A DNA stretch of 64,000 nucleotides from Microvirga roseola (lineage in GTDB: Bacteria; Pseudomonadota; Alphaproteobacteria; Rhizobiales; Beijerinckiaceae): contig NZ_JAJATX010000001.1 of assembly GCF_020866965.1 (NCBI RefSeq), forward strand, positions 1 to 64,000, given 5' to 3'. The position numbers and the translations under genes are program-made. Position 1 is the first letter of the stretch, and each line of letters starts with the position of its first letter. This document shows positions 1 through 64,000 of the stretch, piece by piece. The notes below the pieces were generated by a model, which saw only the letters and a program-made list of their open reading frames with translations, ran no database searches and was not told where the DNA came from.

Positions 1-280
1 TCAAAACACCAAGAGCCCTCTTGCCACGCAGGCGCCGTCCACACACGGCCTTACACGGAAGACGACTCTGTCTTGCTGAAGTCCTTTGCCCCGGATCAGG
101 GCCAGCTCGTTTGGAGGGGCACATAGCAAACGAGTTCTTTTAGACTCTTTTCTCCCCCAGAAGCCGTTTGCGAATTCCCAAAAGCACCCAGCCCCCACTT
201 TCGCCACCAGACAACCAAAGATTGCTGCATCATGCGTCCGCTGCCCGCTGTGATTCGGGTCCTACGCTGACGAGACGCCG
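1..280. other. Window edge, no gene recognised
   Basis: No open frame here resembles a known protein. The only long frame (68 codons, minus strand, 1-207) has no family resemblance, no convincing ribosome binding site and an unusual composition. The last part must carry the 5' leader of the exporter starting at 281, but I see no clear promoter hexamers. Confidence 0.4.
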
Positions 281-2134
281 ATGTTCCGCTACTTCGAGAC
301 CCGGATCGACTTCATGAAGCGCCCGCCGGAGGAGTCTCCGCCGGATACGCTCTGGGGCTTCTACTGGCACTTCATCAGGCAGGCGAAGGGCCTGTTCTTC
401 GCGCTCTTCGCCATCGGCTTCGTCCTGGCGGTGGTCGAGGCGCTGGTGCCCTATCTCATCGGGCAACTGGTCAACGCCCTGTCGCAGACCTCGCCCGAGG
501 GGGTGCTGCGCGAGGCCGGGCCGCTGCTGCTGCTCATGGCGGGCATGATCCTGATCGTGCGGCCCGTCGGCACCCTGCTGTTTCGCCTCCTGGTCAACCA
601 CTCGCTGGCGGTCTCCTTCACCAACATGGTCCACTGGCAGAACTACTGGCACGCGGTGCGCCAGCCCTTAAACTTCTTCCAGGAGGATTTCGCGGGGCGG
701 ATCGCCAACCGGGTGCTGCAGACCGGGCGGCCCCTGCGCGAGACGATTCTCTCCGTCGCCCGCGCGGTCTGGCAGATCCTGATCTTCGGCGCGGCCTCCA
801 TCGGGCTTCTCGCCACGCAGGACATCCGGCTCGCCATGCCCATGGCCGGATGGTTCGTGCTCTACGCCGCGCTCCTCGTTTATTTCCTGCCGCGCATCCA
901 AGTCCGCTCGCGGGAATCGAGCGAGGCGCGCTCCGCCGTGACGGGGAAGGTGGTGGACAGCTTCACCAACATGATGACCGTCAAGCTCTTCGGGCGCAGG
1001 CGGGACGAGGATGCCTATATCAGCGAGGGCTATCGCCGGGTGAACGACGTTTTTCTGCGCCAGCAGCGCATGAACACGATGTACGTGGCGGGGCTGGTCT
1101 TTCTCAACGCGGTCTTCCTGGTCGCGACCGGCGCGGTCGCCGTGTGGCTGTTCAGCCTGAACCGCCTGGATGCGGGCATGATGACCACGGCGCTGCTTCT
1201 ATCGACGCAGATCGTCTCCATGTCCGGCTGGGTCGGCTTCGAGATCATGAGCATCTTCGAGAATGTCGGCACCGTGCAGGAAGGCATGAAGACCATCGCG
1301 CGCCCGCTCACCATGCAGGACAAGCCGCATGCACGGCCCCTCGCGGTCACGCGCGGCGAGGTCCGCTTCGAGAATGTCAGCTTCTCCTACGGCGACGGCG
1401 AGAGGGTCATCGAGCGCATGAACCTCACCATCCGTCCGGGCGAAAAGATCGGGCTCGTCGGCCGCTCGGGCGTCGGCAAGACGACCCTCGTCAACCTGCT
1501 CCTGCGCTTCTTCGAGCCGCAGGAAGGCCGCATCCTCATTGACGGGCAGGACGTCGCCGATGTGCTGGAGGAAAGCCTGCGGTCACAGATTTCGGTGGTG
1601 GCGCAGGACACCTCGCTGCTTCACCGCTCCATCGCGGAAAACATCCTTTACGGCCGCCCCGATGCCGGGGAGGAGGCCATGCGCGAGGCCGCGCGCCAAG
1701 CCCATGCGGCGGAGTTCATCGAGCGCCTCGCCGACAGCAAGGGACGGCGGGCCTACGAGGCGCATGTGGGCGAGCGGGGAGTGAAGCTCTCGGACGGACA
1801 GCGTCAGCGCATCGCCATCGCCCGCGTGATCCTCAAGGACGCCCCTATCCTGGTGCTGGACGAGGCGACCTCGGCGCTCGATTCCGAGGTCGAGGCGGCC
1901 ATCCAGGAATCCCTTGCCACCCTCATGCAGGGCAAGACGGTGATCGCCATCGCCCACCGCCTCTCGACGCTCCAGCTCATGGACCGCCTGATCGTCATGG
2001 ACGAGGGCCGCCTCGTGGAGGAGGGGGCGCACGAGGAGCTTCTGGACAGGGGCGGGATCTATGCTGGCCTCTGGGCGCGCCAGTCCGGCGGGTTTCTCGC
2101 TCCGCGCAAGGGCGCGCGGGATGCGGTGGCCTGA
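281..2134 (+). CDS. ABC exporter, fused membrane and ATPase domains
   Basis: A 617-residue half-transporter of the ABCB/MsbA type. The N-terminal half (about 30-320) carries hydrophobic transmembrane segments; the C-terminal half is the nucleotide-binding domain. Visible motifs are Walker A GRSGVGKTT at 394-402, the signature LSDGQ at 503-507 (D in place of the usual G), Walker B ILVLDEAT at 523-530 and the H-loop AIAHR near 556-560. Such proteins dimerise in the inner membrane and export lipids, peptides or drugs using ATP; the substrate cannot be told from sequence. The start at 281 has a weak GACGAG upstream; a second Met at residue 12 is possible. The next gene starts 90 bp downstream on the same strand. 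Confidence 0.9.
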   Translation: MFRYFETRIDFMKRPPEESPPDTLWGFYWHFIRQAKGLFFALFAIGFVLAVVEALVPYLIGQLVNALSQTSPEGVLREAGPLLLLMAGMILIVRPVGTLLFRLLVNHSLAVSFTNMVHWQNYWHAVRQPLNFFQEDFAGRIANRVLQTGRPLRETILSVARAVWQILIFGAASIGLLATQDIRLAMPMAGWFVLYAALLVYFLPRIQVRSRESSEARSAVTGKVVDSFTNMMTVKLFGRRRDEDAYISEGYRRVNDVFLRQQRMNTMYVAGLVFLNAVFLVATGAVAVWLFSLNRLDAGMMTTALLLSTQIVSMSGWVGFEIMSIFENVGTVQEGMKTIARPLTMQDKPHARPLAVTRGEVRFENVSFSYGDGERVIERMNLTIRPGEKIGLVGRSGVGKTTLVNLLLRFFEPQEGRILIDGQDVADVLEESLRSQISVVAQDTSLLHRSIAENILYGRPDAGEEAMREAARQAHAAEFIERLADSKGRRAYEAHVGERGVKLSDGQRQRIAIARVILKDAPILVLDEATSALDSEVEAAIQESLATLMQGKTVIAIAHRLSTLQLMDRLIVMDEGRLVEEGAHEELLDRGGIYAGLWARQSGGFLAPRKGARDAVA

Positions 2135-2224
2135 CACTCGCGCAGGCGGCGCGCCTCCCTTCCGTATCCGCCCGATGGCGGATAGGGTGCCTCCCATTCC
2201 AACAACCCTGAGATTGCCTGCCCC

Positions 2225-3661
2225 ATGCACAACGATCCCCTGAGCCTCGACGCCATTGCCAAGCACGTGGATGCGAAGGCGGCCGATTACTGCGGCTTGA
2301 GCGACCGCATCTGGGCTGCGCCGGAGCTTGCCTTCGAGGAGCACCGCGCCGTGGCCGAGCAGGTGGCCATGCTGGAGCGCGAGGGCTTTCGCATCGCGAA
2401 GAATGTGGGCGGCATGGCCACCGCCTTCGTCGCGGAATGGGGCTCGGGCGGTCCCGTCGTCGGGATTCTCGGTGAGTTCGACGCGCTGCCGGATCTGGCG
2501 CAGGAATCGGGGGTGACGGCGCACAAGCCCACGCAGGCCGGCACGCCGGGCCATGGCTGCGGGCACAATCTTCTGGGAGCAGGCTCGGCGCTCGCTGCCG
2601 TGGCGCTCAAGGATGCGCTGGAGGCGGAGGGCATTGCAGGCACGGTGCGCTATTACGGCTGTCCGGCGGAGGAGAGCGGCTCCGGAAAGACCTTCATGGC
2701 GCGGGCGGGCCTGTTCGACGATCTCGACGCCGCCTTCTGCTGGCATCCGCACGTGATCAACGAGGTCTCGACCACCTCGTCGCTCGCCTGCATCCAGGCC
2801 TATTTCCGCTTCCGCGGCCGCGCGGCGCATGCCGCCGCTTCGCCGGAGCTTGGGCGCTCCGCGCTCGACGCGGTGGAGCTGATGAATGTGGGCGTGAACT
2901 ACATGCGCGAGCACATGCCCTCGGACGCGCGCGTGCACTATGCCGTCACCAACACGGGCGGCGATGCGCCCAACGTCGTGCAGGCCTATGCGGAATCGCT
3001 CTATCTCGTGCGTTCGCCCTTCCTGCCCGATGCGGAGCGCCTCTTCGAGCGCGTGAAGAAGATCGCGGAAGGCGCAGCGCTGATGACGGAGACATCCGTG
3101 TCGGTGCAGATCACGGACGCGACCTCCAACGTCGTTCCCAACAAGGCGCTGCAGGAGGCCATGTACGAGAACATGAAGCGCCTCGGCCCGCCCGCCTACG
3201 ACGAGCAGGACTACGCCTTCGCAAAGGATCTCCAGCAGGCCGCGATCACGGAGGAGGACATCCTAGCGAGCGTGAAGCCCTACGACATCTCGCTCAGGTC
3301 CAAGGTGCTGCACGACGGCGTGCTTTCCATGCCGACCCGCGAAGAGGTGATGATGGGTACCACGGATGTCGGCGACGTGAGCTGGATCGTGCCGACCGTC
3401 CAGTGCCATACGGCGTGCTTTGCGGTGGGAACGCCCTTCCACACCTGGCAGCTCGTCACGCAGGGCAACCTGCCCGCGGCGCATAAGGGCATGGTGCTCG
3501 CGGCCAAGGCCATGGCCGCCACAGCCGCCGACTGCCTGCGCAACCCGGACCTCATCGCCCGCGCGAAGGCGGAGCTGAAGGAGCGCACCGGCGGCCGCGC
3601 CTATCGCTGCCCGATCCCCGACGACGTGACCCCCGACGACCTGCGCGCCAAGGCGGCGTGA
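2225..3661 (+). CDS. M20 family metallo-amidohydrolase, AbgB-like
   Basis: A 478-residue M20D peptidase-family protein. The metal-binding segment GHGCGHNLLG lies at about 109-118, followed by the acidic CPAEESGSG motif near 146-154 and a dimerisation-domain insert. Overall form matches AbgB-type aminobenzoyl-glutamate hydrolase subunits and amidohydrolases that cleave N-acyl amino acids. Cytosolic, since no signal peptide is visible. No AbgA partner is adjacent, so the real substrate is unknown. The start ATG at 2225 lacks a strong Shine-Dalgarno sequence. Confidence 0.88.
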   Translation: MHNDPLSLDAIAKHVDAKAADYCGLSDRIWAAPELAFEEHRAVAEQVAMLEREGFRIAKNVGGMATAFVAEWGSGGPVVGILGEFDALPDLAQESGVTAHKPTQAGTPGHGCGHNLLGAGSALAAVALKDALEAEGIAGTVRYYGCPAEESGSGKTFMARAGLFDDLDAAFCWHPHVINEVSTTSSLACIQAYFRFRGRAAHAAASPELGRSALDAVELMNVGVNYMREHMPSDARVHYAVTNTGGDAPNVVQAYAESLYLVRSPFLPDAERLFERVKKIAEGAALMTETSVSVQITDATSNVVPNKALQEAMYENMKRLGPPAYDEQDYAFAKDLQQAAITEEDILASVKPYDISLRSKVLHDGVLSMPTREEVMMGTTDVGDVSWIVPTVQCHTACFAVGTPFHTWQLVTQGNLPAAHKGMVLAAKAMAATAADCLRNPDLIARAKAELKERTGGRAYRCPIPDDVTPDDLRAKAA

Positions 3662-4056
3662 GGACTTTCCCCTCACCCTTGCGGGGAGGGGCCAGGGATG
3701 GGGGTGGTCCGACTGGGTGAGCGTCCGTTCAAGCGCAGCGCTGAACACCTCTCCTTGTGGGAGAGGTCGGACCGTCAGGTCCGGGTGAGGGGTTACTGAC
3801 CTCTCCGGATCGACCTGTAACGCCTCACCCTCGCTGCGCTCGACCTCTCCCTCAGGGAGAGGTGGGGCTGTAGCGGCGTCGCGTTTCCATCGTGAGGCGC
3901 AGAGACTGACTTTCTGAGTAACATCTCTCAATCCTGCCCGCAGAAGAAGGGTGAATGCGTCATCTTGCATCCAGGCAAGCTCAGCTTGGCGCTCCCTCGG
4001 GTCGCGCTTGCAGGCCTGCAACTCTATCTTGATGGCAGCACCAGGGAGAAAGCCCC
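3662..4056. repeat. Intergenic palindrome cluster (REP-like)
   Basis: A 395-bp gap rich in related inverted repeats built on ACCTCTCC/GGAGAGGT and CCTCACCC/GGGTGAGG half units, alternating in orientation. Two clear hairpins are ACCTCTCC-N5-GGAGAGGT at about 3749-3770 and ACCTCTCCC-TCA-GGGAGAGGT at about 3842-3865. Elements of this kind are scattered between genes in many alphaproteobacteria. I see no gene here. Confidence 0.6.
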
Positions 4057-4995
4057 ATGAAGCTGACCGGAATCCATCACCTCACCGCCATCACCGCGGA
4101 CGCCGCCGGCAACCACGCCTTCTACACGCAGGCGCTGGGCCTCAGGCTCGTCAAGAAGACGGTCAACCAGGACGATGTGAGCGCCTATCACCTGTTCTAT
4201 GCCGACGGCCTCGCCTCGCCCGGAACGGACATCACCTTCTTCGACTGGCCGGTGGGACGCGAGCGGCGCGGCGCCCACAGCATCTCGCGCACGGGGCTTC
4301 GTGTGAACGGCGAACGCTCCCTGCAATGGTGGAAGGAGCGCTTTGCTTCCCTCAACATCCGGCACGAGGCCGTCGTCGAGCGCGACGGGCGGCTCACCCT
4401 CGACTTCGAGGATTTCGAGGGCCAGCGCCTGAGCCTCGTGGACGATGGCGGGCAGGGCGAGGCGCACCCCTGGGAGCGCAGCCCCGTCCCGGCCGAGCAC
4501 CAGATCCGGGGCCTCGGGCCCATCACCATGAGCGTGCCGCGGCTCGACCGCACCGCCCGCGTCCTGACCGAGGCGATGGACATGCGTGCGGAGCGGGAAT
4601 ACCGCGTCGGCGACGCCACGGTCCACGTCTTCGCCATGGGCGAGGGCGGAGCGGCGGCGGAGCTGCATGTGGCCGTGGAGCCCCATCTGCCGATGGCGAA
4701 GCCGGGTGCTGGCGGCGTGCACCATGTCGCCTTCCGCACGCCCGATGAAAAGACGTACCAGGAATGCTGGGAGCGCCTGCAGAACCTGCGCGCGCCCTCC
4801 AGCGGCCCGGTGGATCGCTACTATTTCAAGAGCCTCTATTTCCGCGAGCCGAACGGAATCCTGTTCGAGATCGCCACCGACGGGCCGGGCTTCGATGCGG
4901 ACGAACCCATGGATAGGCTCGGCAAGCGCCTCGCGCTCCCGCCTTTCCTGGAGCCGCGCCGGGCCGAGATCGAGGCGGGCCTGAAGCCCCTGTAA
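4057..4995 (+). CDS. VOC-fold ring-cleaving dioxygenase-like protein (MhqO family)
   Basis: A 312-residue protein with two vicinal-oxygen-chelate modules, beginning with the typical GIHHLTAIT segment. The second module has a GGVHHVAF segment near residues 223-230 and an [13 protein letters not shown] ending. The family includes MhqO/YkcA hydroquinone dioxygenases, in which two His and one Glu bind Fe(II) or Mn(II). The substrate is not deducible here. The final codons form half of a hairpin shared with the convergent neighbour. Upstream GGGAGAAAGCCCC serves as the likely ribosome binding site. Confidence 0.85.
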
Positions 4996-5008
4996 TCAGG
5001 GCTTCAGG
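4980..5008. terminator. Bidirectional hairpin made of two coding ends
   Basis: CCTGAAGCCC (4980-4989) and GGGCTTCAGG (4999-5008) are perfect 10-bp arms. The 9-nt loop holds both stop codons: TAA (4993-4995) of the plus gene and TGA (4996-4998, complement) of the minus gene. There is no long U tract, so termination activity is inferred from position and symmetry. Confidence 0.6.
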
Positions 5009-5895
5009 ATCCCTTCGATAACATCGACGACCCGGGCCGCCTCCTCGAACGTGGCGAGGCGGCTCGGCTGGCCGGATAGAAGCCTTGCGAGTTCCGTCAC
5101 CTGGTTCGAATCCGCCCGGGCCGGCGCGATGTCGCCGCTCTCGTGAGTCAGGCGGTACCACTCGGTCATCACGGCCGAGCTCTTCGACCCCTTCACCTCG
5201 AAACGGTCGAACTCCTCCGCCTCGCCCTCCACCGCCGCATCGATAGTGAAGGTGCAGCCGGGAAATTGCAGCCGCGCGCGCATACTCGTCTCGCTCCCCG
5301 TCGCGCCGCGCTCGATGGAGCGTTCGGCAAGCGTCGCCTCTCCGAACAGGCGGTGGGCCAGGAAGACGAAGTGGGAGACGACCTCCCGGGTGAAGCCGCC
5401 CTGTTCCGGGCCGGCGAGCCACGTCACGGCCCCGTGCTGCCAGCCCCGCGGCCATGTCCTGAAGCGAAGTGTCAGATGAGCCGAAAGCTCCTGTCCGAGA
5501 ACACCCTCCTCGACGAGCTCCTGCATCCGCAAAGCAGCGGGCGCGGTGGCGAAGGGAAAGTTCACGGCGGACGGAACGCCCGCCTGCCTGACCGCATCGA
5601 GGCATCCTCGCGCCGATGCGGGCGAGGCGGCGAGGGGCTTCTCGCAGAACACAGTCTTGCCCGCACCCGCCACGGCCCGCACGATCTCCTCATGCGAGGC
5701 AGGCGGCGTCGCGATGTAGACGCAGTCGATGGCGGGATCGGCGATGAGATCCTGCACGCTCCTTGCGCGAGGAATGTCGATTGCCGCCGGCGCGGGATCG
5801 TAGCCGGCGATGATCGAGAAATCCGGATTGGCCTTGATGCTGTCGATCAGGCGACGCCCCATGGTGCCGAGCCCGATGATACCGATTCCGTACAT
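4996..5895 (-). CDS. Gfo/Idh/MocA family NAD(P)-dependent oxidoreductase
   Basis: A 299-residue protein with an N-terminal Rossmann fold. The nucleotide motif GLGTMG is at residues 8-13 and the family signature EKP is at 85-87 in FCEKPLA. The C-terminal alpha/beta domain follows. Members oxidise or reduce sugars, inositol or related polyols, or biliverdin. The substrate is not evident and no sugar genes are nearby. Its stop codon directly abuts that of the convergent glyoxalase-fold gene. Confidence 0.88.
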   Translation of the reverse strand: MYGIGIIGLGTMGRRLIDSIKANPDFSIIAGYDPAPAAIDIPRARSVQDLIADPAIDCVYIATPPASHEEIVRAVAGAGKTVFCEKPLAASPASARGCLDAVRQAGVPSAVNFPFATAPAALRMQELVEEGVLGQELSAHLTLRFRTWPRGWQHGAVTWLAGPEQGGFTREVVSHFVFLAHRLFGEATLAERSIERGATGSETSMRARLQFPGCTFTIDAAVEGEAEEFDRFEVKGSKSSAVMTEWYRLTHESGDIAPARADSNQVTELARLLSGQPSRLATFEEAARVVDVIEGILKP

Positions 5896-6000
5896 GTCGC
5901 ATTTACCTCGACGCGATTGACGTCATCCCTATAGGGCCTCGCACGGTGGGATGCGAGACGGCCGATCGCGCTATGATGCGTCGGGGAACGGTCGCCTGTT

Positions 6001-6822
6001 CTAACGGCCGACGCCGAAGGAGTAGGAGACGCTCAAGCCCAAGCCGACCTGATTTTCCGAACCGAAGCGCTCGACGATCGGGCTGTCGGCGGCATCCCCC
6101 ACGAGGCGCTCGTAGGTGACATAGGCCGTCGTCGACCATTGCTCGGACCAGTCGTAGCTGGCGGCGGCCGTCGCGCCGACGGACGTGATGCCGCCGGACG
6201 GTTTGTAGGCGGCGACCTGGCCGTTCAGCGCGGCCTCCAGCGGAGTCACGCCGAAATAGGTGCGGGTGAAGGTATCGTCGCCCAGCGAAAGACGCGGACC
6301 GGCGGAGAGAGTGACGGCGCCGAAGCGCTGCACGACGTCGAGGCCGAGATCGGCGACGAAGCCCTCATGCCCGTTGAAGCCGCGCCGGATCTCGGCGCGG
6401 GCGCGCAGGAACTCCACGGGCCAGTATTCCAGGAAGAGGCCGGGCTCCACGGCCCAGTCGATCTTCTTGAGGCCGAAAAGCTCCCTGTTGTCTTCCAGGT
6501 AGCGTCCGCCCTGGAAGCGGCCGACCACGCCGACCCGGACGGCGGAATCCTCGAGGAACGAGAAGCTCAGGCCGTCATCCGGAGCGCTGAAGCGCTCCGG
6601 GGTGCCGGCGCGGCGGAAGCTCAGGGACGGATAGCCGAAGAAGCTGAGATCGTCCGAACCCGGATAGGATGGGCCAACCTTGAGGTTGCCTTTGACAGTC
6701 ACGATCCAGCCCGAGGGGAGGACGGCAGGCGTGGCGAAAACCGGGTCCGCCGCCCGTGCCGGAAGCAGGGCCGATCCGGCCATGAGCAAGGTGGCGAGGG
6801 CGAGGGATCGGGATGCGCGCAT
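6001..6822 (-). CDS. MipA/OmpV family outer-membrane protein
   Basis: About 273 residues when started at the Met that opens MRASRSLALATLLMAG, a Sec signal peptide ending near ALLPARA-AD. An in-frame Met four codons upstream (6834) is also possible; I chose 6822 because TTGAGA lies just upstream. The mature part has alternating beta-strand-like segments and ends in an aromatic-containing strand (SYSFGVGR), as in MipA/OmpV beta-barrels that scaffold murein enzymes or respond to osmolarity. It is divergent from the UspA gene at 7020. The stop is TAG. Confidence 0.85.
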   Translation of the reverse strand: MRASRSLALATLLMAGSALLPARAADPVFATPAVLPSGWIVTVKGNLKVGPSYPGSDDLSFFGYPSLSFRRAGTPERFSAPDDGLSFSFLEDSAVRVGVVGRFQGGRYLEDNRELFGLKKIDWAVEPGLFLEYWPVEFLRARAEIRRGFNGHEGFVADLGLDVVQRFGAVTLSAGPRLSLGDDTFTRTYFGVTPLEAALNGQVAAYKPSGGITSVGATAAASYDWSEQWSTTAYVTYERLVGDAADSPIVERFGSENQVGLGLSVSYSFGVGR

Positions 6823-6941
6823 GATTCTCAACATCGGTTCGAGCAATACTGCCGTGGTGGCCTCAAACGGGGGCGAGGTCAAGCCACAGACGCGGGCTCC
6901 CCGCGAATATGGTTCCCCGAATATCCATCGAGTCAACGGCT

Positions 6942-6982
6942 TTGATCATGGTCAAATCAATGCCCGATGCTTGTCCTATAGT
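6942..6982 (+). promoter_or_regulatory. Fnr/FixK-type box and -10 element before UspA
   Basis: TTGAT-CATG-GTCAA (6942-6955) fits the Fnr/FixK consensus TTGAY-N4-RTCAA exactly. TATAGT at 6977-6982 is a good -10 hexamer and puts a likely transcription start about 40 bp from the box centre, the classic class II activator position. The UspA start codon is at 7020. Confidence 0.65.
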
Positions 6983-7019
6983 GCCGGCCTCCTGATCGTT
7001 CTCGGAGATTCAGAAGGCC

Positions 7020-7887
7020 ATGTTGAAAAGCATCCTTGTCGCTCTCGACGGCTCCGCCTCGAGCCTGCGGGCCGGGCGGATCGCTCTTGCCATCGCCCAT
7101 CGCCACAAGGCTCATGTGAAGGGGCTCGGAATCGTCAATTCTGCCTGGATCCAGCGCCCCGAACCGGTTCCCATCGGTGGAACGGCCTTCAAGCGGGCTC
7201 TCGACCTGCGCGCCATGCAGGATGCGGCGGAGCGGGTCGAGGCGGTGCTGCAGACCTTTCGCGGGGAGGCGGGGCCGGCGAATGCCGTCTCGCTGGATAC
7301 CGAGTCGGTGGACGGCAATCCCCTGGACGTGATCGAACTGCAGACCATCGCCCACGATCTCGTGGTGATCGGACGCAACAGCCTCTTCGAGGTGGACGAG
7401 GAGACCTACGAGGTGCCTCACTGCGTGGACCGCATCATCCGGGGCGAGCCGCGCCCCGTCCTGCTGGTCCCGCCCAATGCCAACGGGAGCGGCGACAGCG
7501 ACCTGACAGGGCCTGATGCTCGTGGCCTTCGACGGAAGCCCCGCCGCCTCCCGCGCCCTGCACATGTTCGCGCTCCTGGGGATCGCCCGGGATCAGGCGG
7601 TCCATGTCCTGAGCGTCGATATCAGGTCGGAGAAGGACGCCGTCGACAAGGCCGTCCGCGCCAGCGCGCTGCTCGAGCGGCACGGCTATGCGAGCGTTCA
7701 TCCCATCGGTCTCGGGAACCGCGATGCGGGCGGACCGAGCGAGGCGATCCTCGGAACCGCCAAGGCCCTGCAGGCCTGCATGATCGTCATGGGAGCCTAC
7801 GGGCACAGCGGCATCCGCGAGATCTTCGGCTCCTGCACGCGGCAGGTCCTCAGCAACTCCACCAAGATGCTCTTCCTGCATCACTAG
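7020..7887 (+). pseudogene. Tandem universal stress protein, frameshifted
   Basis: The first UspA domain begins MLKSILVALDGSASSL and runs to about 7511. The second domain (from ATG 7516, MLVAFDGSPAASRAL) is in the next frame. The whole span is 868 nt, one more than a multiple of three. Removing one base near 7514 would give a continuous protein of about 288 residues with two Usp domains, the usual architecture. The second domain holds the ATP-binding-like GAYGHSGIREIFGS motif. Without repair, the first frame runs on as nonsense to 7982. Preceded by an Fnr/FixK-type box. It could be a true lesion, a split into two genes, or a sequencing error. Confidence 0.75.
7516..7887 (+). CDS. C-terminal UspA domain, possible separate ORF
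   Basis: A 123-residue frame starting at ATG 7516 covers a full Usp fold: N-terminal MLVAFDGSPAAS and the C-terminal G-2x-G-9x-G-S/T nucleotide motif in GAYGHSGIREIFGSCT. It could be translated alone, by termination-reinitiation or not at all; the ribosome binding site is poor. It is best viewed as the second half of the frameshifted tandem UspA gene. Confidence 0.5.
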   Translation: MLVAFDGSPAASRALHMFALLGIARDQAVHVLSVDIRSEKDAVDKAVRASALLERHGYASVHPIGLGNRDAGGPSEAILGTAKALQACMIVMGAYGHSGIREIFGSCTRQVLSNSTKMLFLHH

Positions 7888-7978
7888 GACGAGGAGCAAG
7901 TCATAGCGAAGCGACGGACTGGCGTGATGGCCATTGTAACCGGAGGATCCCAGTCCGCCTCAAAACATCCTTCGGTTC

Positions 7979-7992
7979 CTGACATCGATCAA
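7979..7992 (+). promoter_or_regulatory. Fnr/FixK-like box upstream of the phasin gene
   Basis: CTGAC-ATCG-ATCAA matches TTGAY-N4-RTCAA at 9 of 10 defined positions and lies 77 bp before the phasin ATG. No strong -10 was seen, so this is a candidate only. Confidence 0.4.
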
Positions 7993-8068
7993 AGCCGTGC
8001 GAAGCACCCGGCAGCACGGTGATACGCACAAAGCTCCTGAGGCGGAGCCAAGAGAGAGGAGGATTGTG

Positions 8069-8389
8069 ATGGCGACATTGAAGGCGAACAATTCCAACAG
8101 GAAACTTCCCGACGCTTCGGATGCGATGGCATCCTACATCGCGCTTTGGAGATCCTCGGCGGTCGATCTGCCCCTGGCGCTGATGAGCGAGTCGCTGCGC
8201 TTCATGGGCCACCGGCTCCAGGCCTAGGCGGACCACATCGCGTCGCTCACCCGCTGCAGGACCTTGGCAGAGGCCATGGAAGCCCAGACCACGTTCACGC
8301 GGAATGCGGTTTCGGAATATGCGGCGGAAGCCAACACGATCATGCACGAGGCTCGCTCGGCGGTCGAGGTTCCGTGCGCCGTGGCCTGA
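8069..8389 (+). pseudogene. Phasin family protein, interrupted by in-frame TAG
   Basis: Translation from ATG 8069 (AGGAGG upstream) gives 52 residues ending HRLQA, then TAG at 8225-8227. The same frame then continues for 53 residues, starting ADHIASLTRCRTLAEAMEAQ and ending at TGA 8387. Together they read as a phasin: the usual segment is RLQAQADH, so TAG most simply replaces a CAG glutamine codon. Phasins coat polyhydroxybutyrate granules. The product is truncated to its first half unless suppressed. A good intrinsic terminator follows at 8415. Confidence 0.75.
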
Positions 8390-8414
8390 CGGAGCCTTGC
8401 GCGCTCGTGACGAG

Positions 8415-8442
8415 GGCCCGAGGCGCGAGCCCCGGGCCTTTT
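8415..8442 (+). terminator. Intrinsic terminator of the phasin gene
   Basis: GGCCCG (8415-8420) pairs with CGGGCC (8433-8438), with an inner GGC/GCC stem and a GCGA loop, followed by TTTT. Confidence 0.65.
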
Positions 8443-8454
8443 CCGTGCGGGTCT

Positions 8455-9306
8455 TCAGTGAGCGATGAGGACCGGGGATTCGGAGACGGTGAGCATGCTG
8501 CGCGTAGCGCCGCCGATCATCCACTCCCGTGCGCGGGAGTGACCGTAGCCGCCCATCACGATCAGGTCGGCCGACAAGCGGCGGGCCTGATCGAGGATCA
8601 CTTCGTGCGTCTCGTGGTTCTGGCTCTCGACGAGATTGACCTCGACGGAGGTGCCGAGGCGCGTGAGGTGCTTTGCGACATCCGCCGCGGGCTCGCTCCC
8701 GACGCCGTCGCGCTTCCTCGGCTCGGGATCGATCGCCAGGACGACTGTGCGCGTGGCCTTGGCGATGAGAGGAGAAGCCTCGGCCACGGCGCGGGCCGCC
8801 TCCCGCGTGTCTCGCCAGCAGACGAGAACCCGCCGCAGTGAACCCGGAGGACGATGTCCGGGCGGCACGACGAGGATTCCGCGCCCGCTCTCGAAGAGAA
8901 CAGCCTCGAACAGGCTGCTCCAGTCCATTGCGCCGTTCCCATCATAGGGACGGCTGGCGACGAAGAGATCGGCCCAGCGGGCCTCGGACGCCGCGCGCCG
9001 GGGCAGTTGGCCGAACAGGGCGTCCACGCGCCGGATCTCGTTCGGAACGCCGAGACGGCTGCAGCGCTCGGCGAGCTTCCGCTGGATGCGCCCTCCGGTC
9101 TGGCGCGCCTCCTCTTCCAGCGAGACCAGAGCCTCGGCTGCGGCCGCACCCGAATCCATGGGAGCGATCATGGGCATGTCAGGCAAGGGATTCGTCAGAA
9201 GACCGGTCACATGGGCCTGCGAGATGGCTGCCACGGCTTCCGCATATCGCAGGCGCTCCTCGTCCTGCGCGCTTCCGTCCAGGTGAACGAGGACATCCTT
9301 GATCAT
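8455..9306 (-). CDS. Universal stress protein, tandem UspA domains
   Basis: A 283-residue protein starting MIKDVLVHLDGSAQDEE at ATG 9306, with GGAG seven bases upstream. Two Usp domains are joined near residue 150. The second ends with the nucleotide-binding motif GGYGHSRAREWMIGGATRSML. Intact, unlike the UspA gene at 7020. The product is cytosolic and commonly induced by oxygen limitation or stasis; here an Fnr/FixK-type box lies 67 bp upstream. Confidence 0.9.
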   Translation of the reverse strand: MIKDVLVHLDGSAQDEERLRYAEAVAAISQAHVTGLLTNPLPDMPMIAPMDSGAAAAEALVSLEEEARQTGGRIQRKLAERCSRLGVPNEIRRVDALFGQLPRRAASEARWADLFVASRPYDGNGAMDWSSLFEAVLFESGRGILVVPPGHRPPGSLRRVLVCWRDTREAARAVAEASPLIAKATRTVVLAIDPEPRKRDGVGSEPAADVAKHLTRLGTSVEVNLVESQNHETHEVILDQARRLSADLIVMGGYGHSRAREWMIGGATRSMLTVSESPVLIAH

Positions 9307-9372
9307 TGCAGTTCTCCGGTCGTGAATACCTATCCGACGGGAAACAGCTACGCCGATTTGGCTCCGTCCGAA

Positions 9373-9386
9373 TTGACGCGAATCAA
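9373..9386 (-). promoter_or_regulatory. Fnr/FixK-type box upstream of UspA
   Basis: On the minus strand TTGAT-TCGC-GTCAA fits TTGAY-N4-RTCAA exactly. It ends 67 bp before the UspA start at 9306. The expected -10 position reads only TAGCTG, a weak hexamer. Confidence 0.55.
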
Positions 9387-9413
9387 GAATTTTGTCCGTC
9401 CGGCCGAAGCCGG

Positions 9414-10277
9414 CTATTCCTTTGCACCGAGCCGTCGCAAGGCGACCTTCCGGGCGACGCTTTCCACCGCCAGAACGAGCGACTGCATCAGTTCGGAGCC
9501 CTCGCCGTAATCCGTAGGGGCAAGGTTCTGCACGCGTCTGTCCGGGTCCATCCGCTCCATGCCCCGCCAGCCGTCGGCCTGGTCGCCCTTGTAGATGCCG
9601 ATGGCGATGCCGCCGCGGTCGTTGAGAAGGCGGAAGACGGCCATGTCGCTGCTGCCGTCGCCGACATAGATGAACTGATCGAGTGGCACGTGCCAGTCCT
9701 CCGCGGCCACGTCCTGATAGACATGTGCCGGGGCATTCGGGCCCGTCGGGTCGAGCCCCTTGCAGAGCGCCAGGAGGTAGCGGACCTTCTCGGGATGGGT
9801 GAGGACGAGCCTGGGAAAATCCAGTTCGCCGGTTCTCTCGTCGAAGTGGAGCTTCGTCCCCCACAGCGAATCGACATGGGATGCAACGGCTGTCGCCGCC
9901 ATGACTTCGAAGAGACCCGAACTGATCACGTGAAACTCGACCTGCAGGTCCTGCGCGATGTGCTGGGCCACCTGGCGCAACCTGTCGAACATCGCCGGTA
10001 CGCCCTGGTACGGCTCGAGGTCACGGCCCGTTTCCTCCACCATGTCCCTTGTGATCGTGACAGGTCCGGCGCTGGACATCCGGATGAGACCGTAGATCTT
10101 CGCGAGGATCTCCTCGAACCCTTGGTCGAGAAGCGGCCTGATGGTCTCTCTCTTCCAGGCGTCAGGATCCGCCCCGCAGCGCTGCAAAAGAGCATCGAGA
10201 GTGCTGGGAGCCAGCGTCAGGTCGAAGTCGAACACGATCGCGGTGCGGTCGTGAAAGCTCTGCGTTGCGCTTGTCAT
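9414..10277 (-). CDS. HAD-family phosphatase, SerB-like
   Basis: A 287-residue haloacid-dehalogenase-fold hydrolase. Motif I is DFDLT at 17-21, with nucleophile D17 and acid D19; motif IV is GDGSSD in FIYVGDGSSDMAVF, with a Ser-containing motif II in VISSGLF. The helical cap and GDGSSD motif resemble phosphoserine phosphatase and related phosphomonoesterases. The substrate is unknown. It sits among stress genes (UspA, quinone reductase), which suggests a stress-related role but does not prove one. Confidence 0.8.
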   Translation of the reverse strand: MTSATQSFHDRTAIVFDFDLTLAPSTLDALLQRCGADPDAWKRETIRPLLDQGFEEILAKIYGLIRMSSAGPVTITRDMVEETGRDLEPYQGVPAMFDRLRQVAQHIAQDLQVEFHVISSGLFEVMAATAVASHVDSLWGTKLHFDERTGELDFPRLVLTHPEKVRYLLALCKGLDPTGPNAPAHVYQDVAAEDWHVPLDQFIYVGDGSSDMAVFRLLNDRGGIAIGIYKGDQADGWRGMERMDPDRRVQNLAPTDYGEGSELMQSLVLAVESVARKVALRRLGAKE

Positions 10278-10345
10278 CCCTGTCCCGCCGCGTTCGAGAG
10301 GCCTTTGAAGGGGTTAGAGTGCGGCGGGAGAGATTCAAGGGCGGA

Positions 10346-10930
10346 TCACTGGCCCTTGCGGCCGTAGGCGCGCATGGCGTCGAGCCATTTGCGGTGCTTG
10401 GCCTCGTCCGGCGAGGCGACGCTGCCGATCAGGCTCGTCCTGACCGGTCCGATGCCGACGAAGCTGAGAATGCTGCGCTTGAGGCTCTTGAGGCTGTGGG
10501 CGCGGAAATACAGGCGATAGATGAAGGCCGGCATCCCCATGGTCACGACGATTCGGGCGGACTTTCCCTTCAGATGCTTGATCGGCATGCCGTTGGGCTT
10601 ATAGCGGAAGGCGAAGCCGGGCCGGAAGACCTGCTCGAGGAACGCCTTCAGGACCGCCGGCATCGTGCCGAGCCAGAGCGGATAGATGATGACGAGATGA
10701 TCGGCCCAGCCGATGGCGTCCTGGGATTCCCGAAGGCTCTCGGGCAGGTCGCCCTTCTCCCATTCCTGCTGGGAGCGGACGAAGGGCAGGTCCATGGAGC
10801 CCAGCGTGATCGTCCGGACCATGTGTCCGCTCTCTTCGGCACCCTCGCGATAGGCCTGGGCCAGGGCGTGGCAGAAATGATTGCGTTCGGAATCCGGGTG
10901 ACCGTCGATGATAGCAATGCGGTGCGGCAC
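10346..10930 (-). CDS. NAD(P)H quinone oxidoreductase, flavodoxin-like fold
   Basis: A 194-residue protein of the Flavodoxin_2/MdaB-KefF group. It starts MPHRIAIIDGHPD, the phosphate-binding loop for FMN/FAD. The segment IIYPLWLGTMPAVLKAFLEQVF is the typical second flavin contact. Such enzymes reduce quinones by two electrons and limit oxidative damage. It is divergent from the host-attachment gene at 11053; an Fnr/FixK-like box lies between them. Confidence 0.85.
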   Translation of the reverse strand: MPHRIAIIDGHPDSERNHFCHALAQAYREGAEESGHMVRTITLGSMDLPFVRSQQEWEKGDLPESLRESQDAIGWADHLVIIYPLWLGTMPAVLKAFLEQVFRPGFAFRYKPNGMPIKHLKGKSARIVVTMGMPAFIYRLYFRAHSLKSLKRSILSFVGIGPVRTSLIGSVASPDEAKHRKWLDAMRAYGRKGQ

Positions 10931-10986
10931 GGGGCTGCTCCTTCGGCACGATCATTCCATGATGCGCCCGGCGCGTGCGTTCCGAT

Positions 10987-11000
10987 ATGATCTGCGTCAA
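10987..11000. promoter_or_regulatory. Fnr/FixK-like box in a divergent promoter
   Basis: ATGAT-CTGC-GTCAA matches TTGAY-N4-RTCAA at 9 of 10 positions. It is 57 bp from the quinone reductase start (10930) and 53 bp from the host-attachment start (11053), so it could serve either. Confidence 0.45.
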
Positions 11001-11052
11001 GGCGGCCCGGGACAGCCTGGCCGAAGATGATCCGGTATGAAGGAGCATCTTC

Positions 11053-11505
11053 GTGAGAAAAGAACTCAAGCTTCCCCATGACGGCCTGGTCCTCGTCAGC
11101 GACGGCCGGAAGGCCCTGTTCCTGAAGAACCAGGGCGACGACCTCTATCCCAACCTCCAGGTGGAGCGCGTGCTACAGGCGCCCGACAACCCGCAGACGC
11201 GTCAGCACGGAACGGATAAGCCGGGTCAGTCGGCGATGATGGGCCAGCGCAGCGCTGTCGAGCAGACCGACTGGCACGATCTGGCGGAGCGGAAATTTGC
11301 GGGCGAGGTGGCCGAGGCGCTCAACGCAACCTGCTTCAACGCGGGCGTGAAGGCCATCATCGTTGCGGCGCCGCCGCGCACCCTGGCCGAACTCCGCCAG
11401 CGCTTCTCGGAGGCGGTGAAGCAGCGGATCGTTGCGGAGGTCAACAAGGATCTGACGAAGCACCCCGTCTACGAGATCGAGCAGCACCTGATGGCGGATG
11501 CCTGA
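11053..11505 (+). CDS. Host-attachment family protein
   Basis: A 150-residue protein matching the host attachment (AtsE-like) family seen in rhizobia and relatives: basic N-terminus, a central QTDWHDLAERKFAGEVAEAL segment, a VAAPPRTLAELR core and a KDLTKHPVYEIEQHL ending. The fold is cytosolic and the biochemical role is unclear despite the name. The start is GTG at 11053 with AGGAG eight bases before it. The last 37 bp overlap the convergent hypothetical gene on the minus strand. Confidence 0.85.
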   Translation: MRKELKLPHDGLVLVSDGRKALFLKNQGDDLYPNLQVERVLQAPDNPQTRQHGTDKPGQSAMMGQRSAVEQTDWHDLAERKFAGEVAEALNATCFNAGVKAIIVAAPPRTLAELRQRFSEAVKQRIVAEVNKDLTKHPVYEIEQHLMADA

Positions 11506-11831
11506 TTCGGATCGGCGGCCGGGGGTGTCTGGTTCCCGGCTGCCGCTCGCCGCTCGGGAATGGAGGCGACGGCAGCCCTGCCGCCGCTCCGCATGCGCAT
11601 GAAGAGATAGAAGCCGTTCAGTCGCGTGCCGCGGTCCGCCTCTTCATCGAACAGGCCCCACAGGCGCGTTTCCCGCGGGGTCAGCGTCAGGCAGTACTGC
11701 CATTCCGAACCCTGGATGAGTCCCGGCACGGCGCGATCCTCCGGGACGGCGCAGTAGATGTCGGGTTCGAGAGTGCGGCGAAAGAGGTTGTAGGTCGGCC
11801 GGCCGGCGGCTTCGTCCGAGGTCCTGTCCAT
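11469..11831 (-). CDS. Hypothetical protein
   Basis: A 120-residue frame with a composed, non-repetitive core (RPTYNLFRRTLEPDIYCAVP, then a WQYCLTLT segment) that looks like a real small domain, followed by an Ala/Pro-rich tail. I do not recognise the family. Its 3' end overlaps the host-attachment gene by 37 bp tail to tail. A weaker Fnr/FixK-like box (CCGAT-GCAC-ATCAA, 11895-11908) lies 64 bp upstream. Confidence 0.55.
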   Translation of the reverse strand: MDRTSDEAAGRPTYNLFRRTLEPDIYCAVPEDRAVPGLIQGSEWQYCLTLTPRETRLWGLFDEEADRGTRLNGFYLFMRMRSGGRAAVASIPERRAAAGNQTPPAADPNQASAIRCCSIS

Positions 11832-12006
11832 TGATTGCCCCTGGTGCGGTTTTCGTCATGCCTTTCCAGGAAAGAAAAGCTGAAACCGCTCAGCCCGATG
11901 CACATCAAAGGAAGGCCGCTTTCGGACTGTCTCTTCCGGATGATCTCTTTTGGAGCGGCGCAGTGCAGGAGGGGGTAGAAAACCGGAGCCGTTTTCGTGC
12001 TCCCGG

Positions 12007-12031
12007 AGAACTTTCGGGCCATGGGGCGGTT
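12007..12031 (+). promoter_or_regulatory. EcfG-like promoter (weak) before a Pro-rich ORF
   Basis: AGAAC-N16-GGTT resembles the alphaproteobacterial general-stress sigma factor consensus GGAAC-N16/17-CGTT with one mismatch in each element. The same degenerate form occurs before the disordered-protein cluster at 46103. Confidence 0.3.
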
Positions 12032-12060
12032 GTCCGGGGACGAAGGAGAAAGCCCCCGCG

Positions 12061-12264
12061 ATGCCGTTCGCCAGCAGCCGGCCCCAGCCGGACGAGTTCT
12101 ACCCGAAGCCGCCGCCGACGGAACCGACGCCGGCCGTGCCGGTCCCGTCCGAGGCTCCTCCGACGCCGACGGAGCCGCCGGTCATTCCCTCACCCATGCC
12201 CGAGCAGCCCTCGGAGCCGCGCCAGCCGGTGATCCATCCGACGCCGCCGCCGGAAATTCCCTAG
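12061..12264 (+). CDS. Small proline-rich hypothetical protein
   Basis: A 67-residue frame from ATG 12061 consisting almost entirely of Pro, Glu, Ser, Thr and Val (PKPPPTEPTPAVPVPSEAP). It lacks a signal peptide or membrane segment and should be disordered. GAAGGAGAAAG lies upstream at somewhat long spacing. Composition alone can arise by chance in GC-rich DNA, so the call is tentative. The stop abuts a RIME-like repeat. Confidence 0.45.
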   Translation: MPFASSRPQPDEFYPKPPPTEPTPAVPVPSEAPPTPTEPPVIPSPMPEQPSEPRQPVIHPTPPPEIP

Positions 12265-12376
12265 AGCATCGTGCGGAAAAGTGATCCGGTTTTCCGCACT
12301 CAACGATACTCTCATCATAAGAGAAAGCATCGGATGGGATCCCAAAAGTGCAAGTTCACTTTTGGATCCGATGCTT
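12265..12376. repeat. RIME-like palindromic repeat, copy 1
   Basis: A 112-bp element beginning AGCATCGTGCGGAAAAGTG and ending in GGATCCGATGCTT. It contains two successive hairpins: the first pairs GCGGAAAA with TTTTCCGC, the second pairs AAGCATCGGAT with ATCCGATGCTT. A second copy, about 85% alike by eye, lies at 45881-45995. It fills the gap between two convergent stop codons. Confidence 0.8.
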
Positions 12377-13227
12377 TAGTCGAGCAGGCTGATCGCGAAG
12401 CGGCCGCAGACCACGAGCAGGAAGATGCCGAAGGCGACCTCGAGGCGGCGCTTCGAGAGCCTGTGTGCGAGGCGCGCTCCGACGGGCGCCATCCAGGTGC
12501 TGGTGGGGATGAAGAGCAGGAGGCCGATGAGCGAGATGTAGCCCAGGGCCAGCGGCGGCTGGAAGGCGATCACGTACGGGTAATCCGCCATGTGCGGCCA
12601 GCCCGCATAGATGTAGCCGACGGCGCCGGGGATCGAGATCAGGATGCCGAGACCCGAGGAGGTTGCGACCGCCTGGTGGATCGGGCGGTTGTAGAAGGTC
12701 ATGAACAGGTTCGAGAGCTGGCCGCCGCCGATGCCCATGAGGGCCGAGAGCACGCCGATGAGCCAGCCATAGGCGATCATGATGGGCTTGGCCGGCATGT
12801 CGAGACCGAAGCGCCAGGTATCCTTGCCGAAGAGCAGGCGGACGGCCGAGACGCCGGCCACGATCACGAAGACCGACTTGAACAGGTCCGCTGGCGCATA
12901 GCGGGCGATCACGCTTCCCATGACGACGCCCACGATGACCGGGGCGGCCCAGATCTTCAGGATTGACATGTCGACCGCGCCCTTGGCCCTGTGCGCGTTG
13001 AAGGAGCGGATCGAGGTCGGAATGATGATGGCGAGCGAGGTGCCCACGGAGAGCGGCATCCGCACTCCGTCCGGCACCTCCAGGATGCGGAAGAGCTCGT
13101 AAAGGATCGGCACCGCCACTGCGCCGCCGCCGACGCCGAAGACGCCTGCGAGAATGCCGGTGAGCGCGCCCGCCGCGAGCAGGGCGACCACGAGCCAGGC
13201 CAGATCGAAGAGAGGAATGCCGAACAT
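12376..13227 (-). CDS. TauE/SafE (TSUP) family membrane transporter
   Basis: A 283-residue polytopic protein with about eight hydrophobic segments and the paired glycine-rich family motifs GVFGVGGGAVAVPIL (near 29-43) and LMGIGGGQLSNLF. The family exports sulfite, sulfoacetate or related organic sulfur anions. No sulfur-oxidation genes are adjacent and the substrate is unknown. A second, more distant family member is at 36754. Confidence 0.88.
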   Translation of the reverse strand: MFGIPLFDLAWLVVALLAAGALTGILAGVFGVGGGAVAVPILYELFRILEVPDGVRMPLSVGTSLAIIIPTSIRSFNAHRAKGAVDMSILKIWAAPVIVGVVMGSVIARYAPADLFKSVFVIVAGVSAVRLLFGKDTWRFGLDMPAKPIMIAYGWLIGVLSALMGIGGGQLSNLFMTFYNRPIHQAVATSSGLGILISIPGAVGYIYAGWPHMADYPYVIAFQPPLALGYISLIGLLLFIPTSTWMAPVGARLAHRLSKRRLEVAFGIFLLVVCGRFAISLLD

Positions 13228-13316
13228 GAGGGAAACCGTCGTTGGGCCGGCGCGGATGCCAGCCGGAGGCTCATGCGCCCTTTCGGACGCGATGACAAGC
13301 GAAGCCGAGCACAGCC

Positions 13317-14039
13317 CTAGGCGGAGGGCAGTCGCGCGCGTTCCTGGATCTCCTGCGCCCGCCGGTCGATCCAGGCCCGGTCCGTGATGCCGCCTGGATC
13401 GGAGCGGGTCGCCATGGCGTCCATGAAGGCGAGAAAGCGCTCATGGGCGACGCCGTAGAGACGGCGAAGCTCCTGCAGGGGCTCTGCGTGATCGTCGACG
13501 CGCAGGTCGAGCATGGGATAGGGCTCGTCGCGCCAGATCTTGATGGCGGCGGATTGCTTGCCGCGCTTGTCGCCGCCCTGCGCCTGCCCCGCATCGAGCG
13601 CCGTCATCAGGCGGTCGGCGAATGGCAGGTTGCTCCGGCGCGTGAAGGTCTCCAGCGTCGCCTCGATCACGGCGGAACCCGCCAGCATGTTGCCGGCAAC
13701 CGACACGCCTGCATCCGTGAGGTGCCCGCACCACTCCACGCATTCGGCGCCCGTATGGGCCGCCGTCCGGCCCTCCCGGTCGATGACATGGAGCTGGCGG
13801 ACCTCGCGCCCGGGATCGCCTGCGGTCAGAATCGCCACGATCTCCTCGGCGCTGCGCCCCTCCGCCAGTAGCCTGACGCCGTCCGTTCCGTAGAGCGGAT
13901 TGACGAGGGCCTGGGTTGCAAGCGCCCCGACCCGCGCCGCGCCGTAGGGGCAGAGCGCCCCGACGGCGAAGAACTTCGTCGTGACGGCGACGCCGAAGGC
14001 GCCGGTCTCAGGATCCTTGGCGACGATCGACCAGGTCAT
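13317..14039 (-). CDS. DUF1028 family protein, Ntn-hydrolase-like
   Basis: A 240-residue protein with the family start MTWSIVAKDPETGAFGVAVTT and the GNMLAG segment. DUF1028 proteins have an N-terminal-nucleophile hydrolase-like fold and are often encoded beside gamma-glutamyltransferase or peptide transporters; their chemistry is unsettled. Here it lies 12 bp downstream of the gamma-glutamyltransferase gene on the same strand, which supports a role in handling gamma-glutamyl or small amide products. Confidence 0.88.
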   Translation of the reverse strand: MTWSIVAKDPETGAFGVAVTTKFFAVGALCPYGAARVGALATQALVNPLYGTDGVRLLAEGRSAEEIVAILTAGDPGREVRQLHVIDREGRTAAHTGAECVEWCGHLTDAGVSVAGNMLAGSAVIEATLETFTRRSNLPFADRLMTALDAGQAQGGDKRGKQSAAIKIWRDEPYPMLDLRVDDHAEPLQELRRLYGVAHERFLAFMDAMATRSDPGGITDRAWIDRRAQEIQERARLPSA

Positions 14040-14051
14040 GGCGCGAGATCC

Positions 14052-15842
14052 TTACCGTCCGACCGCATAGGCCTGCATCAGGCGCGGCGTGGCGGCGCCG
14101 TGCAGGAGCCCGTCCTTGTCGCGGCTCGCCGCGACAAGGCGGCCCACCGTCCAGGCGGGTGCGACCTCCACGTCGTGGCCGCGCGCGCGCAGGGCGTCGA
14201 GCGTTGCCTCTCCGAAGCTCTCCTCGGCCATGAGGTGGCCGGGCTTCTGTTCGCGCGGATAGAAGGACGAGGGGAAATGCGCCGTGTGCGACATGGGCTG
14301 GTCGATCGCTTCCTGCAGGTTGAGACCGTGATGGGCATGGCGCAGGAAGAGGAGGAGCTGCCATTGCTCCTGCTGGTCGCCGCCGGGTGAGCCGAAGACC
14401 ATGTAGGGCTCGCCGTCCTTTTCCGCGAGCGTCGGGGTGAGCGTCGTGCGCGGGCGCTTGCCGGGGGCAAGGCTCGCGGGCAGGCCCTCCTCCAGCCAGA
14501 ACATCTGGGCGCGTGAGTTGAGCATGAAGCCGAGTTCGGGAATGACCGGCGAGGATTGCAGCCAGCCGCCGGAGGGCATGGCCGCGATCATGTTGCCGAA
14601 GCGGTCGACCACGTCGATATGCACCGTGTCGCCGCGGCGCGCCGAGCGCATGGAGGCCAGGGTCGGTTCGCCGCCGGATACCTTACGGTCCGTGGTGGAG
14701 AGTTCGCGCAGGGCCTTCATCGTGCGCTCGACCTGGGCCTCGTAGCCCTCCACGCGGCCGGGGCGGAGCTCCAGCGAGGCCTTGCCGCCGATGAGCTTGC
14801 GGCGCTCGTCGTTGTAGGCGTCCGAGAGCAGGGCCTGGATCGGAACATCCACGAAGTCGGGGTCGCCGTAATAGGCCTCGCGGTCGGCAAACGCCAGCTT
14901 CATGGCCTCCGTGACGGTGTGGATGAATTCGGGGCTCGTGGTGCCCATGGACGAGAGGTCGAAACTCTTCAGAAGCGCCAGCGTCTGCAGGAAGACCGGT
15001 CCCTGGCCCCAGGGCCTGATCTTGTTCACCCGGAAGTTATGGTAATCGTAGGTCTGCGGAACGTCGTAGCTCGCCTGCCACTTCGCCATGTCGTCGGCGG
15101 TGAGCACGCCGCGGTGGCGCGAGCCGCTTTGGTCCATGACCTCCGTCTTGCGCACGAAGGCGTCGATGGCCTCCGCCACGAAGCCCTTGTAGAAGGCGCT
15201 GCGCGCCGCCTCGATCTGCGCCTCGCGGCCGCTCTTTCCCTCCGCCTCGCGGATGATGCGCTTCCAGGTCTCGGCGAGCTGCGGATTGCGGAAGAGCTGG
15301 TGCGGCTTCGGAGCCTCCCCGCCGGGAAGATACACGGCGGCGGAGGTCGGCCACTCGGTCTCGAAGAAGCTCTTCAGGTCCTTAATGGTGTTGGCGACGC
15401 GCGGCAGCAGCGGATGGCCCTGCTCGGCGTAGTAGATGGCGGGCTCTAGCACCTCGCGGAGCGAGAGCATGCCGTGGTCCCGCAGGAGCAGCATCCAGGC
15501 GTCGAACGCGCCGGGGATGACGGTGGCGAGGAGCCCGTTGCCGGGGATGAGCTTCAGGCCCTCGCGCTTGTAGTGCTCGATGGTCGCGCCCTTCGGCGCA
15601 GTGCCCTGGCCGCAGAGTACCTCGATCTTCTTCGTCTTCGCCGAGTAGAACACGGCCGGGACCTCGCCCGAGGGACCGACGAGGTGCGGCTCGACCACCT
15701 GGAGCACGAAGGCCGAGGCGACGCAGGCGTCGAAGGCGTTGCCGCCCTTCTCCAGCATCGACATGCCGGCGGCCGAGGCCAGCCAATGGGTCGAGGTGAC
15801 GATCCCGAAGGTTCCGAGGATCTCAGGCCGTGTCGTAAACAT
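14052..15842 (-). CDS. Gamma-glutamyltransferase
   Basis: A 596-residue Ntn hydrolase. The autoprocessing site and nucleophile is Thr406 in RRGDTVHIDVVD, and the small subunit carries TTLTPTL and GSPGGDQQEQ, the oxyanion and substrate-binding region. It begins without an obvious signal peptide, so it may act in the cytoplasm, unlike secreted E. coli Ggt. It cleaves the gamma-glutamyl bond of glutathione or similar substrates. It lies downstream of the dipeptide-type transporter, consistent with use of imported gamma-glutamyl peptides. Confidence 0.9.
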   Translation of the reverse strand: MFTTRPEILGTFGIVTSTHWLASAAGMSMLEKGGNAFDACVASAFVLQVVEPHLVGPSGEVPAVFYSAKTKKIEVLCGQGTAPKGATIEHYKREGLKLIPGNGLLATVIPGAFDAWMLLLRDHGMLSLREVLEPAIYYAEQGHPLLPRVANTIKDLKSFFETEWPTSAAVYLPGGEAPKPHQLFRNPQLAETWKRIIREAEGKSGREAQIEAARSAFYKGFVAEAIDAFVRKTEVMDQSGSRHRGVLTADDMAKWQASYDVPQTYDYHNFRVNKIRPWGQGPVFLQTLALLKSFDLSSMGTTSPEFIHTVTEAMKLAFADREAYYGDPDFVDVPIQALLSDAYNDERRKLIGGKASLELRPGRVEGYEAQVERTMKALRELSTTDRKVSGGEPTLASMRSARRGDTVHIDVVDRFGNMIAAMPSGGWLQSSPVIPELGFMLNSRAQMFWLEEGLPASLAPGKRPRTTLTPTLAEKDGEPYMVFGSPGGDQQEQWQLLLFLRHAHHGLNLQEAIDQPMSHTAHFPSSFYPREQKPGHLMAEESFGEATLDALRARGHDVEVAPAWTVGRLVAASRDKDGLLHGAATPRLMQAYAVGR

Positions 15843-15867
15843 CTGTTCTATCCGAGGTTGGCGTTAT

Positions 15868-16743
15868 TTACTGTTCGCGGGGATCGAGCGCGTCGCGCAG
15901 GCCGTCGCCGAGAAGGTTGAAGCCGAGCACGATCAGGAAGATGGCCGTGCCCGGGAAAATCGACATCCAGGGCGCCTGCTCCATGAAGTTCTTGGCGGTG
16001 TTGAGCATGGAGCCCCAGGAAGGGTTCGGCGGCTGCTGGCCCAATCCCAGGAAGGACAGGCTCGCCTCCGCGATGATGGCGGTGGCAACCGTGAGCGTGC
16101 CCTGGACCAGGATCGGCGGCAGCACGTTCGGCAGGATGTAGCGCACCAGGATCCAGAAATCCGGCAGGCCGATGGCCCGCGCGCCCTCCACGTAATCCTC
16201 CGCCTTCACGGTGAGCACCTGCCCGCGCGTGAGGCGCACGAAGATCGGCATGGCGGAGAGACCGATGGCGATCATCGCATTGGAAAGGCTGGGGCCGAGG
16301 AAGGCGGCCAATGCGATGGCGAAGATGAGGAAGGGGATCGCCAGCATGGCGTCGGTGGCGCGGGAGATCGTGGCGTCGACCCAGCCGCCGAAATAACCGG
16401 CGATCAGACCGAAGGGGACTCCCAGCACGATGGCGATCACCACCGAGATCACGCCTGCCATGATGGAGGCGCGCGCTCCCCAGAGCATCCGCGAGAAGAG
16501 ATCGCGGCCGAGTTCGTCCGTGCCGAACCAGAACAGTTCGGAGGGAGGCTTGCGAATGCTCGTGAAGCTCGGCTTGATCGGGTCGTAAGACGCAAGGTAG
16601 GGCCCGATGACGGCGGCCAGAACGAAGAACAGCACGATGGCGCCGCCGATCACGGCGCTCCGGTTGTTCAGGAACTTCGTGAGCGCGCGGCTGCGCTTCT
16701 TCGGCAGGGCGGCTTCATCGGCGACGACGGCTGTGGCGGTCAT
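15868..16743 (-). CDS. ABC transporter permease, DppC/OppC type
   Basis: A 291-residue inner-membrane permease starting MTATAVVADEAALPKK. It has a long cytoplasmic N-terminus, a first membrane helix near 32-52, the OppC_N region and a C-terminal BPD_transp_1 domain with the EAA-loop segment EGARAIGLPDFWI. Its ATG overlaps the TGA of the upstream dppB-like gene (ATGA), so translation is probably coupled. It partners the permease and ATPases at 16740-21459. Confidence 0.92.
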   Translation of the reverse strand: MTATAVVADEAALPKKRSRALTKFLNNRSAVIGGAIVLFFVLAAVIGPYLASYDPIKPSFTSIRKPPSELFWFGTDELGRDLFSRMLWGARASIMAGVISVVIAIVLGVPFGLIAGYFGGWVDATISRATDAMLAIPFLIFAIALAAFLGPSLSNAMIAIGLSAMPIFVRLTRGQVLTVKAEDYVEGARAIGLPDFWILVRYILPNVLPPILVQGTLTVATAIIAEASLSFLGLGQQPPNPSWGSMLNTAKNFMEQAPWMSIFPGTAIFLIVLGFNLLGDGLRDALDPREQ

Positions 16744-17687
16744 GCGGCGTGCCTCAGGCGGGGATTGACGAGGACGTAGAGAATGTCGGCAAGGAGGTTC
16801 ATGAGAATGAAGCCCACAGCCGTGCACAGGACGACGCCCTGCACCACCGCGTAGTCGCGGTTGAACACCGCGTCGACCACCAGCTTGCCGAAGCCCGGAA
16901 TGGTGAAGATCTGCTCGGTGAGCACCGCGCCCGCGAGCAACTCGCCGAAGAGCAGGGTCGAGAGGGTCACGATGGGCACCAGCGCATTGCGGAGAGCGTG
17001 CTTCAGGATCACCGTGCGGGAGAGAAGCCCCTTGGCGCGGGCGGTGCGGATGTAATCGGAGCGCATGACGCCGAGCATGGCGCTGCGCGTGTGGCGCATG
17101 AGGCTCGCGGCGAGCGCCGTGCCCAGCACGAAGGCCGGCATGATCATGGTCTTGATGTTGAGCCACAGATCCTCTGTCGGCGGGACATAGCCGGAGGCCG
17201 GGAGGAGCTGCCAGCGCACCGAGACAAGCATGATGAGCAGGATGCCGAGCCAGAAGTTGGGAATGGAGAGCCCGGACAGCGCGACCACGTTGGCGGTGTA
17301 GTCGACGGCCGTGCCCTTCTTGACCGCCGAGATGATGCCGGCCGGAATGCCGATGGCGAGAGCCACGATCATCGCCATGATGGCGAGTTCGAGCGTCACG
17401 GGCAGCTTGCTGAGGATGAGCTCCATCACCGGGATGTCCGTGCGCAGGGAAATCCCGAGATTGCCGGTGAGCGCGGAGCCGATCCAGGCGAAGTACTGCA
17501 CGGGGATCGGATCGTCGAGGCGGTACTTCTCGCGCAGATAGGCGAGCACCTGAGGATCGCGCTCCTCGCCCGCCATGGTGAGCACCGGATCGCCCGGCAG
17601 GAGCTTCTGCAGCGCGAAGACCAGGAGCGACACGATGATCAGCGTCGGGATAGCAACCAGAATACGTCGTGCGATGTAGCGCAGCAT
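16740..17687 (-). CDS. ABC transporter permease, DppB/OppB type
   Basis: A 315-residue permease. I chose the Met of MLRYIARRILVAIPTL at 17687 because it starts right at the first membrane helix, as in DppB; a longer frame to 17747 adds an unlikely Pro/Gly-rich extension. The EAA-loop segment RTARAKGLLSRTVILKHALRNA is visible. The stop overlaps the start of the DppC-type gene. Confidence 0.92.
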   Translation of the reverse strand: MLRYIARRILVAIPTLIIVSLLVFALQKLLPGDPVLTMAGEERDPQVLAYLREKYRLDDPIPVQYFAWIGSALTGNLGISLRTDIPVMELILSKLPVTLELAIMAMIVALAIGIPAGIISAVKKGTAVDYTANVVALSGLSIPNFWLGILLIMLVSVRWQLLPASGYVPPTEDLWLNIKTMIMPAFVLGTALAASLMRHTRSAMLGVMRSDYIRTARAKGLLSRTVILKHALRNALVPIVTLSTLLFGELLAGAVLTEQIFTIPGFGKLVVDAVFNRDYAVVQGVVLCTAVGFILMNLLADILYVLVNPRLRHAA

Positions 17688-17769
17688 CGGCGTCAAGGAT
17701 CCCGCATCAGGAAGATGGGAGGGCGCGCCCGGCTCGAGGCCGGGCACGCGGGTTCTTGGGAGAAGTCCG

Positions 17770-19269
17770 TCAGGAGGCGAACTTCACGCCCTTCAGGCGG
17801 ATCATGCCGTCCGGATAGGGCTTGAAGCCTTGCACCTTCTTCGAGTGAACGAAGGGCCAGGGCTGGTAGTAGGTGTAGATGATCGGCAGATCCTGCTGCA
17901 GGATTTCCTGCGCCTGATCGTAGAGCTGCTTGCGCTTGGCCTCGTCGCTGGTGACGCGAGCCTCGTTCAGGAGCTTGTCCACCTCGGCGTTGCAGTAGCG
18001 GCCGTCGTTGAGCGCGCCCTTGCAGGTCACGAAGGGGTGGATGTTCCCGTCGGGATCGACGCGGCCGGACCAGCCGATCACGTTGACGTCGAAGTTGCCG
18101 GCCTGGGCCTCCTTCTGCATGGCCGCAAACTCGGTCGGACGCAGGGAAATCTCGAACCCGGCCTCCGCTCCCATGGCCTGGATGATCTCGGCGATCTGCT
18201 GGGCCGTGGTGCTGGTGCCGAAGGTCAGCTCGAACTTCACCTTGTCGACGCCTGCCTCCTTCAGGAGCTGCTTCGCCTTTTCCACGTCGCGCTTGTTGGC
18301 GGCGAACTTCGGATTGTTGTAGGGGCTGGCCTCCGGGAAGGGCTGGCCTGCCGGCGGATAGATGCCGTTGCCTACCACTTCGTTGATGACGTCGCGGTCG
18401 ATGGCGTATTCCAGCGCCTGACGGACGCGCTTGTCCTGTCCGAGCGGCGACTTGGCCCGTTCGCCGTTCTGGGTGTTGATGGTCAGGCCCTGATAGCCGA
18501 TGCCGGAGACCGGCGCGAAGACGAGGTTGGAATCGGCCTTTACCGCCGGAACGTCGCTCGGCGCCAGACGCTCGAGGAGGTCGAGATTGCCCGAGCGCAG
18601 ATTGGCGAGGCGCACGGTCGTGTCCGGGATCGGCTGGAAGACCACGCGGTCGAAGTTGTAGTCCTTCGCGTTCCAGTAATCCGCGAACTTCTCCAGCACG
18701 ATGCGGTCGTTCTGAACGCGCTCCACGAACTTGTAGGGGCCGGAGCAGACCGGGTTCTGGCTGAAGTCGCCAGCCGCCAGCGCCTTCGGCGACATGATCA
18801 TGCCGGCGCGGTCGGAGAGCTGCGAGAGCAGGGTCGCGTCGGCGCGGGAGAGATTGATTTTCACCGTCATGTCGTCGACGACCTCAACGTCGGCGACGGA
18901 GGAGAGCTCGCTCTTGCGCAGGGAATCCGGCAGGGTGCGGGCGCGGTCGATATTGGCCTTCACCGCGGCGGCGTTCAGGGGCTCGCCGTCGTGGAACTTG
19001 ACGCCCGGGCGCAGCTTGAAGGTGAGCGACTTGCCGTCGTCGCTCCATTGCCATTCGGTCGCCAGTTCCGGCGTGAACTTCAGCTCCGGCGTGATGTCGA
19101 CGAGCTTGTTGCACAGGGACGAGAACACGATGCGTCCGACGAAGGTGCGGGCGCGGTGCGGATCGAGCACATCGGGGTCCTCGTTGAGGCCGATGCGCAG
19201 GGTCTGTGCCGAAACCGCGGTGCTCATCAGGAGCCCGGCGGCCACGGTCATGAGGGTAAGACGCTTCAT
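17770..19269 (-). CDS. Periplasmic peptide-binding protein (DppA/OppA type)
   Basis: A 499-residue solute-binding protein, family 5. It starts MKRLTLMTVAAGLLMSTAVS with a Sec signal peptide cleaved after SAVSAQ-type residues, and GGAGGACTACCAGA precedes the ATG. The segment TLRIGLNEDPDVLDPHRA is the standard family start. It delivers peptides to the DppBC-like permease. The linked gamma-glutamyltransferase suggests gamma-glutamyl peptides such as glutathione, as an inference. Confidence 0.93.
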   Translation of the reverse strand: MKRLTLMTVAAGLLMSTAVSAQTLRIGLNEDPDVLDPHRARTFVGRIVFSSLCNKLVDITPELKFTPELATEWQWSDDGKSLTFKLRPGVKFHDGEPLNAAAVKANIDRARTLPDSLRKSELSSVADVEVVDDMTVKINLSRADATLLSQLSDRAGMIMSPKALAAGDFSQNPVCSGPYKFVERVQNDRIVLEKFADYWNAKDYNFDRVVFQPIPDTTVRLANLRSGNLDLLERLAPSDVPAVKADSNLVFAPVSGIGYQGLTINTQNGERAKSPLGQDKRVRQALEYAIDRDVINEVVGNGIYPPAGQPFPEASPYNNPKFAANKRDVEKAKQLLKEAGVDKVKFELTFGTSTTAQQIAEIIQAMGAEAGFEISLRPTEFAAMQKEAQAGNFDVNVIGWSGRVDPDGNIHPFVTCKGALNDGRYCNAEVDKLLNEARVTSDEAKRKQLYDQAQEILQQDLPIIYTYYQPWPFVHSKKVQGFKPYPDGMIRLKGVKFAS

Positions 19270-19297
19270 TCTGGTAGTCCTCCACTTCCTCTCTGGA

Positions 19298-20397
19298 TCA
19301 AGGGCTCGTCGCGACGGGCTTATCCTGCCGTTCACGCCAAGTTCGGTAGAGCGCCAGACGCTTGGCGAGCGCCGGGCTCGGGGGCGGGGCGCTGATGGAA
19401 CCGGCGCCCGCTCCCTGGATTTCGCGCCAGAAGTGGCACGCGACCTGCCGCCCGTCCGGGGCCTGTTCGAGCGCGGGATGCTGCTCTTTGCAGACCGCAC
19501 GGGCATGGGGGCAGCGGGTATGAAAGCGGCAGCCCGAGGGCGGAGCCGCGGGGCTCGGGACATCCCCCTGCAGAAGCGCCTTGGGCTGGCGGTTCGAGGG
19601 GCTCGGAACCGGAATCGCCGCAAGGAGCGCCTGCGTATAGGGGTGCAGCGGATCGTCGAAGAGCGCATCCGTCTCCGACAGCTCCACGATCTCGCCGAGA
19701 TACATCACGGCGACGCGGTCGCTCATATGGCGGATCACGGCGAGGTCATGCGCCACGATGACGAGGGTGAGACCGAAGCGGTCCTTGAGGTCCTCGAGCA
19801 GATTGATGATCTGCGCCTGGATCGACACGTCGAGCGCCGAGACCGGCTCGTCGCCGATGATGAGCTTCGGGTCGCCTGCGAGCGCCCTGGCGATGCCGAT
19901 GCGCTGGCGTTGCCCGCCGGAGAACTCATGCGGATAGCGATCCGCATGGTTCGGAAGCAGGCCCACAATCCGCATGAGATCCGCGACGCGCTCGCGCTTT
20001 CCCTCGCCGCTGGCAAGCCCGTGCAGCCAGATCGGCTCCGCGATGATGTCGCCCACGTTCATGCGGGGATTGAGGGAGGCGAAGGGGTCCTGGAAGATGA
20101 TCTGCAATTCCCGCCGCAGGCGGCGCAGCTCGCTCTTGCTGAGCTTCAGGATCGACTGCCCCTCATAGCGCACATCGCCGCCGGTCGGCTCAATGAGCCG
20201 CAGCAGCAGGCGGCCGAGAGTGGACTTGCCGCAGCCGGACTCGCCCACGATGGCGAAGGTCTCGCCGCGCCGGACGCCGAGCGAGACGCCGTCGACGGCG
20301 CGCACGACGGTGGGAGACGAGAAGATGCCTCCGCCGCCGAAATGCTTCTTCAGATCGACGCCTTCGAGAATGATGTCGTTGTTGGAAGGCATCACGC

Positions 20398-20401
<4 letters not shown>
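19298..20401 (-). CDS. Peptide ABC transporter ATPase, DppF/OppF type
   Basis: A 367-residue ATPase. Walker A is GESGCGKST near residues 53-61, the signature [14 protein letters not shown], and Walker [13 protein letters not shown]. The C-terminal [15 protein letters not shown] segment is the cysteine-rich oligopeptide-transporter tail. The start overlaps the stop of the DppD-type gene by 4 bp. Confidence 0.93.
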
Positions 20402-21448
<1,047 letters not shown>

Positions 21449-21459
<11 letters not shown>

Positions 21460-22222
21460 GTCGAAGCTCTTTCTTGGTCTCTGCAGGCGCCGTCCGTTCC
21501 GCAAGTTGCCCGCCGCCGTCCGGGGCCGGGCGCGTCATGACCGTGAGCAATCCGTCGCGCACCAGTTCCAGGTGCTCGCGCATGGCCTGTTCGGCGGCAT
21601 GCGCCTCCCGCTGGGCGATGGCGGCGATCACGCGGCGGTGCTGGTCCACGTAGATCTGCTGCCGGTCCCGGGAGCGCGCCCGCTCGCGCAGGACCCGCCA
21701 GGTCGAGTCCTGGCGGATGCGGTCCACCATGTCGAAAATCGCGAGGAGGAGAGTGTTGCCGGCGGCCTCGGCAATCGCCCGGTGCAGGGCGCTGTCCCAC
21801 AATTCGCGGCCATCGGCGTCGGAGGTCGACGCAGTCTTGTCGGCGAGCCGCAGCAGGCGCTCGATATCGCCGTTCGAGGCGCGAAGCGCCGCAAGCCGGG
21901 CCAGGGCCGGCTCGATCTCCAGGCGCACGTCCATCACCTCGAGGGGATGGGTGCGCTTCGAGAGTTCCTCCAGATTCGTCGGGGCCTCGACCGGACGAGG
22001 GCCCAGAAAGGTGCCCTTGCCCTGGTGCCGCCAGATGCGCCCTTCCGCCTCCAGCACCTCGAGCGCCCGGCGCAAGCCGCGCCGTCCGATGCCGAGATCG
22101 GCCGCCAGCACACGCTCCGGCGGGAGCCGCTGCTCCCCGTCGAAGGCGCCCTCTTCGAGAAGCGTCCGCAGACGCCCGAGGGCGAAGTTGGAGCTGTCCG
22201 ACAAGGTTTCGGGTAAGGACAT
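21449..22222 (-). CDS. GntR family regulator, FCD (FadR-type) domain
   Basis: A 257-residue regulator. The N-terminal winged helix (about 10-75) includes the recognition region LPPERVLAADLGIGRRGLRRAL, and the all-helical FCD ligand domain follows (about 90-230). FCD regulators usually bind organic acids or amino acids. First gene of the peptide transport cluster, so it probably controls that operon and itself. Two similar operator-like inverted repeats lie upstream at 22243-22260 and 22328-22344. Confidence 0.9.
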
Positions 22223-22242
22223 CCGCTCTCGACCTGGTGCGA

Positions 22243-22260
22243 ACCAATCTTACTAATGGT
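22243..22260. promoter_or_regulatory. Operator-like inverted repeat, proximal
   Basis: ACCAAT-CTTACT-AATGGT, with ACCA/TGGT outer arms, lies 20 bp upstream of the GntR ATG. It shares the ACCAAT...AATGGT form with the distal site, fitting a dimeric GntR-type operator. Confidence 0.5.
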
Positions 22261-22327
22261 GCCTGCCATGCGAACGAATGTTGCAGCGCAGCAGGCTTGG
22301 ACGAAATCAAGCCTAGATCAGAGCCGA

Positions 22328-22344
22328 ACCAATTTGCAAATGGT
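22328..22344. promoter_or_regulatory. Operator-like inverted repeat, distal
   Basis: ACCAATTTGCAAATGGT, an imperfect 17-bp palindrome, is 85 bp from the proximal site, or about eight helical turns. Repressor looping or cooperative binding would suit this spacing. Confidence 0.5.
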
Positions 22345-22362
22345 TTCGTGCTGGTTTGTTGG

Positions 22363-23235
22363 TCAGGGGTGCGGATTTGATAGGCAGGAAGGCTGGCGCG
22401 AAGGCAGGGAGAGGGCCTCGGCAGGGCTGCCGCTCGCCTCGGCACGGACATCGGAAAAGGTGTCGGTCAGGCGCAGGTCCCCCGGCGTGATCCGGGCGAT
22501 GGCCTCTGCGGGGATAGGCGTCAGGACCGTGACGGGGCCATCGTCCGTGCAGGCGGCCAGCAAGCCGAGACCGAGATCGTTTCCCTGATCGTCGGACAAT
22601 CCCAGAAGGAGGCCGGGCGGGCAGGGGGCATCCCGTTTCAGAATTGCCCGATGACGATCATCAAGGCTCACCACTGCAGCTCCCGCGAAGTAGTCCCGGA
22701 ATGCGTTGCGGCGGGCCGCGCGACGCTCGCCCTTGGTCTTGCGCCTGGCCTCCGGGGAGGGTGGCACGCGCAGCGCAGCGGTCCCCGCATGCCGGCGCAG
22801 CACGGCTTCAGTTTCGTCTCCAAGGGCAACCAGCAGGTCCGGCTGGAGCGCAGCGATCTTGTCCGCCTTCAGCTTCAACCCAGGACCTGCCAGAAGCCCG
22901 CTCGTGTTGACGATGACGAGATCGGCCTGCGCATCCTGTACGAGACGCCTTGCGCCTTCGATCAGTCGCTCCTCGCCGGCAACGGGATCGGTCGTGCCGG
23001 CGAAGGCGAGCCTCATGCCCTGCGAGTCGACCAGCGTGACGCAGGCAGGGGGCCCGACGGTCTTCTGGCCGAGATCGGTATCCAGCAGGGCGGCGCTGCG
23101 GCCGGAACGGATCGCGGTGGTGAAGAGAAAGCGGCAGAGCGCGCTCTTTCCCACGTCCACCGCCCCGATCACCATGACCCGGCGAACGCCGCTCTGCACG
23201 ATCCGGCCGGCCGCCTCGGCCCAATCGTCCGGCAC
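22363..23235 (-). CDS. Clp1/Grc3-like P-loop polynucleotide kinase
   Basis: About 290 residues if started at GTG 23235, 20 bp after the stop of the upstream esterase gene. The frame stays open further upstream, so the start is uncertain. Walker A is GAVDVGKS at about residues 24-31 and the Clp1/Grc3-type motif DTDLGQ is at about 52-57, followed by KTVGPPACVTL. In eukaryotes and archaea this fold phosphorylates RNA or DNA 5'-OH ends. The bacterial homologues are little studied, and function here is inferred from motifs only. Confidence 0.7.
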   Translation of the reverse strand: MPDDWAEAAGRIVQSGVRRVMVIGAVDVGKSALCRFLFTTAIRSGRSAALLDTDLGQKTVGPPACVTLVDSQGMRLAFAGTTDPVAGEERLIEGARRLVQDAQADLVIVNTSGLLAGPGLKLKADKIAALQPDLLVALGDETEAVLRRHAGTAALRVPPSPEARRKTKGERRAARRNAFRDYFAGAAVVSLDDRHRAILKRDAPCPPGLLLGLSDDQGNDLGLGLLAACTDDGPVTVLTPIPAEAIARITPGDLRLTDTFSDVRAEASGSPAEALSLPSRQPSCLSNPHP

Positions 23236-23254
23236 ATGCAGGGATGCGGACGGA

Positions 23255-23953
23255 TCAGCCCAGGAACCGGGCCATGGCGCGCTCGACCATGGAGTCGGGG
23301 ACGATGTGTCCGTCATCGAATTCCAGGTACTCCACATCGTAGCCGGCATGTTCAAGCGCAGGAGCAAGGCGGCGGCTGCAGGGATTGATCGGCAGCACCT
23401 CGTCCCTGATGCCGTGGGAGATGAAGATTCTTGGCGAATCCTCCTGCTCCGTGGGCGCCATGAAGCCCGGCGAGAAGGCGAGGATATCGCTGAACAGCGC
23501 ACCGTTGACGATGCCGATGGAAAGCGCGTAGGACGCTCCATCGGAGAAGCCCGAGATCGCAATGCGCTTAGGGTCTATGAGAACGTTCTGGAAGACCTTG
23601 CCTAGGGCCCTGTCGATGAAATCCACATCCGGCCCGTAGCCGCCGCGGATGACATCCCAGGTCGAGGTGCGCGACTCCGGGGCGAGGATGACGACGCCGT
23701 GCCGCGCGGCCGTATCGGCAAGAAAGTCGATCATCTGCGAGGCGATGCCTCCAGCGCCGTGGAGGGCCAGGACCAGGGGCGTCGGCTTCGCGGCATCGAG
23801 CCCCTCCGGCACGAGGAAGGCCCCGTCGCGCCGGCCGTCGAGGTCAAGGACATGAAGGCCCGGCGTCGCGGCCGGATCCGGCACCGTCGTCTGGGCGCGC
23901 GCTCGAAGAATTCCCGCCGTAGCGGCGGTCGGTTCCGTATCGGTGCGAGGCAT
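23255..23953 (-). CDS. Alpha/beta hydrolase, esterase/phospholipase-like
   Basis: A 232-residue hydrolase. The oxyanion strand is LVLALHGAGG, the nucleophile elbow GFSDGAS carries the catalytic Ser, and a late HGIRDEVLPI segment and DDGHIVP provide the Asp and His. It resembles small carboxylesterases and PHB-depolymerase-like proteins. No signal peptide is visible, so it is likely cytosolic. It precedes the Clp1-like gene by 20 bp and the two are probably cotranscribed. Confidence 0.82.
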   Translation of the reverse strand: MPRTDTEPTAATAGILRARAQTTVPDPAATPGLHVLDLDGRRDGAFLVPEGLDAAKPTPLVLALHGAGGIASQMIDFLADTAARHGVVILAPESRTSTWDVIRGGYGPDVDFIDRALGKVFQNVLIDPKRIAISGFSDGASYALSIGIVNGALFSDILAFSPGFMAPTEQEDSPRIFISHGIRDEVLPINPCSRRLAPALEHAGYDVEYLEFDDGHIVPDSMVERAMARFLG

Positions 23954-24014
23954 TGTTCTTCGTCCCTGTCGTTCTTCGCCCCTGTCTGACGTGTCGGGTG
24001 GAACAGGCGGCCGC

Positions 24015-24590
24015 TCAAGGGCCGGGAAGATTCTCGGGGCTGTCCTCGACGCGAATGTTGTTCTGGACGTGCGCGACGCCCGATACGGCCTCTGCGAGAT
24101 CCTCGGCGCGAAAGCGCAGGCCGCGGCTGGCGACGGTGCCGGAGAGGGTGACCTCGCCGCCCTTCACGGCCACTTCGATATTGGAAGCGTCGATCATCGG
24201 ATCGTGCGTGAGCCACTCGCACACATCCTCGTGGATGCGTTCGTCGGAACGCTTGTAACCCTTCGGGCCGCGGCCCCGGTGCGGCCCTGAGATCGGCCGC
24301 GGAATGCGCGTCTGCTCCGCCCCACGATCCCGGTCGCTGCGGTCCCGGTCGCCGAGGCCGCCATAACCGGAACGGTATTCGCTGTAACGCGGCGAAAAGC
24401 CGGCATCGTCGGGCGGACCGCCATGACCGTCATCGACGACGCCTCCGGTGAACTCGCCCGTATCGTCGCCGTAGCCGCCAGGATATTCCACGCCCCGGCC
24501 GCGGAAGCCGACCGCGCCGCCGCTGGGCACATCACCGTAGCCGTTGTCGTCGTTGTAAGGGTTTCTATTCCTTCGGCGGATGTCTACCAT
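24015..24590 (-). CDS. BON domain protein with Gly/Asp/Arg-rich N-terminus
   Basis: A 191-residue protein. Residues 1-110 are low complexity, rich in Gly, Asp, Arg and Tyr, and probably disordered. A BON domain follows at about 118-183 (ASNIEVAVKGGEVTLSGTV and a GVAHVQNNIRV ending). BON domains bind phospholipid or other envelope partners, but this one has no signal peptide. Start chosen at the Met of MVDIRRRNRNPY. An EcfG-like promoter lies about 27 bp upstream. Confidence 0.82.
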   Translation of the reverse strand: MVDIRRRNRNPYNDDNGYGDVPSGGAVGFRGRGVEYPGGYGDDTGEFTGGVVDDGHGGPPDDAGFSPRYSEYRSGYGGLGDRDRSDRDRGAEQTRIPRPISGPHRGRGPKGYKRSDERIHEDVCEWLTHDPMIDASNIEVAVKGGEVTLSGTVASRGLRFRAEDLAEAVSGVAHVQNNIRVEDSPENLPGP

Positions 24591-24616
24591 CGCTCTGCTC
24601 CTGTGATTGCAGGGGC

Positions 24617-24641
24617 AACAAACCCGTTTCCCTGTGGTTCC
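24617..24641 (-). promoter_or_regulatory. EcfG-like promoter before the BON gene
   Basis: On the minus strand GGAAC-N16-TGTT differs at one base from the general-stress sigma consensus GGAAC-N16/17-CGTT. It is about 27 bp from the BON start codon. Confidence 0.5.
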
Positions 24642-24672
24642 CACGGATCACCCGCAGCAGCACCCAGAGGCC

Positions 24673-24939
24673 ATGAAGCCAGCGCAGCGACTGAAGCTTT
24701 TCGAGGATGTCTTCGCCCGCGACGGCGGGCGCTGCGTCTATTGCGGCGTCGCCACGCATCGCCTCGCGAAAGGCCAGAGCCGCTCGCCGACGCTTGCCAC
24801 CCTCGACCATGTGGTGCCGCGCTCGCTCGGCGGGCCGCTCAGCCGGGAGAACCTCGTCCTGGCCTGCCAAGCCTGCAACAACGAGCGCGGCGTCATGGAT
24901 GCGGACGCGTTCCGGGCCCTGAAGGCCGGCAGCCGTTGA
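24673..24939 (+). CDS. HNH endonuclease domain protein
   Basis: An 88-residue protein from the Met of MKPAQRLKLFEDVF; a 22-codon longer frame exists but begins in poor context. The HNH motif is complete: CVYCG with two zinc-binding Cys, LDHVVPRSLGG with the catalytic His, SRENLVLACQACNNERG with Asn and the second Cys pair. Stand-alone HNH proteins of this size are common and mostly uncharacterised. No restriction or phage genes are adjacent. Confidence 0.85.
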   Translation: MKPAQRLKLFEDVFARDGGRCVYCGVATHRLAKGQSRSPTLATLDHVVPRSLGGPLSRENLVLACQACNNERGVMDADAFRALKAGSR

Positions 24940-24957
24940 GCTGCCGGACGCGGCCAT

Positions 24958-24983
24958 GGAACAGGGCTCTCCACCGCGACGTT
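24958..24983 (+). promoter_or_regulatory. EcfG-type promoter, perfect consensus
   Basis: GGAAC (24958-24962), 17 bp, CGTT (24980-24983) matches the alphaproteobacterial EcfG general-stress consensus exactly. The small gene at 25021 begins about 30 bp after the expected start of transcription. Confidence 0.65.
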
Positions 24984-25020
24984 CGCCCACCAGCAAAACG
25001 CGTCAGTCGAGGAATAGCCG

Positions 25021-25200
25021 ATGAATATCGAAGATCAGGTGCGCGAGGCGATTCTCGCCGAACTGCAGCGTCAGTCCGAGGTCGGAGAGCGGGGCCTGCG
25101 GGTCACGTCTGACGATCCGGCCATGATCACGGTCGAGGGTCGCGTGAACCTGGACGAGCTGACCATGGCGGTGGTGGGCTCGCTCGCCGGCGGTCCGTGA
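25021..25200 (+). CDS. Small conserved-looking hypothetical protein
   Basis: A 59-residue protein beginning MNIEDQVREAILAELQRQ, a probable amphipathic helix, followed by a beta-rich part (ITVEGRVNLDELTMAVVGSL). A good GAGGAAT Shine-Dalgarno precedes the ATG, and a perfect EcfG-type promoter lies upstream, so it is likely a general-stress gene. No family recognised. Confidence 0.6.
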   Translation: MNIEDQVREAILAELQRQSEVGERGLRVTSDDPAMITVEGRVNLDELTMAVVGSLAGGP

Positions 25201-25346
25201 TCCAGGTGATCGCGTCTGCAACGGTGCCGGTCCGCTTCAGGTGTTGAGGAAAGGCGCATCGTCGGCGTCTTCCGATCAGGGCAGGGAAAGCTCCTCTACG
25301 GCATGATTTCAGCATCGCCTGAACGACACCAAATCGTAACAGGGTT

Positions 25347-25364
25347 CGTATAAGTAATTATACG
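25347..25364. promoter_or_regulatory. AT-rich palindrome upstream of the chemoreceptor pair
   Basis: CGTATAA-GTAA-TTATACG, with perfect 7-bp arms, stands out in GC-rich surroundings. It lies 83 bp before the PAS gene and may be an operator or a promoter core. Confidence 0.45.
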
Positions 25365-25447
25365 TAAATGCGGCTTCATTTACCCGCCCTTAAGCGGCCG
25401 CGAACTCTAAGGCGGCCCACATCCAAAAGCTGCATCGAAGAGTTGCA

Positions 25448-25972
25448 ATGGCGATATCCATCCAGCCGACCAATCGAGAAGTCTTCTTCGACAGGGACAG
25501 CCTTATCGTGTCGAAGACGGACCTGAAGGGCCGTTTGACCTACGCGAACCGGATCTTCTGCGAGATTGCCGGATATGCCGAGAAGGAGGTCATCGGGCAG
25601 CCGCACAGCCTGATCCGCCACCCGGATATGCCGCGCGCGATCTTCAAGCTCCTGTAGGACACGATTCAGGACGGCCGCGAGATCTTCGCCTACGTCAAGA
25701 ACATGACCAAGGCGGGCGATCACTACTGGGTCTTCGCCCATGTCACGCCCTCCTTCGACGCGAACCGGAAGGTCTGCGGGTTCCACTCGAATCGGCGTGT
25801 GCCCCGGCGCGACGCGCTGGAGAAGATCATCGTCCCTCTCTATGCGGATCTGGCTCGCATCGAAGCCGGACACCGCAACGGCAAGGAGGCTGTCAGCGCC
25901 TCCCTCGCCCACCTCATGAACACGGTCACCGCGAAGAAGCCGAGCTATGACGAATTTATCTTCTCTCTCTAA
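25448..25972 (+). pseudogene. PAS-domain aerotaxis sensor, interrupted by in-frame TAG
   Basis: A single frame of 174 sense codons is broken once by TAG at 25655-25657, after AIFKLL. It continues DTIQDGREIFAYVKNMTKAG and HYWVFAHVTPSFD. This is an Aer-like PAS domain; homologues read FKLLWDTIQDG, so TAG most simply replaces a TGG tryptophan codon. The 3' end overlaps the MCP gene by 26 bp, so the pair would form a split sensor and signaller for energy or oxygen taxis. As it stands the PAS domain is truncated after its first third. Confidence 0.8.
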
Positions 25973-27311
25973 GGCAGGCCTGGGATTCCTCGTTGCCGGT
26001 GCCGCCCTCCTCTGGCAGGCGGGCGCCTGGCTGATCACCGGCACCGCGCCTCTGGCCGCGGTGCTCGTGGCCCTGGCCGGACTCGCCTTGAGCGGTGTCA
26101 TGCTGATCCGGGCGAACCGCTCCATCGCCGTCGCGCAGGATGTGCTGGCGCGGATCGGCAAGGGCGATTTCGAGGCGCGGATCGTCGGCTCACGCGAGGG
26201 CGGCAATCTCGGCCGGCTTCACATGACGATCAACGACACCACGGATTGCGTCGACGCCTATATCCGTGAATCCTCGGCTTCTATGGAAGCGGTGCGCAAC
26301 AACCGGTACTGCCGGCGCATCCTGCCAGAAGGCCTGCATGGCGCGCTGCTCAAAGGCGCAACGACGATCAACGAGGCGACCCAGGTCATCCAGCACCGGG
26401 TCGAGAGCTTCAATCAGTCCACGAGCGGCTTCGAGGCCGCGATCACGGCCATCGTCCAGGGCCTGTCGAAGGCCTCGCTCAGCATGGGCGAAATGGCCTC
26501 CGTGCTCGAAGGCGGCGCTTCCACCACGGAGGAGCGCACGAGCGCCGTGGCGAGAACCGCATCCGACATGGCCATCAACGTGCAGACCGTCGCGTCCGCG
26601 GTCACCGAACTCGTCGCCTCCGCCCAGGAAATCGGGGGCGAGGCGGACCGCTCCGCCGCAAAGGCGCGGGAGGCTGCCAGGGAAGCCCAGGCCACCGGGC
26701 AGATCGTCAATCGTCTCAACCATGCGGTGGAGCGGATCAGCAGCGTCGTGAGCTTGATCACCAGCATCGCCGAGCAGACGAATCTGCTGGCGCTCAACGC
26801 CACCATCGAGGCGGCGCGGGCAGGCGAGGCCGGCAAGGGATTCGCCGTCGTCGCGAGCGAAGTGAAGGAACTGGCGAGCCAGACCGCCAAGGCCACGGAA
26901 GAGATTGCACAGGAGATCGCGGACCTGCGCCATGCGTCCGATTCGGCCGTGACGGCGGTCGCAGGAATCTCGACCCTCGTCACCGAGATCGACACGGCGA
27001 CCTCGCGGATCGCCCATGCGATCTCCGACCAGACCGCCGCCACCTCCGAGATCGCCCGCAATGTGGAGCAGACCTCCGCGGGAACCCAGGGCGTGACGGA
27101 CAACATCCAGAACGTGAACGAGAACGCCGCCAAGACGAAGGTGCTGGCAGGATCGGTTTTCAGCGCTTCACGGGAACTCGCCCGCGAGGGGGATCATCTC
27201 GCCGAGGAGCTGCGCAGCTTCCTGCAGGCTCTGCGCCGCGGTCCGATGGAGAGCGAGGAGGCCGGTGGTGAGCCGCGGCGGCGCATCGCGTCGTCCCGGA
27301 AAGCCGCCTGA
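25947..27311 (+). CDS. Methyl-accepting chemotaxis protein
   Basis: A 454-residue signal transducer. Two hydrophobic segments (about 10-30 and 35-55) anchor it with almost no periplasmic part. A HAMP-like stretch follows, then the long coiled-coil signalling domain with the conserved hairpin tip [20 protein letters not shown] and [15 protein letters not shown]. Lacking a sensor domain of its own, it probably takes input from the PAS protein encoded just upstream and overlapping by 26 bp; that gene is broken here. Confidence 0.9.
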
Positions 27312-27328
27312 ATCTGCGAGTCGCCCAC

Positions 27329-27359
27329 AAAAAAGCGGAGCCGTGTCGAACGGCTCCGC
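27329..27359 (-). terminator. Intrinsic terminator of gyrB
   Basis: GCGGAGCCGT and ACGGCTCCGC form a perfect 10-bp stem with loop GTCGA (27335-27359). On the minus strand it is followed by TTTTTTGTG, 26 nt after the gyrB stop. Confidence 0.85.
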
Positions 27360-27384
27360 CTTGGAACATCAGGTGTGATGAGAC

Positions 27385-29874
<2,490 letters not shown>

Positions 29875-30013
29875 TCAGTTATTTAGTGACGAACGGTTGA
29901 AATTTCACCCCCGCGCGTATACGCGCGCGAGGAAAAGCGCGGAAAATCCACGAAAAAGTGCCGATTCAGCGGCTTCTGGGAGCGGTTCTTTGCCTCAGCC
30001 CCGGAATGGGCGC

Positions 30014-30628
30014 TCAACGCGCCGCCACGGCAGCCGCAGCGCCGGCCAGCATGGCCCCCGTCGTGCGGTTGAGAATGCGGATGGCTCTCGGGGTCGTGAA
30101 GAGCTGCCGCGCCCGGGCGGCGAGCACGATATAACCGCCGAAGACCACGCCCAGGACGCCCAGCGTCGCCGCCACGAGTTCCGCATAGCCCAGCGCCGTG
30201 ATGCGGGTGAGGTCGAGAATCGTGGGCAGGAGGGCGAGGTAGAACACGATGGTCTTCGGATTGCCCAGGGTGAGGGCAAGTCCGCCGAGCAGAAGCTTGG
30301 CAGGATGCTCCGCGGCGGAATTGGCCTTCACGTCCTTGGCGAGCGCCGGGGCGGTCCAGATCTTGTAGGCGATGTAGAGCAGGTACATCGCGCCGGCATA
30401 TTTGATGACCAGGAAGACCCCGTGGAAGGTCTGCGCCAGAGCCGCGAGTCCCAGGATGGCGCAGGTCAGCCAGACCACGTCGCCCAGAGCGACCCCAATG
30501 CTGAACGCCACCGCGCCCTTGGGACCACGCCCCAGCACCCGCGCCACGATGGCGGCGATCCCCGGCCCCGGCGAGGCCGCGGCAATGAAGAGGGCGGAGG
30601 CGAAGAGCAGAAGGCCTGCGAGATCCAT
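30014..30628 (-). CDS. LysE/RhtB family amino-acid exporter
   Basis: A 204-residue inner-membrane protein with about six helices and the family start SPGPGIAAIVARVLGRGPKGA. The GNPKTIVFYLALLP segment is also typical. These proteins export basic or neutral amino acids or homoserine lactones; the substrate is unknown. It follows the CPBP gene by 3 bp and may share the recF transcript. Confidence 0.9.
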   Translation of the reverse strand: MDLAGLLLFASALFIAAASPGPGIAAIVARVLGRGPKGAVAFSIGVALGDVVWLTCAILGLAALAQTFHGVFLVIKYAGAMYLLYIAYKIWTAPALAKDVKANSAAEHPAKLLLGGLALTLGNPKTIVFYLALLPTILDLTRITALGYAELVAATLGVLGVVFGGYIVLAARARQLFTTPRAIRILNRTTGAMLAGAAAAVAAR

Positions 30629-30631
30629 GGT

Positions 30632-31417
30632 TCAAAGTCCCAGGGCGGCGAGAAGCGGCGTTGCGATCCAGAATACAACGTGAGAGGCCCCGTGGGCCAG
30701 CATGGCGTGCTCCAGGCTGCGCGAGGCGTAAAGCCAGCCGAAGAGAAGCCCCAGAACGCCGTTCAGCGCAAGCGTCCTGACGAGAAGGACATGGTTGCCT
30801 TCCTGCATCATGGGGGCGGCCGCCCCGAGATGGCCCGCCGCAAAGGCGAAGGCGGCCAGCGCGATGGCGATCCAGGTGAGGACCGGGCGTCCGCGCCTGC
30901 CGGTCAGGCAAAGGCCCAGCCAGAGCAGGAGGGTCATGAGCCCGAACCGCATCATCAGCTCCTCCGTGATGCCGCCATAGAGAAGGCCGGGCAGGCGGCC
31001 GGAGAGCGTGACGTCGTCCAGGCGGGGCACCGGTGCGAAAGCCCCCGGAAAGGCTTGGCGCAGCATCAGATCGGCGAGAGCGACGACGGAGGCAAAGACA
31101 ATCGCCAGCGCCAGGGCCGCTCCCCAGCCGGCGGCTGCCGACTCTATCGCCTCGCCGCGCAGGCGGCGCAGGATCAGGGAGGTAAGGCCCGCCTTCTCGG
31201 CCAGGGCGACGCCAACAGCGACCGCGCCCAGCATCAGGAGGGTCGGCTGGACGAGCAGGAGGAGGGCAAGAGCCGCTACCGGGAGTTCCGGCGCACCGGG
31301 CAACAGGCGGACCTGCTCGGCGGCGGCGCCCGTCAGCGGCACGAGCGAGAGAATGCCCAGGAACCCCAAGCCGCTCAAAGCGAGGAAGGGTTTCAGGAAG
31401 CGTGCGGCAAAGGTCAT
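30632..31417 (-). CDS. CPBP family intramembrane metalloprotease
   Basis: A 261-residue polytopic protein. Motif 1 EExxxR is present as GITEELMMRFGL, motif 2 is FAAGHLGA, and a late HxxxH-type HGASHVVFW supplies further catalytic residues. The ABI/CPBP family includes Rce1-like intramembrane glutamic proteases. Its ATG overlaps the recF stop (ATGA), indicating translational coupling with recF. Confidence 0.85.
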   Translation of the reverse strand: MTFAARFLKPFLALSGLGFLGILSLVPLTGAAAEQVRLLPGAPELPVAALALLLLVQPTLLMLGAVAVGVALAEKAGLTSLILRRLRGEAIESAAAGWGAALALAIVFASVVALADLMLRQAFPGAFAPVPRLDDVTLSGRLPGLLYGGITEELMMRFGLMTLLLWLGLCLTGRRGRPVLTWIAIALAAFAFAAGHLGAAAPMMQEGNHVLLVRTLALNGVLGLLFGWLYASRSLEHAMLAHGASHVVFWIATPLLAALGL

Positions 31418-32568
31418 GTCTGGCCCAGAGGCGCGATTCGTCCGGGCTGGACCATGAGCAGGTCGGCCCGTCCTTCGAGCTCCGCAAACAGGCTCGGATC
31501 GGCTCCCGTCATCCAGACCTGTCCCCCCAGGGATTCGAGCGCCGCATAGAGGCCCGCCCGGCGGCGGGGGTCGAGATGGGCGGCGACCTCGTCGAGCAGC
31601 ACGAAAGGGGCGATGCCGCTCATGCTGGCCACCAGCCGCGCATGGGCCAGCACAAGGCCGATGAGCAGGGCCTTCTGCTCGCCGGTGGAGGCGGTGCCGG
31701 CCGGGATGTCCTTGGGACCGTGGCGCACGAGAAGATCGGAGGCCTGGGGGCCAACGAGGGTGCGTCCGGCCGCTCGGTCGCGGGCGCGGGAATCGCGCAG
31801 AATCGCCCGGTAGCGGTCCTCGGCGTCGACCGCGGGGAGAGTGGCCACCAGGGCGTCGATTTCGCCCTCCAGGCCCATCGTGGCGAAGGGAAAGGGCGAA
31901 TCCTCCTTGCGGGTCTCCAGGATCAGGGCGGCCAAGCGCTCCACGGTCTCGCGCCGCGCGGCGACGACCGCGATGGCGAGTTCGGCCACCTCGCGCTCCA
32001 GCGCATCGAGCCAGAGGCGGTCGTCGGGATTGTCCTCCAGCACCCGGTTGCGCGAGCGCAGGGCCCGCTCGAGCGCATTCACCCGTGCGCCATGCTCCGC
32101 ATCCACCGCCAGCACCAGCCGGTCGAGAAATCGGCGGCGGTCGCCTGCGGGACCGCGGAAGAGCGCGTCGAGATCGGGTGTGAGCCAGACGACCCGCAGG
32201 TGCTCGGCAAAGGCCGTCGGGGAGGAGGCGGGCATGCCGTCGATGCGGCAGATGCGGGAAGCGCGCTCGCCGTTCTGCTCGAGTCCCGTACCGAGCCGGT
32301 GCTCGCCATAGGGTGTGTCGAGGGTGGCGGAAACGGCGAAGGCGCCGGCGCCGCTCTGCCGGGCCATCTCGGCGAGCTCGGCGCGCCTCAGGCCCCGTCC
32401 CGGCATGAAGAGGGAGATCGCCTCCAGCACGTTCGTCTTGCCCGCCCCGTTCTCGCCCACCAGCGCCACGAGCTGGCGCGACACGGAAAGATCCAGGCTC
32501 GCATAAGTGCGGAAATCCTGGAGGATCAGGCGCGTGATTCGGGAGGCGGAGAGGGGGGCGGAGGACAT
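31414..32568 (-). CDS. recF: DNA replication and repair protein RecF
   Basis: A 384-residue SMC-like ATPase. Walker A is GENGAGKTN near residues 37-45, the signature STGEQKALLIGLVLAHA and Walker B FVLLDEVAAHLD. RecF helps load RecA at gaps with RecO and RecR. It lies in the conserved dnaA-dnaN-recF order, 194 bp after dnaN. Confidence 0.96.
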   Translation of the reverse strand: MSSAPLSASRITRLILQDFRTYASLDLSVSRQLVALVGENGAGKTNVLEAISLFMPGRGLRRAELAEMARQSGAGAFAVSATLDTPYGEHRLGTGLEQNGERASRICRIDGMPASSPTAFAEHLRVVWLTPDLDALFRGPAGDRRRFLDRLVLAVDAEHGARVNALERALRSRNRVLEDNPDDRLWLDALEREVAELAIAVVAARRETVERLAALILETRKEDSPFPFATMGLEGEIDALVATLPAVDAEDRYRAILRDSRARDRAAGRTLVGPQASDLLVRHGPKDIPAGTASTGEQKALLIGLVLAHARLVASMSGIAPFVLLDEVAAHLDPRRRAGLYAALESLGGQVWMTGADPSLFAELEGRADLLMVQPGRIAPLGQT

Positions 32569-32762
32569 GCGCCCCTTCTTTCAGAAGCGGACGTGAAAGA
32601 TCAAGCGTCGGCAGGGCCGAGCCGTTGTTTCGGAGGGCTGTGCCGCAGCGACCCCTCAAACGAGATCACCGGCGCAAGGCCGGTGATGCTGTTGAACCAG
32701 TTTTTGAGAAGCGATCCCGGAATCTGCGCTGCGCTTAGTCCGGGACGACGACCTTCAGGTGC
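32569..32762. repeat. dnaN-recF gap with two hairpin repeats
   Basis: Two palindromes: ATCACCGGC-GCAAG-GCCGGTGAT (32665-32687) and TCCCGGA...TCCGGGA (32715-32745). The second resembles the TCCCGG/CCGGGA intergenic repeats common in Hyphomicrobiales. They may modulate recF expression relative to dnaN. No gene seen. Confidence 0.5.
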
Positions 32763-33881
32763 CTACACCCGCATCGGCATCAGGACGTAGAGCGCGGCTG
32801 CGCCCTCGCGGTCCTGGACGACGGTGGGGGAGCCGGGGTCGGCGAGCTTGAACAGGGCGGTGTCGCCGTCGAGCTGGGCCGTGATGTCGAGGAGGTAGCG
32901 AGCGTTGAAGCCGATATCGAGCGGGGCCGCATCGAAATCGACCTCGATCTCCTCCGTCGCACTGCCCGAATCCGGGTTGTTCACGGTGAGTGTCAGGCGC
33001 CCGTCGGCGAGCGAGAGCTTCACCGCGCGGCCGCGCTCCGAGGAGATGGTGGAGACTCGGTCCACGGCCTTGGCGAAATCGGCGCGCTCGACCACGAGCA
33101 TCTTGTCGTTCCCGGCCGGGATGACCCGCTGGTAGTCGGGGAAGGTGCCGTCGATGAGCTTCGAGGTGAGCACGACGCCGTCGAAGGTCAGGCGCACTTT
33201 GGCGGACGAGAGCTCAATGGCCACGTTCTCCGAGCCGTCCTCCACGAGCTTGACGATCTCGGCCACCGCCTTACGCGGAATGATGACGCCGGGCATGCCC
33301 TCGGAGCCCGTGGGCGCCGGGATCTCCACGCGGGCGAGGCGGTGCCCGTCGGTGGCGACCGCGCGCATCACGACCGATCCGCCCGCATCGAGCGTGTGGA
33401 GATAGATGCCGTTGAGATAGTAGCGCGTCTCCTCGGTCGAGATCGCGAACTGCGTCTTCTCGATGAGGCGCTTGAGGTCGCTTGCCGGAAGCGTGAAGCG
33501 GTGCGGCAGGTCGCCTGCGGCGAGATCCGGAAAGTCGCTCTCGGGCAGCGCCTGGAGCATGAAGCGCGAGCGGCCGGAGCGGATCTGCATCTGTCCCGCA
33601 TCCGCCGTTATTTCGAGGGAGACCTGCGCCCCGTCCGGCAGTTTGCGGACGATGTCATAGATCATGTAGGCGGGCACCGTGGTGGAGCCGGCCTCCGTGA
33701 TGTCTGCGGGAATCGTTTCCGTCACCTCGATGTCGAGGTCGGTCGCCTTCAGGCGCAGGGTGCCCTCTTCCGCACGCAGCAGAACGTTGGACAGGATCGG
33801 GATGGTATTGCGGCGCTCGACGACGCGGTGCACATGCCCGAGCGCCTTCAGAAGAGCGGCGCGCTCAACAGTAACTCTCAT
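32763..33881 (-). CDS. dnaN: DNA polymerase III beta sliding clamp
   Basis: A 372-residue clamp starting MRVTVERAALLKALGHVHRV, with three repeated clamp domains of about 120 residues each and the usual C-terminus ALYVLMPMRV. It encircles DNA and tethers polymerase III. The start at 33881 is set by homology; the longer open frame upstream is not coding. The stop is TAG, showing that amber is a normal stop codon in an essential gene here. Confidence 0.97.
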   Translation of the reverse strand: MRVTVERAALLKALGHVHRVVERRNTIPILSNVLLRAEEGTLRLKATDLDIEVTETIPADITEAGSTTVPAYMIYDIVRKLPDGAQVSLEITADAGQMQIRSGRSRFMLQALPESDFPDLAAGDLPHRFTLPASDLKRLIEKTQFAISTEETRYYLNGIYLHTLDAGGSVVMRAVATDGHRLARVEIPAPTGSEGMPGVIIPRKAVAEIVKLVEDGSENVAIELSSAKVRLTFDGVVLTSKLIDGTFPDYQRVIPAGNDKMLVVERADFAKAVDRVSTISSERGRAVKLSLADGRLTLTVNNPDSGSATEEIEVDFDAAPLDIGFNARYLLDITAQLDGDTALFKLADPGSPTVVQDREGAAALYVLMPMRV

Positions 33882-33974
33882 AGTCCAACACCTATGTCGT
33901 TGGAATTCTTGGCTTCGCCCTCGGCCAGCGGGCCGGGGAAGCAGGGCAGCAAGATTGGCGGGTGTTGCGGCAGA

Positions 33975-33996
33975 AAGCAAGGCCGCGGCCTTGCTT
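33975..33996. promoter_or_regulatory. Perfect 22-bp palindrome between dnaA and dnaN
   Basis: An uninterrupted palindrome with half site AAGCAAGGCCG, 94 bp upstream of the dnaN start. It may be an operator, a processing hairpin or a weak attenuator. Confidence 0.45.
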
Positions 33997-34034
33997 CCTA
34001 ACAGCCTGCCAATTTCTCAGGCGGGAGGGGTATC

Positions 34035-35537
34035 CTACTCCTGCAGCATCCGCTTCAGGAGCTCGACCTCGTCGGACAGGGCGTTGTCCTCGCCCAGGGC
34101 CTTCTCGATCTTGCGCACCGCATGGAGCACGGTGGTGTGATCGCGCCCGCCGAAGCGCCGGCCGATTTCGGGCAGGGAACGCAGCGTCAGCACCTTGGAC
34201 AGGTACATGGCGATCTGGCGCGGGCGCACCACGGCGGCGGTGCGGCGCTCGGAGAGGATGTCCGAGCGGGAGACGTTGTAGCGCGAGGCCACCAGCTTCT
34301 GGATGTCCTCGATCTTGACGCGCTTGGGCTCGCGGTTGCGCACGAGGTCGCGGATCGCGGTCTCGGCGGTCTCGAGAGTAATGGGGGAGCCGGTGAGGGT
34401 CGCATGCGCCAGAAGCCGGTTCACCGCACCTTCGAGGTCGCGCCCGTTGGCCGTGATCGCACGAGCCACATAGGCGATCACGTTCGGTCCCACCTCGAAG
34501 GTCGGGTGAATGCTCTTCAGGGCCTCGACCCGGGTAGTGAGGATGGAGGCGCGCAGGGCCTCGTCGAGAGCCCCGACCTCGACCACGAGGCCGCCGGCGA
34601 GGCGCGAGCGCACGCGCTCGTCGAGGCTCTCCAGATCCGCCGGCGGACGGTCCGCGGCGATCACGATCTGGCGGCCCGCATCGATGAGGGCGTTCAGAGT
34701 ATGGCCGAATTCCTGCTGGATCTGCTTGCCCTGGATGAACTGCACGTCGTCGATGATGAGCAGGTCGATGCCGCGCAGGCGCTCCTTGAAGGCGAGCGAG
34801 GTCTGGGCCTTCAGCGAAGCCACGAAGCCGTACATGAAACGGTCGGCGGTGAGATAGATGACCCGGCGTCCCTGGGCGCGCACCGCATGGCCGATGGCGT
34901 GAAGGAGATGGGTCTTGCCGAGGCCCACCCCCGCATGGAGGTAGAGCGGGTTGTAGATGGCCTGGCCGTTCTGGGCATGGGCGACCCGGTCCGCCGCCGC
35001 ATGGGCCAGCGCATTGGATCGGCCGATGATGAAGCTGTCGAAGGTCAGACGCGAATCGAGCGGCGCGCCGCCGAGATCAGCGCTGTCGCCGCGCTCCTCC
35101 TGCGGGGCAGCGGGCGAGAATTTCACCTCACCCGGAATGGCCGGCCCGGCGGGGGCTGCGGCGATGCTGGGGCGGGGCGCTTCTGCGGCGCGGCGCGGCG
35201 CGGCGGCGGCATCGCGGCCGAGGGTGTTGCGCACGCCGATCACGACGCGCTCCACGTCGTTGGTCTCGGAGCGGTAGACTGTCAGAACCCGGTCGGCATA
35301 GTGGGACTCGATCCAGCTCTTCAGGAAGCGGGTCGGCACCGTCAGATAGGCGCAGCCGTCGACGACCGAATCCAGTTCCAGGCGTCCGAACCAGCTGGCG
35401 AAGATATCCTCACCCAGCTCGGCCCGGAGACGACGCTTCACCCGCGTCCAGATTTCCGATGCCGTTTGATCGCCCGGAATCTCCATGCCGCCCTCGCTGG
35501 ACGCGGCATAGGTCCGATTGTCCTCGCTGCGATACAT
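34035..35537 (-). CDS. dnaA: Chromosomal replication initiator DnaA
   Basis: A 500-residue AAA+ initiator. The start at the Met of [11 protein letters not shown] follows GGAGGGACATTG. Domain I is N-terminal ([21 protein letters not shown]), domain II is Ala/Pro-rich, domain III has Walker [11 protein letters not shown] and Walker [11 protein letters not shown], and domain IV carries the DnaA signature [13 protein letters not shown]. It unwinds the origin and binds DnaA boxes. A perfect DnaA box lies about 680 bp upstream at 36213. Confidence 0.97.
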
Positions 35538-36243
35538 CAATGTCCCTCCAAGAGATCCCGCCTCAACAGGGCGGAACCCCCACGCCATGCGCTGTTCTGA
35601 ACACCGAAACACATCTGTTTCACAGCTTGTTCAGAACGACACGCCCCCAATTGTACTGAAGTTTTACTTATTACGAAGAAGTCGAGATGACGGAGAACCG
35701 TCGCCCCACATGCGGTCCATCAAGTTCTATGAAGACTACTCCTTGAGGGGGGAAGAGGTGGCACTTGCTTCGAAAGAGAATGAAACAACGATCTGCCCCC
35801 GTAACCGAGTTTTATACCTTGAGACTTTGATGGATGACTTCGCGGCGGACCGTCGAAGTGAATTGACCTTACACAGGCTGGATGGGGGGGTGCAACACGG
35901 TCGAGTCGGCGGCAGCCGCCCTGTGGTCAATGGATCGGGTCCACAGCCCCGTCCACAGGTTTTCAGGCTGGGCTATAAAGTCCTGACTCTTCAACCGATT
36001 CACTGTTCCATCACAGCCTGTGCGCAACGCGAGAAAAGATTTTTCCCGCAACCTTGATTCAGGATCGATTCGGGTCGAGTCGCGGTGTGATTCCGATGCT
36101 TCGCGAAGCTTTGCCTGCTAAGACATTGTTATAATTGCACATTTTGTGCGCGCTTTGAATCACGAAGCTGGCTCTTTTCACCCCTGCAAACGGGGCTCGA
36201 GTCAAGCTGTCGTGTGGATAAGAAATCGGGGAAATCTTGAGCC
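35538..36243. other. dnaA upstream region
   Basis: About 700 bp with no believable gene; the open frames here look unlike proteins. It is less GC-rich than its surroundings and holds one perfect DnaA box (36213-36221), a two-mismatch box (TGTGGTCAA, 35922-35930) and a GCACA-TTT-TGTGC inverted repeat (36137-36149). It must carry the dnaA promoter. An origin role is possible but unproven, since many alphaproteobacterial origins lie near hemE. Confidence 0.5.
36213..36221 (-). promoter_or_regulatory. DnaA box
   Basis: TGTGGATAA is the exact complement of the strong DnaA box TTATCCACA. It sits between rpsT and dnaA. Confidence 0.6.
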
Positions 36244-36245
36244 GG

Positions 36246-36275
36246 AAAAACAAAAAACCCGGCCTTGCGGCCGGG
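36246..36275 (-). terminator. Intrinsic terminator of rpsT
   Basis: CCCGGCC-TTGC-GGCCGGG (36258-36275) is a perfect 7-bp stem. On the minus strand it is followed by TTTTTTGTTTTT, the best U tract in the window. Confidence 0.88.
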
Positions 36276-36315
36276 CTTGGGTTCAGTCGGAAAGGCAGCT
36301 GCGAGGAGCTGTCTT

Positions 36316-36582
36316 TTAGGCGCTCAGCGTCTTGATGCGGCTCGCCAGGCGCGAGACCTTCCGCGAGGCGGTGTTCTTGTGAACGATGCCCTTCTGGGCA
36401 GCGCGCATCATCTCCGGCTCCGCGGCGCGCAGGGCGGCAGCGGCCTCGGTCTGGTTGCCGGAGGCGATCGCCTCCTCGACCTTGCGGATGTAGGTCCGCA
36501 TCCGGCTGCGGCGCGACTTGTTGATCGCGGTGCGCTTCGCGATCTTGCGGGTCATCTTCTTGGCGGACACGGTGTTGGCCAT
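36316..36582 (-). CDS. rpsT: 30S ribosomal protein S20
   Basis: An 88-residue basic protein starting [19 protein letters not shown], the normal length and sequence of bS20. GAGGATGGGCC precedes the ATG. It binds 16S rRNA early in assembly. Located just upstream of dnaA, as in many Hyphomicrobiales. A strong terminator follows. Confidence 0.97.
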
Positions 36583-36670
36583 GGCCCATCCTCGTTGTTT
36601 AAAAATCCCGATGCCGAGCCCAGCTGAACGAGAGCTCAGGCAGCGACCGGTTGATTGCATGGAAACCGAA

Positions 36671-36693
36671 GAGCCCGCGGGACGCGCGGGCTC
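36671..36693 (-). terminator. Hairpin after the echA-TauE/SafE pair
   Basis: GAGCCCGCG-GGACG-CGCGGGCTC is a perfect 9-bp stem; on the minus strand TTCGGTTTCC follows, a poor U tract. It lies 60 bp past the transporter stop. Confidence 0.45.
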
Positions 36694-36753
36694 ATGTGGG
36701 GCGGCTTATAGCCGTGAGATCCGTGAACGTCAATGTCCGCGCGCCTTTGCGCG

Positions 36754-37557
36754 TCAAAAAAGCGCCAGAAGGCCGCTCTGGAGCGCCTGACGCCAGGGAT
36801 TGGCCGGGTCGAGGAGGAGCCGAAGCGCCATGAGGGTCGAGACCGCCACGAGGAGCGGCCGGATGAGGCGTGAGCCGAGCCGCATGGCCAGACGCGCCCC
36901 GACCTGGGCTCCGACAAAGGAGGCTGCGGCCATGACGAGCCCGAGGGGCCAGACCACGGCCCCGGTCGCCGAATAAAGGAGAAGGCTGCCGAAATTGCTC
37001 GCGAAATTGACGAGCTTGGTATGCGCGGTCGCCCGCACCACCCCGTAGCCGAGCAGCGTCACGAAGGCGAGCATATAGAAGGAGCCGGCTCCGGGCCCGA
37101 AGATGCCGTCGTAGAAGCCGATGGCCACCGGCGCGGTCAGGCCGAAGGTGAGAGCCGTCATCCGCGCCTGGGCGTCCTCGTCCTTCACCTTGCGCGAGAG
37201 GGCGAAATAGAGGGCGATGACGATGAGAAGCAGCGGGATCAGGCCCTCGAGCACGATGCGCGGCAGGAAGCTGACGCACAGCGCCCCCGCGGTGCTGCTG
37301 GCGAAGGCGACGAGGGCGAAGATCCAGGCCTTGCGCCATTCGATCAGGCCCTTCCGGCCGAAGGTATAGGTGGCGGAGGCCGCAGCCACCGAGCCCTGCA
37401 CCTTGTTGGTGGCGATGGCCTGGGCCGGATCGAGCCCGGCAAGCAGGAGAGCCGGGACCGTGAGCAGCCCGCCGCCGCCTGCGATGGCATCCACGAAGCC
37501 CGCCAGGAAAGAGACCGCGGCCAAGGCCGCGATCATGTCGAGGCCGAGGGCGTCCAC
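36754..37557 (-). CDS. TauE/SafE (TSUP) family membrane transporter
   Basis: A 267-residue polytopic protein. Glycine-rich motif FVDAIAGGGGLLTVPALLLAG is near the N-terminus and the second motif is FYDGIFGPGAGSFYMLAF. The start is most likely GTG 37557, two bases after the enoyl-CoA hydratase stop; the internal ATG at 37536 is an alternative. It probably exports a sulfur-containing or organic anion. It forms a pair with the hydratase gene. Confidence 0.88.
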   Translation of the reverse strand: MDALGLDMIAALAAVSFLAGFVDAIAGGGGLLTVPALLLAGLDPAQAIATNKVQGSVAAASATYTFGRKGLIEWRKAWIFALVAFASSTAGALCVSFLPRIVLEGLIPLLLIVIALYFALSRKVKDEDAQARMTALTFGLTAPVAIGFYDGIFGPGAGSFYMLAFVTLLGYGVVRATAHTKLVNFASNFGSLLLYSATGAVVWPLGLVMAAASFVGAQVGARLAMRLGSRLIRPLLVAVSTLMALRLLLDPANPWRQALQSGLLALF

Positions 37558-37559
37558 GG

Positions 37560-38333
37560 CTACCGGTTCTTGAACTCGGGCGCGCGCTTTTCCACGAAGG
37601 CGGCCATGCCCTCCTTCTGGTCGGCGGTGGCGAACATGGCGTGGAAGACGCGCCGCTCGAAGCGGATGCCCTCGGAGAGGGTCACCTCGTCGGCGCGGTT
37701 GATGGTCTCCTTCGTCATCATGACGGTGGGCAGCGACATGGAGGCGATGGTCTCGGCGGTCTTCATGGCCTCGTCGAGCAGGTTCGCGAGGGGCACGATC
37801 CGGGCGACGAGCCCGGAGCGCTCGGCCTCCTCCGCGCCCATCATGCGGCCGGTGAGGCACATCTCCATGGCCTTGGCCTTGCCGATCAGCCGGGTCAGGC
37901 GCTGGGTGCCGCCCATGCCGGGCATGACGCCGAGCTTGATCTCCGGCTGGCCGAACTTGGCGTTGTCGGCGGCGATGATGAAATCGCACATCATGGCGAA
38001 CTCGCAGCCGCCGCCGAGCGCAAAGCCCGCCACCGCCGCGATCATGGGCTTGCGCCGTCCCGCCACCTTCTCCCAGCCGGAGAACTGGTTGTCGAGATAG
38101 ATCTGCGGATAGGTCAGCGACGCCATCTCCTTGATGTCCGCGCCTGCCGCGAAGGCCTTGTCCGAGCCGGTGATGACAATGCAGCCGACAGCCTCGTCCG
38201 CCTCGAAGGCGTCGAGAGCCTGGTTCACCTCGTTGAGGAGTTGGGAGTTGAGGGCGTTCAGGGCCTGGGGCCGGTTGAGGGTGATGAGCCCCACCTTGCC
38301 GCGCGTTTCAACGAGAATGGTCTCATAAGCCAT
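37560..38333 (-). CDS. Enoyl-CoA hydratase
   Basis: A 257-residue crotonase-fold enzyme. The oxyanion segments are [11 protein letters not shown] (near 61-71) and [15 protein letters not shown] (near 103-117), and the two catalytic acids expected for hydratases are present in GCEFAM and [17 protein letters not shown]. It hydrates trans-2-enoyl-CoA in fatty-acid beta-oxidation or related acyl-CoA pathways. It lacks neighbouring beta-oxidation genes. Confidence 0.92.
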
Positions 38334-38417
38334 GATGCCGCCTCCGATGGTCCGGTATGGGTAGGGGAGGCGGCAGGTCTCGGCAAGACCAAATCCGTCC
38401 AGGTCTGGTAGGCCCGG

Positions 38418-39218
38418 TCAGGTCTCCACAACCCTCCGGTAGAGGTGCCAAGTGGCGTGGCCCAGGACCGGCAGCACGATGGCGAGCCCGATGAAGAGCG
38501 GGATGAACCCGACGATCAGGGCTGCGGCGACGATCAGGGCCCAGAGCAGCATCGTGCCCGGGTTGGCGGCCACTGCGCGGATCGAGGTGAGGATCGCCGG
38601 GATTGCCCCCACGTCCCGCTCGAGCAGCAGCGGGAAGGAGATCACGCTGATGCAGAACACCAGGGCGCTGAAGGCGAAGCCGATGGCGTTGCCGGCAACG
38701 ATCAGCCACCAGCCGCGAGAGGTGTTGAAGACCTCGGCGAGGAATGCGCCGACCGATTCCGGCGCACGCCAGCCGAACAGGGATTGGTAGAGCGCCTGCG
38801 CCGTCATCAGCCAGGCGAGGAAGATCACCATCAGCAGGATGCCGAGCGCGACGATCGAGCCGATGGAGGGCGAGCGGAAGACCTCGGCCATGCCGCTCCA
38901 TGACATCTCCATCCCCCGCTCCCGCCGGCGGCTGATCTCGTAGAGGCCGATGGCGGCGATCGGGCCGACGAGTGCGAAGCCCGACATGAGCGGGAAAAGC
39001 AGCGGCAGCATATTGTAGCCGAACATCACCCTGGCGAAAAAGATGCCGAGGAGCGGATAGAGGAGGCCCAGGAAGATCAGATGCGTCGGCGTGGCCCAGA
39101 AATCCGCGAAGCCCTCCCTCAAGGCGTCTTTAAGATCTGCCGGATCGATGCGGCGGATGGCGATGTGCTCCGGCGACGGTCGGGCATGCGCGTTGTGGGC
39201 AGTGTGGATTCTGGCCAT
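38418..39218 (-). CDS. DUF2189 family integral membrane protein
   Basis: A 266-residue protein with a soluble N-terminus (RRIDPADLKDALREGFADFW) and about six membrane helices, including FLGLLYPLLGIFFARV and repeated hydrophobic segments to the end. It matches the DUF2189 family, possibly linked to cytochrome oxidase in some genomes. Function unknown. A monocistronic gene by spacing. Confidence 0.85.
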   Translation of the reverse strand: MARIHTAHNAHARPSPEHIAIRRIDPADLKDALREGFADFWATPTHLIFLGLLYPLLGIFFARVMFGYNMLPLLFPLMSGFALVGPIAAIGLYEISRRRERGMEMSWSGMAEVFRSPSIGSIVALGILLMVIFLAWLMTAQALYQSLFGWRAPESVGAFLAEVFNTSRGWWLIVAGNAIGFAFSALVFCISVISFPLLLERDVGAIPAILTSIRAVAANPGTMLLWALIVAAALIVGFIPLFIGLAIVLPVLGHATWHLYRRVVET

Positions 39219-39356
39219 GGCTGTCCCTCCTGAACCAAGCGTTCAAGCGGTCGCGTGACCCATCATGCAGCCGTTGCCGACAAGGGTCGCAACCTGCAGA
39301 GCGGGGGAGTGTAAGCCCTTCGGCCCGATCTGTCGCCCGGGACGGCGTTCACAAAA

Positions 39357-40250
39357 TCAGGCACGAGGCCGCTTCTGGCAGTGCGGACAGTAGAAGGTGG
39401 AGCGTCCCGATTGCACGAGCCGCGCCACTGTGCCGGTGCAATCGGGCGTCACGCAGGGCTCGCCCTCCCGGTCATAGACGCGGAAGGAATGCTGGAAATA
39501 GCCGAGCGAGCCGTCCACCTGCGCATGGTCGCGCAGGGTCGAGCCCCCCGCCTCCACGGCTTCGGAGAGCACGTCGCGGATGATCTCGGCCAGGCGATGG
39601 GCCTTGTCGGTCGGCTGGCCTGCCTTCGTCGCAAGCGAGCCTGCCGGGGCCTCCGGGTGGAGACCTGTGCGGAACAGAGCCTCGCAGACATAGATGTTGC
39701 CGAGGCCGGCGATCAGGCGCTGGTCGAGGAGGGCGGCCTTGAGGGGCGTGCGTTTGCCCGCGAAGAGCCGCGCCACGGTCCCGCCGGAGAGTTCGTTGCC
39801 GAGGGGCTCGATCCCCATCCCGGCGAAATGCCTGCAGGTCTCGATCCCGGAGCGGGGCACCAGGTCCATGAAGCCGAAGCGGCGGACGTCATTATAAGTG
39901 ATGCTCGCCCCGTTCGAGAGAGAAAAGACCACATGGTCGTGGGCGCCCAGGGATCCATGCTCGTGATGGAACTCGCCCGGCATGTGCGTGGCCCCGCTCT
40001 GGGTCACCAGGAAACGTCCTGACATCCCTAGATGCATGACGAGCACCTCGCTGGAGGAGAGATCGGCGAGCAGATACTTGGCCCGGCGGCTGAGGGCCCT
40101 AACCTCCTGCCCCTCCAGACGCTCGGCGAAGCGCTCAGGGAAGGGGAAGCGCAGATCGGGCCGGCGCTGCGTGACCCTGGTGAAGCGGGCGCCCACCATG
40201 GCCGGCTCCAGGCCGCGGCGCACGGTTTCGACTTCGGGCAGTTCGGGCAT
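39357..40250 (-). CDS. mutM: Formamidopyrimidine-DNA glycosylase
   Basis: A 297-residue base-excision repair enzyme starting [16 protein letters not shown], with catalytic Pro2 and Glu3 after Met removal. The helix-two-turn-helix region contains the [15 protein letters not shown] segment, and the C-terminal zinc finger has its Cys pairs in CVTPDC and CPHC. It removes 8-oxoguanine and cleaves the strand. The start is set by the invariant N-terminus. Divergent from ubiE. Confidence 0.97.
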
Positions 40251-40344
40251 CAACCATCTCTTCGGTTCGGGGGCCTCCTTACATAGCCATCCGGCCCCGC
40301 TTCCGCTATGGATCGCGACAACAGGCAGCAAAGGTTCGAGGACC

Positions 40345-41094
40345 ATGACCGACGAGAACACCCATTTCGGGTTCCAGTCCGTGCCCTTGGGCGAGAAGCA
40401 GGGCAAGGTCAACGAGGTCTTCCGCTCGGTGGCGAGCCGCTACGACCTCATGAACGACCTCATGTCGGCAGGCCTCCACCGCATCTGGAAGGACGCCCTC
40501 GTCAACGCCTTGCGCCCGCCGCGCAACCGGGCCTTCCGCGATCTCGACGTGGCCGGCGGCACCGGCGACATCGCCTTCCGCATCCTGGAGGCCGGCGGCC
40601 CGCAGACCCATGTGACCGTGCTCGACATCAATGGCGAGATGCTCAAGGTGGGCCAGGAGCGGGCGGGGCACCTCTATGAGGGCCGCATCGACTTCGTGGA
40701 GGCCAATGCGGAGGAACTGCCCTTCGAGTCCAAGACCTTCGACGCCTACACCATCGCCTTTGGCATCAGGAACGTGCCGCGCATCGACGTGGCGCTGCGC
40801 GAGGCCAATCGGGTCCTGAAGCCGGGCGGACGCTTTCTCTGCTTGGAATTCTCGAAGGTCGACGTCCCGGTGCTGGACAAGATCTACGACGCCTATTCCT
40901 TCAACGTGATCCCCCGTCTCGGGGGCATGGTGACGGGGGATGCGGAATCCTACCAGTATCTCGTTGAGTCGATCCGCCGCTTCCCGACGCCCACCGCCTT
41001 CGCGCGGATGATCGAGGAGGCGGGCTTCAGGCGCGTGACCCACCGCACCATGACCGCCGGCGTCATCGCCATCCATTCCGGCTGGAAGATCTGA
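40345..41094 (+). CDS. ubiE: Ubiquinone/menaquinone C-methyltransferase UbiE
   Basis: A 249-residue SAM methyltransferase. Motif I is [14 protein letters not shown], and the family signature [17 protein letters not shown] lies near residue 33. It methylates the benzoquinol ring in ubiquinone synthesis. The start ATG 40345 follows GAGGACC. Followed after 1 bp by ubiB, as expected for a quinone operon. Confidence 0.96.
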
Positions 41095-41095
41095 C

Positions 41096-42667
41096 GTGAT
41101 CGGCGGCCTCGTCCATCTCGCCCGCAACCTGCATGCCGGTTTCGTCCTCGCCCGCGAGGGCGCGCTGGCGCTCGTGGATCCGAGCGCCCTGCCGCCTGCC
41201 GGGCGCCTGGGTCTGCGGCTCGCCCGCCTGATCGAGAAGCCGCAGGCGGGGGACGGCACGTCGCGGCTCTCGGCGGCGCTGACGCGGCTTGGCCCCTCTT
41301 ACGTGAAGTTCGGTCAGTTCCTGGCGACCCGCCCCGACATCGTCGGTGTGGCCGCGGCGCGCGATTTGGAGCGCCTGCAGGACCGGATGCCGCCCTTCCC
41401 TCGGGACGAGGCGGTGCGCATGGTCGAGGTCGCCCTCGGCCGTCCCATCGACGCGCTCTTTCTGGAATTCAGCGAGCCGCTGGCCGCCGCCTCCATCGCC
41501 CAGGTCCACAAGGCCCGCATCCGAACGCCGGAGGGCGAGGAGATCGTGGCGGTGAAGGTGGTGCGGCCCGGCGTTCGCGAGGGCTTTGCCCGCGACCTCC
41601 AGGCCATGCGCGCCGCGGCCGGGCTCTTCGAGCGCGTGGTTCCGGAGGCGCGCCGCCTGAAGCCCCTGGAGATCGTCGAGGCGCTCGCCCGCTCGGTCGC
41701 AGTCGAGATGGATCTGCGCCTCGAGGCGGCGGCCGTCTCGGAACTCGCCGAGAACACCAAGAACGACCCCGATTTCCGCGTGCCGAAGCCGGAATGGGAC
41801 CTGACCGCCCGGGACGTGCTCACCACCACCTGGATCGACGGCATCCGCCTCAACAGCGTGGAAGCGATCGAGGCGGCAGGCTTCGACCGGGTGGCGCTGG
41901 CGCGCACGGTCATTCAGTCCTTTCTGCGCCACGCCATCCGCGACGGCTACTTCCACGCGGACATGCATCCCGGCAATCTCTTCGTCGACCGCGAGGGTCG
42001 CCTCGTCGCGGTGGATTTCGGCATCATGGGCCGCCTTGGGATCAAGGAGCGCCGCTTCCTCGCCGAGATCCTGCTCGGCTTCATCCGCCGCGACTACCTG
42101 CGCGTGGCGCAGGTGCATTTCGAGGCAGGCTACGTGCCGCCGCATCATTCGGTGCACGATTTCGCCCAGGCCATCCGCGCCATCGGCGAGCCGATCCACG
42201 ACCGCCGCGCCGACGAAATCTCCATGGCGAAGCTGCTCACGCTTCTCTTCGAGATCACCGCCCTCTTCGACATGGCGACGCGCATCGAACTCGTCATGCT
42301 CCAGAAGACCATGGTGGTGGTGGAGGGCGTCGCCCGCAATCTCGATCCCAAGCTCGACATGTGGACCACCTCCGAGCCCGTGGTGCGGGAATGGATCGAG
42401 CGCAATCTCGGTCCCCTCGGTCGCGTCGAGCAGGCGGGCAGGGGCCTGTGGACGCTGGCAGGCGTCGTCTCCGACCTGCCGGAGCTGGCGCTTCGCGCCG
42501 AGCGCGTCCTCAACCAGCTCGAGGACGTGACCGCCAAAGGCATCCCCGTCGACCGGAACAGCATCGCCGCCCTGGAGCGCGCGGAAAAGCGCGCGAGCCG
42601 CTGGGGCACCGTGGCCTTGTGGATCATCGCCGTGTCGATGATGATCCTCCTGTTCGGAGAATTCTGA
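41096..42667 (+). CDS. ubiB: Ubiquinone biosynthesis kinase-like protein UbiB
   Basis: A 523-residue ABC1/ADCK/UbiB protein. The KxGQ motif appears as SYVKFGQFLATRPD, the Ala-rich nucleotide loop as EPLAAASIAQVHKA, and the catalytic-loop equivalent as GYFHADMHPGNLFVDREG with the VAVDFGIMG metal-binding segment. Two C-terminal hydrophobic helices anchor it in the membrane. It supports ubiquinone assembly. GTG start one base after the ubiE stop. Confidence 0.95.
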   Translation: MIGGLVHLARNLHAGFVLAREGALALVDPSALPPAGRLGLRLARLIEKPQAGDGTSRLSAALTRLGPSYVKFGQFLATRPDIVGVAAARDLERLQDRMPPFPRDEAVRMVEVALGRPIDALFLEFSEPLAAASIAQVHKARIRTPEGEEIVAVKVVRPGVREGFARDLQAMRAAAGLFERVVPEARRLKPLEIVEALARSVAVEMDLRLEAAAVSELAENTKNDPDFRVPKPEWDLTARDVLTTTWIDGIRLNSVEAIEAAGFDRVALARTVIQSFLRHAIRDGYFHADMHPGNLFVDREGRLVAVDFGIMGRLGIKERRFLAEILLGFIRRDYLRVAQVHFEAGYVPPHHSVHDFAQAIRAIGEPIHDRRADEISMAKLLTLLFEITALFDMATRIELVMLQKTMVVVEGVARNLDPKLDMWTTSEPVVREWIERNLGPLGRVEQAGRGLWTLAGVVSDLPELALRAERVLNQLEDVTAKGIPVDRNSIAALERAEKRASRWGTVALWIIAVSMMILLFGEF

Positions 42668-42668
42668 C

Positions 42669-43877
42669 ATGGCGCTGCAAGGCAAACGCATCCTGCTCGT
42701 CATCAGCGGCGGGATCGCGGCCTACAAGTCGCTCGACCTCATCCGCCGCCTGCGCGAGCGCGGAGCAACCGTGCGCTGCATCCTCACCTCAGGGGCTCAG
42801 CAGTTCATCACGCCGCTTGCGGCGTCCGCGCTCACGGGCCAGCGCACGCATACCGATCTCTTCGACCGCGAGGACGAGGCCGATATCGGGCACATCAAGC
42901 TCGCGCGCGATGCGGATCTCGTCGTGGTCGCCCCCGCCACCGCCAATCTCATGGCGAAGATGGCAGGCGGCCAAGCGGACGATCTCGCCTCCACGGTGCT
43001 GCTCGCCACGACACTGCCGATCCTGATCGCGCCCGCCATGAACGTGCGCATGTGGCTGCACCCGGCCACGCAGCGCAACCTTGCTGTCCTGCAGGGCGAC
43101 GGCGTCCATGTGGTCGGCCCGAACGAGGGCGCCATGGCGGAGGCCGAATTCGGTCCCGGCCGCATGTCGGAGCCGCTGGAGATCGTCGAGGCCGCCGGGC
43201 GGCTGCTCGCGCCTGCAGGTCCGCTTGCGGGCAAGCATGTGATCGTGACCTCGGGTCCGACCCACGAGCCCATCGACCCGGTGCGCTACATCGCCAACCG
43301 CTCGTCCGGCAAGCAGGGTCACGCCATCGCGAAGGCCGCCGCCAAAGCGGGAGCGCGCGTGACGCTGATTTCCGGGCCGGTCACTCTTCCCGATCCTGCG
43401 GGCGTGACGACCCTTCGCGTGGAAAGCGCCCGCGAGATGCTCGAAGCCGTCGAGAAGGCGCTTCCCGCCGATATCGGCATCTTCGCCGCCGCGGTCGCCG
43501 ACTGGCGCGTGGCCAATACAGGGGGGCAGAAGATCAAGAAGAAGGACGGCGCGCTGCCGGAGCTGTCGCTGACCGAGAATCCCGACATCCTCGCCACGAT
43601 TTCGCGCCGCACTGAGAACCGGCCGCCACTCATGGTGGGCTTCGCGGCCGAGACCGAGCATGTGATCGAGCACGCCAAGCAGAAGCTCGCGAAGAAAGGC
43701 TGCGATCTCATCGTCGCCAACGATGTCTCGGCGGAAATCGGCGTCATGGGCGGCGAAAGCAACACGGTGCATCTCGTGAGCGCTGCCGGCGTCGAGACCT
43801 GGCCGACCCTGTCCAAGACGGAGGTCGCAAGAAAGCTCGTCGAGCGCCTGGGCGCAATGACGGGAGGCGCATCATGA
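42669..43877 (+). CDS. coaBC: Bifunctional CoaBC (PPC decarboxylase / PPC synthetase)
   Basis: A 402-residue enzyme. The N-terminal CoaC flavoprotein (to about 190) has the FMN-binding ISGGIAAYK, the [18 protein letters not shown] segment and the PAMNVRMW motif. The CoaB part has [21 protein letters not shown] and the central KIKKKDG motif. Together they convert 4'-phosphopantothenate with cysteine to 4'-phosphopantetheine for coenzyme A. The stop overlaps the dut start by 4 bp. Confidence 0.96.
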
Positions 43878-44329
43878 GCCGCGTGCTCCGGGTCCGGCGG
43901 CTGGGCCATGCGCAGGGATTGCCGCTACCCCGTTACGAGACTGCGGGCGCGGCGGGTTTCGACCTCGTCGCCGCCAATGCGTCCGATGCGCCGGTGGTCC
44001 TCAAGCCCCTGGAGCGCGCCCTCGTCCCGACCGGCCTCGTGATCGAGCTGGAGCAGGGCTACGAGGCGCAGGTGCGGCCGCGCTCGGGGCTTGCCTTCAA
44101 GCATGGCGTGACCGTCCTCAACGCGCCCGGCACCATCGATGCGGATTACCGCGGCGAGGTGCAGGTGCTGCTGATCAACCTGGGTCAGGAGGTCTTCTCC
44201 ATCGCCCGCGGCATGCGGATCGCCCAGATGATCGTCGCCCCGGCGACCACAGTGGAGCTCGTCGAGGTCGACAGCGTGAGCGAGACGGCGCGCGCGGCCG
44301 GTGGTTTCGGATCGACCGGAATGGGGTAA
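43874..44329 (+). CDS. dut: dUTP diphosphatase
   Basis: A 151-residue trimeric dUTPase with all conserved motifs: [33 protein letters not shown], and the C-terminal Gly-rich GGFGSTGMG. It hydrolyses dUTP to dUMP and keeps uracil out of DNA. The start ATG 43874 overlaps the coaBC stop in the usual coaBC-dut order. Confidence 0.96.
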
Positions 44330-44339
44330 GAGGGTCCGC

Positions 44340-44789
44340 ATGAACTTTCTCTCGCGCCGTTCGCTTCTCGCCATTGCCGCCGTGACCGACATCGCGCTCC
44401 ACGCGCGGCCCATGCCGGTTTCCGCCAAGGCCCTCGCGGCCCGGCACAACCTGCCGCCGCGCTATCTCGAGCCGGTGCTGCAGGCCCTCGTGCGGCAGGG
44501 GGTCCTGAAAGGGGTGCGCGGCCCCCGCGGCGGCTATGAACTCGCCCGCGAAAGGCGGCGGATCACGGCTGGCGACATCGTGCGCATCGCCATGGCCGCC
44601 CAGGATGAGGACGGCGCGACGCCTCTGCCGGAATCGCGCCTTGCGGAGGTCGTCGTCGCTCCCCTCGTCAAGCGCGGCACGGAGGCCTTCCTCGCCGAAC
44701 TCGACCAGGTGACGGTCGACGACCTGTGCCAGAAGGCACAGGCGGAAGGGGCCGCGGAAACCGCGACCAATCTCGATTTCACGATATGA
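44340..44789 (+). CDS. Rrf2 family transcriptional regulator
   Basis: A 149-residue regulator from the Met of MNFLSRRSLLAIAAVTDIAL. It has the Rrf2 winged helix (KALAARHNLPPRYLEPVLQAL) and the wing KGVRGPRGGYELAR. The three iron-sulfur cysteines of IscR are absent; the only Cys is near the C-terminus. Cysteine-poor Rrf2 proteins include CymR-type regulators of cysteine metabolism, and the next gene is cysK, 73 bp downstream. That role is an inference from context. Confidence 0.88.
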   Translation: MNFLSRRSLLAIAAVTDIALHARPMPVSAKALAARHNLPPRYLEPVLQALVRQGVLKGVRGPRGGYELARERRRITAGDIVRIAMAAQDEDGATPLPESRLAEVVVAPLVKRGTEAFLAELDQVTVDDLCQKAQAEGAAETATNLDFTI

Positions 44790-44798
44790 AACGTGAAA
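44777..44798. promoter_or_regulatory. Operator-like inverted repeat overlapping the Rrf2 stop
   Basis: TTTCACG-N8-CGTGAAA, with perfect 7-bp arms. The Rrf2 gene stop (TGA, 44787-44789) lies in the spacer. It is placed to act on a cysK promoter. Confidence 0.45.
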
Positions 44799-44836
44799 AA
44801 ATCTAATTATCGACAGCTGGTGCAAATAGGTTTAGG

Positions 44837-44859
44837 ATCCTCCGAATTCCAAGGAGGAT
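44837..44859 (+). promoter_or_regulatory. Hairpin masking the cysK ribosome binding site
   Basis: ATCCTCC (44837-44843) pairs perfectly with GGAGGAT (44853-44859) across a 9-nt loop. The right arm is the cysK Shine-Dalgarno, three bases from the ATG at 44863. Confidence 0.5.
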
Positions 44860-44862
44860 TCC

Positions 44863-45843
44863 ATGGCTGACACTCTCAACGCCTCCGGCGCAGGCACCAA
44901 GCCCGGCCGCGGCCGCATCTACGGCTCCATCACCGAGACTATCGGCAACACTCCCCTCGTGCGCCTCAACCGGCTGCCCAAGGAGCATGGTGTCGACGCC
45001 GAGATCCTCGTGAAACTTGAGTTCTTCAACCCGATTTCAAGCGTGAAGGACCGCATCGGCGTCAGCATGATCGAGTCGATGGAGGCCGATGGGCGTCTCA
45101 AGCCTGGCGCCACCCTCATCGAGCCGACCTCCGGCAATACCGGCATTGCGCTTGCCTTCGTGGCCGCGGCGCGCGGCTACCGGCTGATCCTCGTGATGCC
45201 CGAGACCATGTCCATCGAGCGCCGCAAGATGCTGGCCTATCTCGGGGCCGAGCTTGAGCTCACCCCCGGCCCGCAGGGCATGAAGGGTGCGATCACCCGC
45301 GCGGAGGAACTGCTCCGAGACATTCCCGGCTCGGTCATGCCGCAGCAGTTCAAGAACCCGGCCAACCCGGACATCCACCGCCGCACGACCGCCGAGGAAA
45401 TCTGGAACGACACCAACGGCCAGCTCGACGCCTTCGTGGCGGGCGTGGGCACCGGCGGCACGATCACCGGCGTCTCGCAGGTCATCAAGCCGCGCCTGCC
45501 CGACATGAAGGTCTTCGCCGTCGAGCCGGAGGATTCCCCCGTTCTCTCCGGCGGCCAGCCCGGCCCGCACAAGATCCAGGGCATCGGCGCGGGCTTCGTG
45601 CCGGATGTGCTCGAACGCTCCCTCATCGACGGCGTGGTGACGGTCGGCAATCAGACTGCCTTCGATACGGCCCGCCGCCTCTCGCGGCTCGAGGGCATTC
45701 CCGGGGGCATCTCCACCGGCGCCAATGTGGCGGCCGCGCTCGAAATCGCCTCGCGGCCCGAGTTCAAGGGCAAGCGCATCGTCACCGTCGCGCCGTCCTT
45801 CGCGGAGCGCTACATCTCGAGCGCCCTCTTCGAAGGGCTCTGA
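44863..45843 (+). CDS. cysK: Cysteine synthase (O-acetylserine sulfhydrylase)
   Basis: A 326-residue PLP enzyme. The Schiff-base Lys is in [12 protein letters not shown], the phosphate/substrate loop [10 protein letters not shown] follows, and the PLP-phosphate Gly-rich segment is [10 protein letters not shown]. It makes cysteine from O-acetylserine and sulfide. A strong SD (AAGGAGG) lies inside a hairpin, and an Rrf2 gene precedes it, suggesting control by cysteine supply. Confidence 0.96.
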
Positions 45844-45861
45844 ATCTTTCTCTGAGAAATC

Positions 45862-46011
45862 AAAAGAAAGGGCAGCCTCCAGAGCATCGTGCGGAAAAGT
45901 GGATCCGGTTTTCCGCGTGAACGATGCTCTCATCCCAAGAGAAAGCATCGGACTGGATCCCTAAAGTGCAAATCCACTTTTGGGTCCGATGCTTAGGTTG
46001 CCCTTTCTTTT
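45862..46011 (+). terminator. cysK terminator hairpin split by a repeat
   Basis: AAAAGAAAGGGCAGCC (45862-45877) pairs at 15 of 16 positions with GGTTGCCCTTTCTTTT (45996-46011). The 118-nt loop is almost exactly the RIME-like repeat. Without that element this would be a standard U-tailed terminator 18 bp after cysK. Confidence 0.6.
45881..45995. repeat. RIME-like palindromic repeat, copy 2
   Basis: A 115-bp element beginning AGAGCATCGTGCGGAAAAGTG and ending GGGTCCGATGCTTA, closely similar to copy 1 at 12265-12376. It holds two hairpins (AGCATCGT...ACGATGCT enclosing GCGGAAAA/TTTTCCGC, and AAGCATCGGA...TCCGATGCTT). Confidence 0.82.
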
Positions 46012-46032
46012 GCTACAAGCGCAAGCGTGGCC

Positions 46033-46057
46033 AGAACTTCCCCATGCTCGCCGGGTT
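46033..46057 (+). promoter_or_regulatory. EcfG-like promoter (weak) before the disordered cluster
   Basis: AGAAC-N16-GGTT, one mismatch per element from GGAAC-N16/17-CGTT, is 46 bp upstream of the ATG at 46103. Confidence 0.3.
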
Positions 46058-46102
46058 CTCCTCGAAGCGGACGTTAGCGAACGACGGTTCAAGGAGTTCA
46101 TC

Positions 46103-46486
46103 ATGGCCGAGAGGAAGGCCCCCCATTCACTGCAGGAGCAGACGGCGGACCAGATCCGCAACGAGCAGCGCGGCGGAAACGTCAGCCCCATCGACCCCAA
46201 CCGGGATCAGAGTCCCGAGGGCAATCCGGGCGGCATCTCGGCGGGCGCCAATGCCACCATGCGCCGCGCCTGGAGCGAACCAGGCGGCGAGGCGCATAAC
46301 TATCGCCATTCGACGGTCGGAGCGGGGGGCAAGGTGGACAACCAGAGCGACCTCACCGCTGCGGAAACGCCGGAAGCAACGAAGCACCTGAGCGACGCCA
46401 GCCTGTCGCCCAAGGACAAGGACGCGACCTCAGAAGCCATCGAGCGCGCGACCGCCGTCAACGGCAAGCAGGACAAGTCTGAATAG
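46103..46486 (+). CDS. Hydrophilic low-complexity hypothetical protein
   Basis: A 127-residue protein with strong AAGGAG SD. It lacks hydrophobic segments and Cys, and is rich in Ala, Glu, Asn, Ser and Gly, so likely disordered. No family recognised. First of four consecutive similar small genes spaced 17-20 bp apart, which looks like an operon; composition suggests a stress-protectant role, as inference. Confidence 0.65.
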   Translation: MAERKAPHSLQEQTADQIRNEQRGGNVSPIDPNRDQSPEGNPGGISAGANATMRRAWSEPGGEAHNYRHSTVGAGGKVDNQSDLTAAETPEATKHLSDASLSPKDKDATSEAIERATAVNGKQDKSE

Positions 46487-46504
46487 GTTTTTGAGGAGTG
46501 CGCG

Positions 46505-46759
46505 ATGGGCAATGCAGGCTACGGCAACCACACCGAAAACACGAAGGACTATGTCGATCCCGAGCGGCCCGATCCGGAAGCAGGCCGCAAACCCTCGCCG
46601 GAGAAGCGTCCCGGAACGGAGCAGGGGAATTCCGGCAAGGCCCCTCCGGCGGCCGGCCCTCACGACAAGCCGTCGCTGACCAATCCGAACGCGACGCCGG
46701 GCACCGGCGTTCTGCCGGAGCCGGGCGACCGCGAGGGGACCGATTCCACAAGTTCGTGA
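46505..46759 (+). CDS. Hydrophilic low-complexity hypothetical protein
   Basis: An 84-residue Pro/Gly/Asp-rich protein with GAGGAG before the ATG. It contains PERPDPEAGRKPSPEKRPG, resembling TERPDPKEADRNPG in the next protein, so the two may be diverged duplicates. No membrane segment or known domain. Confidence 0.6.
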   Translation: MGNAGYGNHTENTKDYVDPERPDPEAGRKPSPEKRPGTEQGNSGKAPPAAGPHDKPSLTNPNATPGTGVLPEPGDREGTDSTSS

Positions 46760-46779
46760 CACCATTCAAGGAGACGACC

Positions 46780-47097
46780 ATGGCCCAGAACCAATCCTCG
46801 GGACCGCGCGTTCCGACTGAGCGCCCGGATCCGAAGGAAGCGGACCGCAATCCCGGTTTCGATGCCAAGGACCGTCCCGGTTTCGATCTCGGCGGCGCAT
46901 CCGAGGAGAACGCCACCGGCGTCGGCTCCAACACCGTTCCCGGCGGCCCCAGAGACAGCGCCGCCAGCGGCGACGATGCCGGCGGGCGCGCCACCGGCGC
47001 GACGGATCCGAGCGGCTCGCGCTCCCTGGGCAACCGGGGGGATGCAGGCTCCGAATCCGGCTCGGGCCCGACGGACGGCTCCGGCGGTCCCTCTTGA
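46780..47097 (+). CDS. Gly/Ser/Asp-rich low-complexity hypothetical protein
   Basis: A 105-residue protein starting MAQNQSSGPRVPTERPDP, with AAGGAGACGACC upstream. The C-terminal half is mostly Gly, Ser, Asp and Ala (GSESGSGPTDGSGGPS) and should be fully disordered. It shares the ERPDP motif with the previous product. Function unknown. Confidence 0.6.
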   Translation: MAQNQSSGPRVPTERPDPKEADRNPGFDAKDRPGFDLGGASEENATGVGSNTVPGGPRDSAASGDDAGGRATGATDPSGSRSLGNRGDAGSESGSGPTDGSGGPS

Positions 47098-47114
47098 TGG
47101 AAGCGAGGAACGAT

Positions 47115-47279
47115 ATGGCTCAATCCGACAAGAATGCGAACAAGGCGACCGAAAAGGACATCAGCGCCCCGCGCTTGACGCCCCAGGGACGCGACGATCC
47201 GAGCGCCAAGGGCGAGGACTCGACCAAGCCGATGGGCGCGGGCGCCAAGAAGGGGCAACCCGACAAGGCCGAGGGCTAG
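47115..47279 (+). CDS. Small Lys/Asp-rich hypothetical protein
   Basis: A 54-residue hydrophilic protein starting MAQSDKNANKATEKD, with GAGGA six bases before the ATG. Last gene of the four-gene group; a strong hairpin follows. No domain recognised. Confidence 0.55.
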   Translation: MAQSDKNANKATEKDISAPRLTPQGRDDPSAKGEDSTKPMGAGAKKGQPDKAEG

Positions 47280-47313
47280 CACAGCGCACTCCATGACCGG
47301 TTCGCGCCATGAA

Positions 47314-47339
47314 AAAGGCCGCCCGAAGGGGCGGCCTTT
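47314..47339. terminator. Bidirectional intrinsic terminator
   Basis: AAAGGCCGCCC-GAAG-GGGCGGCCTTT is a perfect 11-bp stem with A/T ends on both sides. It separates the convergent low-complexity cluster and typA. Confidence 0.82.
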
Positions 47340-47369
47340 CTGGTTCTTCGCGAGGACGATGCTCTGGCT

Positions 47370-49199
47370 TTAGGCGCTCAGCGCTTCCTTCTGCTTCTCG
47401 GCGCGCTTGCGGTCGTTCGGGTCGAGGATCGCCTTGCGGATGCGGATCGACTTCGGCGTCACCTCGACGAGCTCGTCGTCCTGGATCCAGGCCAGCGAGC
47501 GCTCGAGCGTCATGCGGATCGGCGGCGTCAGGCGCACCGCCTCGTCCTTGGAGGTCGTGCGGATGTTGGTGAGCTTCTTGCCCTTCAGCACGTTCACCTC
47601 GAGATCGTTCTCGCGGTTGTGCTCGCCCACGATCATGCCCTGATAGACCTTCCAGCCGGGCTCGATCATCATCGGGCCGCGGTCTTCCAGGTTCCACAGC
47701 GCATAGGCCACGGCCTCGCCCGAGTCGTTCGAGATCAGCACGCCGTTGCGGCGGCCGGCGATCTCGCCCTTGTAGGGCTCATAGGCGTGGAACAGGCGGT
47801 TCATGATGGCCGTGCCGCGGGTGTCGGTCAGCAGCTCGCTCTGGTAGCCGATGAGGCCGCGGGTCGGAGCATAGAACACCAGACGCTGGCGGTTGCCGCC
47901 GGACGGACGCATCTCTACCATCTCGGCGCGGCGCTCGGACATCTTCTGCACGACGACGCCGGAGAACTCCTCGTCCACGTCGATCACCACTTCCTCGATG
48001 GGCTCGAGGAGCTGGCCGGTGGCCTCGTCCTTCTCGAAGACCACGCGGGGACGCGACACGGCGAGCTCGAAGCCCTCGCGGCGCATGGTCTCGATCAGGA
48101 TCGCGAGCTGCAATTCGCCGCGGCCCGAGACGTAGAACGAGTCCTTGTCGGCGGCTTCCTCGATCTTGAGCGTCACATTGCCTTCCGCTTCCTTGAACAG
48201 GCGGTCGCGGATCATGCGGCTCGTCACCTTGTCGCCCTCGGTGCCGGCGAGCGGGCTGTCGTTGACGATGAACGACATGGTCACGGTCGGCGGGTCGATG
48301 GGCTGAGCCTGGATCGGAATGTCGTTCTCAGGCGCGCAGAAGGTATCGGCCACCGAGCCCTTCACGAGGCCTGCGATGGAAACGATGTCGCCCGCCTCGC
48401 CTACGTCGATGGGCTGGCGCTCCAGGCCGCGGAAGGCCAGGATCTTGGAGACGCGGCCGGTTTCCACCACGTTGCCCTGGCGGTCGAGGACCTTGATCGA
48501 CTGATTCGGCTTCACCGAGCCGGAGCTGATGCGGCCCGTGACGATGCGGCCCAGGAAAGGGTTGGCTTCCAGCAGCGTTCCGAGCATGCGGAACGGGCCT
48601 TCCTCGGTCTTGGCCGGGGGCACGTGTTCGAGCACGAGGTCGAACAGGGGAGCCAGCCCCTCGTCGCTCGGGCCTTCGGGAGACTTGGCCATCCAGCCGT
48701 TGCGGCCCGAACCGTAGAGGATCGGGAAGTCGAGCTGCTCGTCGGTGGCGTCGAGCGCCGCGAACAGGTCGAACACCTCATTGATGACCTCCTGGTGGCG
48801 GGCATCGGGGCGGTCGATCTTGTTGATGGCGACGATGGGCCTGAGGCCGATCTTGAGGGCCTTGGACACCACGAACTTCGTCTGCGGCATCGGGCCTTCG
48901 GCCGCATCCACGAGCACGATGGCGCCGTCCACCATGCTCAGGATGCGCTCCACCTCGCCGCCGAAATCGGCGTGGCCGGGGGTGTCGACGATGTTGATGC
49001 GGGTGTCCTTCCAGACGACCGAGGTCGCCTTGGCAAGAATCGTGATGCCGCGCTCCTTCTCGAGGTCGTTGGAATCCATCGCGCGCTCTTCCACGCGCTG
49101 GTTCTCGCGGAAGGCGCCGGATTGCTGGAGCAGCTTGTCGACGAGGGTGGTCTTGCCATGGTCGACGTGGGCGATAATGGCGATGTTGCGCAGCTTCAT
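47370..49199 (-). CDS. typA: Translational GTPase TypA/BipA
   Basis: A 609-residue ribosome-binding GTPase. G1 [10 protein letters not shown] is at residues 9-18, G2 is in ERGITI, G3 DTPGHADF and G4 NKID. Domains II, III and V and the BipA-specific C-terminus follow ([26 protein letters not shown]). It helps large-subunit assembly and stress growth. The start is set by [15 protein letters not shown]. Confidence 0.97.
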
Positions 49200-49395
49200 A
49201 AGGGGTCTTTCAAAACAAAACGGCCCGGCACGCGGCAAGCGCTGCCGCGCCCCTGGCTCGAACCGGGCTTAAATCTCGTGTGTTGCAATATAATGATGGT
49301 TGAGCGGCTGCAATAGGGCACGTGTGATATAAAATCCTGCCAAGCTTCCTGAAAATGGCCGCGGCAGCCTCGTCCGTATCCTTCAGCGCCCTGGG

Positions 49396-50387
49396 ATGAA
49401 CATGCTCTCTCGAACGATCCTCTGCCTGATGCTCCTCATGGCCCTGAGCCCTGCCGCCGCCCAGGACGGCCTGGAGCCGCTGGCCTCCGGCGGGCTGGTC
49501 TTCTCCCCCATGCGTCATGTTTCGCTCCTGCGCGAGGATGTGGCGATCTCCCCTTCGCGCATCACGGTCCGTTACGTGCTCCGCAATGAGGGGCCGGAGC
49601 CCGAGCAGCTGCGCATGACCTTTCCGCTGCCCGCGCTCGATCCTGTCGAGATCTTCGAGGCCGGCCCGCAAGCTTCCCGCCGCCGGGCCGAACTTCATGA
49701 AGGCGGCCGTCAGGATCGACGGGGCTCCCGTGGAGCCCGGTCTCGACGAGCAGGCCCTCCTGGACGGGCGGGACATCGGGGCCATGCTCCGGCGCCACGG
49801 CCTGCCCCTGGATCCCAACAGGCCGAGCCGGGACGATCCCTCGCTGCCCGAGGCGGCAAGCCGCGCCGCCGCGCTGCCGGATGCGGACCGCGAGGTCCTG
49901 AGCCGGGCAGGGCTGGTCGACAGGCAGGCGGGCCACTGGCCGCTCTGGACCTATCGGGCCGAGCTGCGCTGGTCCCGGGAGCTGCCCCCCGGGCAGGAGA
50001 CCGTGATCGACCTCGCCTACGAGCCCGTGCCAGGCCTGGTCCGCCAGGAGAAGGCGAGCTACTTCAGGCCCGGCGGCTTCCAGGACCGCTTTCCAGGACC
50101 GCTACTGCATCGACCGACCCGTCGCGCGGGGCATCGAGAGGCTGCATCCGGGCTCGCCGAAGCAGAGGCTGGAGGCGAGGACGCTCTCCTACAGCCTGAA
50201 GGCGGATCGACGCCCGGTGGGGGAGTTCAACCTGACCATCGACAAGGGCAGCGCCGACACGATCCTCAGCCTGTGCCGCGAGGGGCTGCCCAAGACCGGG
50301 CCGACAATCTTCCAGTGGTCGGCCACGAACCATGTTCCAACGCAGGATCTCAAGCTTCTCTTCGTACCCAAGAGCGCCCGCCGCTGA
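49396..50387 (+). pseudogene. DUF4424 family exported protein, two frame disruptions
   Basis: The first segment has a signal peptide (MNMLSRTILCLMLLMALSPA) and a typical DUF4424 N-terminus. Near 49660-49690 the frame shifts by one base and continues as MKAAVRIDGAPVEPG. At 50078-50103 an exact 13-bp tandem duplication shifts it again; after it the coding sense resumes (YCIDRPVARG to TGA 50385). The total of 992 nt minus 14 extra bases gives 326 codons. The family is periplasmic and uncharacterised. Confidence 0.78.
50078..50103 (+). repeat. 13-bp exact tandem duplication
   Basis: TTCCAGGACCGCT occurs twice in direct succession (50078-50090, 50091-50103). Deleting one copy restores the reading frame as GGFQDRYCID. 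Confidence 0.92.
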
Positions 50388-50397
50388 CCGACTCTCC

Positions 50398-51507
50398 TCA
50401 GGCGTAGGACCGCTTCCGGCCGAAGCGCCAGTCGGGCTGTGCCGAGCGCACCATCATCATCTCGCCGATATTCTCCGAGGTGAGGATCCCGACGAGCTGC
50501 TGCGCCTCGTTGAGGACGAGGAGCGCCGGGGCCTTGGCCCTGTTGAGGACGTGAAGGGCGGACTCGAGGGACTGCCCGTCGCGGACCGTGGGCAGGTCCT
50601 GCTTCATGACCTCCAGTACGGATGTCGAGGGCCCGCCCTGGCGCAGGGCCACGATCAGGCCGTCCCGGGTCAGGAGCCCGCGCGGGTGGCCTGCGCCGTC
50701 CACTACGGGAAACTCCTTCTGGGACGCGCGCAGCATCAGGTCCACCGCCTCGTCGAGGGTGGCGGAGGTGGTCAGCGCCTCGATGGAGTTCATCATCGCG
50801 GCCCGCACGGGAAGCCCCCGCGTGACATCCTTGAAGGCCACCTGCTGGGATTCTGCCGATGCGGCGAGATAGACGAAAAGACCGATCACGATCAGCATCG
50901 GGTTGATGAAGAGGCCTGCGAGCGCGAACAGGAAGGCCGCCCCCTGGCCGATCCTCGCGGCGATGTGGGTCGCCGCCACATGGTTCATGCGCATGGCGAG
51001 CACCGCCCTCAAGACCCGCCCGCCATCCATGGGAAAGGCGGGGATCAGGTTGAAGAGGACGAGAAAGATGTTGGCGGCGGCCAGCCGCGCCATCATCCCG
51101 GCCCGCGGGTTCTCCAGCTCGGTCATGGCGGCCGTGTCGAGGTCCATGCCCAGCACCAGGACGAGCAGCGCCGCGATCACCACGTTCACGGCCGGCCCCG
51201 CGACCGCGACGATCAGCTCCTCGCGTGGCTTTTCGGGAATGCGCTCCAGGTTCGCCACGCCGCCGATGGGCCAGAGCGTCACGTCCGGGGTTTTGATGCC
51301 GTAGCGCCGGGCCGCGAAGATGTGGCCGAATTCATGCGCCACCACGCAGGCGAAGAGAAGCACGATGAACACCACGCCCTCGATGGCCGCATCCTGCCCC
51401 CCGATCCGCCAGTAGGCTCCGGCGATCCAGACGAGGAAGAGCAGAAAGGTCACATGGACCCGCACCACCGTGCCGGCGATGCGGGCAATGGGAATCGACC
51501 AGACCAT
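50398..51507 (-). CDS. Site-2 protease (M50) with CBS domains
   Basis: A 369-residue membrane metalloprotease starting MVWSIPIARIAGTVVRVH. The zinc motif HEFGH is near residue 54-58 and the second metal motif is in NLIPAFPMDGGRVLRA. Four or so membrane helices precede two C-terminal CBS modules (about 235-355) that may sense nucleotides. It belongs to the rip/SpoIVFB-like group; the substrate, probably an anti-sigma factor or membrane regulator, is unknown. Confidence 0.9.
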   Translation of the reverse strand: MVWSIPIARIAGTVVRVHVTFLLFLVWIAGAYWRIGGQDAAIEGVVFIVLLFACVVAHEFGHIFAARRYGIKTPDVTLWPIGGVANLERIPEKPREELIVAVAGPAVNVVIAALLVLVLGMDLDTAAMTELENPRAGMMARLAAANIFLVLFNLIPAFPMDGGRVLRAVLAMRMNHVAATHIAARIGQGAAFLFALAGLFINPMLIVIGLFVYLAASAESQQVAFKDVTRGLPVRAAMMNSIEALTTSATLDEAVDLMLRASQKEFPVVDGAGHPRGLLTRDGLIVALRQGGPSTSVLEVMKQDLPTVRDGQSLESALHVLNRAKAPALLVLNEAQQLVGILTSENIGEMMMVRSAQPDWRFGRKRSYA

Positions 51508-51722
51508 GGGTATCTCCAAGCGGGGCCCTTCTAGGCTCAACGTAGGAGAGGGAGTGGGGGTTCGGAAGTCAGGGGAAATACGGGTTGGATAGTGGAAGAG
51601 AAATGTTTCTCGTCTTCTTGTGAACCCAAACGTTCGAGTGGGTCGGCGACGCCCCGTGGCAGGCACCGCCACTTGCTAGCGCTCGACTCCTGGCCATCCT
51701 CAACTTGTTTGGAATGCCGGGA

Positions 51723-52525
51723 TCAGACGACGGGTACTGTCCCGCCATCGATCGTGTACTCGGCGCCATGGATCGATGCCGCCCGATCCGAGAGAAGAAA
51801 AGCTGCAAGTTCTGCCACCTCTTCCGGGTGGCCGGGTCTGCCAATGGGAATGCCTCCGAGGGATTGCATCAGCCCTTCGCGGGCAGCGTTCTCGTCTGTG
51901 CCCTGCTGCTCGGCCAATCGCCGGATCAGCGCTGTCGCGGCTCTCGTCTCGATGAAGCCAGGGGAGATCGTATTCACGCGTACGCCTTTCGGGCCAACCT
52001 CTTTCGACAAGCCCTTGCTGTAGGTCGTCAGTGCGGCTTTCGCGGCAGCATAGGCCAGTGTCGCCTCATACAAGGGCAGGCGCCGCTGGATCGACGAGAC
52101 GTGAATGACGACGCCATATCCCTGCCTAATCATGCCAGGCAGCAGCGCACGGTCGAGCCGCACCGCAGGGTACAGGTTCCTGTCAAGCTCCGCCTGCCAT
52201 TCATGATCGGTCAGCGCAGCAAAGCCACCGCCTGGCGCATTCGAGCCGCCGACGACATTCACGAGAAGATCGACGCCGCCCATCTGCTTGTCGACCTCAG
52301 CGACAACCGCATCGGCGCCGCTGGCGGTGGTAATGTCAGCCTGAACGAACAGGTGAGCGGGCTGTCCCTCCTGCAGGGGCGAGCGGGCTGTTGTAGCGAC
52401 CGTCGCGCCACCCGCGACAAGCCGGCGGACGATGGCCTCGCCCATCCCTTTCGGCCCCCTGTCACCAAGGCACGCTTGCCGGCGAACTCCCGGGGATCAA
52501 TGGCGAATGAAGTTGCTGCGACCAT
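51723..52525 (-). pseudogene. SDR family oxidoreductase, frameshifted near N-terminus
   Basis: The first 24 or so residues read MVAATSFAIDPREFAGKRALVTGG. The frame then breaks near 52450 and resumes one frame over as MGEAIVRRLVAGGATV. The 803-nt span is one short of a multiple of three. One base inserted into the G run gives the classical TGGxKGMG nucleotide-binding loop. The catalytic YAAAK and VSS residues are intact further on. The start overlaps the NTF2-like gene stop (TGATG). Confidence 0.78.
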
Positions 52526-52851
52526 CACGCGATCTCCAGCCGCGCAATCTTTGATCCTGCGAGAGTGAAGGCATAGCGCAGCGTTGCAGGACTGCCGGGA
52601 AAGTCGCCAGAGACCAGACCTGAGACGATCAGATGATCGTCGACCGGTTCGGCCTGTTTGACGTCGACGGTGACGCGGTACTTGCGGGTCGTGTGCTCCA
52701 TCCAGGAGCGGATAGCTGCCGTGCCATGATGCTCCTGGCCTTCGTCCTTGACGACGGCATCCTCGGCGAAGGACGCCAGCATGCCATCGATGTTGTGCCG
52801 GTTCTTAGCCTCGTAATAGGAGGCCAGCGGGGGAGGCAGTTGTCTGCTCAT
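52525..52851 (-). CDS. NTF2-like (SnoaL) family protein
   Basis: A 108-residue protein starting MSRQLPPPLASYYEAKN, with GGAGAACAGGT upstream. The cone-shaped NTF2 fold is indicated by NIDGMLASFAEDAVVKDEG and the GTAAIRSWMEHT segment. Such proteins are isomerases, hydratases or ligand binders. Coupled with the SDR gene by TGATG and divergent from an HxlR regulator, which likely controls both. Confidence 0.85.
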   Translation of the reverse strand: MSRQLPPPLASYYEAKNRHNIDGMLASFAEDAVVKDEGQEHHGTAAIRSWMEHTTRKYRVTVDVKQAEPVDDHLIVSGLVSGDFPGSPATLRYAFTLAGSKIARLEIA

Positions 52852-52867
52852 ACCTGTTCTCCAAGAG

Positions 52868-52897
52868 GAGCCAAGCCGCCTGAAATTCGCTTGGCTC
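52868..52897. promoter_or_regulatory. HxlR operator candidate
   Basis: GAGCCAAGC-N12-GCTTGGCTC is a perfect 9-bp inverted repeat between the divergent NTF2-like and HxlR genes. Confidence 0.5.
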
Positions 52898-52970
52898 GGT
52901 AGCGGCGGAGAGAACTTGGAGGTATGCTGACGGAAAGACAAGAACGCACGAAAAAGTAAGGTACTCACCC

Positions 52971-53348
52971 ATGAGTAAGGAAGAAGCACTGACTCCCGGC
53001 TCCGCCGCCGACCGGGTTGAACAGGCCCTCAAGTTCCTCGAAGGCCGTTGGAAACTGGTGATCCTGTTCCGGCTGTTCGGCGGCAAGGTGCTGCGCTTCT
53101 CCGAACTGGAGAAAGCCATTCCGGCCATCTCGCAGAAAATGCTGATCCAGCAACTCCGTCAGATGGAGACGGATGGCATTGTGCGCCGGATCGTTCACCA
53201 TCAGGTCCCGCCGAAGGTGGAGTATTGCCTCACGGACTGGGGGCAGGCCTTATGCCCGGCGCTCGATGCATTGCTGCAATGGGCAGGCGCACGGGAGCTT
53301 CTCAGTGAAACGGATGCCAAAGCCCCGTCTGTGCAGGCGAAGTCCTGA
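52971..53348 (+). CDS. HxlR family transcriptional regulator
   Basis: A 125-residue winged-helix regulator. The HxlR core is EGRWKLVILFRLFGGKVLRFSELEKAI followed by ISQKMLIQQLRQMETDGIV and the wing YCLTDWGQAL. These dimers usually respond to aldehydes, quinones or thiol stress and control adjacent divergent oxidoreductases. The divergent target here is the NTF2-like and SDR pair, whose SDR member is broken. Confidence 0.9.
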   Translation: MSKEEALTPGSAADRVEQALKFLEGRWKLVILFRLFGGKVLRFSELEKAIPAISQKMLIQQLRQMETDGIVRRIVHHQVPPKVEYCLTDWGQALCPALDALLQWAGARELLSETDAKAPSVQAKS

Positions 53349-53514
53349 AGATTACAGCTGAAGCGCGATCTTGCCCCAGTACGGCGCATCCTTTGGCTCG
53401 ATTCCACCGGACGCGAAATGTCGCCTTCTGGGATGAAGCGGACGACCGCGGAACGTCCGGGCGAGGTCCTCTCGCCGGTCGGCAGGCGTGACAACAAAGC
53501 GCCACCGCACAACG

Positions 53515-53541
53515 AAAACGGCCGGGCTCGCACCCGGCCGT
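53515..53541 (-). terminator. Intrinsic terminator of argG
   Basis: ACGGCCGGG-CTCGCA-CCCGGCCGT (53518-53541) is a perfect 9-bp stem, with TTTTCG following on the minus strand. Confidence 0.8.
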
Positions 53542-53555
53542 GATGCGATTTTCCC

Positions 53556-54788
<1,233 letters not shown>

Positions 54789-54927
54789 AGCGAAGGTTTC
54801 CGTTGATAAGGGTGCCAGCGACTTAAAACGGAAGCTTATGCCGCGCAATGGGGAAGGGCCGGCTCGGGGTGACAGGGCTGCGGATTTTGGGAAGAATGAC
54901 CCTGGTCCCCGGCCGGAGATGAACAGA

Positions 54928-55530
54928 ATGGCCCGTCCCGTCCTCGAGTTCTGGTACGAATTCGCCTCGACCTATTCCTATCTCTCCGCCATGCGGATCG
55001 AGCCCCTGGCCGAGGCGGCGGGCGTCGCTGTCCGCTGGCGGCCCTTTCTCCTAGGTCCGATCTTCGCGGCGCAAGGATGGAGCACCTCGCCCTTCAACCT
55101 CTTCCCCGCCAAGGGCCGCTATATGTGGCGCGACATGGAGCGGGAGGCCGAGCGGCTGGGGCAGCCTTGCGTCCAGCCCGATCCCTTCCCGCAGAACGCG
55201 CTCCTCGCAGCCCGCGTCGCGCTGGTCGGCGACGACCACCCCTGGGGCCCAACCTTCACCAAGGCGGTCTACTGGGCCGAGTTCGGGGAGGGGCGCACGA
55301 TCTCCGATCCCGCCGTCATCCGCGACGTGCTCGTCCAGCTCGGCCTCGACGCGGACCAAATCCTCACCATGGCGGGGGAGGAGGCGAACAAGGCTCGCCT
55401 GAAGGAGCAGACCGAGGAGGCCAGGACCCGCGGGATCTTCGGCGCGCCCACCTTCGTCACGCCGGACGGGGAGATGTTCTGGGGCAACGACCGCCTGGAG
55501 CGGGCGCTGGAATGGACGGCGAAGGGCTAA
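54928..55530 (+). CDS. 2-hydroxychromene-2-carboxylate isomerase-like (DsbA fold)
   Basis: A 200-residue thioredoxin-fold protein starting [20 protein letters not shown], with GGAG nine bases upstream. The GST-kappa/HCCA isomerase hallmarks are the F(W/Y)EFASxYSYL start, with a Ser in place of the DsbA CxxC, and the C-terminal [22 protein letters not shown]. It may use glutathione; the ring substrate is unknown since no naphthalene genes are near. Confidence 0.88.
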
Positions 55531-55559
55531 GCCGGCAGGGGCTGGAACGGGAATGTTCC

Positions 55560-56416
55560 TCAGAGCGGGCGCGGGCGGGCGGGGGTGCCCGGCGGGCATT
55601 CCAGCGCCGCCCGCGCCCAGCCACCAGTGTCGGCCGCCGCCGCATAGGTCGCTGACAGGAAATCGAGCAGCGCGTCGTCCGGCGAGGGGGCGGTGCGCAC
55701 GGCCTCATAAGGCAGGATGAACTCGCTCAAGGTCGTGTCGAAGAGCCCGCCGGACGGCGCCAGTCGGTCGGCGCTGCTCACCTCGTGCGAATAGGCCTCG
55801 CGGGTGACCGCGTCCGGCAGTCCCGGCACGCCGCCGGGATGGAGCGGCGCGGTCCGCCCGGAAACACCGCGAGGTCAAAGCTGCCCCAGAAGAACTGGAC
55901 CGGGCTCGCCTTGCCCAAAAAGCTGCTGCGGAAGAGCTTGAAGACCCGGTCGGCCCGGACGAGCGCGCGCCAGAGGCGATGGGCCGCGTCGGGATCGTAG
56001 GAGGCATGGATCCGGTCCTGCGGGAAGGGGACGGGATCGGGGAACTCGTTGGGCATCTCGCTGATCCTGACGGAGATCCCGAGCTTCCCCAAAAGGTCGA
56101 GCATCCGTGCATGGAACGCCGCAACCGTCTGCGGCTCCAGGGCGAAGGACCCCTCCTTGCCGCTGCTGGTCCAGGCCGAGAGGCGGTGGTTCACGAAATC
56201 GAACTCGATCTCGAAGATCTCGCGGCCGAACGGGACCGGCGAGGTGCCGAGGCCCCGCGCGGTGACATAGAGCGGCACCTGCCAGCCATGGTTCATCCAG
56301 GGCGCCAGCGCCAGCCGGACCTTGCCGACGATCTGTGTCCACAGATGCAGCGTCGCGGCGGTGTCCCGCCAGGCGGCGAAGGGCAGTTCGGGCCAGTCCT
56401 GCGCGGGGTCGGTCAT
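55560..56416 (-). pseudogene. DUF5996 family protein, frameshifted
   Basis: The frame from ATG 56416 (MTDPAQDWPELPFAAWRDT) is a clear DUF5996 protein up to QFFWGSFDLAVF near 55867. The sense then continues one frame over as GRTAPLHPGGVPGLPDAVTR and ends ECPPGTPARPRPL. The 857-nt span is one short of a multiple of three; adding a T to the TTT run restores AVFSGRTAPLHPGG. The family is uncharacterised. Confidence 0.78.
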
Positions 56417-56547
56417 GGGCTCCGCTCCTTTGGCAAGGCATCGCGGGAGACAGATAGGCTTCGTGCCGCCGGAGGCGAGAGGTTCTCAGGCGAAGACCGG
56501 CCGGGGCGGCCCGGACTCACGATGGACGGTGCAGCGCCCTGAAACCC

Positions 56548-56575
56548 TTGTGATCCGAGACAAACTGGATTAAAT
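56548..56575 (+). promoter_or_regulatory. Candidate rpsA promoter
   Basis: TTGTGA (56548-56553), 16 bp, TTAAAT (56570-56575). It lies about 250 bp before the rpsA ATG, leaving a long leader. Confidence 0.35.
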
Positions 56576-56828
56576 GAACGCCTATCCGACAGGACATTGA
56601 CGGTGTTCTCCCATGAGGGTGCGCGTGACGCGCCCTTGCGGCGTTACCGCAAGGTCCTGGGATGTAAAGCGTTTCCATCCGTCGATGATACGCCGGCCCG
56701 CTTGGATAAGCGGCATGCCTTGGACTTGGCCCTCGAGGGGCGTCCGAAGGCAGCGGCGGCTGGAAACGGCCCGTTCACACGAGCCGCCGGCGTTGCCCCT
56801 TAAAGACAAGGGCCATTCAGGAGAACAT
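56576..56828 (+). promoter_or_regulatory. rpsA leader with perfect hairpin
   Basis: A leader of about 250 nt with no gene. CCTTGCGG-CGTTA-CCGCAAGG (56634-56654) is a perfect 8-bp hairpin. S1 is known to repress its own mRNA in other bacteria, so this leader is a candidate target. Confidence 0.4.
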
Positions 56829-58532
56829 ATGTCCGCAGCATATCAGCAAGCGCCGAGCCGTGAGGATTTCGCGGCCCTGCTCGAAGAATCCTTCCGCACG
56901 TCCGAGATCAGCGAAGGCTCGGTCGTGAAGGGCAAGGTGGTCGCGATCGAAAAGGACGTCGCGGTCATCGACATCGGCGCCAAGACCGAGGGACGCGTTG
57001 CCCTCAAGGAATTTGCCGGCCCCAACCGTGACCAGACGATCAATGTCGGTGACGAGGTCGAGGTCTATGTCGAGCGCATCGAGAACGCGCTGGGCGAGGC
57101 CGTCATCTCCCGTGACAAGGCCCGCCGCGAAGAGTCGTGGGTGAAGCTCGAGAAGGCCTTTGAGGCCCAGGAGCGCGTCAACGGCGTGATCTTCAACCAG
57201 GTGAAGGGCGGCTACACTGTCGATCTCGACGGCGCCGTGGCCTTCCTGCCGCGCTCCCAGGTCGACATCCGCCCGGTGCGCGACGTCACCCCGCTCATGG
57301 GCGTGGCCCAGCCGTTCCAGATCCTCAAGATGGATCGCCGCCGCGGCAACATCGTCGTGTCGCGCCGCACGGTCCTCGAGGAGAGCCGCGCCGAGCAGCG
57401 CTCCGAGCTCGTGGCGAACCTCGAAGAGGGTCAGGTCATCGACGGCGTGGTCAAGAACATCACCGAGTACGGTGCGTTCGTTGATCTCGGCGGCATCGAT
57501 GGCCTGCTGCACGTCACCGACATGGCATGGCGCCGCGTGAACCATCCGTCCGAGGTCGTAAACATCGGCCAGACGGTGAAGGTGAAGATCATCAAGATCA
57601 ATCACGACACGCACCGCATCTCGCTCGGCATCAAGCAGCTGCTCGCCGATCCGTGGGAGGGCATCGCCGCCCGCTACCCGGTCGGAGCCAAGCTGAAGGG
57701 CCGCGTCACGAACATCACCGATTACGGTGCGTTCGTTGAGCTGGAGCCGGGCATTGAAGGCCTGATCCACGTCTCCGAGATGTCCTGGACGAAGAAGAAC
57801 GTCCACCCGGGCAAGATCATCTCCACCTCCCAGGAGGTCGAGGTCGTGATCCTCGAGGTCGATCCCGTGAAGCGCCGCATCTCGCTGGGCCTGAAGCAGA
57901 CGCTCCAGAACCCGTGGGAGGCCTTCGCCGAGAAGCACCCTGTCGGCTCCGTTGTCGAGGGCGAGGTGAAGAACAAGACCGAGTTCGGTCTCTTCATCGG
58001 CCTGGAAAACGACGTCGACGGCATGGTCCACCTCTCGGACCTCGACTGGAACCGTCCGGGCGAGCAGGTCATCGACGAGTTCAAGAAGGGCGACATGGTG
58101 CGCGCCCAGGTTCTCGACGTGGACGTCGAGAAGGAGCGCATCTCGCTCGGCATCAAGCAGCTCGCAGGCGATCCCTTCGCGGATGCCGGCGAGATCAAGA
58201 AGGGCCAGATCGTCACCTGCGAGGTTCTCGAGGTGAAGGACGGCGGCCTGGAGGTGAAGATCGTCGATACCGACCTCAGCACCTTCATCAAGCGCAACGA
58301 GCTGGCTCGTGACCGCGCCGACCAGCGCCCCGAGCGCTTCGCCCCCGGCGAGAAGCTCGATGCCCGCGTCACGCAGTTCGACCGCAAGGCCCGTCGCGTC
58401 ACCGTCTCCATCAAGGCCCTTGAGGTCGCTGAGGAGAAGGAGGCCATGGCCCAGTACGGCTCGACCGATTCGGGCGCGTCGCTCGGCGACATCCTCGGCG
58501 CCGCCCTCAAGGCTCGCACCGACAAGAAGTGA
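56829..58532 (+). CDS. rpsA: 30S ribosomal protein S1
   Basis: A 567-residue RNA-binding protein with six S1 (OB-fold) domains, visible as repeated units such as VKNITEYGAFVDLGGIDGLLHVTDM and VTNITDYGAFVELEPGIEGLIHVSEM. It brings mRNA to the 30S subunit. Start at ATG 56829 with CAGGAGAACAT upstream. The usual upstream cmk gene is absent here. A strong terminator follows. Confidence 0.97.
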   Translation: MSAAYQQAPSREDFAALLEESFRTSEISEGSVVKGKVVAIEKDVAVIDIGAKTEGRVALKEFAGPNRDQTINVGDEVEVYVERIENALGEAVISRDKARREESWVKLEKAFEAQERVNGVIFNQVKGGYTVDLDGAVAFLPRSQVDIRPVRDVTPLMGVAQPFQILKMDRRRGNIVVSRRTVLEESRAEQRSELVANLEEGQVIDGVVKNITEYGAFVDLGGIDGLLHVTDMAWRRVNHPSEVVNIGQTVKVKIIKINHDTHRISLGIKQLLADPWEGIAARYPVGAKLKGRVTNITDYGAFVELEPGIEGLIHVSEMSWTKKNVHPGKIISTSQEVEVVILEVDPVKRRISLGLKQTLQNPWEAFAEKHPVGSVVEGEVKNKTEFGLFIGLENDVDGMVHLSDLDWNRPGEQVIDEFKKGDMVRAQVLDVDVEKERISLGIKQLAGDPFADAGEIKKGQIVTCEVLEVKDGGLEVKIVDTDLSTFIKRNELARDRADQRPERFAPGEKLDARVTQFDRKARRVTVSIKALEVAEEKEAMAQYGSTDSGASLGDILGAALKARTDKK

Positions 58533-58596
58533 CACGCCTCCGGGCGTGTCTCCCCGACGGTCCGTGAAAAGACCTGCGAGGGGATCCTGATCGAGA

Positions 58597-58629
58597 AACC
58601 CGCGCGATCCGTCGCGCGGGTTCTTTTTG
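58597..58629 (+). terminator. Intrinsic terminator of rpsA
   Basis: AACCCGCGCGA-TCCG-TCGCGCGGGTT is a perfect 11-bp stem followed by CTTTTTGTT. Confidence 0.88.
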
Positions 58630-58725
58630 TTGGAGGATGAGGGCAGCCCTATCTGAAAGAGGCTGCCGGAGAAGTGTCATCGGAATGCCGGTCATGCGAG
58701 ACCCGAACCGACGGAGCATTGAGCG

Positions 58726-59130
58726 ATGAGCGAAGGTCGTTCCCGTGGCCTCCTCGCCCGCATGAAAGACTGGGCCCGGACCATCAGGGCCGATGTCATC
58801 GCCCTCTATCTCGCGGCCCGGCATCCGCTCGTGCCCTGGTACGCCAAGCTCGTTGCAGGCCTCGTCGCCGCCTATGCCCTGAGTCCCATCGACCTGATCC
58901 CGGACTTCATACCGGTTCTCGGCTATCTCGACGACATCATCTTGGTGCCGCTGGGCATCCTGCTGGCGGTCAGGCTCGTTCCGCGCGACCTGATGAGCGA
59001 ACTGCGCGCCGAGGCGCAGAGGATCGCGGAGCGCCCCGTCAGCCGGACGGGCGCCCTCCTCATTCTGGCGCTCTGGATCCTGGCTGCTGGCCTCCTGCTC
59101 TGGGTCTTCTGGCCGCGTCAGGCCGCGTGA
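58726..59130 (+). CDS. YkvA (DUF1232) family membrane protein
   Basis: A 134-residue protein with the family core YAKLVAGLVAAYALSPIDLIPDFIPVLGYLDD and a C-terminal hydrophobic helix before PRQAA. Function unknown; widespread in alphaproteobacteria. It stands alone between rpsA and sppA. Confidence 0.9.
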   Translation: MSEGRSRGLLARMKDWARTIRADVIALYLAARHPLVPWYAKLVAGLVAAYALSPIDLIPDFIPVLGYLDDIILVPLGILLAVRLVPRDLMSELRAEAQRIAERPVSRTGALLILALWILAAGLLLWVFWPRQAA

Positions 59131-59256
59131 CCCGGGCGACACTATCGCCTTCCGACAAAAGGAATTTTGTTGGATTGATCCCTTGCCGCCCTATCTGCCT
59201 TCGCAATAGGGTGCGGCTCACCGCAACGCGACACGTAAGAAGCAAGAGACGAGAAG

Positions 59257-60222
59257 ATGTCCATCGATGCCGAAGCCATCGCCGACCGCCGCCGTCTGCG
59301 CCGCAAGCTGTCTTTCTGGCGAAGTGCGGGCATTGCCGGACTGATCGCCGCCGTCGCCGCTCTCGGCTACGCCGCCGCGGACCGGTCCGGCTACGGCATC
59401 ATCGGCAACCAGATCGCCCGCATTTCCATCGACGGCCTCATTACCGGCAACCAGCGCATGACCGACCTCATGGAGCGCGTCGGTAAGGCCGATTCCGTGT
59501 CCGGCGTGGTCATCGCCATCGACAGCCCGGGCGGCACGACGACGGGTTCCGAACAGCTCTACCGCAGCATCCGCAGCCTCGCCGCCAAGAAGCCGGTGGT
59601 CACGTTCGTCGACGGCACGGCCGCCTCGGGCGGCTACATCAGCGCCATTGCGGCCGATCACATCGTCGCCCGCGAGACTTCGATCGTGGGCTCCATCGGC
59701 GTGCTCTTTCAATATCCGGATATCTCCGGCCTCCTCAACCAGGTCGGCGTGAAGGTGGAGGAGGTGAAGTCTGCACCCCTCAAGGCGGAGCCGAGCGCCT
59801 TCAAGCCGACAAGCCCGGAGGCCCGCGCCGCCCTGCAGCAGGTGGTCAACGACACCTATGACTGGTTCAAGACCCTCGTGCGTCAGCGGCGGAACCTGAC
59901 CGACAGCGAGATGTCCGTCGCCGCCACGGGCCAGGTCTTCAGCGGCCGTCAGGGCGTATCCCTGCGCCTCGTCGACAGGATCGGCAGCGAGCAGGACGCC
60001 ATCGCTTGGCTGGAGCAGGAGAGGGGCGTCGCCAAGGATCTGCCGGTCCGGGACTGGGAGCCGCGCGCGGAAGGAGAGCTCTCGATCCTCGGTGTAACGG
60101 CGACCGTATCGGACCTGATCGGCTTCGAGAGCGTGGCGGGTGCGCTGCGCCGGGCCGTCGTAAATGTGCAGAAGGCGCAGCTTGACGGTCTCCTGGCCGT
60201 CTGGCACCCTTCGGAAAAATGA
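59257..60222 (+). CDS. sppA: Signal peptide peptidase SppA
   Basis: A 321-residue membrane serine protease, short (single-domain) form. One N-terminal helix (about 25-45) anchors it. The catalytic Ser is in [18 protein letters not shown] and the Lys of the Ser/Lys dyad is in the [14 protein letters not shown] region. It degrades cleaved signal peptides. Its stop is 27 bp from the ihfB start. Confidence 0.93.
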
Positions 60223-60248
60223 AGCAGTGCCAAACATATAGCCGTTCC

Positions 60249-60563
60249 ATGATAAAATCCGAACTCGTGCTCAAGATCGCTGAGCAGAACCCGCATTTGT
60301 ATCAGCGCGACGTGGAGAAGATCGTGAATGCGATCCTCGACACCATCGCCGATGCCCTCGCCCGGGGCGACCGGGTGGAGTTGCGCGGCTTCGGCGCCTT
60401 TTCGGTCAAGAAGCGGGATGCCCGCACGGGCCGCAACCCACGCACGGGTGAATCCGTTTCCATTTCCGAAAAGGTCGTTCCCGTCTTCAAGACGGGCAAG
60501 GAAATGCGTCAGCGGCTCAATACAGCCCCGCCCAAGGTGCTCAAGGCCGCCGCTGCACAGTAA
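60249..60563 (+). CDS. ihfB: Integration host factor beta subunit
   Basis: A 104-residue DNA-bending HU/IHF protein starting [17 protein letters not shown]. It has the beta-arm signature [26 protein letters not shown]. Forms a heterodimer with IhfA. The start at 60249 is set by the conserved N-terminus. Followed closely by the LapA gene, the usual arrangement. Confidence 0.95.
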
Positions 60564-60578
60564 ACAGACGAGGTGTTC

Positions 60579-60929
60579 GTGATTCGGTTCCTGAAGGCGC
60601 TCATCCTCCTGCCGGTCGCCATCATCGTGGTCCTGCTCGCAGTCGCGAACCGCGCGCCCGTGACCCTGTCGCTCGACCCGTTCTCGCAGGAGGCGCCGGA
60701 GTTTTCGGCGCAGATTCCCCTCTTCCTCGTGATCTTCGCAGCCGTCATGGTGGGCGTAGTGATCGGTGGGGTCGCGACATGGCTTGCCCAGAGCAAGAAC
60801 CGCCGCAAGCGCCGCCATCTCCGTCGGGAGGCGAACACCCTGCGCCACGAGACCGAGCGCCTGCGCGCCCAGCAGCAGGCGAACGCTACGCTGCCCGCCC
60901 TGCCGTCCACGCAAGCTTCCCGGATCTGA
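60579..60929 (+). CDS. LapA (DUF1049) domain membrane protein
   Basis: A 116-residue protein with two membrane helices (about 5-25 and 47-70) and a basic, coiled-coil C-terminus (RRKRRHLRREANTLRHETERLR). Start taken as GTG 60579 because GAGG precedes it at good spacing; GTG 60573 is an alternative. LapA with LapB controls LPS synthesis in E. coli; the same role is likely but unproven here. Confidence 0.85.
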   Translation: MIRFLKALILLPVAIIVVLLAVANRAPVTLSLDPFSQEAPEFSAQIPLFLVIFAAVMVGVVIGGVATWLAQSKNRRKRRHLRREANTLRHETERLRAQQQANATLPALPSTQASRI

Positions 60930-60987
60930 GCGCCTCGGAAGGCGGCGAGCCGCTTCCCGGCCGGATCGCGCCGCCAGAGAGTGTTCC

Positions 60988-61935
60988 ATGCGCGTCATTA
61001 CCTCCGCCGAGATCGACCGGGTTCTCACCTTTCCAGCCCTGATCGACGCTCTCTCCGAGGCCTTTCGGGGCGATATCGTCACGCCAATCCGTCACCATCA
61101 CGAGATCGAGCGTCATGGGGCCGACGGCACGCTCCTGCTCATGCCGGCCTGGACCGGTCCGGCCACGGCGGACGGCTTCGTCGGCGTGAAGATCGTCTCC
61201 GTCTTCCCAGACAATGGCGCCAAAAACCTTCCGAGCGTGCTTGGGACCTATCTCCTCATGAAGGGCGAGACGGGGGAGCCCGTGGCTGCCCTCGACGGCA
61301 CGCGCCTGACGGTCTGGCGCACGGCCGCCGCCTCGGCGCTGGCGGCGCGTTTCCTGGCTCGCGAGGATTCCAGCCGCATGGTCATGGTGGGATCGGGCGC
61401 TCTCGCACCCTTTCTCATCCGCGCCCATATGAGCCAGCGCCCCATCCGCGAGGTGGCGCTTTGGAACCACCACCCCGAGAAGGCGGAAAGCGTAGCTGCG
61501 GAGCTGAGGGCTCAAGGACTGCCCGTGACGGCGGTGGCGGATCTGGAAAGCGCCGTGCGGGAGGCCGACCTCATCTCCTGCGCCACGCTCTCGACAGCCC
61601 CGATCGTCAAGGGCGGCTGGCTGAAGGAGGGCGCGCATCTCGATCTAGTCGGCGCCTTCAACATGAAGATGCGCGAGGCCGACGACGAGGCGCTGCGCCG
61701 CTCGCTCGTCTATATCGACACCCCGGCGGCGAAGACCGAAGGCGGCGACGTGGCCGTCTCCCTGCACAAGAGCGCAATCCCGGAAGGCCATATCCGGGGC
61801 ACCCTGACGGATCTGTGCAAGAGCCCGCCCCATCGGGGGCAAGAGGCCGTGACGGTCTTCAAGTCCGTCGGCGCGGCACTTGAGGATCTGGCTGCGGCGA
61901 TGCTGGTATGGCGTCTCCTGGCCAAAACGTCATAA
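60988..61935 (+). CDS. Ornithine cyclodeaminase / mu-crystallin family protein
   Basis: A 315-residue Rossmann-fold protein. The family substrate Lys/Arg region is at the N-terminus (FVGVKIVSVFPDN) and the dinucleotide motif is VGSGALAPFLIRAH. Members deaminate ornithine to proline, reduce ketimines or oxidise opine-like amino acids. With no proline genes nearby, the substrate is unclear. It precedes trpF by 9 bp. Confidence 0.88.
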   Translation: MRVITSAEIDRVLTFPALIDALSEAFRGDIVTPIRHHHEIERHGADGTLLLMPAWTGPATADGFVGVKIVSVFPDNGAKNLPSVLGTYLLMKGETGEPVAALDGTRLTVWRTAAASALAARFLAREDSSRMVMVGSGALAPFLIRAHMSQRPIREVALWNHHPEKAESVAAELRAQGLPVTAVADLESAVREADLISCATLSTAPIVKGGWLKEGAHLDLVGAFNMKMREADDEALRRSLVYIDTPAAKTEGGDVAVSLHKSAIPEGHIRGTLTDLCKSPPHRGQEAVTVFKSVGAALEDLAAAMLVWRLLAKTS

Positions 61936-61944
61936 AGTCGGCCC

Positions 61945-62607
61945 ATGGACAATTGGATCAAGATCTGCGGGCTCTCGACGCCCGAAACCCTCGATGCTGC
62001 GCTGGAAGCCGGCGCGGATGTGGTGGGTTTCGTGCGCTTCCCCAAGAGTCCGCGCCATGTGAGCCTCGACCTCGGGCACCGGCTGTCCCGGCAGGCGAAG
62101 GGGCGCGCCCGGCGTGCGGTCCTGCTGGTCGATGCGGACGACGAGGCCATCGCCCAGGCTGTCGAGGCGCTCAATCCCGACCTGCTGCAACTGCATGGGC
62201 ACGAGACCCCGGAGCGCGTCGCTGCGATCAGGGAGAGTTTCGGCCGCCCGGTCATGAAGGCCGTCGGCATTGCGGAGGCCTCCGATCTTGATGCTCTCGC
62301 AACCTATACCGGCGGAGTCGAACACATCCTGCTCGATGCCAAGCCGCCCCGCCATCCCGAGGCTCTGCCCGGCGGCAACGGGCTCTCTTTCGACTGGCGA
62401 CTCCTGAACGGGCTTGACCCCCAGCTTTCCTTCATGCTGTCAGGAGGGCTCACCCCCGCCAACGTGGCGGAGGCCATCAGGCTCACGAGGCCGAGGGCCG
62501 TCGATGTGTCGTCGGGAGTGGAAAGCGGGCCGGGGATCAAGGACCCGGCCAGGATCGAGGCTTTCGTCAAGGCAGCCCGGGCGGCGTTTGCCGTTCCCAA
62601 CCCCTAA
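61945..62607 (+). CDS. trpF: Phosphoribosylanthranilate isomerase
   Basis: A 220-residue TIM barrel starting MDNWIKICGLSTPETLDAAL, with the catalytic Cys in KICGL and the catalytic Asp in VLLVDADD or equivalent. The phosphate-binding ending is VDVSSGVESGPGIKDPARIEAF. Third step of tryptophan synthesis. Start of the trpF-trpB-trpA run. Confidence 0.96.
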   Translation: MDNWIKICGLSTPETLDAALEAGADVVGFVRFPKSPRHVSLDLGHRLSRQAKGRARRAVLLVDADDEAIAQAVEALNPDLLQLHGHETPERVAAIRESFGRPVMKAVGIAEASDLDALATYTGGVEHILLDAKPPRHPEALPGGNGLSFDWRLLNGLDPQLSFMLSGGLTPANVAEAIRLTRPRAVDVSSGVESGPGIKDPARIEAFVKAARAAFAVPNP

Positions 62608-62619
62608 GGCAGGACAGGC

Positions 62620-63840
62620 GTGTCAGCTCAAGCTCAACCCAATTCCTTCCGCACCGGCCCCGACGAGCGCGGGCATTTCGGCCAATTCGGCGGCCGCTTC
62701 GTCGCCGAGACCCTGATGCCGAACATCCTGGAGCTGGAGAAGGCCTATGACGAGGCCAAGAACGATCCCGCCTTCCACGCCGAGATGGCCTATTTCTCGA
62801 CCCATTACATCGGCCGGCCGAGCCCGCTCTATTTCGCGGAGCGCATGACCGAGCATCTCGGCGGGGCCAAGATCTACTTCAAGCGCGAAGAGCTGAACCA
62901 CACCGGCGCGCACAAGGTGAACAATGTGCTCGGCCAGATCCTTCTCGCCCGCCGTATGGGCAAGAAGCGCATCATCGCCGAGACGGGAGCGGGCCAGCAC
63001 GGCGTCGCCACCGCCACCCTCTGCGCCCGCTTCGGGCTCGAATGCATCGTCTATATGGGCGCGGTCGATGTGGAGCGGCAGAAGCCCAACGTCTTCCGCA
63101 TGAACATGCTGGGGGCCAAGGTCGTGCCCGTGCAGTCCGGCACCAGGACCCTGAAGGACGCCATGAACGAGGCCCTGCGCGACTGGGTCACGAACGTCGC
63201 CGACACCTTCTACTGCATCGGCACGGTGGCGGGGCCGCATCCCTATCCGGCCATGGTGCGCGATTTCCAGGCTGTGATCGGCGAGGAGACCCGCAAGCAG
63301 ATGATGGAGGCGGAAGGCCGCCTGCCGGATTCGCTCGTCGCCTGCATCGGCGGCGGCTCCAACGCCATCGGCCTGTTTCACCCGTTCCTCGACGACAAGG
63401 ACGTGGAAATCTACGGCATCGAGGCCGCAGGCCACGGGCTGTCGAACCTCCACGCGGCCTCACTGTCGGGCGGACGTCCCGGCGTGCTCCACGGCAACCG
63501 CACCTACCTCCTCATGAACGAGGACGGGCAGATCGCGGATGCCCACTCGATCTCGGCCGGCCTCGACTATCCGGGAATCGGCCCGGAGCATGCCTGGCTG
63601 CACGAAATGGGCCGGGTGCAGTACATCTCCGCAACGGATGACGAGGCGTTGGAGGCGTTCCAGCTCTGCTCCAAGCTCGAGGGTATTCTCCCGGCGCTGG
63701 AGCCGAGCCATGCGCTCGCCAAGGTGATGGAACTCGCCCCGCAGAAGTCCAAGGATCACCTGATGGTGGTCAACATCAGCGGCCGCGGCGACAAGGACCT
63801 GTTCACGATCGCCGAGCACCTGAAGCAGGACATTGCCTGA
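62620..63840 (+). CDS. trpB: Tryptophan synthase beta subunit
   Basis: A 406-residue PLP enzyme. The Schiff-base Lys is in [10 protein letters not shown], the PLP-phosphate loop is GGGSNA and the ETGAGQHG motif is present. It condenses indole and serine. GTG start at 62620, 12 bp after the trpF stop, with AGGACAGGC upstream. Confidence 0.97.
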
Positions 63841-63881
63841 ACGTTTCCCTGTTCCCTCTTCTCCATGCTATGGGAGCGCCC

Positions 63882-64000
63882 ATGATCCAGCGCATCGAAG
63901 CCCGTTTTGAGAAATGCCATGCGGAAGGCCGCGCCGCCCTCGTCACCTATGTGATGGCGGGCGATCCCGACCCTGAAACTTCGCTCGAGATCCTCAAGAG
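63882..64000 (+). CDS. trpA: Tryptophan synthase alpha subunit, truncated by window end
   Basis: The first 39 codons ([20 protein letters not shown] and [14 protein letters not shown]) match TrpA, with the conserved catalytic-region Asp in GDPD. TGGGAGCGCCC precedes the ATG. The gene continues outside the window. It lies 41 bp after trpB. Confidence 0.93.

Follow-up and report, generated by a model that had tools for sequence, protein, structure and literature searches.

Among complete bacterial genomes, 0.9% encode Clp1 (Saito et al., 2019; PMC6777427). The Thermus scotoductus homolog (Ts-Clp1) is described in that paper as a kinase active on single-stranded RNA and devoid of the N- and C-terminal domains, and yeast Clp1 as having no kinase activity (PMC6777427). 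All four motif definitions used here (Walker A, Walker B, clasp and lid) come from the same source, which gives the Clp1 Walker B motif as [D/E]hhQ, the clasp as [T/S/L]xGW and the lid as RxxxxR, and presents the clasp as well conserved and important for RNA binding. In the accounts of PMC6777427 and PMC10598085, activity of bacterial Clp1 is documented for one species and no role is assigned in any bacterium. A Clp1-like gene combining a constant gene partner with an altered RNA-binding motif offers a concrete entry to that role, and such a gene lies in the DNA analyzed here, a 64,000-nucleotide stretch of the Microvirga roseola genome (contig NZ_JAJATX010000001.1, positions 1 to 64,000; hereafter, the window). 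Bacterial Clp1 and its fold were already known; what is new is the constancy of an esterase partner within the genus and the changed clasp. A sequence-only reading of the window had described the fold as known mainly from eukaryotes and archaea, which is a fair statement but leaves out the active bacterial Clp1 published in 2019 (PMC6777427).

The kinase gene (22363..23235, minus strand) encodes a 290 aa Clp1-like P-loop protein, with the coordinates including the stop codon. The open reading frame of 290 codons from a GTG start, and the motifs GAVDVGKS, DTDLGQ and GPPACVTL, are all present as the sequence-only reading had claimed. GTG at 23235 is a plausible but uncertain start codon, as several relatives start 5-8 codons farther upstream. 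CLP1_P is the sole Pfam family scoring above cut-off for this protein (104.1 bits, E 1.1e-29, cut-off 26.6), NCBIfam holds no fitting model for it, giving just two weak GTPase matches far under their cut-offs, and a phmmer search of the PDB with it ranks Clp1 first (8hmy_E, E 6.7e-10). With dN/dS values of 0.26-0.42 in six close pairs of Microvirga relatives, the gene is intact, conserved and under purifying selection. Downstream of the kinase lie a GntR regulator and a transporter, which we take to be of the oligopeptide type. Also on the minus strand, at 27385-35537, is a row of genes that are presumably gyrB, recF, dnaN and dnaA-like, and the locus therefore appears to sit near a region of replication-origin type. 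Searches of the window with Rfam at gathering score and for tRNA genes gave no hits.

A structure model of the kinase was built from three sequences and has a mean pLDDT of 62.3; it is confident for approximately residues 1-168 only, so that the fold comparison concerns the kinase domain and the C-terminal part falls outside it. Alignment of this model with VIA-align gave Z 19.6 against human Clp1 (8hmy_E; 164 residues, 2.1 Å), Z 18.6-18.8 against RNA-bound Caenorhabditis elegans Clp1 and Z up to 19.4 against Grc3, and the best 15 entries by Z (14.2-19.6) were all Clp1 or Grc3 structures. The next family was that of the SRP GTPases, with Z up to 11.6, a level shared by NOL9, a true family member (Z 11.5); HypB was absent among the fold matches listed. 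In a PDB search with a profile of 16 relatives, the five leading matches were likewise Clp1 and NOL9 structures (first E 2.8e-18), with Grc3 lower. Because members of the Clp1/Grc3 family lead both the structure and the profile comparisons, the original assignment of a Clp1/Grc3-like kinase fold was right, as the family profile also indicates.

The motifs were compared in an alignment of 16 proteins comprising the window protein, 12 others of the genus and further relatives. The Walker A element GAVDVGKS (23143..23166, minus strand; residues 24-31) conforms to GxxxxGK[S/T], and its G24, G29 and K30 are invariant in the 16 proteins; so are D54, G56 and Q57 of the Walker B-type element DLGQ (23065..23076, minus strand; residues 54-57), which conforms to [D/E]hhQ. 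The clasp position, which was located by aligning profiles with human and C. elegans Clp1 and with NOL9, reads TSGL (22894..22905, minus strand; residues 111-114) and departs from [T/S/L]xGW, with Leu114 standing where Clp1 and NOL9 have the Trp of TxGW. Across 18 loci, this residue is Leu in 17 and Phe in one (L003), with Trp in none; a further relative, L053, has Tyr. The lid region KTKGERRAARR (22708..22740, minus strand; residues 166-176), as aligned to the human Clp1 lid, reads K166xxxxR171, and the plain RxxxxR pattern occurs at R171xxxxR176; R171 is invariant and K166 and R175 nearly so in the 16 proteins. Two profiles put the C-terminal part at the same position of NOL9, very weakly (0.5 and 7.1 bits); by these alignments it is likely a reduced C-terminal domain. 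The sequence-only reading had named a fold closer to HypB/SIMIBI GTPases or a loss of catalytic residues as evidence against itself; neither is seen in the fold (among the matches listed), the P-loop or Walker B, but the Trp of the RNA-binding clasp is replaced by Leu. Because the clasp motif was absent when tested, we classify the window protein, on its residues, within the CLP1_P family as a Clp1-like variant, short of full membership of the RNA-kinase family. The alignment was made without two proteins of another genus, L047 (G045) and L048 (G003), in which Walker A reads GKA and, in L048, Arg also replaces the Walker B Gln; by their residues these are possibly inactive CLP1_P members. The two loci also have neighboring genes in common.

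The window kinase resembles Ts-Clp1 in being bacterial and short, with CLP1_P near the N-terminus and both Walker A and Walker B. The lid of Ts-Clp1 is likewise described as having an Arg to Lys change (PMC6777427). They differ at the clasp, which is TSGL here and well conserved according to that paper, a contrast drawn from the published motif description rather than from the Ts-Clp1 sequence; the window kinase also retains a conserved C-terminal segment and has a linked esterase gene. With the eukaryotic Clp1, NOL9 and Grc3 proteins it shares the P-loop fold (Z 19.6, 11.5 and 19.4, respectively), the order of motifs and the lid region, and it differs from them in leaving no room for the N-terminal domain, in lacking the clasp Trp and in its short C-terminal part.

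The partner gene (23255..23953, minus strand) is located 19 nt upstream of the kinase on the same strand and encodes a 232 aa alpha/beta hydrolase with the motifs HGAGG and GFSDG, both of them invariant or almost invariant across 11 aligned relatives. The protein scores above cut-off for Abhydrolase_2 (30.5 bits, cut-off 23) and shares alpha/beta hydrolase motifs with Abhydrolase_2 and short-chain PHA depolymerase-like esterases, but it does not reach the NCBIfam cut-offs set for named enzymes of this kind (best 56.1 bits versus 150). Its structure, predicted without an alignment, had a mean pLDDT of 34 and was unusable.

A survey of 48 Microvirga genomes (kinase at E 1e-8, esterase at E 1e-20) found the kinase in 15, including the host, and the esterase in 17; both genes were present in 15 genomes, the esterase alone in two and neither in 31. 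The pairing pointed out in the sequence-only reading is therefore strongly confirmed in Microvirga, with the esterase in 15/15 kinase genomes versus 2/33 others (Fisher p 1.2e-10 over the 48 genomes, ignoring their relatedness). Among the 42 genomes with a completeness of 90% or more and a contamination of 5% or less, 11 carry the kinase and 13 the esterase. In 13 of the 15 kinase genomes the two genes lie side by side in the same direction, with 13-96 nt between the esterase stop and the conserved kinase start region in the 12 loci measured. In the genomes G237 and G344 they lie on different contigs; the kinases of these two genomes form one branch (support 91/91), so that the separation may be a single event. 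Over 11 paired loci, kinase and esterase distances are correlated (r 0.78, Mantel p 0.0002), as expected of genes inherited together. We conclude that kinase and esterase form a two-gene unit in Microvirga. One genome, G250, keeps the esterase and its usual neighbors without the kinase (L054:5862-6955), leaving about 410 nt to the next gene, and has likely lost the kinase. A literature search lying mostly outside subscription journals returned no esterase-linked Clp1 among the matches listed. The locus L059 (G1130) holds one of two kinase-esterase pairs in its genome; its kinase copy matches up to query residue 226, and in-frame stops lie inside the longer match.

Two further genes adjoin the unit. 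A BON-domain protein (24015..24590, minus strand; BON 64 bits) follows the esterase on its upstream side, and around other kinase-esterase pairs (e.g., L034, L035 and L039) the BON match is absent or elsewhere. Beyond it lies an HNH endonuclease-like open reading frame (24607..24939, plus strand; HNH 41.3 bits), with weak PADLOC matches (best E 2.1e-4, to PtuB), whose proximity had been remarked upon in the sequence-only reading. We reject it as part of the system: it is on the opposite strand and beyond the BON gene, it occurs near the kinase in only 9 of the 15 kinase genomes, and it stays by the esterase in the kinase-less G250. In the remaining six kinase genomes it is absent from the fetched flanks, some of which are short contigs.

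In the host's family, at least 120 of 397 genomes matched CLP1_P at E 0.001 and at least 34 did so above cut-off, with up to eight candidates of each genome scored; the 17 genomes whose match reached E 1.3e-12 and covered 140 to 188 of the 188 positions were kept, and the rest were dropped, including 17 that exceeded the cut-off by no more than a short P-loop stretch plus neighbors. At E 1e-9, CLP1_P was found in at least 1 of 385 genomes of the class (the host), in at least 2 of 398 of the phylum (the host and G823) and in 2 of 43 of the order to which L003 belongs (the genome of L003 and G1153). In another genus, G020, kinase and esterase are divergent neighbors; the kinase occurs in one of the three genomes of that genus, so this arrangement is without a second witness. 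An esterase match at E 1e-10 was absent from five of the six CLP1_P genomes queried (G045, G003, G272, G823 and that of L003), which speaks against a wide link between the two genes. Searches for the kinase in plasmids (72,556 records, E 1e-5) and phages (50,697 records, E 1e-3) gave no match, none of the 26 stretches of viral contigs that matched by pattern was confirmed, and PADLOC gave no match to kinase or esterase at E 0.1; a mobile or defence origin of the kinase is thus rejected.

The RNA end repair entertained in the sequence-only reading found no support in the host. Searches of its genome at E 0.001 for two ligase families, RtcB (PF01139) and PF09414, returned no match to either, and the same RtcB search was positive in 9 of 14 control genomes; resealing in a heal-and-seal repair is therefore unsupported for this genome. 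Elsewhere in the genus the kinase may have some tie to RtcB, which is present in 12 of 15 kinase genomes versus 16 of 33 others (Fisher p 0.059) and in 14 of 17 esterase genomes versus 14 of 31 others (p 0.016), both over the 48 genomes and ignoring relatedness. In another genus of the family, the region L033:7391-14271 (G272) holds a Clp1-like gene together with genes for RtcB (548.6 bits), archease, NTPase_1 and Hsp20; the Clp1-like gene adjoins that for NTPase_1 and has RtcB and archease no more than about 5 kb away, in what looks like a bacterial RNA-repair cluster with Clp1. Its product is a CLP1_P protein with Leu at the clasp, like the window kinase, but it has a longer C-terminal part and, as given above, a genome free of esterase matches. 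In the tree it groups with L003 and L053 (95/92), apart from the branch of the window kinase. The L033 Clp1-like gene had no plasmid or phage match at E 1e-3.

Taken with the homology to Ts-Clp1, these observations lead us to propose, at a probability of roughly one half, that the window kinase is a short, variant Clp1-like 5'-hydroxyl kinase, probably acting on RNA ends, within a two-gene unit with the esterase. By analogy, the kinase would use ATP-Mg to phosphorylate a 5'-hydroxyl at the end of a nucleic acid, most likely RNA. The pairing suggests that the esterase would act in the same process, perhaps deacylating the same substrate or a product. We would guess that the 5'-phosphate marks RNA for decay or further processing rather than for resealing, which the absence of RtcB and PF09414 matches from the host makes the more likely of the two. 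The 5'-hydroxyl kinase reading is favored by the CLP1_P score, the Clp1 fold, the invariant P-loop residues, D54 and Q57, the activity of Ts-Clp1, the proximity of L033 to RtcB and the esterase in 15/15 kinase genomes. Against it are the clasp Leu, the lack of such a ligase match in the host, the weak tracking of RtcB, the altered motifs of L047 and L048, the NOL9 Z of 11.5 and a model confident for about residues 1-168 only. It also counts against this reading that we know of no role of an esterase in 5'-end phosphorylation.

The main rival, which we regard as doubtful, is a small-molecule kinase: the esterase would free a hydroxylated product and the kinase phosphorylate it, as two steps of a catabolic or detoxifying module. 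The strict linkage to the esterase in the genus and the divergent pair of G020 would suit such a module, as would the loss of the clasp Trp and a host genome with no RtcB or PF09414 match. Clp1-like genes also lie near what we take to be TRAP-type transporter genes at L036:6050-9767 and L003:1-4777, and the one at L003 is next to a CoA-transferase gene. The conserved lid region and GPP segment argue against a small-molecule substrate, however, and Leu occupies the clasp position of the RtcB-linked L033 as well, so that Leu alone does not exclude an RNA substrate. Moreover, 14 plasmid records, most commonly of Paraburkholderia, encode esterases 40-48% identical to the partner, and the plasmid collection gave no match to the kinase. 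A related conjecture, which we think rather unlikely, is that the esterase-linked Clp1 branch changed substrate after losing the clasp Trp, so that instead of RNA 5' ends it would phosphorylate what the esterase frees, be it a hydroxylated compound or an acylated nucleotide or RNA end. To our knowledge there is no earlier Clp1-fold kinase with a non-polynucleotide role; were the change of substrate real, this would be the first, and if the substrate is not RNA, it could no longer be assumed that all active CLP1_P proteins are polynucleotide kinases.

It is improbable that the window protein binds ATP without kinase activity and serves the esterase as scaffold or regulator, like yeast Clp1 in being inactive (PMC6777427). 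The changed clasp is compatible with such a function, the altered Walker motifs of L047 and L048 indicate that decay occurs in the family, and divergence is faster in the kinase than in the esterase (mean identity 54% versus 74% over 11 paired loci; dN/dS 0.26-0.42 versus 0.08-0.20 in six pairs), but a pure scaffold would need none of the P-loop Gly and Lys, Asp54 and Gln57 that are invariant in the 16 proteins. A SIMIBI GTPase (HypB, SRP or MinD type) mistaken for Clp1 is scarcely credible, since the SRP GTPases, although next in the fold ranking, trail the 15 leading Clp1 and Grc3 entries and CLP1_P is the sole Pfam family above cut-off.

Two further Clp1-like genes have distinctive contexts. 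The G823 gene (L049:166-2091, minus strand) encodes a 641 aa protein that joins CLP1_P to a metallo-beta-lactamase domain (Lactamase_B_2, 39.7 bits) and that is presumably RNase Z-like. At L045:8959-12879 (G344), the Clp1-like gene adjoins genes for an Hsp20-like protein and Lon protease, neighbors that suggest a stress setting.
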